Position numbers and translations under genes: made by a program. Shown piece by piece: positions 1-37,712 of a stretch of 37,712 bases of DNA. Source of the DNA: a virus. Every line of letters begins with the position of its first letter. Position 1 is the first letter of the stretch. The stretch is from the IMG/VR virus record IMGVR_UViG_3300009620_000014, positions 1 to 37,712 of that record. One strand, 5' to 3'. The notes under the pieces are model-generated. The model searched no databases. It was not told the DNA's origin and was given only the letters and a program-made list of their open reading frames with translations.

Positions 1-978
1 ATCACGCATAGCTTCATACTTATCAGGATCTACAGCGCCCCCCTCATCTTCATAGGAGTCCGCCCGTGCTTGTTCACGGGGAGTAGGCTTCTTTTTAAGC
101 TTCTTTACTCCAGCCTTTTTAAGAAGCTTAGCCATATGCTGTGTATCCACTGTACCCTTAGCCCTGGTTGGTTTTAAAGAAACTCTTTCCTTCTTTTCAT
201 CAACTTCATCTTCTCTTTTCTTGCCAGTCGCCGCTCGTCTTTCCCCTTGAGCTTTTCGTCTACCAATTCTTACAGAAAGCTCCCTAGCCCTGGTAGATAG
301 CCTTGGCCCTGGACCAGCAGCCTTGTCTATAGCATCTCGCTTTCGCTTTAACTTTTGCAGCCCACCACTACCCTCGGTAAGCTTGTTCTTTAGAAGGGTA
401 ATAAAAACTCGTTCTTTTAATGTCTTAGATACATTCTCTATAACACATTCTGCCCCTTCACACATCTCTCTTTGTATAGATTCTGATAGCCCTGGGTACG
501 CGCCTCTAGTCGAAGGATCGGCAACCAAGTCGAATGTTACCAAGTTAAAATCTTCGTTAACCTTCTTTACGCCTTCACCCTCTTCAGAAAGAGTCCCCAT
601 TCCCCTACTGGAAATACCTACCTTTACCCCACCCTTTATAAGTGCTTGTGCTGTTAGCCCAGCAGGAGTGTTTAAGATTTCTGCCTCCCCAATAACTTCA
701 TTCTTATTCATTTGAAGTTTTGTTATCAGGTGAGATGCGTTAGATAGTTTAACAGTATCATTCGATGGATGATCTAGCTCTCCACACAGCCGTCTCTCCT
801 CTATCATGGGCTGTAGTTTGGTAATTTGTCCATCTAAAACTTCTTGTGGATAAATTCTGTTATTGTTGTTAGCTTCTTCCGCTCTTTGAAAAACACCTGC
901 AATCTTTAGAGTTCCCTTATTTTTGGACTCTTCAATAATTGTTAAATTTTCAAGAATAAAAACATCTTGTAGTAACAT
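1..978 (-). CDS. 21: Prohead core protease, T4 gp21-like (peptidase S80), 3' end outside window
   Basis: The reverse frame is open from the ATG at 978 to the window edge, giving 326 residues with no stop, so the gene is partial. Residues about 25-160 match the T4 gp21 prohead protease: ELDHP with the likely catalytic His70, GISSRG with the likely Ser123/124, and DLVADPS with Asp154. The family cleaves scaffold and capsid proteins inside the prohead during maturation. T4 gp21 is about 212 aa. Here at least 150 further residues follow, rich in Lys, Arg and Glu, which could be a fused scaffold or DNA-contact region (inference). The start overlaps the upstream stop as TAATG. Two prohead-core-type genes lie upstream, as in the T4 order 67-68-21. 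The family call is confident; the role of the extension is unknown. Confidence 0.88.
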   Translation of the reverse strand, partial: MLLQDVFILENLTIIEESKNKGTLKIAGVFQRAEEANNNNRIYPQEVLDGQITKLQPMIEERRLCGELDHPSNDTVKLSNASHLITKLQMNKNEVIGEAEILNTPAGLTAQALIKGGVKVGISSRGMGTLSEEGEGVKKVNEDFNLVTFDLVADPSTRGAYPGLSESIQREMCEGAECVIENVSKTLKERVFITLLKNKLTEGSGGLQKLKRKRDAIDKAAGPGPRLSTRARELSVRIGRRKAQGERRAATGKKREDEVDEKKERVSLKPTRAKGTVDTQHMAKLLKKAGVKKLKKKPTPREQARADSYEDEGGAVDPDKYEAMRD

Positions 979-1358
979 TATTTACGCTCCTTATACTTTT
1001 CAAACTTTTTAGTTTTTTGCTTGCCGTGCTTTTTCATTGTGCGTACAGCATACGCTTTAATGCTAGGCCACTTAGCGGAAGGTGTGGCTGAGCCAGGAGT
1101 AAACCCCTTTGCAATTTTCGTATTTCCACCAGCCTTGCTTTTTGACCCCCAAGTGGGTTTCGTGATAACATATAGCCTATCAGCTCCCTGAGTAGAAAAA
1201 ATTGTCCCGTAAGAGGCACCAGATTTTAAAGCAGCATCAATAGTATCATAAACTTTTACTTTTGATTTTTGTGCTTTAGTTTTAACCTCTCCTTTAGCTT
1301 TGGCAGAACCTTTGTCCTTGGCCTCAGTTAATTCTTTTAAAAGGGATACAAAAATCAT
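978..1358 (-). CDS. Small basic protein, probable prohead core component
   Basis: 126 residues, strongly basic, with a Lys/Ala-rich N-terminal third, a central segment around YGTIFSTQGADRLYVITKP, and a very basic C-terminus (KKHGKQKTKKFEKYKERK). No family is recognised. It sits directly before the gp21-like protease with a TAATG overlap, and its own start overlaps by TAATG a -1 frame of the upstream gene. In T4 this slot holds gene 68, a small basic prohead core protein, so a core or internal-protein role is inferred from position and charge only. The residues LTE near position 10 match the (L/I)-x-E cleavage pattern known for the T4 protease, but a three-residue match is weak. The C-terminal KTKKFEK resembles KTEKFER in the frameshifted tail of the upstream gene. 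Confidence 0.6.
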   Translation of the reverse strand: MIFVSLLKELTEAKDKGSAKAKGEVKTKAQKSKVKVYDTIDAALKSGASYGTIFSTQGADRLYVITKPTWGSKSKAGGNTKIAKGFTPGSATPSAKWPSIKAYAVRTMKKHGKQKTKKFEKYKERK

Positions 1359-1477
1359 TATTTAATACCGTGCTTCTTCTTAACTTGTTTTACGCACCTT
1401 TCGAACTTTTCTGTTTTCTTAGATCCTGTAGAGCTGTGACATACCGCCCAAGGGTTTGGTTTGCTACTTTTTTTTTA
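1358..1477 (-). other. -1 frame continuation of the prohead core gene after an A9 run
   Basis: Coding-strand A9 lies at 1476-1468 in the context GCT AAA AAA AAA GTA. A slip of -1 on A AAA AAA gives 36 further codons, SSKPNPWAVCHSSTG and then KKTEKFERCVKQVKKKHGIK, ending in TAA at 1360-1358. That stop overlaps the next gene's ATG as TAATG, the junction used throughout this window. A TAA at 1477-1475 closes the -1 frame on the upstream side and the segment has no ATG, so it makes sense only joined to the 1851 gene. The joined product is 164 aa. No strong downstream hairpin is visible, so a missed A in the homopolymer is as likely as programmed frameshifting. Confidence 0.72.
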
Positions 1478-1851
1478 GCTTTAGGATCGGCTGAGGTTGT
1501 ACCCAACATACCAACACTAGTTAGTTCATCTATGACACTTCTAGCTTCTTTGATTAAAGAATCAAACTTGTCCAAGAGAACTTTAGTCTTTTTCCTTCCA
1601 AGAATATCGTATTCTTGAATATCTTGTTGAGTAGTTTTGGGTTCTTTTAGAGAATCCTCAACAACTTCTTTCTTAGATTCTCCCAAAATACTGCTCATAA
1701 AATCAGACGGGACATCTATATTTGAGATGTCCCTCTGTTCTTCAAGAGCTTGAGGAAGTTCCATATCTGGTACGGAAATTTTCCCCTCCTGTATCTGAGC
1801 AAAATCTTGATTAAGAATTTCCTCTGCTAAAGTGCCAACAGACTTAGGCAT
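1390..1851 (-). CDS. Probable prohead core/scaffold protein, zero-frame part (153 aa)
   Basis: The start is taken as the ATG at 1851, which overlaps the stop of the upstream acidic gene in ATGCCTAA. A longer reading from 1902 is possible but would overlap that gene by 59 bp. The first 128 residues are mixed-charge and probably helical, with a coiled-coil-like stretch around VLLDKFDSLIKEARSVIDEL. After an A9 run at 1468-1476 the zero frame gives a 25-residue tail that ends at 1390 and leaves an odd 31-bp gap. The -1 frame from the same run gives a more convincing C-terminus (see the next entry), so this zero-frame end is probably not the main real one. No family is recognised. A scaffold/core role is inferred from its place before the protease. 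Confidence 0.6.
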   Translation of the reverse strand: MPKSVGTLAEEILNQDFAQIQEGKISVPDMELPQALEEQRDISNIDVPSDFMSSILGESKKEVVEDSLKEPKTTQQDIQEYDILGRKKTKVLLDKFDSLIKEARSVIDELTSVGMLGTTSADPKAKKKVANQTLGRYVTALQDLRKQKSSKGA

Positions 1852-2209
1852 CGACTTCAGAATCAGCATCTTCTGCTTCTTCTTCGGAAAGCTCTTCCGC
1901 ATCTTCGTCCGCGTCTTCTTCTAGAAGACTAAAGACCATATCGAGATGCTCAGAAATACGCTCTTCTGAAAGTTCTTCTTCTAATTCTGACTCACACAGA
2001 GGGCAAACATGCTCAGTAGCTTCTTCTTCAACCACTTCGGTCTCAACTTCAGCTTCTTCTGTAGCTTCTTCAACAGCTTCTGCTGCTGCTTCTACGGCTA
2101 CTGCCTCTGCTGCTTCTTCGATAACCTCAGGCTTAAGACCTACTTTGGTCCACTCAGCACCCTCTAAAAGGGAAGCTCTCTCTGCGTCACTAATTGTAAA
2201 TTTTTCCAT
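1844..2209 (-). CDS. Very acidic protein, possible gp67-like prohead core protein
   Basis: 121 residues, extremely rich in Glu, Asp and Ala. A Glu/Ala low-complexity segment covers residues about 30-65, then comes a CPLCES motif at about 70-75, a short helical region with LSEERISEHLDMVFSLLEE, and an acidic tail. The start has a good ribosome binding site (AGGAG, 7 nt before ATG). It is the first gene after the 91-bp spacer and therefore the first of the prohead block. T4 gp67 is a small, very acidic core protein at the same relative position, so a gp67-like role is plausible, but composition-based similarity is weak evidence. The single CxxC pair could bind metal only with another partner. 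Confidence 0.65.
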   Translation of the reverse strand: MEKFTISDAERASLLEGAEWTKVGLKPEVIEEAAEAVAVEAAAEAVEEATEEAEVETEVVEEEATEHVCPLCESELEEELSEERISEHLDMVFSLLEEDADEDAEELSEEEAEDADSEVDA

Positions 2210-2300
2210 TATTTATCTCCTATGGATAGAAAAGATTGTACTATCTTCTATAATTAGATAGCCCTATTGTATAAAAACAATATATTATTTTTAGAAAATG
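2210..2300 (-). promoter_or_regulatory. 91-bp spacer between fibre and prohead blocks, with two AT-rich inverted repeats
   Basis: This is the longest gap without coding potential in the window. It holds two small inverted repeats: TATTGT/ACAATA (2265-2270 and 2277-2282, 6-nt loop) and CTATCT/AGATAG (2241-2246 and 2256-2261, 9-nt loop). On the minus strand it also carries TATACAATAG and AATTATAG, both close to the TATAATAG box of the divergent spacers, and then AGGAG before the ATG at 2209. A separate promoter for the prohead genes is the simplest reading. No GC-rich terminator with a T run is seen. Confidence 0.4.
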
Positions 2301-2621
2301 TTAACCACAAAATACATTGGGGACTGACGATATAGTTACAGCCCCACATCCCCTAGAGTCTCCCCCTCTGTGCACAGGAAGTCCTCCAGCAAAAACTGTG
2401 GCACTACCTCCTGCTGGACCAGGAACAATAATCCCCTCTGGGTGAACTGGTGACGGGGGAGGCTGATACAACCCACAAGGGGGTATAGCTCCCGCAACAG
2501 GACCCCCAGGCCCAAAAGTAGCAATTGTTTTTCCAGCGACAATCACCGTAGGAGCGGTATCAACTAATGCCGCTAAACCATGAGAACCCATGTCTCCAAC
2601 TACTGCTACAGGTTGTGCCAT
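2301..2621 (-). CDS. PAAR-domain spike tip protein
   Basis: 106 residues, nearly all one PAAR-type domain: MAQPVAVVGDMGSHG at the start, Gly/Pro-rich beta turns in the middle, and a C-terminal half with FAGGLPVHRGGDSRGCG and SSVPNVFCG, typical of the PAAR fold with its metal-binding His/Cys ligands. PAAR proteins form the sharp cone on the central spike of contractile tails and type VI systems. Here it would cap the gp5-like spike encoded at 24030-25169. It starts in a TAATG overlap with the 788-aa gene and is the last gene of the tail block. There is no extension, so it carries no effector domain. Confidence 0.85.
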   Translation of the reverse strand: MAQPVAVVGDMGSHGLAALVDTAPTVIVAGKTIATFGPGGPVAGAIPPCGLYQPPPSPVHPEGIIVPGPAGGSATVFAGGLPVHRGGDSRGCGAVTISSVPNVFCG

Positions 2622-4987
2622 TATTTATATAACTCCGATACTAAGGATATATTATCTATATCTAAAGAGGTTTTCATAGCATATTCTTCTATCACATTAT
2701 CAACCCCTACTTCTGGCCAAGCGCCATCAGAAATAGTAAACTTACTATCCAAACCATTGGTGGATAAAGTTTCATCAAAAGATAATGTAAAGTCTATTTG
2801 TCTTTTAAATCCACCTGAATCATGTTGAGTTAACTTAGATTGTCCTCCTGCTGGATTGTACTTGGTACTATTAGTGGTCATCCAATATAGAACTTTAGGT
2901 ATTCCAGTAGCCACGATAGGGATATTTTTATTTGTTTTATCCTCGTAAGTGTTAGTTCCTATTGTGGTAAAAGTTAGTATAATTTTTCCATCTTCAATTA
3001 AGTATCTTGTTATAGGATCAGCCCCTAAACCTTTGCTTCCTCCGTCTACAGCCAATCCTAAATAATTTATTGCATATTTAAATTCTTCATTAAACAAAGA
3101 TTCAATCTCAGCATTGGTAGTTCCTTCGATTATATCGTATTGAACTTTATGAGTTTCTATAAAATCAGAATCTAATGTAGTGTCTATGCTGGAAAGATTT
3201 GCGGAAAGAAAATATATTGAAGATAATACAGAATCTTGAAGATTTACAAATTCTAAAGTTCCGTCTGCCGAAGAAGCCTCTGCTTTAATTGTTGTAAGTT
3301 TGGCTGGCACTCCGACAGGTGTAAGGTAATCTTCTATATTTTGTTTGGTTACATTATCCAAAATATAAGTATGATCTAATTCAGTAGTAAAGGGAAGAGT
3401 AGTGTCACCACTATCGGAAGTTGTAACTGCTAACCTATACCCACTCTTAACTCTAGGCCCAGCTAGTGTCCCATCCCCTAAAGTTGTACTAATAGTTCCA
3501 TCATTGGAAACAAGTAAATCATATTCAGTCCCATCACTACTAGTTACGACAACTTTTGCTCCCACCTCCTCATATGGGATAAAGTACATATCTAATTTTG
3601 CTTTATTAATTGGATTTTTTAATGTTGCACCATTTGCTAATATTGAATATTTTTTTATATAATCAAAAGTAAAATCTAAACCCGTAATTTTATCTGTAGG
3701 AGGAATAATTGTTAGGGGGTCAATTGATTGAGATGTCTGCATTAGTGTTACTGATTTTAGATAAGGAATATCAATAGCACTCGCCTGTCCCTTCAATATT
3801 TTTGAAAGCATACCTTGATAAATATCAAGCGTATTGGGCGTTCCATTTACTTTCATGAGAGAGCTAAGAACTGCTAAATCCTTTGGATCTAAACTGGCTG
3901 CTACTGCTGCTGGAGTAATACTAGCAAAGGGAGATAGATCTAAAGATGATGCTACAGAAATAAACTGAGGAACATCAACCCCACCGCTCTTCAAAGACTT
4001 TATACCAGTACGCTTAGAAATAGAGGTAACATTAGGAACATCCTTAATAAGAATATCTAGATGATTATTTTTACTTATTTCTTGAAGAAGAGTATTTCCA
4101 GTAAACTGCTGTAAACTAGCAACGACACCTTCAGGGAGTCTACTAAGTATATCAAACCAAGTTAGCCAGTAAGTTCCTTTATCTATTTTTAGATCATAAT
4201 TGGCTTTAATAGAGCTTACTGCTGAGGCAAATAATCCTATCTCAGGTAAATGTGGACCTACTTTTGTTTTTGTTTGAGCAATAGTCTTTAAGTCTTGGGT
4301 AACGAAATCACTTTGTAAACTAGACAGAGTAGAATTATTATAAACTAAATTATTCTTTGGATTATTAGCAAATATAAGAGTTGTTTGTTCATCAAATAAT
4401 GGGTTAACAAGTTTATAGCCAGAATTATACTCTTCCCATGTTTTTTCTGATTTATATTGAGATACATCCAAGGTCAAAGGAGAGTAAGCCACACCCCTGC
4501 CACCATGACCTCCTATAATTCCAACATCTGTTGTACCCCCTGCATCCCCCGCATCCTCAACAAGAGTGCCATTAAAGGAAATAACTGCTTTACAGCATGC
4601 TGGGGGCAAATCGAATACTAGACCATTACACCAAGATTCTGGCAGGGTTCCAGCCTTATCATCGTGACAGTTACCATAACTATCAACACAAAAACATCCA
4701 GCACCTCCGCCTCCTATGGGAGGACCCCCTGGGCCTGGGGTTGTTGGTCCAGTCGGGCCGTCTGCTGGCGGCGTGTCGGGCGGGGCTGGTGGTGGGATTG
4801 TTGGTGTAGGATGCCCAGGTGCATCAGGATCATCTACTCGGCCTTCCCACTTGCCTACAACCTCATCATCTAAGTAATTATTCCCAACCTTAGTAACACC
4901 TATAGTGTTGTCTGGCTCGTTATCCTCATCTTGACCAAAACCCCCCTTTGGTGCATCAGGAAAGCAGAAGTTAGGCTGGAAGGGCAT
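2621..4987 (-). CDS. Unknown large virion protein with Pro/Gly linker and six-cysteine cluster
   Basis: 788 residues. Residues 1-55 are acidic. Residues 57-97 form a Pro/Gly-rich linker. Residues 98-132 hold six cysteines (98, 100, 107, 120, 131, 132), followed by a Gly-rich turn (GGHGGRGV). The rest is a mixed alpha/beta region with no family I recognise: a helical middle at about 225-440 and a beta-rich C-terminal half. It stands between the PAAR gene and two fibre-like genes, with a TAATG overlap and a 1-bp gap, so it is almost certainly part of the baseplate periphery or fibre set. The cysteine cluster could be a metal knot or disulfide-linked; the sequence does not decide this. Confidence 0.65.
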   Translation of the reverse strand: MPFQPNFCFPDAPKGGFGQDEDNEPDNTIGVTKVGNNYLDDEVVGKWEGRVDDPDAPGHPTPTIPPPAPPDTPPADGPTGPTTPGPGGPPIGGGGAGCFCVDSYGNCHDDKAGTLPESWCNGLVFDLPPACCKAVISFNGTLVEDAGDAGGTTDVGIIGGHGGRGVAYSPLTLDVSQYKSEKTWEEYNSGYKLVNPLFDEQTTLIFANNPKNNLVYNNSTLSSLQSDFVTQDLKTIAQTKTKVGPHLPEIGLFASAVSSIKANYDLKIDKGTYWLTWFDILSRLPEGVVASLQQFTGNTLLQEISKNNHLDILIKDVPNVTSISKRTGIKSLKSGGVDVPQFISVASSLDLSPFASITPAAVAASLDPKDLAVLSSLMKVNGTPNTLDIYQGMLSKILKGQASAIDIPYLKSVTLMQTSQSIDPLTIIPPTDKITGLDFTFDYIKKYSILANGATLKNPINKAKLDMYFIPYEEVGAKVVVTSSDGTEYDLLVSNDGTISTTLGDGTLAGPRVKSGYRLAVTTSDSGDTTLPFTTELDHTYILDNVTKQNIEDYLTPVGVPAKLTTIKAEASSADGTLEFVNLQDSVLSSIYFLSANLSSIDTTLDSDFIETHKVQYDIIEGTTNAEIESLFNEEFKYAINYLGLAVDGGSKGLGADPITRYLIEDGKIILTFTTIGTNTYEDKTNKNIPIVATGIPKVLYWMTTNSTKYNPAGGQSKLTQHDSGGFKRQIDFTLSFDETLSTNGLDSKFTISDGAWPEVGVDNVIEEYAMKTSLDIDNISLVSELYK

Positions 4988-4988
4988 C

Positions 4989-7457
4989 TTACTTCAATTC
5001 AATGACAGGATTCTGTGCGTTTAGATTTCCTCTGTAGGTTCCTACAGGGTGACCAATAATTTGGAATGCAACTGTGGGGTAATATGCAGCCCCAGCAAGA
5101 GGCTCTCCCTCGTATAGGAGATTAGCTGGCTGATTAGCACCAGTAAGTCCAGCAGCAATTGGGTGATGAATAGTACCTGCGTTGCATACCCAGAATCCTG
5201 CGACCTCCTGCTTATCTCTGTTAGCATCAGTTGTTGGGTCCCCACTCCACCATCCGTGGCTAGTCTTCTTTTCATCACCAGATTCCCCAGGTCCTCCAGC
5301 GGCTTCCCATGCAACATAAATTGTGAAATTAGTTTTTTTTCTGTCTATCCAAATTCCACAAGCCCCAGATCTCTCATTTACTCCCTCATGTACATATCCT
5401 CTATCAGATTGATGAATACAATTATGTAGTTGTACACTTACATCATAATGAGACATCCACGGAACTAAATCTCTACTAAACGCAATTGTTTTTTGAACAA
5501 AGAATAACTGGTTACCTAAAGTTTTATTTTGGTGATTAGAGTTCCCTAACACTCTAAGTCTACCATTGTTATTTAATTCATTTTGCTTTACAAACCCTAG
5601 CCCACCAGCCGCACCAACATCAGCTTGATACTTACTTCCATAACAACCAAGTTCAAATCCCCGCTGGCTCCCTGCGCCATAATTAGCGGAAGTTGCTGGA
5701 GTATCATTTGTGACTCCATCATTCCAAATAAAACTTATATGGTCTAGGGCATGGAGACCCTTTTCAGGTAAGGAATTAGCATGAGTTGCTAAATCCCAAT
5801 CAGGAGCCATAGGAACAGGTGTATCAGGATACTGATTTTTGTCTGAAATATTTGCCCAGGCCTCTTCAACATTATCAGCATTACCCATATAATATTCGAA
5901 TTGAGCCAAAGTACCTTCAACACCAAAATTCATTCCTCCAAACACCATTCCTGCGCCAACTACCCTAGAAAGATCGGTAGGGAATGGGGCCGCTTCAGCA
6001 CCAGCGACACCTGTATCAACATAACCCTTTAACGCACTTTCAACTTTATCTAATTGAGCTTTTCCAACAACTGGATTAGCAAAAGATATTTGTGGGTTAG
6101 CAGCAGCAATACCCGCTCTCTCATTGTACGCTAATTCTGTAGTTCTAAAGAAAGGTCTTATATCAATTACATTTGCTTTTGCTATAACAGTTTCATCATT
6201 TTTAACAAGAATATATGCTACAGGCAAGATTGTTTGACCTACCAATGGGTATGCTCCAGTCTCTAATTCTTCACTAAGCAGAGGTGCTTGGTTTAACAGA
6301 TCATCTGGGGCTGGAAAAGATCCATGAATGTTAAGAGCAGAAAACCCGTTGTCTAGATTAACTTCATCTCCTACATGAGGAAGAATCATTGGATTTCCAT
6401 CTGAGTCTGCTGCATTCAGGGGGCTGAGGGTTTCATGGTAGGGAGAGGAGTTTGGTACAAATAAATCAACACCAATGCCAGCACCCTTAACAATACCTAA
6501 TTCAGGCTTATTAATTTTTGTAGGTGCTCCTACACTATATCTTCCCGTAGTTACAGCACTAGTATCAACAGGCTTAGAATAGATAAATACTAAATCAATT
6601 CTCTGTGTGGCTGGCACTGCGACCTTTGTCCCTGTGTCATCGAGATAGAAAAAATCATTTTCATCAAAGTTAGGAATATCAATACTTATTTCTTCAGCAA
6701 CATCCACAATGGCAGTTCTAACTACACCCTTCCATCGCTTAATAAAAGCGCTCTCTAAGAAGCTCAATTTTGCAAAACCTTGGTGGTAAGAATCATAAGT
6801 AGGAGCTTCCACTGTGTTGGCTTCGCCTAGTGCAAGAGGTTTTTGTACCCACAACATTACCTCACTAAGAGGAAAGGGGCCATCTCCAATAACAAAATCA
6901 AGTGAAGGTAAGTCGGTCCCAGTAAAATTTCCAGCCGAATCCTCAGTTAACATAGGATAAGTGAAGGCTCTTTCAACCAGTCCGTTCATATTCTTAGCAG
7001 TAGTAGATAACTTAGTTTTAAAAGAATTTAATATGGTATTAAGTAATGTATTCTTTGTTACATCTCCAGTACCTTGCCCAGCTTGAGCAGTTATTATATT
7101 AAATTTATCAATTTCTCCTAAGCCAGAAGCAATAAGACTTAGATATGTCATAGGCTCTGGGTCGTAAGCATCATTAATTCTTGCCGTATATCTTCCTGGG
7201 AGAACTCTGATAGTCCTATCATTACCTAAGGCGTAAGGGCGAAGTTCATCAATGTCACCTCGTTTTACTGATGTGATTCCTACACCTTCAGCATCTCCAG
7301 CACTCTCACTTACTTGATCCTTCAACCACTTACAGTTTTCTTGCAACTGTTGCAGTGGGATATTATCAACTTCCCAATAGTAGGGATCATTAGCCTTAAA
7401 ATACCGAATAGGATCGGTAAATTTAAAGGGACTATCAGTAAACTTAAAATCAGCCAT
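4989..7457 (-). CDS. Fibre or baseplate-attached structural protein with shared N-terminal anchor motif
   Basis: 822 residues. The N-terminus holds YYWEVDNIPLQQLQE at residues 26-40, which closely matches YNWEQDNLPLYDLEE at residues 34-48 of the next upstream protein, so the two probably dock on the virion the same way (inference). After that come a beta-rich region (IRVLPGRYTARIND near residue 85), a long middle with several Pro-rich loops, and an aromatic C-terminal domain rich in His and Trp (for example SRDLVPWMSHYDVSVQLHN) that could be a receptor-binding tip. No catalytic motif is recognised. The size and setting suit a tail fibre or short fibre. Spacing to neighbours is 1 and 3 bp. Confidence 0.65.
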   Translation of the reverse strand: MADFKFTDSPFKFTDPIRYFKANDPYYWEVDNIPLQQLQENCKWLKDQVSESAGDAEGVGITSVKRGDIDELRPYALGNDRTIRVLPGRYTARINDAYDPEPMTYLSLIASGLGEIDKFNIITAQAGQGTGDVTKNTLLNTILNSFKTKLSTTAKNMNGLVERAFTYPMLTEDSAGNFTGTDLPSLDFVIGDGPFPLSEVMLWVQKPLALGEANTVEAPTYDSYHQGFAKLSFLESAFIKRWKGVVRTAIVDVAEEISIDIPNFDENDFFYLDDTGTKVAVPATQRIDLVFIYSKPVDTSAVTTGRYSVGAPTKINKPELGIVKGAGIGVDLFVPNSSPYHETLSPLNAADSDGNPMILPHVGDEVNLDNGFSALNIHGSFPAPDDLLNQAPLLSEELETGAYPLVGQTILPVAYILVKNDETVIAKANVIDIRPFFRTTELAYNERAGIAAANPQISFANPVVGKAQLDKVESALKGYVDTGVAGAEAAPFPTDLSRVVGAGMVFGGMNFGVEGTLAQFEYYMGNADNVEEAWANISDKNQYPDTPVPMAPDWDLATHANSLPEKGLHALDHISFIWNDGVTNDTPATSANYGAGSQRGFELGCYGSKYQADVGAAGGLGFVKQNELNNNGRLRVLGNSNHQNKTLGNQLFFVQKTIAFSRDLVPWMSHYDVSVQLHNCIHQSDRGYVHEGVNERSGACGIWIDRKKTNFTIYVAWEAAGGPGESGDEKKTSHGWWSGDPTTDANRDKQEVAGFWVCNAGTIHHPIAAGLTGANQPANLLYEGEPLAGAAYYPTVAFQIIGHPVGTYRGNLNAQNPVIELK

Positions 7458-7460
7458 CTG

Positions 7461-10400
7461 TTAATTTTCTCCTACAGTTAAATCAAAACCGTTAGAACTT
7501 TTAAATCCTATCCCAAAGCCCGTCGCATCTCCTGAGCCAGCAAAGTCTCTTCCTCCAACCCCAGTGTCAGTACTATAAATTGTAACAAGCTTAGGTCGCC
7601 TGGAAGTTCCCAAACTTCCGTTCCAAGCGTTCGCAAAAGTGGATGCAGCAGACTCATCTAGAAAGACTCTATTAAATGCATCTTCTACAAACTCATCACA
7701 GTTATACCATCGGAAGGCACTAGAAGTGTTATACAGAGTAGATCCTGTAGATTGCCCAGCCCTAAATCGTTTTACAAGTTGTGGTCTCCAATATAGAGGG
7801 TTTAATGACGAATTAGAATAACCATCTGTCCCGGCGTGTCCCCCTGTCCCAGATACCATAGAAGATACTTCAGAGGATAAGTTATATCCTTGAGCAAAGA
7901 TTTGTTCTACAGGCCCGCGAACAGAGGAACAAAGATAAGCTGAGGATAGAGAACCAATGGCTGTCCAATAAGGACCGCTGGGAGATGTCATAAGCTGCCT
8001 AGCCAGGGGATCTACACTAAAGTATAGTCTGAATGGGCCTTGATTCCTGAACTCACCATCTTCGGTTCCTAGAGGAACTGTATAGGCGGCGTGGATGCCA
8101 CAAACTCCCATATCTGTCAAGGAGGTATTAGTTATCAAAGGGTTTCCTAGAGAGTCGGCATATTGAAGAGTTATATTAGGAGTGGAATAATGCATTCCAT
8201 TTGTTGATGACAGCCATAAATTACCTTGTGGAGCTGTTCCAATTCCCCCAGCATAACTATCCAAAATGCATACCTCATGGGTATCAGGGGTGGCTGAGGG
8301 TGCCCCAGAGCATATAGCCTGGAATTTCATAGCAGCAGGAGTCATAGGAACCGCAGGATCATTTGAAGATACCCATGCAGCCCCAGGACCATGATATTGA
8401 GTCATCCTTGGGTGGCAACCACTTACAGAAATATAGGACATATCCAAACGAGAAGTATCAGCAATATTCCAAATTCGTAGCTGGTTACAGAGAGCACTAG
8501 CATCATAAATTATACCAGACACTTCCTTAGCATCCCAGCCAGCAGGGAAGTGAACATTCTTTACATTAACTTGGCTATCATTTACTGCTCGTAAACACAT
8601 TCCTCCGTGGCTTATTTTTGCTATTTCCGCAGAATTTTGAGGGTCTTCCAAATACCAATTAACCTTTCCTTTCCCTACTTGTTTCTCAGTATTTAACGCA
8701 CCATAGGTAACTGTAGTGGGTGTTAATCTAGCAGCATTTAAGGTAGCCTCACTCCCTTTTTGTGTATCACACCTCCTTTGGGTTCCATGAAGCTCATTAT
8801 TACAAGCAGCAAGTTCTGGAAGAGGATAGAACTGCATTGATCCTCCTGAGACAAAGGTGCTGAGATCAAAGGACTCACTTTGCCGCCAGTCTACAGCAGA
8901 AGTAGCACTGGCTCCCCAGTTGGCGTGGAAGTCTCCCAAGTTTTCCATGTTGATTGTTGATTTCTTATTAGCAACCAAGCAAGCTCTTGATGCGTGTAAT
9001 TCAACAGCCGTATGATTTTGCATATCATACAGATTCCAACTACTAACATCTACTTCACCGTTGACTGTGGGAGGCTTAAAGGACATAGTGCTATGATCTT
9101 CAGCAAGAACATCAACACCATACCTAGCAATAATGGTTGGTCCATTAAATTCTACCAAAGAGTTTCTACCAGCGTACACACCAGTAGTCTTCTTTTGATT
9201 AGCGTGAGTATTCGGACCCCAGATTGTAGTAGCTCCCCCTAATGATCCTTGGAACAAAGCTTGGGAATTATCCGTTACCGCTATTGCAGCACCGAAGATT
9301 CCATGACCCTGTTCTAAACCACCATCACCTCCTATGCTGTCAACAGCTGTATCATTTAGTGTATTAATTAAAGCATGAACAAAGGTTGCTTTAGAACCAT
9401 TCTTAACTTCAATTGAGGGTTTTGTGGAACGAGGTTGGTTTATTAAACTACTTAGGCTTGTTCTGCCATGAGAGAAATTAAAACCCATTCTCCCGCAATT
9501 TGTTGGCATAGAGCTAACTTGGGCTGGTTCCATAACAGAATTGTCGAGAACTATATGCTGCCCGTTTGCGGAGCAAGAAAACTGATCTATAACACCCGCA
9601 ATAACAGTCTCCCCATCTCCAGTATCAAACTTCCTCTTGTTATAAGTTATATGGGATCCTTTAGCAAGTAATCCTTCATACATATTGTTGTCCAAAGAAA
9701 CCTCGTCAAAGAAAATCTGTGAGTTTGTAGCATCAATTCCCCTGCTGTTGCTCCAACACTCCACTCTACCATCCAGATCTAAGGTAGAGTTAAACATTCT
9801 AATACCAGCTCCGAAAGGAGCAACCTTTTCTAGAACAAGACTCTTATCAGATCTGCCATTATGGGAAGCTTGGAAATAAGTTGAAGATACACTAGCAGTT
9901 TCCCCAGTAATAGCTCTCCCAGCGCCGCCCGTAATAATTGAATTTACTAAGTCTACGCCAATATCATTCTTTGTAAAGTGTAATAAGAAATCTACATGAG
10001 CACCTATTCCTGGGTAATCCGATCCCTTAGGTGGAGTAGCATTAGCACTTAGAGTAATCTCACTATTTACTGCCCGTAATCCAGCAGCCATAGAAGAGGT
10101 GTCTCTACCAGTAGTAGAAACCAATTCATAATTTCTATAACCGACAAGACCCCTAGTTACAACAACTTTAGAATTATTAAATTGAATACCTGCTTTAGCA
10201 CAGCGCTCTGCGGCACAATTCTCAACTACAATATAATTTGAGTTATTAATTTCAATGCCAATATCCGTAGCTTGGTTTGCTCGACTAGCGGTGTCTGCCC
10301 AGTTGCCATCAACGATACAATTCCTTAGAAAAATAGGTCCATCACAGTTTTCAATTTTAATTTTTCTAAAGTAATTTCCATATATCATTCCTGTGGCACT

Positions 10401-11255
10401 AGGAGTAATGTCCTTTGTAGGAATAGTTTTTCTACGAAGAAGATTATGAGTTCCTTGATTAACAGCACTAATATCTAAGACAGCAATAGTCGCATCATTA
10501 GCACCATCATCGTAAACCACTGCACTTGTCGAAAACACATTAGGAGTCTCCTCGGCTGCCGCCACCAAAGCTCTACTTATAGGTTCACAAGTTAATTTAC
10601 TAGTTCTAGTATCTGTTGTTGGATCAGCGCCAACTACTTGCCAAATCAAACGATTATTTGCTATAAATCTAGAATCTATAACAGTAGTAGTAGCACAGGG
10701 TGTGAGAACTGTAGCCTGAAGACTTACACAAGAAGCATCTCTAAAGGTAGTACTTAAATCTAGAGAACAAACTGAAACAACATTGTCACTATTCTCCCCT
10801 CCTGTAAGAATACCCACTGAAGATGCTGCGTGTATCTTTCCAAAGTTTCTATTAATGATTTCTAAGGAGCCTGTACCTTCGCACTTCAAGTTATTGATCT
10901 CTATACGACCAAGATCCCCGAACGATCCAATCTCCAAAATAACGGGGAACCTCAGTATGTCTGGGAGAGCGTTTAGTGCTCCACTAACCGTAGTGAACAA
11001 GTTGGGATTGCATTGCAGTGCCGAGGCTGTAGCGTCCCCAGAAACGGCTAGAATCATGCCAGGAACAGAGGAGGTTGGATACCCCGCTCTCTCCCACATA
11101 TGGTAAGTCCGCTCTTCTAGGTCGTAGAGGGGGAGGTTATCCTGCTCCCAGTTATAGAAGGAGCTTGTATCAAACTTGGCAACTGTATCCGTCCAACTGT
11201 TAAGAAGCTTAACATTGGAACTGGCTGTATAATGATCTGTGGCAAGAAAAGGCAT
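7461..11255 (-). CDS. Tailspike-like protein with parallel beta-helix region
   Basis: 1264 residues. The anchor motif YNWEQDNLPLYDLEE is at 34-48. Residues about 85-140 (TTVSGALNALPDILRFPVIL) look like the entry strands of a tailspike. Residues about 140-760 contain irregular repeats of the pattern hydrophobic-x-hydrophobic-x-N-x-S/C, for example NSNYIVVENCAAERCAKAGI and FNNSKVVVTRG, typical of a right-handed parallel beta-helix. Such helices in tailspikes bind or cut surface polysaccharide. No catalytic Asp/Glu pair can be assigned by eye, so depolymerase activity is not claimed. The C-terminal 500 residues are beta-rich and may form the trimer tip. It is one of four consecutive fibre-type genes after the large wedge gene. 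Confidence 0.72.
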   Translation of the reverse strand: MPFLATDHYTASSNVKLLNSWTDTVAKFDTSSFYNWEQDNLPLYDLEERTYHMWERAGYPTSSVPGMILAVSGDATASALQCNPNLFTTVSGALNALPDILRFPVILEIGSFGDLGRIEINNLKCEGTGSLEIINRNFGKIHAASSVGILTGGENSDNVVSVCSLDLSTTFRDASCVSLQATVLTPCATTTVIDSRFIANNRLIWQVVGADPTTDTRTSKLTCEPISRALVAAAEETPNVFSTSAVVYDDGANDATIAVLDISAVNQGTHNLLRRKTIPTKDITPSATGMIYGNYFRKIKIENCDGPIFLRNCIVDGNWADTASRANQATDIGIEINNSNYIVVENCAAERCAKAGIQFNNSKVVVTRGLVGYRNYELVSTTGRDTSSMAAGLRAVNSEITLSANATPPKGSDYPGIGAHVDFLLHFTKNDIGVDLVNSIITGGAGRAITGETASVSSTYFQASHNGRSDKSLVLEKVAPFGAGIRMFNSTLDLDGRVECWSNSRGIDATNSQIFFDEVSLDNNMYEGLLAKGSHITYNKRKFDTGDGETVIAGVIDQFSCSANGQHIVLDNSVMEPAQVSSMPTNCGRMGFNFSHGRTSLSSLINQPRSTKPSIEVKNGSKATFVHALINTLNDTAVDSIGGDGGLEQGHGIFGAAIAVTDNSQALFQGSLGGATTIWGPNTHANQKKTTGVYAGRNSLVEFNGPTIIARYGVDVLAEDHSTMSFKPPTVNGEVDVSSWNLYDMQNHTAVELHASRACLVANKKSTINMENLGDFHANWGASATSAVDWRQSESFDLSTFVSGGSMQFYPLPELAACNNELHGTQRRCDTQKGSEATLNAARLTPTTVTYGALNTEKQVGKGKVNWYLEDPQNSAEIAKISHGGMCLRAVNDSQVNVKNVHFPAGWDAKEVSGIIYDASALCNQLRIWNIADTSRLDMSYISVSGCHPRMTQYHGPGAAWVSSNDPAVPMTPAAMKFQAICSGAPSATPDTHEVCILDSYAGGIGTAPQGNLWLSSTNGMHYSTPNITLQYADSLGNPLITNTSLTDMGVCGIHAAYTVPLGTEDGEFRNQGPFRLYFSVDPLARQLMTSPSGPYWTAIGSLSSAYLCSSVRGPVEQIFAQGYNLSSEVSSMVSGTGGHAGTDGYSNSSLNPLYWRPQLVKRFRAGQSTGSTLYNTSSAFRWYNCDEFVEDAFNRVFLDESAASTFANAWNGSLGTSRRPKLVTIYSTDTGVGGRDFAGSGDATGFGIGFKSSNGFDLTVGEN

Positions 11256-11256
11256 T

Positions 11257-11919
11257 TTAAAAATTAATTGTCCATCTGAATACTAACGAAAAATCATCCG
11301 TCTTTGTTATATCGCTAAAAGTTCTGTATGCAACCAAAAGAGAAGTATCAGTAGCAAGTCCCCTTGGGTTTCCCATAAATAAACCAATCTCATTTATAGG
11401 TTTTGATGAAAATTGACTTACTCCACCAATAGATTCAATATTTCCACTTATACAAGCTTGCTCATCCAAAACAATAGTCCAACGAACAGATCTGTCTCCT
11501 ATTCTAGTTACATGACTAAAGGGAATATAAGCAAAAACTTTACCCGTCTGTATCGTTGCAGCAGGGGTTCCTGCAAATTTACTGTTGGTACTTAAGACCA
11601 GTTTTGACGCGGCTCCACCATAATCGGTGGTTCTTTCCAAGGGACCACTAAGCTGAAAAACAGCACTTAGTGGAATTCCCGCTTGCCCAGCATCCACTGC
11701 CGCTTGAACTATAGCCCCAGAGACCCCTACCTGAAACCTGTCAAAGTGGTAATCGGTAATCTTTCCAGAACCAGATCCAGTGAAAAAGTAGCTAAGACCT
11801 ACACCCATACCTGATGTAATCACATTGTGATCATCAAAAACAATTTCTTCTGCACCATCTTTATGGTGTTTAGCTATCTGGAGATGTCCAGTTATTTCTC
11901 TATCTTCTGTAAAATTCAT
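11257..11919 (-). CDS. Small virion protein, short paralog of the 657-aa neighbour
   Basis: 220 residues. The N-terminus (GHLQIAKHHKDG, then DDHNVITSGMGVGLSYFF) matches the start of the upstream 657-aa protein (GEVEIYSDFGND, then KEHNLLVDGAGSLIVDML). The C-terminus (LLVAYRTFSDITK, then FSLVFRWTINF) matches that protein's end (KLFAKKTLSKNL, then LTIIWRLKF). This looks like the basic two-part fold without the inserted modules. The function is unknown. Its place next to its longer copy and to fibre genes suggests a baseplate-to-fibre adaptor or a fibre base. It abuts the 657-aa gene with no gap and leaves 1 bp before the tailspike gene. Confidence 0.68.
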   Translation of the reverse strand: MNFTEDREITGHLQIAKHHKDGAEEIVFDDHNVITSGMGVGLSYFFTGSGSGKITDYHFDRFQVGVSGAIVQAAVDAGQAGIPLSAVFQLSGPLERTTDYGGAASKLVLSTNSKFAGTPAATIQTGKVFAYIPFSHVTRIGDRSVRWTIVLDEQACISGNIESIGGVSQFSSKPINEIGLFMGNPRGLATDTSLLVAYRTFSDITKTDDFSLVFRWTINF

Positions 11920-13893
11920 TTAAAACTTCAGTCTCCATATTATAGTTAGGTCTTTATAGTTCAAAGCTCCAGCTTTTCCTCCCAAACCTGTCCAGGGACT
12001 TGCCTCTAGATCGTCCTGAATATGAGCTAAATTCTTACTCAGTGTTTTTTTAGCAAATAGTTTATATTTCCTAGGATTATTTAGGGCATTAAATGAATAA
12101 GGCGGTGTATAACCTTCAGCAAGCGTAGCTTTATTATCTATACCCCAGAGTCCCATAGTATATATCCCTCCATACAAATTACTATATCCCAAATCTCCTG
12201 AACCTATTGTTACCATATAAGTTATCCCCGTACCTCCGTTAGCCACTGCTGTTCTAGTGTCATGAGCGTAGATAGTATCAGAAGAAACAACTAACCCTTT
12301 ATAAGTATATTCGTGCCACGCTTGGCCTGTGCCTGGGGCTAAATGAGTATTACTCGTAGTTTTACCTCCTACAGCATATACCTGTCCAACAAAGCCACTT
12401 GTGTCCATAGAGCTAGCTGAATTGAATACACTTATATAATGACCACTTACAATTTGATTGGCCGAGACATTAGCTCCCTTGAGAACATCTGGATTCTCTG
12501 AAGTAGAACTAACAAAACTTGCATCAAAACTAGTAACAATACTCCACTTACTACCAGAAACAGTGTGCTCCATATTTGCTGTGCCTGATCCTGCTGGATA
12601 ACACCCCATAAAATAGGCCAAAGAGGATACTGGGGTGCTCTCCCGTACAACTGATCCAGTAGATTTATTATAAGAACTAACTGATACATAATTTGATCTA
12701 ATTAAGTCTCTCCAAGGAATCATATTTAGATTATGTCCTACAGCATGATACAACCCTGCCTCAATCTCCGCAGCAGTTCTAGTATCTTCTTCCAACATAC
12801 GATCCTCAGGACTTGGGAAGGAGGGAAGAGATCCTGATGGGATATAGCTAGATAAGGCCAAACTTCCCTTAGCACGGATAATAGAATTAGAATCAGATAG
12901 ACCACTAGCAGCAAGAATAGCGTTATTATTAGAATTATAGGATCTACCAGGGGTCCGTTGATAAGAGGTCATATGTACCCCATATTCCAATTGTGCTCCC
13001 CATAGGTACACTGAACCTATATTATTCAAATTAGGCTGCGAGTCAGTACCTACAAACCCAGCAGGGTAAATATTAACAGATACATTTCCTACCCCATCCA
13101 TTGCTGGCCCAGGCCAAGTCTTTGTTACGCCAACTCTCCACCAACCATTTTTTAGGTCCTCTAAATGAACATTGTCCCCCTTTGTCGCTGTAGTAGCAGT
13201 GTAATTTGTTGGAACAGCAAATCCATTATTAGTCCACTTAAATTGGTGCGAAGTAGAACTATGATTACCTCCAGCAGTAGTTTTATACTTTAATGCTAGA
13301 ATAAAAAATTGATCATCTAAAGTAAGGGGTCCGGCTTTTACATAAATAGAAGCAGTCAAGGGAGTACCTGAAGCAAGATAATTATTATTTGGAGATAGCT
13401 GTTGATGCAAAGTAGCATTTCCTAATTCAGAGGAATCAGGATCAGTATGCCAAGGACTTAAATCATAAGCAAGTTCTGTAACAGCTGATACCCCATCCAA
13501 AGGACCAGTAGTTTGATCTGTAAGAATCGCAAAAGCATCAGTGTTAGTGTGAGTCCAACCATAAGTCCCGCTATAATCAAACTGATCTGAATAGCTCAGT
13601 AGGTTTTTATCCCCAGATACAGCCCTACTATGTCCTAGAAAAGTATGTGCGTTACCTTGATATTCACCAGCACCCTTACCGAAAGAAATTGCATTCACAG
13701 TAAAGTTAGAGGTATCAAGCATTGCTGTGTAATCTACACCAGCAATTGTTCCCAACCCAGACAAACTAGGAGAGGTTGTAAGCATATCCACAATCAAACT
13801 TCCAGCACCATCAACAAGAAGGTTATGTTCTTTGTGAACTAACTTCTGTTGATCATTGCCAAAATCTGAATATATTTCTACTTCGCCTCTCAT
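11920..13893 (-). CDS. Fibre-type protein with carbohydrate-binding-like module
   Basis: 657 residues. Head (1-90) and tail (about 590-657) are shared with the 220-aa neighbour. Residues about 95-315 carry a module widespread in phage tail proteins: NLLSYSDQFD at the start, LTASIYVKAG in the middle, NGWWRVGVT, and GSVYLWGAQLEYG with TSYQRTPG at the end. This lectin/CBM-like beta sandwich probably binds sugars (inference from the pattern). The large wedge protein upstream has a related copy. The remaining 300 residues are beta-rich and unknown. The first base of its ATG is shared with the wedge gene's stop (TAATG). Confidence 0.72.
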   Translation of the reverse strand: MRGEVEIYSDFGNDQQKLVHKEHNLLVDGAGSLIVDMLTTSPSLSGLGTIAGVDYTAMLDTSNFTVNAISFGKGAGEYQGNAHTFLGHSRAVSGDKNLLSYSDQFDYSGTYGWTHTNTDAFAILTDQTTGPLDGVSAVTELAYDLSPWHTDPDSSELGNATLHQQLSPNNNYLASGTPLTASIYVKAGPLTLDDQFFILALKYKTTAGGNHSSTSHQFKWTNNGFAVPTNYTATTATKGDNVHLEDLKNGWWRVGVTKTWPGPAMDGVGNVSVNIYPAGFVGTDSQPNLNNIGSVYLWGAQLEYGVHMTSYQRTPGRSYNSNNNAILAASGLSDSNSIIRAKGSLALSSYIPSGSLPSFPSPEDRMLEEDTRTAAEIEAGLYHAVGHNLNMIPWRDLIRSNYVSVSSYNKSTGSVVRESTPVSSLAYFMGCYPAGSGTANMEHTVSGSKWSIVTSFDASFVSSTSENPDVLKGANVSANQIVSGHYISVFNSASSMDTSGFVGQVYAVGGKTTSNTHLAPGTGQAWHEYTYKGLVVSSDTIYAHDTRTAVANGGTGITYMVTIGSGDLGYSNLYGGIYTMGLWGIDNKATLAEGYTPPYSFNALNNPRKYKLFAKKTLSKNLAHIQDDLEASPWTGLGGKAGALNYKDLTIIWRLKF

Positions 13894-16800
13894 TAGTTTT
13901 CTACCTCGATTAGTGTATAGTTATTATACTTTGTATGCGTCATGCCGACACTTGAGGCTGTAATTCCTGAGGCTCCCCAATTAGGATGTTCACGATAATT
14001 CAATCTAGTACCCCCACTAAGCTCATATATAGCAGAAGTAACTACAGCATTCCTGCTGGATTTTCCTTCCTGTAAACTATTAAAGTGTCTAAGCAAGTCC
14101 AATAGTTCTGGTTTCCAAAGTTTTGTTTGTACCTGATCACAATAATTATCTTCCATAGCATGTGAATTAAGAAGATCTAATGGAGTCCAAGGAGTATTAT
14201 TTCTAACTGTGGCCCAATCATACAAAGTTAAGTCTTGAATGGATACAGTATCTATTACTGTAAATTGTCCTTTATTAAATGTTGGAAGTTGGAAAACTTC
14301 TATCACATACTTCTGATCTTTTCTATGTACCATTTGAGCATCCTGAGCAGGATACTCAGTTGGAAGAGAATCTATATCATTTATATCATGATGGACTGCG
14401 GGAAAGAATCCAGAACCCCTAGATCCATCGCCACTAGCATCAACCTTACCTACTTCAAGTTTTGGCCCCCAAGCTAATACCGAGCCTTTGTTATTATTTG
14501 TGTCTGGAGCTAAACTGTATGCTGGCCATAAATTCATACTAATCTTCGAACCACCGTGCTGATTTAACAACGATACGGCTACTCTGTACCACCCACTGAC
14601 ATCAGCTGTCCCCAAGGAACTATCTGTAGCAGGAGCGGCTACTTTTTCAAATTTGAAAAGGTGTTCCCCAGGACCCACATTTCCTGTTGTTGTGACCTGA
14701 GGAGTATTTACACCCCCCTCCCAATTTATAAGAGCGTTTGTAATATTATCTCCTATAGCCAACTGAAGTAGACTTAAGTGTGCTCCATCTGTCACAGCAG
14801 ACACTTCCCCAGGACGAAGAAATATTGACCCTGTGTAGTACTCAGTATTTGTAGGAATGGGGATACCGTTACATCCAATATTAGCATTCTTAAGCAAAAT
14901 AGCTTCATCCTGTACCTTGAAAACATCTCCCACCCCTGCACACCCACTAGTATCAGAAAAACGAGCATTGTTTGGACCTAATAACTGAGGAGGGTGTTCA
15001 GTACCAGATAATGTAACTGCTGCGCTAAGATCCCAAGATCTAAGATCTACAGCAGACGCTTCAGGAATAAAGGAATAATGTTTCTTACTTGAATAGTAAG
15101 AGTGAGGTACAGTTATTCTATTATTTCTAGTATTAAAAGGAACTTCTAATTCAAAGAAACTCTCTTCTGTAGTTTTATTAATTGAAGCAGCATTAAACTC
15201 TTTATCACCAGAGACATCAGTACTAAATTGATCTATACAAGTTATATCGCTGGGGCTATAGGTAGCTGTGCCTATATGAGAATACTTTTCAATAACATCA
15301 TTCTTGGTTACCGCACTAGCATCGAGAAGGATCCATTCTCCAGACTCATTCCAATGTTTGCCTTGAGCCTCTCCTTCTGGCCTCCCAGGTTTGAAAATCC
15401 ATAGTTTATTATCTTTACCTTCTGGAACGGTATGAATAAACATCCCTACTTTAGCCTCACCTTGCTTGTTTCCAGTCTCTTCTCCAGCAGCGAAGCGAAC
15501 CTTAGCAACAAAATCATGTTCTGGAATTAACAGATTAGGCTTATCTATCTCGGAGAATTTCTTTAAGTTAAAAACTATTCTTGGGAATCCCTTACCTTGA
15601 TGCGCCTTGCACTTGATAACCCTATTATGCAAGAATGTTTCATCTTTTACGCTTGATGAATTAACTGAAGAAATACCATAAACAGTGAAGCTATTTTGTA
15701 CATCCCCAACATTAGGAGCAAGTCCAGAGGTCATTACCAGATCTACCCCACTCAAAATATGGGGGTTTCTAAATTCATAAGAACTTGCTCCACCAGCCCC
15801 AGCAGATAAAGTTAAATCACTAATTGAGTTTGTTACTCTTGATCCATAAACAGAAGCATCAAAAGTCCCTTCTGACCCTAGGTAAGCCAAAGGTTCACCA
15901 CTAAATACATTTCTTAAAGTTAGGGTGCTGGTATCAGATGCGGCAAAGGAGGACGCAATAAGAGGAACTAATGGAACAAATGCTACAGCAGAACCGTCCT
16001 TATCAAAGGTAGCGTTATGCAATAGCGGACCATAGGTATGTGATATAATATGCCTACCGTCAGCGGTGACAGCACTTGGAGCTATACTATGTCGGTGCAA
16101 ATCATTTGTATAAACCTTGTATAGTTTGTGAAGGCGTTTACCCCAAGTAAATCCTGTCCAAGATCTAGTTCTTAAATTGGATTCTAAGGTTGCTCCCATA
16201 ACAAAATAAGGAGCAGAAGATTCTACATTTTTGAATACTGAATCCCACTTAGGATCTGAGTCAGCATAGACAGCATTTGTATGAAATCGCTTATCCCCAT
16301 TGGTTAAATAGTTTGCCGTAGACTTAGCCGCATCCCACCAGTTTGCAGAAGTTATAAGGGCGTTATAATTTACACTACCAACAACTTTCAAAGAAGAAAT
16401 ATATGCTTCGGCTTCAGATAGTTTCATTCTCTCATTAATTCTATGCATTAAAGCTACAGAATCAGAAAGATCACTTCTATCAACATAAGAATTTGCAGCG
16501 CCACCAATCCTAGTAACTTGTCCTAGAGCGGAGAAAACTTCAGAAGCTGTAATACTACTCAACCCCCTACAGGGGAAAGTATTACTAACATCTACACCAG
16601 AAAAAGTGTTTTGAGAATCTAGAGTTTCACATGAACGATAAACAAGATTTAGATTGTCTATACACCTGTCATCATATACCGTCTCAAATTTTCCTGCGGA
16701 AGGAATATATCCTAAAGGAAGGAACCCTAATGAGTAGGGAGCTTTTGGACCTTCCGATTGTTGGCTAGATAAAGAATACTCAAGAGTTGAAGCCTCAAAT

Positions 16801-19223
16801 CCAATAGGCATATTAAACCCAGTCCTGTCATAGTACCCGTTTGTTTCAAATAAGTTTCCTAAATCTCTCCTTCTCCAAGCACTCCTCCCAGGAGGAGAAG
16901 CAATATTTGATGACCAAGCCAGCTGATCGTTAGTGATGAGCGTATCTTGCAACCCTCCTCCGCTAGCAGACCTATTACAGAAGTTTGTGCCGTCAACCTC
17001 ATCCCTCCTGAAGGTTCTATTTCCAGCAGACATATCAACGCCAGAAAAACTTGCTCTAGCTAACGCTCCACCAGAAGCATAAGAATCAGCAGATCCATCA
17101 AAGTAATCTGATTTCTTAAAGCCAATAATCATCTTACTGGCAGAGAGATCATGAGCGTAATGTCCTTCTTTATCCAAGAAGTATTCCGAATCAGATATCT
17201 CAAGTAATATATCCGCCAAGGTGTGTGCTGGGAGAAATTGTTCCGCTACACGAGCCACTTGATAAAGAACTTGTGGGCTATCAGGATCAAGGTTTACCTT
17301 ATCCCAAGCAAAGCCCGTGGACTGAAAAGTAATTTTAATAGTAGAAGATTTTCCACTCCAAAGACTTATATACTTATCTCTTAATTCAAATTTCTTTGTA
17401 TTAGCTTCATTACCTAGAATTTGTAGAATATCTTTTTCATTAGGTGGGTACTTAGCAGCGGTGGTTAACATAAACCACCCATTACCGATATTATTCAAAG
17501 TATCTGCTTTGGTTATTGTATTTTCTTTTATATAATTTGTAACTTGTGTAGAAAAAGTTTCACCAACCGCAAAGGAACATGTCAGTATATTATTAATTTC
17601 CTCCAACATGGGTTCACTAATTGAAGCGTGTTTATAATACAAATATTCTTCAAAAGGAGGAATAGGGTATAGTCTTTCCCTATAATTAAAAACTAATTCT
17701 TTTTCTTCAATAAACTCAGTTAAAGATTGTTTACCCAAAGGAAACTTATCTGGAAATTTTTCTACTAAGGTGAGAATGATGTAGTCTACAGCAAGTCGCA
17801 AGTTTCCCTCAATACTAGAGGAGTTATATCCTTGCACTCCAATGCTTTCAGCAATTGCTGGTGTCCAAGAATTAAGAGATTCAAATAAGGGACTTTCCGT
17901 AGCAAGTGCATACATCAAAAGATGAGGGACATAAGATTCCCACATCTCCGTAATATTGGAAGATATATCGTGAACTCCAGATGCAAAAGTAGAATCAACC
18001 GCTAACTGTATAGCTTGTTTTGTACCTGTTCTCTTATAGACATCAACTGCGTTAGTTAGCTGCAATCGTTGTCTAGAAGTATCATGACCAAAAAAGTTCC
18101 AACCGATGATATCTGCAATTGACTGGAGGTAATCTGCTGGACAATCATCAATATCGTATAGTAAGGATAACTTATCCGCTTCAGCAGCGAAATCTGCAAA
18201 AGAAAATCCCAAGGCTTTTAGTAAACTTCTAAATGGACCCGCCGACTCCTCAGTTGTTAATGTTGCGCTAGTTGAAACATAGGAATTAAATGCATCTTTA
18301 ACAAGAGTATCTTGAAAACTAAATTCATCAGGAGCATAAAGTATATCAATTAATGTTTTCAGTTTTTCTAATTGTTGATGCCCACTTGTGTCAGTAGTAG
18401 AGCAATCTACAGAGGACACATATGCTGGGGGAAGAAGTCCTAAATCTGCGAAAGAGTTTCCAGCAAGTTCTCCTGCAAAGGAAGAGCTACTTGTCGTGTA
18501 GTTTCTCCATAGAAACTCGGTTAAGCCCTTCATAGCATCGTTTATATAAAGAGATTTTCCTCTGTATAACTTGTCTACAAAAGCACTGGTTACATAAGCT
18601 GATGGCTGGTAATCTGTTGTAGTTAGTGCACTAGTATTTAAGAAGTAAAACCAAGACAAGTGCTTTATAAGATGTTCATGCGCTCCGCTAGCAGGGTTAC
18701 CGAGATCCAAGGCCGCTGGAATATTATTAATATTTCCACTTAGTTGAAGACCACTTTCGGCAGAAGTTGCTGGATAGTTTAGTACTGTTTTTGGTAGTAA
18801 AGTTCCAGAAACATAGTGTTGGAATTCCGCACTTGTTTCAAAGTCTGAAAACTTCTTTCCCATTTTTCTGAGGATATTTTGCTCAAAATCAAAAGGAGTA
18901 ATTTCAGTAGCACGATTTGTTTTATCAAAATATCTTGCAATACCAGAAAAGCTTGAAAAATTAAGAGCAGAAAAGTAGGTTGACCCAGGTAGAGCTGATG
19001 GAGAGAACCCACTTAAAGCTCCACCAAATTCCTTTGCTATTGTTATATGTCTATTTGTAAGATCAGCAAATATATTTATTCTTGTACTACTTAGAGATAG
19101 ATCTTCATCTAAATAAGTATTTGGAGTTATAAGCTCCAAAGCATCATCATAATTTCTACGATAATAATTTCGCGTTGTTGGCCCAAGAATGTTTGGATTA
19201 GTAGTATGCTTTTTGTCAGCCAT
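13893..19223 (-). CDS. Oversized baseplate wedge protein (gp7 position, tail protein I-like domain)
   Basis: 1776 residues, the largest gene here; T4 gp7 is about 1030 aa. It follows the gp25-like and gp6-like genes, which is the T4 place of gene 7. Residues about 355-430 (CPADYLQSIADIIGWNF, then NAVDVYKRTGTKQAIQLAV) match the pattern of the P2 gpI / tail protein I family, the domain that joins gpJ/gp6 in wedges. Residues about 430-720 are helical and likely part of the wedge core. The rest is beta-rich, with a CBM-like module at about 1460-1605 (GSIFLRPGE, SGWYRVAVS, GSVLAWGPKLEVG). A wedge role is well supported by order and domain; exact gp7 homology is an inference. Confidence 0.75.
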   Translation of the reverse strand: MADKKHTTNPNILGPTTRNYYRRNYDDALELITPNTYLDEDLSLSSTRINIFADLTNRHITIAKEFGGALSGFSPSALPGSTYFSALNFSSFSGIARYFDKTNRATEITPFDFEQNILRKMGKKFSDFETSAEFQHYVSGTLLPKTVLNYPATSAESGLQLSGNINNIPAALDLGNPASGAHEHLIKHLSWFYFLNTSALTTTDYQPSAYVTSAFVDKLYRGKSLYINDAMKGLTEFLWRNYTTSSSSFAGELAGNSFADLGLLPPAYVSSVDCSTTDTSGHQQLEKLKTLIDILYAPDEFSFQDTLVKDAFNSYVSTSATLTTEESAGPFRSLLKALGFSFADFAAEADKLSLLYDIDDCPADYLQSIADIIGWNFFGHDTSRQRLQLTNAVDVYKRTGTKQAIQLAVDSTFASGVHDISSNITEMWESYVPHLLMYALATESPLFESLNSWTPAIAESIGVQGYNSSSIEGNLRLAVDYIILTLVEKFPDKFPLGKQSLTEFIEEKELVFNYRERLYPIPPFEEYLYYKHASISEPMLEEINNILTCSFAVGETFSTQVTNYIKENTITKADTLNNIGNGWFMLTTAAKYPPNEKDILQILGNEANTKKFELRDKYISLWSGKSSTIKITFQSTGFAWDKVNLDPDSPQVLYQVARVAEQFLPAHTLADILLEISDSEYFLDKEGHYAHDLSASKMIIGFKKSDYFDGSADSYASGGALARASFSGVDMSAGNRTFRRDEVDGTNFCNRSASGGGLQDTLITNDQLAWSSNIASPPGRSAWRRRDLGNLFETNGYYDRTGFNMPIGFEASTLEYSLSSQQSEGPKAPYSLGFLPLGYIPSAGKFETVYDDRCIDNLNLVYRSCETLDSQNTFSGVDVSNTFPCRGLSSITASEVFSALGQVTRIGGAANSYVDRSDLSDSVALMHRINERMKLSEAEAYISSLKVVGSVNYNALITSANWWDAAKSTANYLTNGDKRFHTNAVYADSDPKWDSVFKNVESSAPYFVMGATLESNLRTRSWTGFTWGKRLHKLYKVYTNDLHRHSIAPSAVTADGRHIISHTYGPLLHNATFDKDGSAVAFVPLVPLIASSFAASDTSTLTLRNVFSGEPLAYLGSEGTFDASVYGSRVTNSISDLTLSAGAGGASSYEFRNPHILSGVDLVMTSGLAPNVGDVQNSFTVYGISSVNSSSVKDETFLHNRVIKCKAHQGKGFPRIVFNLKKFSEIDKPNLLIPEHDFVAKVRFAAGEETGNKQGEAKVGMFIHTVPEGKDNKLWIFKPGRPEGEAQGKHWNESGEWILLDASAVTKNDVIEKYSHIGTATYSPSDITCIDQFSTDVSGDKEFNAASINKTTEESFFELEVPFNTRNNRITVPHSYYSSKKHYSFIPEASAVDLRSWDLSAAVTLSGTEHPPQLLGPNNARFSDTSGCAGVGDVFKVQDEAILLKNANIGCNGIPIPTNTEYYTGSIFLRPGEVSAVTDGAHLSLLQLAIGDNITNALINWEGGVNTPQVTTTGNVGPGEHLFKFEKVAAPATDSSLGTADVSGWYRVAVSLLNQHGGSKISMNLWPAYSLAPDTNNNKGSVLAWGPKLEVGKVDASGDGSRGSGFFPAVHHDINDIDSLPTEYPAQDAQMVHRKDQKYVIEVFQLPTFNKGQFTVIDTVSIQDLTLYDWATVRNNTPWTPLDLLNSHAMEDNYCDQVQTKLWKPELLDLLRHFNSLQEGKSSRNAVVTSAIYELSGGTRLNYREHPNWGASGITASSVGMTHTKYNNYTLIEVEN

Positions 19224-19225
19224 TT

Positions 19226-20839
19226 TTAAACAAATTCAATATTTATAGCGAGGTTATTCAATTGAATAATTTCATTAAAATCAATACTCACATCCTTAGC
19301 TAAATTATCTATAGAAGAAAATCGAACTTCTTGAAGCTCAAAGATTGCCCTATTCAAATCAGCTAAAGATAAATCTTTACCAAAATTAAAATTATCTACA
19401 TTAAAGAAATCAATAATCTTATCCCGAATTCTAAGTTTTATAACTTCTTCTCTTGCTTTATTATGCTTATCTAACTTTGCTGTTACAACCAAATCTAATG
19501 TCCTAATAAGACCATCTACAATAACAATTTCATCAGTCGCCATTTTCTTTACATCTATAGATTGTAATAAACTTTTCTTGAATGCACTAGTAGCTCTTTT
19601 TAGTTGGCTCTCAGAAGCTTTCTCTAAAACATAGATATCAATTACATTAGCAGAACTAAAAGCCTTACGAGTGACTGCTTTGGCTTTAGCAGCAGCACCC
19701 AAAGGACTTACATAAGTATTAGCAAAGGCGGTGTAGTCATATAGAGTAACCAACCGATCCTGGCTTCTAAAAGTGAGAGGGGCATACTTCTTAGCATGTT
19801 CTACACTTTCTGCTTCAGAACCTCCCGTAGCCAAAGTAGAGTTAGTAAGTGTCCCTGCTAAATCAGCACCATCTGTAGCAGTTATATCAGTACTAATAAA
19901 GTTTACAGGAATATTTCCCCGTCTGCCTCCCCCTGTTCTATAAGTTATAAAGTAGGTTGAGTTTAACGGGGGAGCCGCCCCAGCGATGCCATCACCAAAC
20001 AAGATAGATGCATTAAAATCGTCATCATAAACTACCTGATAAATCTTATCAGTTTCTCCTGAAGCAAAAAAGATATTATCTACTTCAGTATAAACTCCTG
20101 AGGTAGTAGCGTCCACAGAAGAGACATACACCTGAGTACTTCTTTCTACGACTGGGCCTTCGGCTAAGGAAAGTCTCTGCGCCTGTTCTGTGTTGTTAAA
20201 ATTACCCTCCATTGTTACCAAGCTTCCTTCAAGCATGGCTAAATTGGTATAAACAGAACTTGCAGTTGTGGCTACTGATGGATTATCTGCATCAGTAGAT
20301 AATAAAGTAATATTCCCTGTATTGTTAGAATCCTCTAACGCTCCATTAACCACTTTATATAAAGTAAAGTTTAGTGGTCCTGAATCCTCAGGAGAGTTTA
20401 CTGTAATAACTCTAGCTGATGGGGCTATTGTTACAGTTACATTGCCCCCAGCCCCAAAAGTTGGAGACCTCTTAAACTCTAAAGATGCATCGGCTACAGC
20501 AGATATTGGTCCTTTTATACGAACACCGACTAAGGCTAGTAATTTTCTGATATTATTTCTATTTCTAGCCGTCTGCAAATAGTTTTCGTGTGCCAAGTGA
20601 TCTGCTTTATGAGAAAGAACCGCCCCCATATAAGAGACAAGTTCAATAAGCATCATACCCATATCCGATTCTGAAAAGTTGTGATAATCAAGAGGGTATA
20701 CAGCTTTAGTATACTTTATAAGCGAGGTTCGTATATCTAGAAAATCTGTACCTGCAAAATCAATAAGAGAAGTTTTCTTATTATCTCCTATCTTTACTAA
20801 CTTTTCAAAATCTGAACCTACTGTAGCTGAAAATACCAT
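19226..20839 (-). CDS. 6: Baseplate wedge protein, T4 gp6 / baseplate J-like
   Basis: 537 residues; T4 gp6 is 660. The N-terminus (SLIDFAGTDFLDIRTSLIKY, then SESDMGMMLIELVSYMGAVL) is typical of gp6/gpJ proteins. A central beta domain with VVYDDDFNASILFGDGIAG and a NIPVNFIS-type strand follows, then the C-terminal domain with LVTLYDYTAFA and a helical end (SLADLNRAIFELQEVRFSSI). The family builds the inner baseplate ring together with gp25 and gp7-type proteins and passes on the contraction signal. It starts in a TAATG overlap with the gp25-like gene, as expected for one wedge operon. Confidence 0.88.
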   Translation of the reverse strand: MVFSATVGSDFEKLVKIGDNKKTSLIDFAGTDFLDIRTSLIKYTKAVYPLDYHNFSESDMGMMLIELVSYMGAVLSHKADHLAHENYLQTARNRNNIRKLLALVGVRIKGPISAVADASLEFKRSPTFGAGGNVTVTIAPSARVITVNSPEDSGPLNFTLYKVVNGALEDSNNTGNITLLSTDADNPSVATTASSVYTNLAMLEGSLVTMEGNFNNTEQAQRLSLAEGPVVERSTQVYVSSVDATTSGVYTEVDNIFFASGETDKIYQVVYDDDFNASILFGDGIAGAAPPLNSTYFITYRTGGGRRGNIPVNFISTDITATDGADLAGTLTNSTLATGGSEAESVEHAKKYAPLTFRSQDRLVTLYDYTAFANTYVSPLGAAAKAKAVTRKAFSSANVIDIYVLEKASESQLKRATSAFKKSLLQSIDVKKMATDEIVIVDGLIRTLDLVVTAKLDKHNKAREEVIKLRIRDKIIDFFNVDNFNFGKDLSLADLNRAIFELQEVRFSSIDNLAKDVSIDFNEIIQLNNLAINIEFV

Positions 20840-21306
20840 TACTTAACCTCTATTTGAGTATCGAAAATATTGTTCATATCTTCCTTTAATTGTAATACCA
20901 ATTTTATATTAAACCCAGAACCCCCGTAGGCATTAACATTCTGATCTGAAAAAACAGAAAGCTTTAAGATTTTTACTTGAGGAACATACGCAGTTATAGC
21001 ACTTATAATTTTTAGCTTTATATTTTCAAAAGTTTGTTCATCTAGTGGTTCAAAAAGAAAAAGACCTAAGTCTAATCCAAAATTTGGTAACATAATTCTC
21101 TCACCGGGTACAGTTGCAAATAATTGTTTTATATTATTTCTTATTAATTTTGTACCAGCCTCCCTCCTAAGCATAGACCCAGTGGCCTTAGTTCCAACAA
21201 CCTCTCCTATAGGAAACCCAAATCCAAAGGATTTTTGTTCCTGAGTAATTGCGTTTTGTAACAGTTCTGGCGCTGGAGTAGTGCCGTATTTTGTTGTAGT
21301 AGCCAT
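20839..21306 (-). CDS. 25: Baseplate wedge protein, T4 gp25 / GPW-like
   Basis: 155 residues; the T4 protein is 132. The family signature is clear: LIRNNIKQLFATVPGERIML, then PNFGLDLGLFLFEPLDE, then an alpha/beta end with ITAYVPQVKI and a final beta strand. gp25/gpW forms the small core bundle that joins the wedge to the hub and nucleates the sheath. About 20 extra N-terminal residues are present. The gene overlaps both neighbours as TAATG and stands directly before the gp6-like gene, the conserved gpW-gpJ order. Confidence 0.92.
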   Translation of the reverse strand: MATTTKYGTTPAPELLQNAITQEQKSFGFGFPIGEVVGTKATGSMLRREAGTKLIRNNIKQLFATVPGERIMLPNFGLDLGLFLFEPLDEQTFENIKLKIISAITAYVPQVKILKLSVFSDQNVNAYGGSGFNIKLVLQLKEDMNNIFDTQIEVK

Positions 21307-24008
21307 TATGTTGTAATATTCTTAAAGAATGCTTGTTGAGCGTTGTAGTTTTTTAACGCCTCACTATTATTTAGGGGTTTTTTATAAAACTTTATACTTC
21401 CTAAATAACCCTTCAAACCCGTTTGCTTTCCTCCATACTTATTTAGGAAGTTATTCCCAGTATAATCATAAGATCCATCTGTGTACCCTCCACCAACAAG
21501 CCACGGAGTGAACATGTAACCTGGACCTTCATTTAAGGTAGGTCCCTGTGCTAAAGCAGGAGCTTTAACCGCCCAATTCGTATCAGACTTTCCATAGAAA
21601 AAGCTATCTGTTCTAGCAAAAGTAGGTAACCTTATTGGTTGGCGGCTGTCGGTCCCAAATACCCCCGCTAGAGAGTTTTTCTGCAATAAATTACCGTCGA
21701 GATACACTCGCAATTCATCATTCAGAACATCAAACGAGGTAGTCAATAACATAAATGAGGAGGATACATCACTCAAAGGCTTTCCTCCTGCCTTCTTCAT
21801 TGGATCAACTACCATGCTGTGCCACCCTCCTCCACTAGCACAAGAATCACTTCGTACAAAACCTGCGTTACTAGCACTAATAGACTGGGTTGGAGCAATA
21901 AAGAAAGCCACTTCTGCATTATCCCCAGTAGCGTTAGTTTGCGGCAAAGAGCTGACTATCTGCCTATCTCTTGTGAACCCCATAACCATTCCTCTAGTAA
22001 AAGTTCCACCAAAATCAGAAACTATGGAGGAGGGGTCTGTATTTGGCGCATCAACACATAATGATGAAGCTGGTCCTCCCGTGTTATCACAAGATAAAAT
22101 CAACCTGTGTAAAGAAGAAGTATTTGCTGTGGCTGGCCACCCATCATGGCCTGTATCGCTGGCGGATAGCTTTGGCATATGAATCCAAGTCTCTACCGTA
22201 AAGCCACTAGGACCATATGCTAGATTTCTAAAGTCTTCTGTGTCTGGTAGGCGCATGAAGCTGCCAACATTAGACGGGGTAGTACCTGAGTTACGGAAAT
22301 CACAAACTCCGCTAAAGTAGGGGATGCCAACACCCGATGGGAATACATCTAAGGGAGCTTGTCCTACAAGTTTAGCATTATTCTTTCCTAATGACGCAGT
22401 ATTAGTAGTAAAGTACTCAGTAGAGGAGGGGGATACAACATCTGAACCTAGGAAGTCGTAGGTAGCTAGCAATCCATCGTCAGTAATTCTGGTATTCAAA
22501 CTTAGAATATGAGGCTGAGAGCTTCCATCCACACTACTAGGTGAATAAATAATACTTCCATCCCCTACAGTAGGTAGCGTTAAATGATCAATGGATGGAA
22601 TCTGGGTTTTATCTGGTGATATTACAAATATTGGTTCTATAGGTTTAATTATTCCTTCTAACTCTGAAGCAGCAAAAACTAAAGTCTGCTGTTTTTCTAG
22701 AGCTATTCCAATATTAACTTTTCCTAAAACAGAAAAATCATTTACTGGAATATTTCCCATAATTGCCGAAGCACCAAAAGTATTTTCTGGATCAAATAAT
22801 TGAGGTATCTTTACAGCAATTTCTATCTGCTTCATACGCCTATTTATTTTATCATTATGTCGTGATAATTCGGCATAAAGAGCTTGTTTAGTGTTCGTTG
22901 CTATAGCAGAATCTGCACCATCAGTTTCAATAACTGCTTGTAATGTTGTGGACAAATCATAAACCTCTCGGTTTCTTTCTCCTTCTAATTGAGCCATAAA
23001 GTTGTCTGCCACATAGTACTCGTCCATCTTAGCACCATCATCAATTATATCAGGATCAAATAATGTATTAACATACTCTGATATATGCTTCATAGAGACT
23101 TGCTGCCCTCTACCCCCAACATTAGGGTCATGTTCAAACTTCCACATATCTCCAATGTGAGGATTACTCTTTAGTTCTTTACTCTCCAAGTAGACATTGA
23201 CATCATCTAAGCCTCCTATTTGAGAATCATAATAAAGACCATCAGAAGTTAAAAGAAATTGGCCTGTCTTGCTTTTTGGTGGGCCAAAAGTAAATCTGAA
23301 TGGAGACTCTATTTCTGGTTCAACAATAGGACATATGTTAAACAATTCTGGGGTTGCACTTAGGAAGACAGCGGCTTCCTGAGTAAAGCATGGCTCTAGA
23401 CTTGGGTCAGCAGCCCTCTCGTCCAAGATTTCCGTAACTCTGTCCCTAGCATCAAATCCTCTCTGCCTATCCTTAAATAGCCGATCCAATTGAGATTCCC
23501 AAGTATCAGAACCAAACATACCCCCCTTGTCTGGTAGTTTATCTATAGCCCCCCAAGCCTGTAGAAGCTGGTTATAACAGCTCACTAACTCCTTTATCTG
23601 AGATTCTATGCCCTTTACTCCAGCATATATTTCTCCTGCCGCTTGGGTTATAGCATCAAAAGTCTGTATAACTTGGCTGAAGATACTAAACATACCAAGA
23701 GGATCTAACTTAAGAAAGGAATTATCTGGTATAATTATTTTCCAACCATGCCCTGTATCAATAACCTTTAGACCAATAGACCCAAAGATTTTGTTTAAAA
23801 AGGTAATAATTTTATTATGTATACCTGCAATAAATTGATTTAAGCTTGCTAACCAGCCAACCAGTGCTGCCGTAGGAAGTAATGATAAGAGATCTTTTGC
23901 TAAATCTAGAGCACAATCTGGAATACCAAAAGTATTTCCAGCAAGAGCCATAGCTCCCTGCGCAGGGTCTTGGCTAGCAGTTATAAGAATATCTTCTAAA
24001 TTTACCAT
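21306..24008 (-). CDS. Large hub-proximal virion protein with C-terminal LamG-like domain
   Basis: 900 residues. Residues about 28-80 are hydrophobic and helical (ALDLAKDLLSLLPTAALVGW, then IITFLNKIFGSIGL), unusual for a soluble baseplate part. Residues about 100-430 are helical and coiled-coil-like. Residues about 565-895 form a LamG/concanavalin-like sandwich: FMRLPDTEDF, FTVETWIHMP, LRVYLDGNLLQKNSL, and the closing GYLGSIKFYKKPLNNSE. The gene lies between the spike and gp25-like genes. A hub-associated protein with a sugar-binding domain is the best reading; the hydrophobic N-terminus might contact the host envelope during injection (speculative). No T4 counterpart is recognised. Confidence 0.72.
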   Translation of the reverse strand: MVNLEDILITASQDPAQGAMALAGNTFGIPDCALDLAKDLLSLLPTAALVGWLASLNQFIAGIHNKIITFLNKIFGSIGLKVIDTGHGWKIIIPDNSFLKLDPLGMFSIFSQVIQTFDAITQAAGEIYAGVKGIESQIKELVSCYNQLLQAWGAIDKLPDKGGMFGSDTWESQLDRLFKDRQRGFDARDRVTEILDERAADPSLEPCFTQEAAVFLSATPELFNICPIVEPEIESPFRFTFGPPKSKTGQFLLTSDGLYYDSQIGGLDDVNVYLESKELKSNPHIGDMWKFEHDPNVGGRGQQVSMKHISEYVNTLFDPDIIDDGAKMDEYYVADNFMAQLEGERNREVYDLSTTLQAVIETDGADSAIATNTKQALYAELSRHNDKINRRMKQIEIAVKIPQLFDPENTFGASAIMGNIPVNDFSVLGKVNIGIALEKQQTLVFAASELEGIIKPIEPIFVISPDKTQIPSIDHLTLPTVGDGSIIYSPSSVDGSSQPHILSLNTRITDDGLLATYDFLGSDVVSPSSTEYFTTNTASLGKNNAKLVGQAPLDVFPSGVGIPYFSGVCDFRNSGTTPSNVGSFMRLPDTEDFRNLAYGPSGFTVETWIHMPKLSASDTGHDGWPATANTSSLHRLILSCDNTGGPASSLCVDAPNTDPSSIVSDFGGTFTRGMVMGFTRDRQIVSSLPQTNATGDNAEVAFFIAPTQSISASNAGFVRSDSCASGGGWHSMVVDPMKKAGGKPLSDVSSSFMLLTTSFDVLNDELRVYLDGNLLQKNSLAGVFGTDSRQPIRLPTFARTDSFFYGKSDTNWAVKAPALAQGPTLNEGPGYMFTPWLVGGGYTDGSYDYTGNNFLNKYGGKQTGLKGYLGSIKFYKKPLNNSEALKNYNAQQAFFKNITT

Positions 24009-24029
24009 AGTTATCTCTTAATTATTTAG

Positions 24030-25169
24030 CTATGTGACAGCAAGAGTTGCGCTTTCTCCTACGGGATATGGAGCATAAGGATGCCCATATTCGTTAACTA
24101 CAACAATAGCGGGAAGAGCCCCCGCATTTTTACCCATACCATTATTTAAATGAATCATAGCTCCATCAATACCCACCAGCGATCCTCCGTCTATCTTTAC
24201 CCCAGCAGGAGAAAGCATATTTATACCTGCTGTAGCAAACATGTTGATAGATCCCCCAAGTGCCGCAATATCTATATTCCCCAGATCAGATTGAATATTA
24301 AGCGCACCTTTTGTATGTATAGTAATACCTCCAAGACCACAATCAATCTGCACAGCGCCCCCAGCACCCATTGCGAACAAGTTAATTGTTCCAGTAAAAC
24401 CTAAAAGGGGATCAGCTCCAGTAAGAATATTTACATTCCGTGACTGGCTTTCTATATTAACATTACCATAAGGAGGGCCATTAGAAAAGAACCCATTTGA
24501 GGAGTTACTAATGGTTAATTCTTGTCCATTTTTAACTTGAACCCCTATTTCTCCTCTAGCAGACCTAAGCTTCAGTGGACCCCAAGACTCTAACTTTGCC
24601 CCCCTCACGGGACTATTTAAATCTTTAAAATCGTTATTTGATGTTATGGTAAGTCCGTCACCATGTTCGTTTTCCAAAATAATACTATCGAACCAAGTAT
24701 TATCAGAAAGTAAAAGTTTCTTTTTTGTGGGACTTTCAAGAAGAACATACCTATCCTCTCTGTTTGAAGTGGACTCTCTTGATAATTCTAATCTTGCCCC
24801 ATCATAAGAAAAAGTAGCGGTACAAGGATTTCCCGCAGTATCATAATTTATAAGTTGATGCGGAGGCTGAGCAAGATCTTTTTCTGCATCAATATCAAGC
24901 TCACTAGGAAGTGTTGCTGGTGCGTCCGAAACTACAGTTCCCTGGTAATACCAGCCGCCATCAATATTAGCAACAATAACTTCCTGGCCCTCTTCTGGAA
25001 TCATAATGCACCCAGCAGTTGGAGAGAACGCAGCGGCGACATAAGTAACCATAACATCTTCTGCTCCCCCAATAATATCAGCAATAAAAGATCCATCCTG
25101 TAGCTGACCTATATTATTGGTTGATACAATAGCTCTCGCTAAGTAATTATTTGTTATTCTTGATCCCAT
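24030..25169 (-). CDS. 5: Central baseplate spike, gp5-like OB fold plus beta-helix, without lysozyme
   Basis: 379 residues; T4 gp5 is 575. Residues 1-82 look like the OB-fold ring of gp5/VgrG (LARAIVSTNNIGQL, MIPEEGQEVIVANIDGGWYY). From about 175 to 355 there are short hydrophobic repeats (VNIESQSRNVNIL, GGITIHTKGALNIQSDLGNI, GGSINMFATAGINM) typical of the triple-stranded beta-helix needle. The lysozyme domain of T4 gp5 is absent. The protein should form the membrane-piercing spike that carries the PAAR tip encoded at 2301-2621. It starts by TAATG right after the hub candidate. Confidence 0.85.
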   Translation of the reverse strand: MGSRITNNYLARAIVSTNNIGQLQDGSFIADIIGGAEDVMVTYVAAAFSPTAGCIMIPEEGQEVIVANIDGGWYYQGTVVSDAPATLPSELDIDAEKDLAQPPHQLINYDTAGNPCTATFSYDGARLELSRESTSNREDRYVLLESPTKKKLLLSDNTWFDSIILENEHGDGLTITSNNDFKDLNSPVRGAKLESWGPLKLRSARGEIGVQVKNGQELTISNSSNGFFSNGPPYGNVNIESQSRNVNILTGADPLLGFTGTINLFAMGAGGAVQIDCGLGGITIHTKGALNIQSDLGNIDIAALGGSINMFATAGINMLSPAGVKIDGGSLVGIDGAMIHLNNGMGKNAGALPAIVVVNEYGHPYAPYPVGESATLAVT

Positions 25170-27781
25170 TATTGCATTCCTTGAACAATGTCGGCGTCCT
25201 CAAGCAGGTCGATATCCTCCTGCATATAGTCAGGAAGATGCCAACTCTCTCCAGTTGTGTTACCAACTAATTCTGGTGCTCCCCATTCTTCCTCCTTCAT
25301 GCCAGGAATTTTTCGAAGAACAAATTTTGATTTAACTTCGTCATCTGAAATTATATGATTAAAACCTATTATAGTGTATGCCCCAGCCAGAGATCTCCGC
25401 ATGGTAGAAGCCTCATGAGGCGGAGTACCCGTTATACCGGGTTCATTAATTAGAACCAAACAAGGTTTCCCTAACCATAATGTATCAGAAAGGTGAAACA
25501 TAGGCAGAGTCTCTATCTCCAATCTAACTGCGGCATTAAACCACTTTTTATAGATGGCTAAAAAGGCAGCAATAGGATTCTCTAATTCATGTTCTCTAGA
25601 GAGTAATATGTCCCCCGTATTTCCTTGTACTATATTTCCTGAATTTTCGAATAATCTAATTATTGTTTCAGCCATCATTTCTTTAGTAGGAGCTTTCATA
25701 TTTGCTCCCTCATTTTCAATAACTGCATTTATAACATCTACTTCTTCTGGATCAGGAAGAAGGTTTTTAACTTTAGTAATAATTTCATTTAGATTTTTGT
25801 ATATAGTATCTCCTTCAGTTAGTTTCTGTTCACCTGCCGCAAGAACATGTGCATACGCCGCCATGCTCCAACCCGACTGCAAGGCAGCAAAGTATTGATT
25901 ATCTGTAGTTAACTTCAAAGATAGAATATTCGGGACTACCCCACCAGATTTAAACACGGGCATATCTCGCATAGCTATAGCGAGACTAGGCTCCAACTCT
26001 TCCACAAAATCTTGACCAGAAGCATCCACAGCAAACTCATCAATAGCTGGGTTTGCACCAATTAATGGCGAATAATAATGAGTAGCCTTACTCATACGCC
26101 ACTCTTTATATTTTTCTCTATACCTAACCCATTTTTGAAAAGTAACATCAGGGGGAATTGGCGCATAAGAAGGAAGAACAGGGGCGTTACCCTTAAGTTG
26201 AAGATCTGCCCCACTTGGATAAAGTAAATTTTTAATAATCTTATCATCACCAACAATAATCACAGATTCAGCAGGATCAGGGATAAGTCCTGCATCATAT
26301 AAAATCTTTATAATATCCGCATTCATTTCTTCATAATACTTCCAATCAAAATCTACAGGGGTTAGTGCGTTTATTTGTGCAAAGAGGTCTACTATGGGTT
26401 CCATATTATTACCATAACCCGTATTATCCATAACTAAAGTCCATAGTCTATAATTATCATCGTTATCGTTACCAGCGGGGCCAAATTTTAAAAAGTCATC
26501 ACCATTTTTATTTCCCTTAACATGGTAACATTCATGAGTATTTTTACGGGATACTTTTCCATCTTTGCTATGGGCTACTAATCGTAATACTGAATTAGAT
26601 CCACGCTCACCTAGTCTAGCTATTGCTGATTTGAAAGGCCTGTAAAAAGTACCTCCTCCTGAATTTGGAATAGCACTCTTCTGATATCTTGGATCACTAA
26701 TTTCCTTCGTTAATACTGTACCAAAAACTTTATTCATATCAGGTAAGAATACTAAAATATTCCTTTTACCACTAAGAGCAGCACTTATATAATTTTTAAT
26801 TACACCCCCAAAAATTATATTTAAATCTCTAGCGGAAAAATTCGCACCCGGAACTGGATAATTTTGTTGTGATTTAGGAGAAGGGAGTGTAGTAAGGAAC
26901 GGGTTAGCTTGATCGTTGTCGATAATTTTCTTTTTGTCTGCAATAGGTAGTGATTCTCCTGTAATAGAACCTACATAACCTAACCTTTCAAGAGGAACTT
27001 TAAAACGGATATCAAGATTAGGAACAAGAGTAACACTAATTGTTCTAACACCGTCAGCAGTATAATTATAATCTGCTCCAATTATTTTACATATAAAAGG
27101 ACCAGACCAAGAAGCCAAGTCTGGCCCCAATCCATAAGAGATAATTAGTCGTTTGTTTGAAACTTGTCTTGTTTTACCTTCAAACCAAGAAGCTAACCCC
27201 TCTGCCCCATAAGTTACATTTATTAATTGTTGAAGAAGATGTTGAGCAAATTTCTTATTTAGCTTTGGTTCTACATCTCCCCAAGTAACTTCATTATTTT
27301 GATATTGAGTCACAGCCTTTCCCCCAGGACCAATATCAAACGATGTTGCCGTTTTAACCGTATGAGGGTATTCTTTCTCAAGATCTGCCACCATATCGGA
27401 AGGTAAGCCTCCCCAATCACCCTTACCTCCAATTCCCCCCGCCGCGTTAGCGTCCGCTAAATCATTCCCCGCTAGCTTACTGAGGTTCCACATAAAACCA
27501 AAGGTGTTATCCATCTGCCCAGTAAAAGTTGTATCTACAATTCTGTGCTCAAAAACCTCGGTAGGATCCATAAAAGTTAAAGTAATACGGGTGGATTCAT
27601 TATCCCCTAAAACATCATGTTCCATACTTAGCAGATTAGAGGTCCCATCTCCAGGGAACAACCACAAAGCTGGATTTGATCTTAAATCTGAAATTGTAGC
27701 CCCAGCCCCCATGATATTAGTAATAATATTGGCATCAGTCCCTATAAGAACATTAGGAACAAAAATAGGGGAAGCAGTCAT
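25169..27781 (-). CDS. Baseplate hub protein candidate (gp27 position)
   Basis: 870 residues, twice T4 gp27. The start (STRITLTFMDPTEVFEHRIV) and the end (HLSDTLWLGKPCLVLINEPG, then LAGAYTIIGFNHIISDDEVK) look like the beta-barrel halves of hub proteins of the gp27/gpD type, with a large insertion between. The gene lies directly before the spike gene with a TAATG overlap and after the gp53-like gene; hub and spike genes are neighbours in most contractile tails. The middle (residues about 180-700) has no recognised family. The hub call rests mostly on position and is moderate. Confidence 0.62.
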   Translation of the reverse strand: MTASPIFVPNVLIGTDANIITNIMGAGATISDLRSNPALWLFPGDGTSNLLSMEHDVLGDNESTRITLTFMDPTEVFEHRIVDTTFTGQMDNTFGFMWNLSKLAGNDLADANAAGGIGGKGDWGGLPSDMVADLEKEYPHTVKTATSFDIGPGGKAVTQYQNNEVTWGDVEPKLNKKFAQHLLQQLINVTYGAEGLASWFEGKTRQVSNKRLIISYGLGPDLASWSGPFICKIIGADYNYTADGVRTISVTLVPNLDIRFKVPLERLGYVGSITGESLPIADKKKIIDNDQANPFLTTLPSPKSQQNYPVPGANFSARDLNIIFGGVIKNYISAALSGKRNILVFLPDMNKVFGTVLTKEISDPRYQKSAIPNSGGGTFYRPFKSAIARLGERGSNSVLRLVAHSKDGKVSRKNTHECYHVKGNKNGDDFLKFGPAGNDNDDNYRLWTLVMDNTGYGNNMEPIVDLFAQINALTPVDFDWKYYEEMNADIIKILYDAGLIPDPAESVIIVGDDKIIKNLLYPSGADLQLKGNAPVLPSYAPIPPDVTFQKWVRYREKYKEWRMSKATHYYSPLIGANPAIDEFAVDASGQDFVEELEPSLAIAMRDMPVFKSGGVVPNILSLKLTTDNQYFAALQSGWSMAAYAHVLAAGEQKLTEGDTIYKNLNEIITKVKNLLPDPEEVDVINAVIENEGANMKAPTKEMMAETIIRLFENSGNIVQGNTGDILLSREHELENPIAAFLAIYKKWFNAAVRLEIETLPMFHLSDTLWLGKPCLVLINEPGITGTPPHEASTMRRSLAGAYTIIGFNHIISDDEVKSKFVLRKIPGMKEEEWGAPELVGNTTGESWHLPDYMQEDIDLLEDADIVQGMQ

Positions 27782-28080
27782 TAATTTCTAGGAAGAAATA
27801 TCCTGTCTCCAGCGTTTAGACCTTCAAAAGGATCAGATATACCATTTATTTCTAATATCTTCCACCAAAAAGCAGGACTACCATAAAATAGATTAGCTAT
27901 TAAATCTGGCCTATGAGCATAGCCCTCTGGGACATATCCTACCTTGTAATTTCTAGGGGATATATTAGCAAGGTGTTTTTCATAATACCCACTTCCTACG
28001 GTAGTTTGGGTTGCCACCTCTTTGTGTATGGGTCTTACTTCTCCTACCTTAAATCTAGACTTATCTGATACTTTAGCCAT
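27781..28080 (-). CDS. 53: Baseplate wedge protein gp53-like, LysM fold
   Basis: 99 residues, about half the length of T4 gp53 (196). The core, YVPEGYAHRPDLIANLFYGS followed by WWKILEINGISDPFEGLNAG and DRIFLP, is a LysM-type domain like that of the gp53 family, where it acts in wedge contacts rather than in peptidoglycan binding. The first 45 residues are a polar arm that probably threads along the hub. It starts 6 bp after the 312-aa gene and ends in a TAATG overlap with the hub candidate, within a consistent baseplate block. Confidence 0.82.
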   Translation of the reverse strand: MAKVSDKSRFKVGEVRPIHKEVATQTTVGSGYYEKHLANISPRNYKVGYVPEGYAHRPDLIANLFYGSPAFWWKILEINGISDPFEGLNAGDRIFLPRN

Positions 28081-28086
28081 TTTAGT

Positions 28087-29025
28087 TTAAAAACCTCCAA
28101 AAGATCCTACAGGAGGGACTCCGCTAGTAGCTGCCAAGAAATCCGACACTACCTCTGTTTCGGCATCTATATCCGCTATAACCTGTGAGCCTGAATTTCC
28201 CATCATTGGCAAAGGATCAGTTGTACCGTGTTCCAGTACGGCTTCCCACCCAGCCAAGTTGTCCCGTGTGAAGGGACCACCCGCTAAGGATGCTGGGGAG
28301 TACTTTCCTAGATCCCCAACTCGTACCTCTTCCATATTTAATATTACTTGAATTCTTCTTGGCAACAAGGTACTTTGATCGTACCCCTGCTTGTCATCAA
28401 CCTGAATGTTATAATTTTTAACAATACAGGGGACATCCTGATATAGTATACCATGAGTGAGCCTAACAATAGGAGGTCCCCAAGAAGGGTCAGTGGCTTT
28501 ATTTGACACACTAGTTCTTATAATATTAATCCAATAAGTAATAATATCAATAATTTTAGTTCTTGAGGTTGCCCCTTTAGGACCTATAGTTGTCATATTT
28601 CTATACTCATTATCTAGAAACTGACTCCCAGCAAAAGCAGTAACAGTACCTAGATTTTTTGTTTTTGTTGGCTGTGGAGTATCGAACGCTTTTTTCTTTT
28701 CTTCAGTCGTAGTCTCTTTAGTTGCGGCCACTCCCTGTCCTGGGTGTAAATCTAATATATGAGGGAGAGACATAGCAAAAGTTATTTTTAGCTGCCTAGA
28801 CCCAGCCCCAGTATATGCGTACATGTCACTAGACCTGTTGAACGGGCTATAAGTTGTATACCTTGCTTTCTTACTTTCTACTACTTGAATATTCTCTGAG
28901 AAAGGAAGAGTTACTATTGTAGCTCCACCTATATCAGGAGACTCAGTATAGTAAAATTTTAGGAAAGATCTTTCTGGTAACTTTCTATAATCACTAGCGT
29001 GCTTATGTGAGTCTATTTTTGCCAT
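28087..29025 (-). CDS. Virion protein, possible tail-tube/baseplate junction component
   Basis: 312 residues. The N-terminal half has a beta-rich segment with VTLPFSENIQVVESKKARYT, then SPFNRSSDMYAYTGAGSRQL and KITFAMSLPHIL. The second half contains VRLTHGILYQDVPCIVKNYN, then a strand ending QVILNMEEVRVGD, and a Gly/Pro-rich tail. The strand pattern recalls tube-like or hub-ring proteins. In T4 the genes following the tape measure are 48 and 54, the tube initiator and cap, and this gene follows the tape measure candidate by TAATG. I cannot tell which of those it equals; the junction role is inferred from position. Confidence 0.55.
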   Translation of the reverse strand: MAKIDSHKHASDYRKLPERSFLKFYYTESPDIGGATIVTLPFSENIQVVESKKARYTTYSPFNRSSDMYAYTGAGSRQLKITFAMSLPHILDLHPGQGVAATKETTTEEKKKAFDTPQPTKTKNLGTVTAFAGSQFLDNEYRNMTTIGPKGATSRTKIIDIITYWINIIRTSVSNKATDPSWGPPIVRLTHGILYQDVPCIVKNYNIQVDDKQGYDQSTLLPRRIQVILNMEEVRVGDLGKYSPASLAGGPFTRDNLAGWEAVLEHGTTDPLPMMGNSGSQVIADIDAETEVVSDFLAATSGVPPVGSFGGF

Positions 29026-30434
29026 TATGGTGTACTTAGTCCTGCTGTATTTAATCTAGCTTTAACTGTCATTCTTAAGTCGTGCCTCATTCTTGCAACC
29101 TCATTCTTAATGTCTACGCGCTCATCGGAGGCTGGGTCCGCAGCAGTACCCGCCCCTAAAGTTAAATGCTCAATTAACGAAGTTAGTGCTATAGTAGATT
29201 CAGTAATTTGGTTCTTCTCTAGCTTCTCTTCCAAAACTTTATCTGCCAGGACTTTTGTAGAATCAGCAGTATCTTTAGTGCTTTTATCTATTCCGAAAAG
29301 GAAATCAGCTATTCCACCAAAGGCTCCGCCAAAAATACCTAGTACGAAATTTGAAATAACACTAACGATATCCATAATCCCAGTCATTATGGGTATTAAT
29401 ATTCTGCCCAGGTTCGTCACTAAATTGGTAAAGTTATCTATATTGGCTACAAAGAACCTCTGAAACGGTTCTACAAATCTCGCCCAAACTGCCCCTAAAG
29501 TGTTTGTAAATTTATCAGTTGCCACACCAAATTGTTCAGCGGCAAGCGCTGCCTCCATGTCTACACTTTCTAATGCCCTCTGTAAAGCTTGAATACTAAC
29601 AATTCCTCTTGATGAGAACACTCCTTCACCAATACGCAACCCTACGAAAGCGTCTCCCGTCTCTGTCATGGGTCCAACCAAATTTCTAATACTTTCTGCT
29701 GAGATCCCAATCATGTTGGTTAGAGTAGCCAAATCCATATTCATGGTTGTCTCTAAATCCCTGAACCCCTCAACACCCAAGAGAACGGCTCTAGATAATC
29801 CTTCACCAGTTCCATCGGTAAAGATCTTCATAGCCGCCCCAAGGTGCTTCTCAAACCCAGGACCCACTAAACCCGCCAGAGTCTCAACAGATTCAGCGTA
29901 AGCAGCACTGCCAGTCCTTCCAGCAGCGTCAGCAATAGCCCCGACTGTGGCTAGCTGTTCCTTAACAGCTCCTAAAGCTTTTATTAAATTACCAGTTGAA
30001 ATATGGAAAGTTTCACTTAGAACCATAGTTCTTTTTACAAGATTTTCTCTGGAGGTATTTGAGATCCCAGTGACAATTTGTAGTTCCCGCATGGAACCAA
30101 GCATAGCACCAGCATTCTGCCCAGTAAATTTCATTTGGGTAAACAGCTTACTGGTCTGCTCAGTGTTACCCTTCAGACCCACTTGCATGGCGTTTACCTG
30201 CCCCTCTAATGCAGCGGCAATACCCAGAGGCGTGTCTTTAAATGTTGTCTCTACAGTTTTTAGGTTCTGACTAAGAGAGGTGTTAATGCGAATGGAAGCT
30301 GTATTTAGAACAACCGCTTCCTCTGCCAAAGATTGAAGAGGGTCTACTATAGCAACTAAGTTGGTAAAGATATTACCTAACTTACCAATTTGTTTACCAA
30401 GTCTTCCTATTGCTGCTTTTTCGTTTTCTGGCAT
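29025..30434 (-). CDS. Tail tape measure protein candidate (gp29-like)
   Basis: 469 residues, predicted almost wholly helical, with many Ala, Thr, Ile and Leu and few aromatics. A strongly hydrophobic stretch lies at about 343-382 (ILIPIMTGIMDIVSVISNFV, then LGIFGGAFGGIADFLFGI), like the membrane-active segments of tape measures. The C-terminus is charged and helical. Tape measures set tail length at about 0.15 nm per residue, so a tail near 70 nm would be expected if all residues count. T4 gp29 has 590. The place between the gp26-like chaperone and the hub genes agrees. It is joined by TAATG to the genes on both sides. Confidence 0.75.
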   Translation of the reverse strand: MPENEKAAIGRLGKQIGKLGNIFTNLVAIVDPLQSLAEEAVVLNTASIRINTSLSQNLKTVETTFKDTPLGIAAALEGQVNAMQVGLKGNTEQTSKLFTQMKFTGQNAGAMLGSMRELQIVTGISNTSRENLVKRTMVLSETFHISTGNLIKALGAVKEQLATVGAIADAAGRTGSAAYAESVETLAGLVGPGFEKHLGAAMKIFTDGTGEGLSRAVLLGVEGFRDLETTMNMDLATLTNMIGISAESIRNLVGPMTETGDAFVGLRIGEGVFSSRGIVSIQALQRALESVDMEAALAAEQFGVATDKFTNTLGAVWARFVEPFQRFFVANIDNFTNLVTNLGRILIPIMTGIMDIVSVISNFVLGIFGGAFGGIADFLFGIDKSTKDTADSTKVLADKVLEEKLEKNQITESTIALTSLIEHLTLGAGTAADPASDERVDIKNEVARMRHDLRMTVKARLNTAGLSTP

Positions 30435-30874
30435 TAGAGGTTCTCTATTAATAATCTATTAGGTCTGGAAATCTTCTTAACTAAGTAGGTTCTATAATTT
30501 CCCTGCCCAAGAAGGCTCTTTAGACTGTCCACCACTCCCCCAGGTAACATAATATCTTTACTCTTATAAGAAGACTTTTTCCTATTCTTATATAGGATAC
30601 CTAGGATCATTTCAAGGGTTTCTACGCTTGGAGACCCCCCAGCAGTCAAATTAAAACAAGATAGAATCATATTATTTGTTGTTCTTGCTACCCACACGCC
30701 GGGTCCTCGCTTGCATTTTACCACTATAACTATGCGCTCAACTCCATTATATGTAAAAAAGAATACATCCCCAGGGGAAGCCGTACCAGACCCTACAGGA
30801 GTGGGTGTCATATTCTTAGCAGTCATATTGAAATAATCAAAAAACTGTGTACTTTGTAATGAAAATTTTGCCAT
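30434..30874 (-). CDS. Unknown small protein leading the tape measure operon
   Basis: 146 residues. The N-terminal 35 are polar; then comes a beta-rich core (GDVFFFTYNGVERIVIVVKC, VWVARTTNNMILSCFNL) and a basic helical part ending in NYRTYLVKKISRPNRLLIEN. No family is recognised. It is the first gene of the tape measure/hub operon. The start lies only 7 nt from the TATTATA box (minus strand 30888-30882) with no ribosome binding site, so its mRNA may be leaderless. T4 places small hub-assembly genes (28, 51) near gene 29, so an assembly factor is possible but unproved. Confidence 0.6.
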   Translation of the reverse strand: MAKFSLQSTQFFDYFNMTAKNMTPTPVGSGTASPGDVFFFTYNGVERIVIVVKCKRGPGVWVARTTNNMILSCFNLTAGGSPSVETLEMILGILYKNRKKSSYKSKDIMLPGGVVDSLKSLLGQGNYRTYLVKKISRPNRLLIENL

Positions 30875-30929
30875 TCTACATTATAATAGGGTATTGAGGT
30901 ATCCCCGCCTCTTATATTTACTAAACTAG
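30875..30929. promoter_or_regulatory. Divergent promoter region with TATAATA box
   Basis: The 55-bp spacer between the 146-aa gene (minus) and the 99-aa gene (plus) holds TATAATAGG on the plus strand at 30882-30890, which reads CCTATTATA on the minus strand. On the minus side the box ends 7 nt before the ATG. On the plus side the ATG is about 40 nt away, with a second AT-rich stretch (TTATATTTA, 30912-30920) closer to it. No -35 element is obvious, consistent with a late-type phage promoter that needs only the box (inference). Confidence 0.5.
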
Positions 30930-31229
30930 ATGTATCATAATTTAGATATAGAGATAATTGATTTTATAGATTTATTGGACAGTACCTTGAGTAATGCCTT
31001 CGTTGAGAAATGGAGGCACAAGTACTCAGAAAGATTTATTAAGCTTTTCCAATTAAAGCTTTTGGCTTCACTGAATTCTCAGAAGCCTATAAAGGCGGAC
31101 ACCCTTTATAACTACCTTACCAAGAAAGGTAAGTACGCCCCAGAAGTTGTTCTAAACTTCTTTAAGACTATTGACATAGAGCTTTACTACCCACTTATTC
31201 TGGGGAAGCTCTCAAAAGATAAACTTTAA
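30930..31229 (+). CDS. Unknown 99-aa helical protein on a plus-strand island
   Basis: 99 residues, rich in Leu, Lys, Ile and Phe, probably all helical (FIDLLDSTLSNAFVEKWRHK, then SERFIKLFQLKLLASLNSQK). No family is recognised. The start is the ATG at 30930; there is no ribosome binding site at normal spacing. The stop (TAA) is immediately followed on the opposite strand by the stop of the nuclease gene (TAATTA at 31227-31232), so the two genes meet tail to tail with zero bases between. The strand is opposite to the virion genes, which suggests early or replication-linked expression. Confidence 0.6.
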   Translation: MYHNLDIEIIDFIDLLDSTLSNAFVEKWRHKYSERFIKLFQLKLLASLNSQKPIKADTLYNYLTKKGKYAPEVVLNFFKTIDIELYYPLILGKLSKDKL

Positions 31230-32000
31230 TTATCTCTTAGGTTTCTTAGCTCTCTCATCCAAGCGGGAGTTTACGGTATGGGGGTCGTTAAATATCGGGC
31301 ATAGCTGCTTGTAACTACACCAGTTACAAAACTTGTTTTCAGAGGCACAGAAATCAGTCTTCTTTAGTTTTCTTATACGCCAAACTTCGTCCACAATAGT
31401 TTTTATATAATTGTGGATTTGTACTGTACTATACCTGCAAGTTACCAAGTTATCGGTTATGGGATAATAATGTGCTATAACTATCTTATCAATAGGAACA
31501 TTGTATAACTTGTGTATGGCGTAGCAATAGCCCTTCATCTGGGTATCCTGATAAAGCTCAACTTTTGTTTTTTCCCGTTTAGAGGTCTTATAATCAATGA
31601 TTAGATATCCGTCATCACTGCCTTTAATTACTCTATCAATAATACCATTCAAACTAATATCATCTCTAACATCAATTTTATAGACTAATTCAGTAGCTAC
31701 TGTTTCTTCTAAAGAGGCATTAAACCTCAAAAAGTTTTTTAAGCAAAGATCAATTTTTGGAGTATAGGTATTGTTAAACTTATAATTAGGCTTAAACTCT
31801 TTAGCTAAGTCTTCTAGTTCTTGGTAGGTTGTAGCTTCAACCCCCTCTTCCAAAATCTTATGTATATACGAACCAAAGTGCAAAGGATCAGTTGTAAGAC
31901 CCTCGTCCTCTTTAAGGTAATCAATATATTTGTATCGGTACTTAAGCTTACACTGCTTAAAAGTTGAATATTTCGACTCAGATATCGTATTTATGAACAT
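31230..32000 (-). CDS. PD-(D/E)XK exonuclease, Cas4/AddB-like with Fe-S cysteines
   Basis: 256 residues. The RecB-family nuclease motifs are in order: GSYIHKIL with His47, NGIIDRV with Asp122, LIIDYKTSK with Asp136 and Lys138, and QMKGYCYAI with Gln154 and Tyr158. Cys17 plus Cys225, Cys228 and Cys234 (FCNWCSYKQLCP) match the four ligands of the 4Fe-4S cluster in Cas4 and AddB. Such phage enzymes process DNA ends in recombination or degrade DNA. It has AGAGG upstream of its ATG. No other CRISPR element is near, so a Cas4 role in adaptation is not implied. The substrate and direction cannot be read. Confidence 0.85.
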   Translation of the reverse strand: MFINTISESKYSTFKQCKLKYRYKYIDYLKEDEGLTTDPLHFGSYIHKILEEGVEATTYQELEDLAKEFKPNYKFNNTYTPKIDLCLKNFLRFNASLEETVATELVYKIDVRDDISLNGIIDRVIKGSDDGYLIIDYKTSKREKTKVELYQDTQMKGYCYAIHKLYNVPIDKIVIAHYYPITDNLVTCRYSTVQIHNYIKTIVDEVWRIRKLKKTDFCASENKFCNWCSYKQLCPIFNDPHTVNSRLDERAKKPKR

Positions 32001-32030
32001 TATTTTTTAACCTCTGCTCTATTATAGAGA
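32001..32030. promoter_or_regulatory. Divergent promoter with palindromic CTCTATTATAGAG box
   Basis: The 30 bp between the nuclease (minus) and the primase (plus) hold CTCTATTATAGAG at 32017-32029, symmetric except for its central base, so the same TATTATA/TATAATA core faces both ways. On the plus side the core (32020-32026) ends 4 nt before the GTG of the primase. On the minus side it lies 19 nt before the nuclease ATG with AGAGG between. With a -10-type start, the primase mRNA would begin at or next to its GTG. Confidence 0.55.
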
Positions 32031-33035
32031 GTGAGCACTCCCAAGTATATTAGAGACTACATCTCCGAGAAATTCGGGGATACTGGGAAAATTTCTAGCA
32101 ACGGACGCGAGTTCATAATGCCGTCGCTATTTGTAGACAACGACTGGAAGCTGCATCTTAGTATTAATCTGGACACGGGGCTTTGGCAGGATTTCAAATC
32201 TGGGGAATCGGGTAACTTCACTAAATTTTATTCTATAGTAGAAAATCTACCCTATAGACAAGCGAAAGCAGAATTACTATTTAAGACTTTCCATTTAGAA
32301 GAAGATATACCCCAAGAAGCTACACAAAAAGAATTAATTGAAGAAGTAACAATAGAGTCTGATTTAAATGAATTCTCCTTACTTCCTATAGGGCCAGAAT
32401 CCTGCGACAGCGAAGAGGAAGCGGTGAGAAATTCTTGGCTATTTCTTTTTGAAAGAAAACTTTTTGATTTAGAAAATCCCAGACCTGATCAATATTATAT
32501 TTGCTTAGATGGGAAGTACGCAGGTAGAATTATAATTCCTTTTAAGAAGAATAAGTGTTTGTTCTATTTTCAAGCAAGAGCACTAGATGTTAATAGAACT
32601 CCTAAATACTTAAACCCATCTTCTGATAAAGGAGTTAGACCTTCAACAATTTTATACCCTTTCGATGAATGTGCAGACCATCTAGTTATATGCGAAGGTC
32701 CGTTAGACGCAATATCTTTACAAATACAAGGTATAAATGCCACCTGTACATTAGGATCACACCTATCTGAAATTCAACTTGACCTCTTAAAGTATTTCCC
32801 AGGAAAAATAATTCTAGGGTATGACAATGATGAGGCAGGGTATAGAGGAATAAAGAGTTCCGATAAACTACGGAAAGCAAAGATGATGTCTGAATTCTAT
32901 ATTCTTCATCCTCCTGAGGATGTAAAAGATTGGAACGAGGCCCACATCAAGGGCTATGATCTAAAGAAACATCTCAACAATATTCAAAAATATGATTACG
33001 ATTATAGAATGGATGTTGAATTTAAGAAACTATGA
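32031..33035 (+). CDS. Toprim DNA primase-like protein without zinc-finger cysteines
   Basis: 334 residues, close to T4 gp61 (342). Toprim motifs: VICEGPLDA with Glu222 and GYDNDEAG with Asp265/Asp267, then the VKDWNEA motif near 298-304. Residues 26-66 (FIMPSLFVDNDWKLHLSINL, then TGLWQDFKSGESGNFTKF) follow the shape of the CHC2/zinc-ribbon primase domain, but every cysteine position is replaced; there is no Cys in the first 120 residues. It may still prime, with altered template recognition, or act as a Toprim accessory protein. The GTG start at 32031 lacks a spaced ribosome site. The 3' end overlaps the convergent 311-aa gene by 14 bp. A gp61-type role is likely but unproved. Confidence 0.8.
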   Translation: MSTPKYIRDYISEKFGDTGKISSNGREFIMPSLFVDNDWKLHLSINLDTGLWQDFKSGESGNFTKFYSIVENLPYRQAKAELLFKTFHLEEDIPQEATQKELIEEVTIESDLNEFSLLPIGPESCDSEEEAVRNSWLFLFERKLFDLENPRPDQYYICLDGKYAGRIIIPFKKNKCLFYFQARALDVNRTPKYLNPSSDKGVRPSTILYPFDECADHLVICEGPLDAISLQIQGINATCTLGSHLSEIQLDLLKYFPGKIILGYDNDEAGYRGIKSSDKLRKAKMMSEFYILHPPEDVKDWNEAHIKGYDLKKHLNNIQKYDYDYRMDVEFKKL

Positions 33036-33957
33036 AATGCTGCCAGGGGGTTACAATCGTATCCCCCACAAGATTATACTTAACTCTCGCAGCCCATGCA
33101 CCAGCCATAGTCCCTCCAATATTAGCCTTAACAGTATCGCTACTTAAGGTTTGAATATCAGCGTTGAAGGGGCAGATAATTGTATTATCTGAGGTTACAT
33201 CAACTAGGGGTGAAGTATCTGAATAACCAGAGACTTCGTACATCCCTGGGAGGTTATCACTGTTATCGTTAACCTTTACAATTTGAACCATAGCACTGGT
33301 TATAGCTGAGTCTTTAAAAATATTTATTATAGAATCATCTATATCTTTATTTTCTACACTCACTTCTGTACTAAATTTCAAATCTCTTTTTGAACCAGAC
33401 ACAAGCTTCTTAGTTGTCAGCCTGTTGGTAGTTTGTACCATAAGAGGCTGTGTTATAGTAAAGAAGGTATCTGCATAAAGATTGAAAGCGTTAATTACTG
33501 ATTTATAGTCAGAACCCTCAAGAAGCTTTACAGTCCAAATATCAATATATTCGCCAAGGCTACTTGCTGTATTTGCTACTTCTACACCCGAACCGTGTAA
33601 AGTATACATTCCGCTAAGGCTTTTACTTCCATCAAGTATTACCGCGTATTTCCCAGTTCCAAGCTTATAAATTCCGCTGGCCTCGTTATCTGGGACATAG
33701 GCTGTAGCATCCACAGAGCTAGCGAAGTGCATACGAACCAAATCTTTGCTTAACCCACTCTTAAGCAAACCTGTACTGGCATCTACAACGGAACTTGGAG
33801 ATATATTGGCTGCTGTAGCAAAGAGAGTAACGCCACTAATGTCTACTGGATCTTGGTATACCCCGTCATTTAAAAAGAAAGCCCTTAACGCAACTCTTTG
33901 AGAAACATTAGGCCTATTATGCCTATCAACAGCGTCATAACTTCCAATCTTTGTCAT
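33022..33957 (-). CDS. Unknown virion-type protein following the gp26-like gene
   Basis: 311 residues, beta-rich, Ser/Asp/Val-rich like phage structural proteins: DISGVTLFATAANISPSSVV, SGIYKLGTGKYAVILDG, and LGEYIDIWTVKLLEG. A central part (QPLMVQTTNRLTTKKLVSGS) and a C-terminal strand region end in GDTIVTPWQHFIV. No family is recognised. It starts 6 bp after the stop of the frameshift extension, with AGAGG upstream, so it belongs to the gp26-like transcript. Its end overlaps the primase end tail to tail by 14 bp. A neck, tube or baseplate part is possible. Confidence 0.6.
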   Translation of the reverse strand: MTKIGSYDAVDRHNRPNVSQRVALRAFFLNDGVYQDPVDISGVTLFATAANISPSSVVDASTGLLKSGLSKDLVRMHFASSVDATAYVPDNEASGIYKLGTGKYAVILDGSKSLSGMYTLHGSGVEVANTASSLGEYIDIWTVKLLEGSDYKSVINAFNLYADTFFTITQPLMVQTTNRLTTKKLVSGSKRDLKFSTEVSVENKDIDDSIINIFKDSAITSAMVQIVKVNDNSDNLPGMYEVSGYSDTSPLVDVTSDNTIICPFNADIQTLSSDTVKANIGGTMAGAWAARVKYNLVGDTIVTPWQHFIVS

Positions 33958-33963
33958 AATTAT

Positions 33964-34152
33964 TTAAAAACCTCTTAGAGCGTCATTCTCTCTCTGTCTT
34001 TCTTGTTCATAGTACTTTAAGAATATCAACCTTTCTGCCCTTGTGAAAGACTTGACATCGTGATAGGTAAAACCAATCCTATGTACCAGTATATAGGCTT
34101 CAAGCAAGATAGAATCTAAAGTTAAGTTAGATTCTAGCTCACGGTAAAAAAA
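33964..34152 (-). CDS. -1 frameshift extension of the gp26-like gene (tail assembly chaperone GT-type domain)
   Basis: The -1 frame is unbroken from the slippery site (34152-34146) to TAA at 33966-33964, giving 60 residues: YRELESNLTLDSILLEAYIL, then VHRIGFTYHDVKSFTRAERL, then a charged helix ending in LRGF. It has no ATG or GTG of its own, so it can only be made as a fusion with the preceding gene (311 aa in all). The pattern of a hydrophobic helix, an aromatic-x-x-D-V turn, and T-x-x-E-R plus charged helix is what frameshifted ends of tail assembly chaperones look like. It fills a 176-bp stretch that otherwise appears noncoding. Confidence 0.8.
   Translation of the reverse strand, partial: FFYRELESNLTLDSILLEAYILVHRIGFTYHDVKSFTRAERLIFLKYYEQERQRENDALRGF
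34110..34152 (-). promoter_or_regulatory. Programmed -1 frameshift signal: T TTT TTT, 9-nt spacer, 10-bp stem-loop
   Basis: Read on the minus strand, the zero frame is GAT TTT TTT ACC GTG AGC TAG, with heptamer T TTT TTT at 34152-34146. Nine nt later a perfect inverted repeat begins: TAGAATCTAA (34136-34127), loop CTTAACT (34126-34120), TTAGATTCTA (34119-34110). The zero-frame stop TAG is the first triplet of the stem. Heptamer, short spacer and stem-loop are the standard parts of a -1 ribosomal frameshift site. Confidence 0.82.
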
Positions 34153-34898
34153 TCAGGAGTTATAGGGAGGTCCATTAAAGTGTTTTCTTTACAATGTAAA
34201 CACTGAAACTGGACTTCTGTTTGAACTCCGTACTCCTGTGATGCTATAGCATCAATTATAGTATGAACATCCCTTAAGGGTAGTTTATTAATTACTTCCG
34301 AGATGATAGCTTTATTTGAGCATCCATCAACTTCAGCTACAAATTTCCAAAGCTTTTTCATAGCCCTACTAGTGTCTACCAAAAGATCTTCATCTTCTGT
34401 CGTAGGCATCAAAACTTTTACTTCCTTCTTAAGAACAGGAAGCATAATAGACATGGGTAGAGTAAAGTCTTCAGAAACATAATTTACTGGTAGTTGTGTT
34501 AAATCAAAAGTAACATCAGTATCTTTATGGCAAGCTTTGCAGGTTATAGATGCTTGAAACTCCTCACCGTAGGAAATCTCCCGCAACTTCATTACTAAAT
34601 AAATCTTGTCCATCAAAAGTAGGTTAGAGGCCTTTAAATTAGAAAGACATCTTCCCAAAAGAAGCCCAACTGGGTTAGTGTTCCCTCCCATTTCTATATG
34701 AGAAGCAAGAACTTTCTCATCTTCAAAATTCATGGGCCTCATAGTAACGGGTTTTGTGGGATCCTCTAACGAATAAAATTTATTCCTAGAAGGCAAATCA
34801 ATTTCAACTACAGTTTCTGGGGGTAAATTCTCTAAGATCCTCCCCAGGATATCACTATCGTTAGCTTGACCAGCCTCTGGAATAGGTATATTTTCCAT
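34134..34898 (-). CDS. 26: T4 gp26-family baseplate/tail assembly protein with two CxxC pairs
   Basis: 254 residues. The pattern fits the T4 gp26-type baseplate assembly family: IDLPSRNKFYSLEDPTKPVT near 34-52, LREISYGEEFQASITCKAC at 105-123, and QFQCLHCKENTLMDLPITPD at the C-terminus. Cys120/123 and Cys233/236 probably form one zinc ribbon. The protein acts in baseplate hub or tail assembly; the frameshift extension at its end suggests a chaperone for the tape measure, like lambda gpG/gpGT (inference). AGGAG precedes the ATG. It diverges from UvsW through a 30-bp spacer; in T4, uvsW and gene 26 are also close. Confidence 0.8.
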   Translation of the reverse strand: MENIPIPEAGQANDSDILGRILENLPPETVVEIDLPSRNKFYSLEDPTKPVTMRPMNFEDEKVLASHIEMGGNTNPVGLLLGRCLSNLKASNLLLMDKIYLVMKLREISYGEEFQASITCKACHKDTDVTFDLTQLPVNYVSEDFTLPMSIMLPVLKKEVKVLMPTTEDEDLLVDTSRAMKKLWKFVAEVDGCSNKAIISEVINKLPLRDVHTIIDAIASQEYGVQTEVQFQCLHCKENTLMDLPITPDFFTVS

Positions 34899-34928
34899 AA
34901 AATTTCTCCTAGATAAACTATAATAGTA
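34899..34928. promoter_or_regulatory. Divergent promoter with CTATAATAG box between gp26-like and uvsW genes
   Basis: TATAATA lies at 34919-34925 on the plus strand (TATTATA on the minus). On the plus side only three bases separate it from GTG at 34929, and six from ATG at 34932, so a start of transcription 6-8 nt past the box would fall on the start codon. On the minus side the box lies 20 nt before the ATG at 34898, with AGGAG between. This is the same arrangement as in the 32001 spacer. Confidence 0.55.
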
Positions 34929-36296
34929 GTGATGAGGATTGAAGTAGGCACAATTAAAACAAAAATTTGTACCGATAATCCCCAGCTATTAAGGGAATTG
35001 GTAAAGTTATATACATTCAATGTCCCAGGATACGAATTTTCCACAGCCTACAGGCAACGCAGATGGGATGGAAAGCAGAGGTTTATCTCAAAAACTGGGG
35101 TCTTCAAAACGGGACTACTGAACAAAATCTTAAAAGATTTAGCAAAAATTGAGTGCTCACCAGAAATAGTCCTCAATCCAGAATTACCTTCCTCACCAGA
35201 GATACAGAAGATTCAAGCTTTTGATTACTACCCTTTCCAAGAAACTTTTATCAATAAAGCTCTCACTGATCGAAGAGGTATAGTAAAATCCCCTACTGGT
35301 TCTGGTAAGACCTTAATTATGGCTGGCATAGTTAAAGCATTACATGGAAGAAAGATGGTTATTCTATTTAATGCAAAACAACTTCTAACACAAACTTATG
35401 ATTTCCTTACAAAAAAATGTGGGATAGAGAATGTAGGATTATGCTTTGGAGAAGGCTATATTTACGGGGATATAATGTTGTGTACCGTCCAAAGTATAGA
35501 CAAAATATTAGATACTCACCTAGAGGATACAGAGGTTCTTCTTGTAGATGAAGCCCATGAGTTTGCTAATGGAAAAGTAACTTTAGCTGCTATAAACTCA
35601 TTTCCCAAAGCCCAGTATAGAATTGGGTTTACAGCGACACCTCCCTCTTCGGAAGGAATACCTCAACTAAATCTCATAGGGGCATTTGGGGACATCTGGA
35701 AGGAGACCTCAACACACGATCTTATAGAAGAGGGTAAGTTAACTAAACCCCTGATACAACTAATTAGACTCCCTTCTGCGTCTGGATCTGATGAAAACCT
35801 AAGTTACACTGAAATTTATGAAACTTTTATTATAGAAAATGAAGAGAGAAATAAAAAAATCTATGATATTATTTCTTTTATAAAACAAAAAAATAAGAGG
35901 GCTAGGATCCTAATTCTCGTAAAGAATCTAAAACATGCTGAAAAATTACACAAAGCATTAGAAGGGTCGTTTAGACTATGGGGGGATGATGAGATAACTT
36001 CTAGATATGAAACCATATCTAAGTTTCTTAAAGCAAAAGAATCAACTATATTAATTGGAACTAAGGTTCTACAGACTGGGGTTAATATAGAAGAGCTGAC
36101 TCACTTTATAAATGCCCGTGGGCTAAAATCAGAGATAGCCACATTACAGGCATTGGGCCGTGCTTTAAGAAGGCACGAATCTAAAGATAGGGTATATATC
36201 TATGATTTTATGGACAATGTAAAGTACTTAAAAAAGCACTCTCAATTAAGAAAAAATCACTATTTGTCAGAAGGACACGAGGTAGAAATATTATGA
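34929..36296 (+). CDS. uvsW: UvsW-like SF2 DNA helicase
   Basis: 455 residues from GTG at 34929; ATG at 34932 is the next codon and may be the true start. The N-terminal domain has YEFSTAYRQRRWDGKQRF (35-52), the DNA-binding arm of UvsW-type helicases. Then come Walker A SPTGSGKT (121-128), DEAH (207-210), FTATP (234-238), and motif VI QALGRALRR in the C-terminal RecA fold. T4 UvsW (503 aa) branch-migrates and unwinds R-loops and recombination intermediates and helps switch from origin to recombination-dependent replication. The end overlaps the next gene in ATGA. There is no ribosome site before the start. Confidence 0.9.
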   Translation: MMRIEVGTIKTKICTDNPQLLRELVKLYTFNVPGYEFSTAYRQRRWDGKQRFISKTGVFKTGLLNKILKDLAKIECSPEIVLNPELPSSPEIQKIQAFDYYPFQETFINKALTDRRGIVKSPTGSGKTLIMAGIVKALHGRKMVILFNAKQLLTQTYDFLTKKCGIENVGLCFGEGYIYGDIMLCTVQSIDKILDTHLEDTEVLLVDEAHEFANGKVTLAAINSFPKAQYRIGFTATPPSSEGIPQLNLIGAFGDIWKETSTHDLIEEGKLTKPLIQLIRLPSASGSDENLSYTEIYETFIIENEERNKKIYDIISFIKQKNKRARILILVKNLKHAEKLHKALEGSFRLWGDDEITSRYETISKFLKAKESTILIGTKVLQTGVNIEELTHFINARGLKSEIATLQALGRALRRHESKDRVYIYDFMDNVKYLKKHSQLRKNHYLSEGHEVEIL

Positions 36297-36520
36297 AAAA
36301 ACTAGAAGAGTTACAAAAGAAGCTAGGAGTTTTAGACCAAGGGGATATAGAAAAATTAAGAACTATTAAAGGTAGTTTATCTTCTTTTATTGAACAAAAA
36401 AATATTGACGAGAAAGGTCTAAGGTCACTAGAAAATATGGTACTAGAGTTAGAAAATCTAAAACAATCTTATACTTGGAGATTAATCAGAATACTAAAAC
36501 AAGGCCATATGCTAGACTAG
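36293..36520 (+). CDS. Small helical protein after uvsW, UvsW.1-like by position
   Basis: 75 residues, probably all helical and coiled-coil-like: KKLEELQKKLGVLDQGDIEK, then SLENMVLELENLKQ, then a basic end (TWRLIRILKQG). Its ATG overlaps the uvsW stop as ATGA, so the two are translationally coupled. T4 uvsW is followed by uvsW.1, which is 76 aa, so size and place agree, but sequence similarity cannot be judged by eye. It ends in a 9-bp tail-to-tail overlap with the membrane protein gene on the other strand. Confidence 0.65.
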   Translation: MKKLEELQKKLGVLDQGDIEKLRTIKGSLSSFIEQKNIDEKGLRSLENMVLELENLKQSYTWRLIRILKQGHMLD

Positions 36521-36727
36521 TTTATTCCAAAAGATAGCAGCAAGAGCCGTTACCGCGCCAGCAATACCACCCCATACAGATGATTTCACCTGAAGCTTGG
36601 CTATCTCTAAACGACATTGAGTAGTCGAACTGAATAGTTTTTCAATATTAGTATTCTGTCGTTCTAACTCTGCTAGAACATGCTTTGACCACTCATCCCA
36701 GCCGTTTTCTTTTTCTGGAGTTGCCAT
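36512..36727 (-). CDS. Small membrane protein, XhlA/holin-like
   Basis: 71 residues from the ATG at 36727; an earlier ATG at 36760 would add 11 residues and overlap the fibre gene by 25 bp. The layout is a charged amphipathic part (EWSKHVLAELERQNTNIEKL), a short helix (CRLEIAKLQVKSS), then one transmembrane helix (VWGGIAGAVTALAAIFW) near the C-terminus. This matches XhlA-type lysis or membrane-anchored small phage proteins. No endolysin is in the window. It lies 8 bp after a fibre gene, so it might serve lysis or anchor something at the membrane. The function is not settled. Confidence 0.6.
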   Translation of the reverse strand: MATPEKENGWDEWSKHVLAELERQNTNIEKLFSSTTQCRLEIAKLQVKSSVWGGIAGAVTALAAIFWNKLV

Positions 36728-36735
36728 AATAGTAT

Positions 36736-37712
36736 CTAGGATAGTTTCTCCATATTCCAACTAGTACCAGCATCAACTAAAACATAACTACCCGTACCCG
36801 CAGCCATTTTTGCGTCAATAGCCACTACATCATTAGCAGCAAAATCTACAATCCAAGAGGCAGATTTTGAACTATAGTCATTATTAACCCCGCCCCCAGC
36901 AATATCAAAAGTGGCATATATTTTATAAGGATTAAAAGCAGTATCATTAATCTTCAATTGAGTATAAACATAATCAGGACCAGTAGCAGTACTATTTTTT
37001 CTCCAAAGAGTATTTAAATTGACTCTATAAGTACCCGCTCTCAAAATTGTTACCTCTTCTTCTGTATCCGTATGCGTGTAAACAGCAGTGTCTTTATGGG
37101 TGGTCTCAGCCCAAGTAGCACTCACTTCCGTTGTACTTGTAATGGTCAAACCAACATTAGAAGCCTGGAATAAGGCTCCTGTATAGGCATCCCTTACTCT
37201 TCCACCACGATTTACAGTGGGTCCACTTAAATGCAATTCTCCTGTTACAACAACATGTGTTCCATTTATATCCCCTACATCTATATCCCCATCGCCCCCC
37301 TCATTTATTTTTACCGTACCCGCAATTATGCCCCCACGAGTAATAAGATCACCGCTCACATATAAATCTGTATCAACAATAGCATCTCCAGAAACTGTGA
37401 GGGAGGCCGTATTTTGCCCAGCAGCGGTATTTGATAATTGGTAGTTGCCTGGGATAACGAGAGTTGAGGCTTCTACTTTATCCTTAAAAGATTTATTAGT
37501 CATATCAACTGATGAATAAGCATAAGAATTTAAATCCGCAACCTCAACTGCAAAATCTAGTGTTCCATCATCGTCCTGATATGTAACAGTTATATCGGTT
37601 TCGGTATTACCTGTAAGCATACCTCCAACAATGTCTTCAACTGCCTCTTCTGTCAGGGGTGGTGCTGTAGAAGAAAAGTCTAGTGTTCCATCACTGTCCT
37701 GATATGTAACAG
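36736..37712 (-). CDS. Tail fibre-like protein, C-terminal part, 5' end outside window
   Basis: The reverse frame is open from the right window edge to TAG at 36736. An internal ATG at 37620 exists, but the same frame continues upstream with repeat sequence, so the real start is beyond 37712. The N-terminal part carries a 41-residue repeat typical of phage fibres (EEAVEDIVGGM, then VTYQDDDGTLDF). The middle is beta-rich (SLTVSGDAIVDTDLYVSGDL). The last 130 residues (from about TTHKDTAVYTHTDTEEEVTI, through GTYRVNLNTLW, to SWIVDFAANDVVAIDA) have the strand order of a C1q/TNF-like jelly roll, a common trimeric receptor-binding tip. The fold call is moderate. Confidence 0.72.
   Translation of the reverse strand, partial: VTYQDSDGTLDFSSTAPPLTEEAVEDIVGGMLTGNTETDITVTYQDDDGTLDFAVEVADLNSYAYSSVDMTNKSFKDKVEASTLVIPGNYQLSNTAAGQNTASLTVSGDAIVDTDLYVSGDLITRGGIIAGTVKINEGGDGDIDVGDINGTHVVVTGELHLSGPTVNRGGRVRDAYTGALFQASNVGLTITSTTEVSATWAETTHKDTAVYTHTDTEEEVTILRAGTYRVNLNTLWRKNSTATGPDYVYTQLKINDTAFNPYKIYATFDIAGGGVNNDYSSKSASWIVDFAANDVVAIDAKMAAGTGSYVLVDAGTSWNMEKLS
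37558..37712 (-). repeat. Direct repeat in fibre gene, 123-bp period
   Basis: The 32 bases at 37558-37589 and at 37681-37712 differ at two positions (30 of 32 equal). The period is 123 bp, or 41 codons, and encodes VTYQD(S/D)DGTLDF with an EEAVEDIVGGM spacer. The second copy runs to the window edge, so more copies may follow outside. Confidence 0.75.

Follow-up and report, generated by a model that had tools for sequence, protein, structure and literature searches.

Predicted programmed -1 frameshifting in a probable tail assembly chaperone gene related to T4 gene 26

The tail assembly chaperones gpG/gpGT of phage lambda and E/E' of phage P2 are produced as a short and a long form through a -1 slip, in genes located upstream of the tape measure gene. 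The lambda short form makes up a coat on the tape measure protein; the tube protein is brought in by the long form, which is rare (PMC5009743). The same 2016 review describes G-T frameshifting as widespread in long-tailed phages "except T4" (PMC5009743), and a review of T4 counts both gp26 and gp51 among the hub assembly chaperones (PMC3004832). The tail assembly chaperones that T4-like phages use were identified by Vladimirov, Gautam and Davidson (2022, Virology 566:9-15), as cited in two later papers (PMC10885494; PMC12846349); its title states that the mechanism in T4-like phages is not frameshifting. As the PRFect paper reports it, the study found that some T4-like phages have one short and one long gene, with no frameshifting (PMC10885494), and from the sequences discussed below the two genes meant in that account would be 26 and 51. 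The Adele paper refers to the same study for the statement that short-form genes in T4-like phages carry poly-T slip signals (PMC12846349). A sequence-only reading of the locus described here had presented a connection of the gp26 family with the G/GT system as new. To the extent that Vladimirov et al. (2022) is represented in the papers that cite it, the core of this link had already been published (PMC10885494; PMC12846349).

Two other systems are close to the one described here. In the Vandenendeviridae and Andersonviridae, compared by description, a poly-T -1 site likewise lies near the end of the short-form gene, although there the site is GTTTTT, and annotations frequently treat the extension as intergenic sequence or a hypothetical gene (PMC12846349). 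In Bacillus phage 0305phi8-36, orf143 and orf144, for which, unlike the locus analyzed here, no frameshift has been proposed, form a two-gene short/long chaperone pair, as do T4 gp26 and gp51 (PMC2147016).

The locus lies in a virus record of 37,712 bases from IMG/VR, the whole of which was analyzed and is referred to as the window. The relevant features are as follows.

34134..34898, minus strand: zero-frame gene of 254 aa, T4 gp26 family (PF12322), with two CxxC pairs; predicted short form (TAC-N / gpG-like), from Pfam, phrog_150 and AlphaFold
34146..34152, minus strand: slippery heptamer T TTT TTT in the zero frame, from the sequence (T TTT TTY in relatives)
34137..34145, minus strand: spacer of 9 nt (ACC GTG AGC), from the sequence
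34134..34136, minus strand: zero-frame stop TAG, which doubles as the start of the 5' hairpin arm, from the sequence
34110..34136, minus strand: perfect 10-bp hairpin with a 7-nt loop, 3' of the slip site; candidate accessory stimulator (folding z -4.3)
33964..34146, minus strand: -1 frame extension of 60 codons plus stop (YRELESNLTLDSILLEAYILVHRIGFTYHDVKSFTRAERLIFLKYYEQERQRENDALRGF), from the sequence; orthologous extensions match phrog_634
33964..34898, minus strand: predicted frameshift fusion of 311 aa; putative long form (TAC-NC / gpGT-like, T4 gp51 equivalent), from the sequence and the coverage of phrog_150 by gp51 and gp26
33022..33957, minus strand: next gene 3', 311 aa, kept at this place in relatives
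29025..30434, minus strand: probable tape measure protein (phrog_305, tail length tape measure; weak, E 2.3e-4)

The zero-frame gene matches PF12322 (E 6.4e-15, 55.9 bits against a Pfam cut-off of 24.5) and phrog_150, baseplate hub (E 7.4e-18), in agreement with the assignment to the T4 gp26 family that had been made from the letters. On the minus strand its end reads CCT GAT TTT TTT ACC GTG AGC TAG, so that three sense codons separate the heptamer, which is in phase with the zero frame, from the stop, as had been noted. The spacer, the perfect inverted repeat and its loop could be retraced base by base, and the 60-codon open -1 frame and the 311-aa fusion that it would give were found as described. 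Open from 34146 down to 33964, the -1 frame fills the gap before the next gene, whose start is at 33957. The loci collected contain 347 further ORFs of 100 aa or more, and in only one of them does an in-frame T TTT TTN stand near the stop; the -1 frame of that ORF shuts after 12 codons. On this sequence evidence, the slip site and the open -1 frame of the window gene are not a product of chance.

We consider it very probable that, as predicted from these features, this gene encodes a tail assembly chaperone and is subject to programmed -1 ribosomal frameshifting, and infer that slippage occurs at some rate and that the two forms divide the labour as follows. Most ribosomes would read the zero frame to the TAG and release the 254-aa short form. 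A minority would slip one base back on the two Phe codons of T TTT TTT, where both tRNA-Phe could re-pair with UUU, and 60 more codons would then give the 311-aa long form. If the parallel with lambda gpG/gpGT holds, many copies of the short form would coat the tape measure protein and the C-terminal domain of a few long forms would recruit tail-tube subunits, with neither form expected in the finished virion.

The heptamer is conserved in the lineage of the window. Four other IMG/VR loci, L002, L004, L014 and L016, keep GAT TTT TTY at the same place, although their zero-frame proteins are merely 40-48% identical to that of the window, and with the window included the -1 extensions span 60-64 codons; the extensions have a core in common, for example LEAYILVHRVGFTY.DVKSM in L002 and L004. 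Outside this lineage, T TTT TTY is found in almost every -1 relative. The expectation that slip site and extension would be conserved was thus borne out in every relative of the window type and far beyond it, and nothing that the sequence-only reading had named as speaking against itself was found in the window lineage. The 60-aa extension of the window, used by itself in tblastn against the phage collection, is too short and too diverged and gave no match, and no relatives came to light when bacterial genomes were scanned with the window lineage. A frame change of this kind may also come from a sequencing or assembly error, which falls in homopolymer runs such as this one, or mark a broken pseudogene in what was a continuous gene. 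Since the change of frame recurs at these very codons in independent metagenomes and in many isolate genomes, and since a further locus, L001, is identical to the window across 4,782 nt, we regard such an error as excluded and leave this explanation only a negligible probability.

A tblastn search and annotated records led to the cyanophages (Kyanoviridae) and other phages, in which the gp26 gene is followed by a tiny ORF annotated as "gp51, baseplate hub assembly catalyst" or by an unexplained gap. With 80 cyanophage-type loci taken from IMG/VR, the cyanophage set comprises 85 loci (81 distinct ends). All 85 have NNT TTT TTC, a count that, like those that follow, does not consist of independent trials because the sequences are akin. 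The codon before the two Phe codons encodes Ser, Ala, Asn or Asp and ends in T in 85 of 85; where it encodes Ser it ends in T in 77 of 77 cases, compared with 63% in the rest of these genes. For the second Phe, TTC is used in 85/85, whereas its share elsewhere is 29%. Beyond the heptamer, purifying selection acts strongly on the -1 reading of the extension in the cyanophage set (median dN/dS 0.094), and the differences over 200 pairs fall on codon positions 1/2/3 of the -1 frame as 2256/1155/4693. One of the 85, S-SCSM1 (L022 3150-3374), keeps T TTT TTC and has its extension in the +1 frame, which reflects either a genuine switch of mode or an indel in the deposited sequence.

This pattern bears on transcriptional slippage, in which RNA polymerase would insert an extra base while copying the T run, so that the fusion could be read with no ribosomal slip. 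The seven-T run of the window would suit such a process, as one extra base gives the same -1 reading. It is nevertheless unlikely, with only a slim chance of being the right explanation, because most relatives have six T followed by C, which is short for polymerase slippage; what is invariant is a heptamer phased with the codons, with its second Phe fixed as TTC, and this fits slippage of tRNA.

A start codon of its own would allow the extension to be translated as a separate small protein, by termination at the TAG and re-initiation. The extension had been taken to have no start; it indeed has no ATG or GTG, but a TTG is present at its 14th codon, nine codons beyond the zero-frame stop, and this is the first candidate start in the window. 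In L002, L004 and L014 the only early start codon is a GTG at extension codon 21, and L016 has none early. The cyanophage-type members offer more room for re-initiation, since 59 of 81 have a start-like codon among the first 18 codons of the extension. In the other 22, the stretch between the stop and any start is still selected in the -1 frame, with 398 synonymous against 90 non-synonymous single changes. Elsewhere in the family a start codon overlaps the stop: Cygsa01, VAP7 and D528 lack the heptamer, and their gp51-like ORF begins inside the gp26 stop (TAATG). Judged from these sequences, re-initiation is real in part of the family and possible in the cyanophages with an early start, but it fits neither the window lineage nor the 22 cyanophage-type members that lack an early start, and as an explanation for the window it is slightly less probable even than polymerase slippage. 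The -1 ribosomal frameshift remains the reading that we prefer.

A canonical -1 signal consists of a heptamer X XXY YYZ and a stimulator. The window has the heptamer with a hairpin, the cyanophages have it with a Shine-Dalgarno-like sequence, and no stimulator is common to all. The arms of the window hairpin (TAGAATCTAA and TTAGATTCTA, at 34127-34136 and 34110-34119) form the sole perfect 10-bp stem with a loop of 3-10 nt across the whole contig; its folding energy is -14.5 kcal/mol (z -4.3), and none of 200 shuffles folded as well. Lying 9 nt beyond the slip site, this strong hairpin probably makes slippage more frequent. Stems in the same place are clear in the window and L016 and weak in L002 and L004, those of the three relatives being weaker than that of the window, and no stem is present at this position in L014. 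Of the elements for which conservation in relatives had been proposed as a check, the slippery run and the -1 frame were therefore kept throughout and the stem was not; we dropped conservation of the hairpin as support and consider the hairpin accessory, because stems are weaker in L002, L004 and L016 and missing in L014.

No Shine-Dalgarno-like sequence was found upstream of the slip site in the window. In the cyanophage-type genes (L028-L107), a Shine-Dalgarno-like GAGGG or GAAGG lies about 10-15 nt 5' of the heptamer, an arrangement that recalls E. coli dnaX. The mean energy of the Shine-Dalgarno duplex in cyanophages is -6.8 kcal/mol, against -1.5 kcal/mol in control stretches of the same genes, and Gly is encoded by GGG in 27/84 codons at the site, against 5% elsewhere. 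The GAGGG just upstream may raise the slip rate in cyanophages, but the signal may in part be explained by conserved Glu-Gly residues. Downstream structure in the cyanophages shows a modest excess only.

The identity of the -1 extension can be traced through T4 gp51. PF12322 covers both T4 gp26 (8.8e-64) and T4 gp51 (3.9e-52). The match to phrog_150 covers positions 14-235 for gp26 and 13-280 of 282 for gp51, and since gp51 continues in phrog_150 beyond the end of gp26, gp51 can be described as gp26 with a tail. The family phrog_634, "baseplate hub assembly catalyst", is matched by the extensions of L002 (3.5e-5), L004 (8.2e-5) and L016 (1.2e-3), by the cyanophage extension (9e-30) and by T4 gp51 (1.2e-23). 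The window's own extension searched alone had no match in phrog_634, and Pfam returned none for it. A profile of the cyanophage extensions matches T4 gp51 at residues 209-246, and a profile of five window-lineage extensions gave no significant match to T4 gp51; when extensions of the window lineage and of the cyanophages were compared profile to profile, the probability was 86% and the E-value 5e-6. Because of the matches to phrog_634 and to gp51 residues 209-246 and of the profile-profile match, the -1 tail corresponds, by way of orthologues and profile families, to the C-terminal part of gp51.

For the short form, AlphaFold models of the window protein and of one cyanophage member (pLDDT 80 each) were compared with a library of 350,542 chains of solved structures. 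The best solved match of the window model is the HK97 tail assembly chaperone gp13 (2ob9; Z 6.4 over 92 residues, 3.9 A), with the next row at 3.2. For the cyanophage model it is again 2ob9 (Z 7.1 over 83 residues, 4.3 A), followed at 6.2 by YqbN, which we take to be a PBSX-type tail assembly chaperone. Although Z-scores of 6-7 are middling, both models pick the same protein from the library, and this protein is of the kind that had been predicted. Residues ~112-247 of the window model match LysW-type zinc ribbons, and the nearest predicted viral structure is the "baseplate hub subunit" of SP-15 (TM ~0.7). A plain Foldseek search against the PDB found nothing significant, and a search of the PDB by sequence gave no match. 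An idea involving DUF6760, from injection systems, led nowhere. The earlier proposal that the gp26-like protein is the short chaperone form is consistent with the modeled fold, the HK97 chaperone being its best solved match at a middling Z. As far as sequences and models go, both the predicted mechanism and the predicted function, that of a frameshifted tail assembly chaperone, are well supported.

Like lambda gpG/gpGT and P2 E/E', the locus has one tail gene that would give a short form and a -1 frameshifted long form, with a chaperone-like predicted fold of the short form for which HK97 gp13 is nearest. In contrast to lambda and P2, the window protein is longer and has a zinc-ribbon part, and the tape measure gene is not adjacent in the contig; no sequence similarity of the window protein to lambda gpG/gpGT or P2 E/E' was found. 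The genes after the gp26-like gene include gp53 and gp25 (tail/baseplate) and the probable tape measure gene, which lies ~3.5 kb downstream with other genes between and for which the phrog_305 match is weak. In SP-15 and LIS04 the gp26-like gene lies between the tail tube gene and the gene for a large tail protein or tape measure, and in Listeria phage LIS04 the chaperone-type gene adjoins the tape measure gene. Inside the tail module of the window, between the gp26-like and the probable tape measure genes (31230-33035), there are a Toprim-domain gene on the plus strand and a PD-(D/E)XK nuclease gene on the minus strand. The same Toprim/nuclease arrangement is seen in L002 and L004, with a helicase-like gene upstream.

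Compared with T4, the locus belongs to the same family, PF12322, with a short form and a long form that has a gp51-type C-terminal part. In T4 the two are separate genes and gene 26 has no heptamer, whereas here there is one gene with a -1 slip site. T4 gene 26 ends in GAG TTC TTT GAG TTA CTA TAA, directly followed by gene 25, and no slippery heptamer was found in it. The reservation already made, that T4 gene 26 itself is not known as a frameshift gene, therefore holds: its long form is the separate gene 51, and the frameshift belongs to the family, not to T4. An internal product, 26', is annotated in T4 gene 26 (L013 5803-6090).

Other members of the family have related heptamers. T TTT TTC occurs in Stenotrophomonas phage DLP6, Cronobacter phage S13, Vibrio phages K491 and Bakedbeans, Pseudomonas phage Milchi and the huge-phage record LR756511, T TTT TTT in XacN1 and T TTT TTG in Rhizobium phage RHph_I34. 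An extension in the +1 (equivalent to -2) frame follows the gp26-like gene in Bacillus phage SP-15, Listeria phage LIS04, Streptococcus phage GXN1 and record LR756508. SP-15, LIS04 and GXN1 have xCC CGA TTY in common just 5' of the zero-frame stop, and from its sequence this is a possible +1 site. The +1-frame extensions rank among the best background matches in the search with the -1 extension profile. Vi01 has neither the heptamer nor an ATG at the gp26 stop. The loci concerned, including those with the TAATG overlap, are listed here.

L007 4700-4925: +1-frame extension
L010 4640-4880: +1-frame extension
L008 4700-4997: +1-frame extension
L012 5720-6006: +1-frame extension
L024 2809, L112 1941, L114 1872, L113 2025: loci of the group of Cygsa01, VAP7, D528 and Vi01

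Tentatively, and with somewhat less than even confidence, we suggest that a -1 slip is a widespread and perhaps ancestral route to the long form of gp26/gp51, invariant in cyanophages, whose annotated "gp51" would be the frameshift tail of gp26. The mode of recoding would then have changed several times, to +1/-2 in SP-15, LIS04, GXN1 and LR756508, to a start-stop overlap in VAP7, D528 and Cygsa01, and to two genes in T4. The breadth of the -1 slip, with a site that reaches across cyanophages, the window lineage and jumbo phages, and the changes in recoding mode may be new and may go past the published record.

For the phages concerned, the finding would correct an annotation in very abundant marine phages, in that the cyanophage "baseplate hub assembly catalyst" would mostly be the second half of gp26, reached via a frameshift. 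T4 gp26 and gp51, long called hub assembly proteins, gain a testable role as short and long tail assembly chaperones, and a single protein family offers several strategies for producing short and long forms that may be set side by side.
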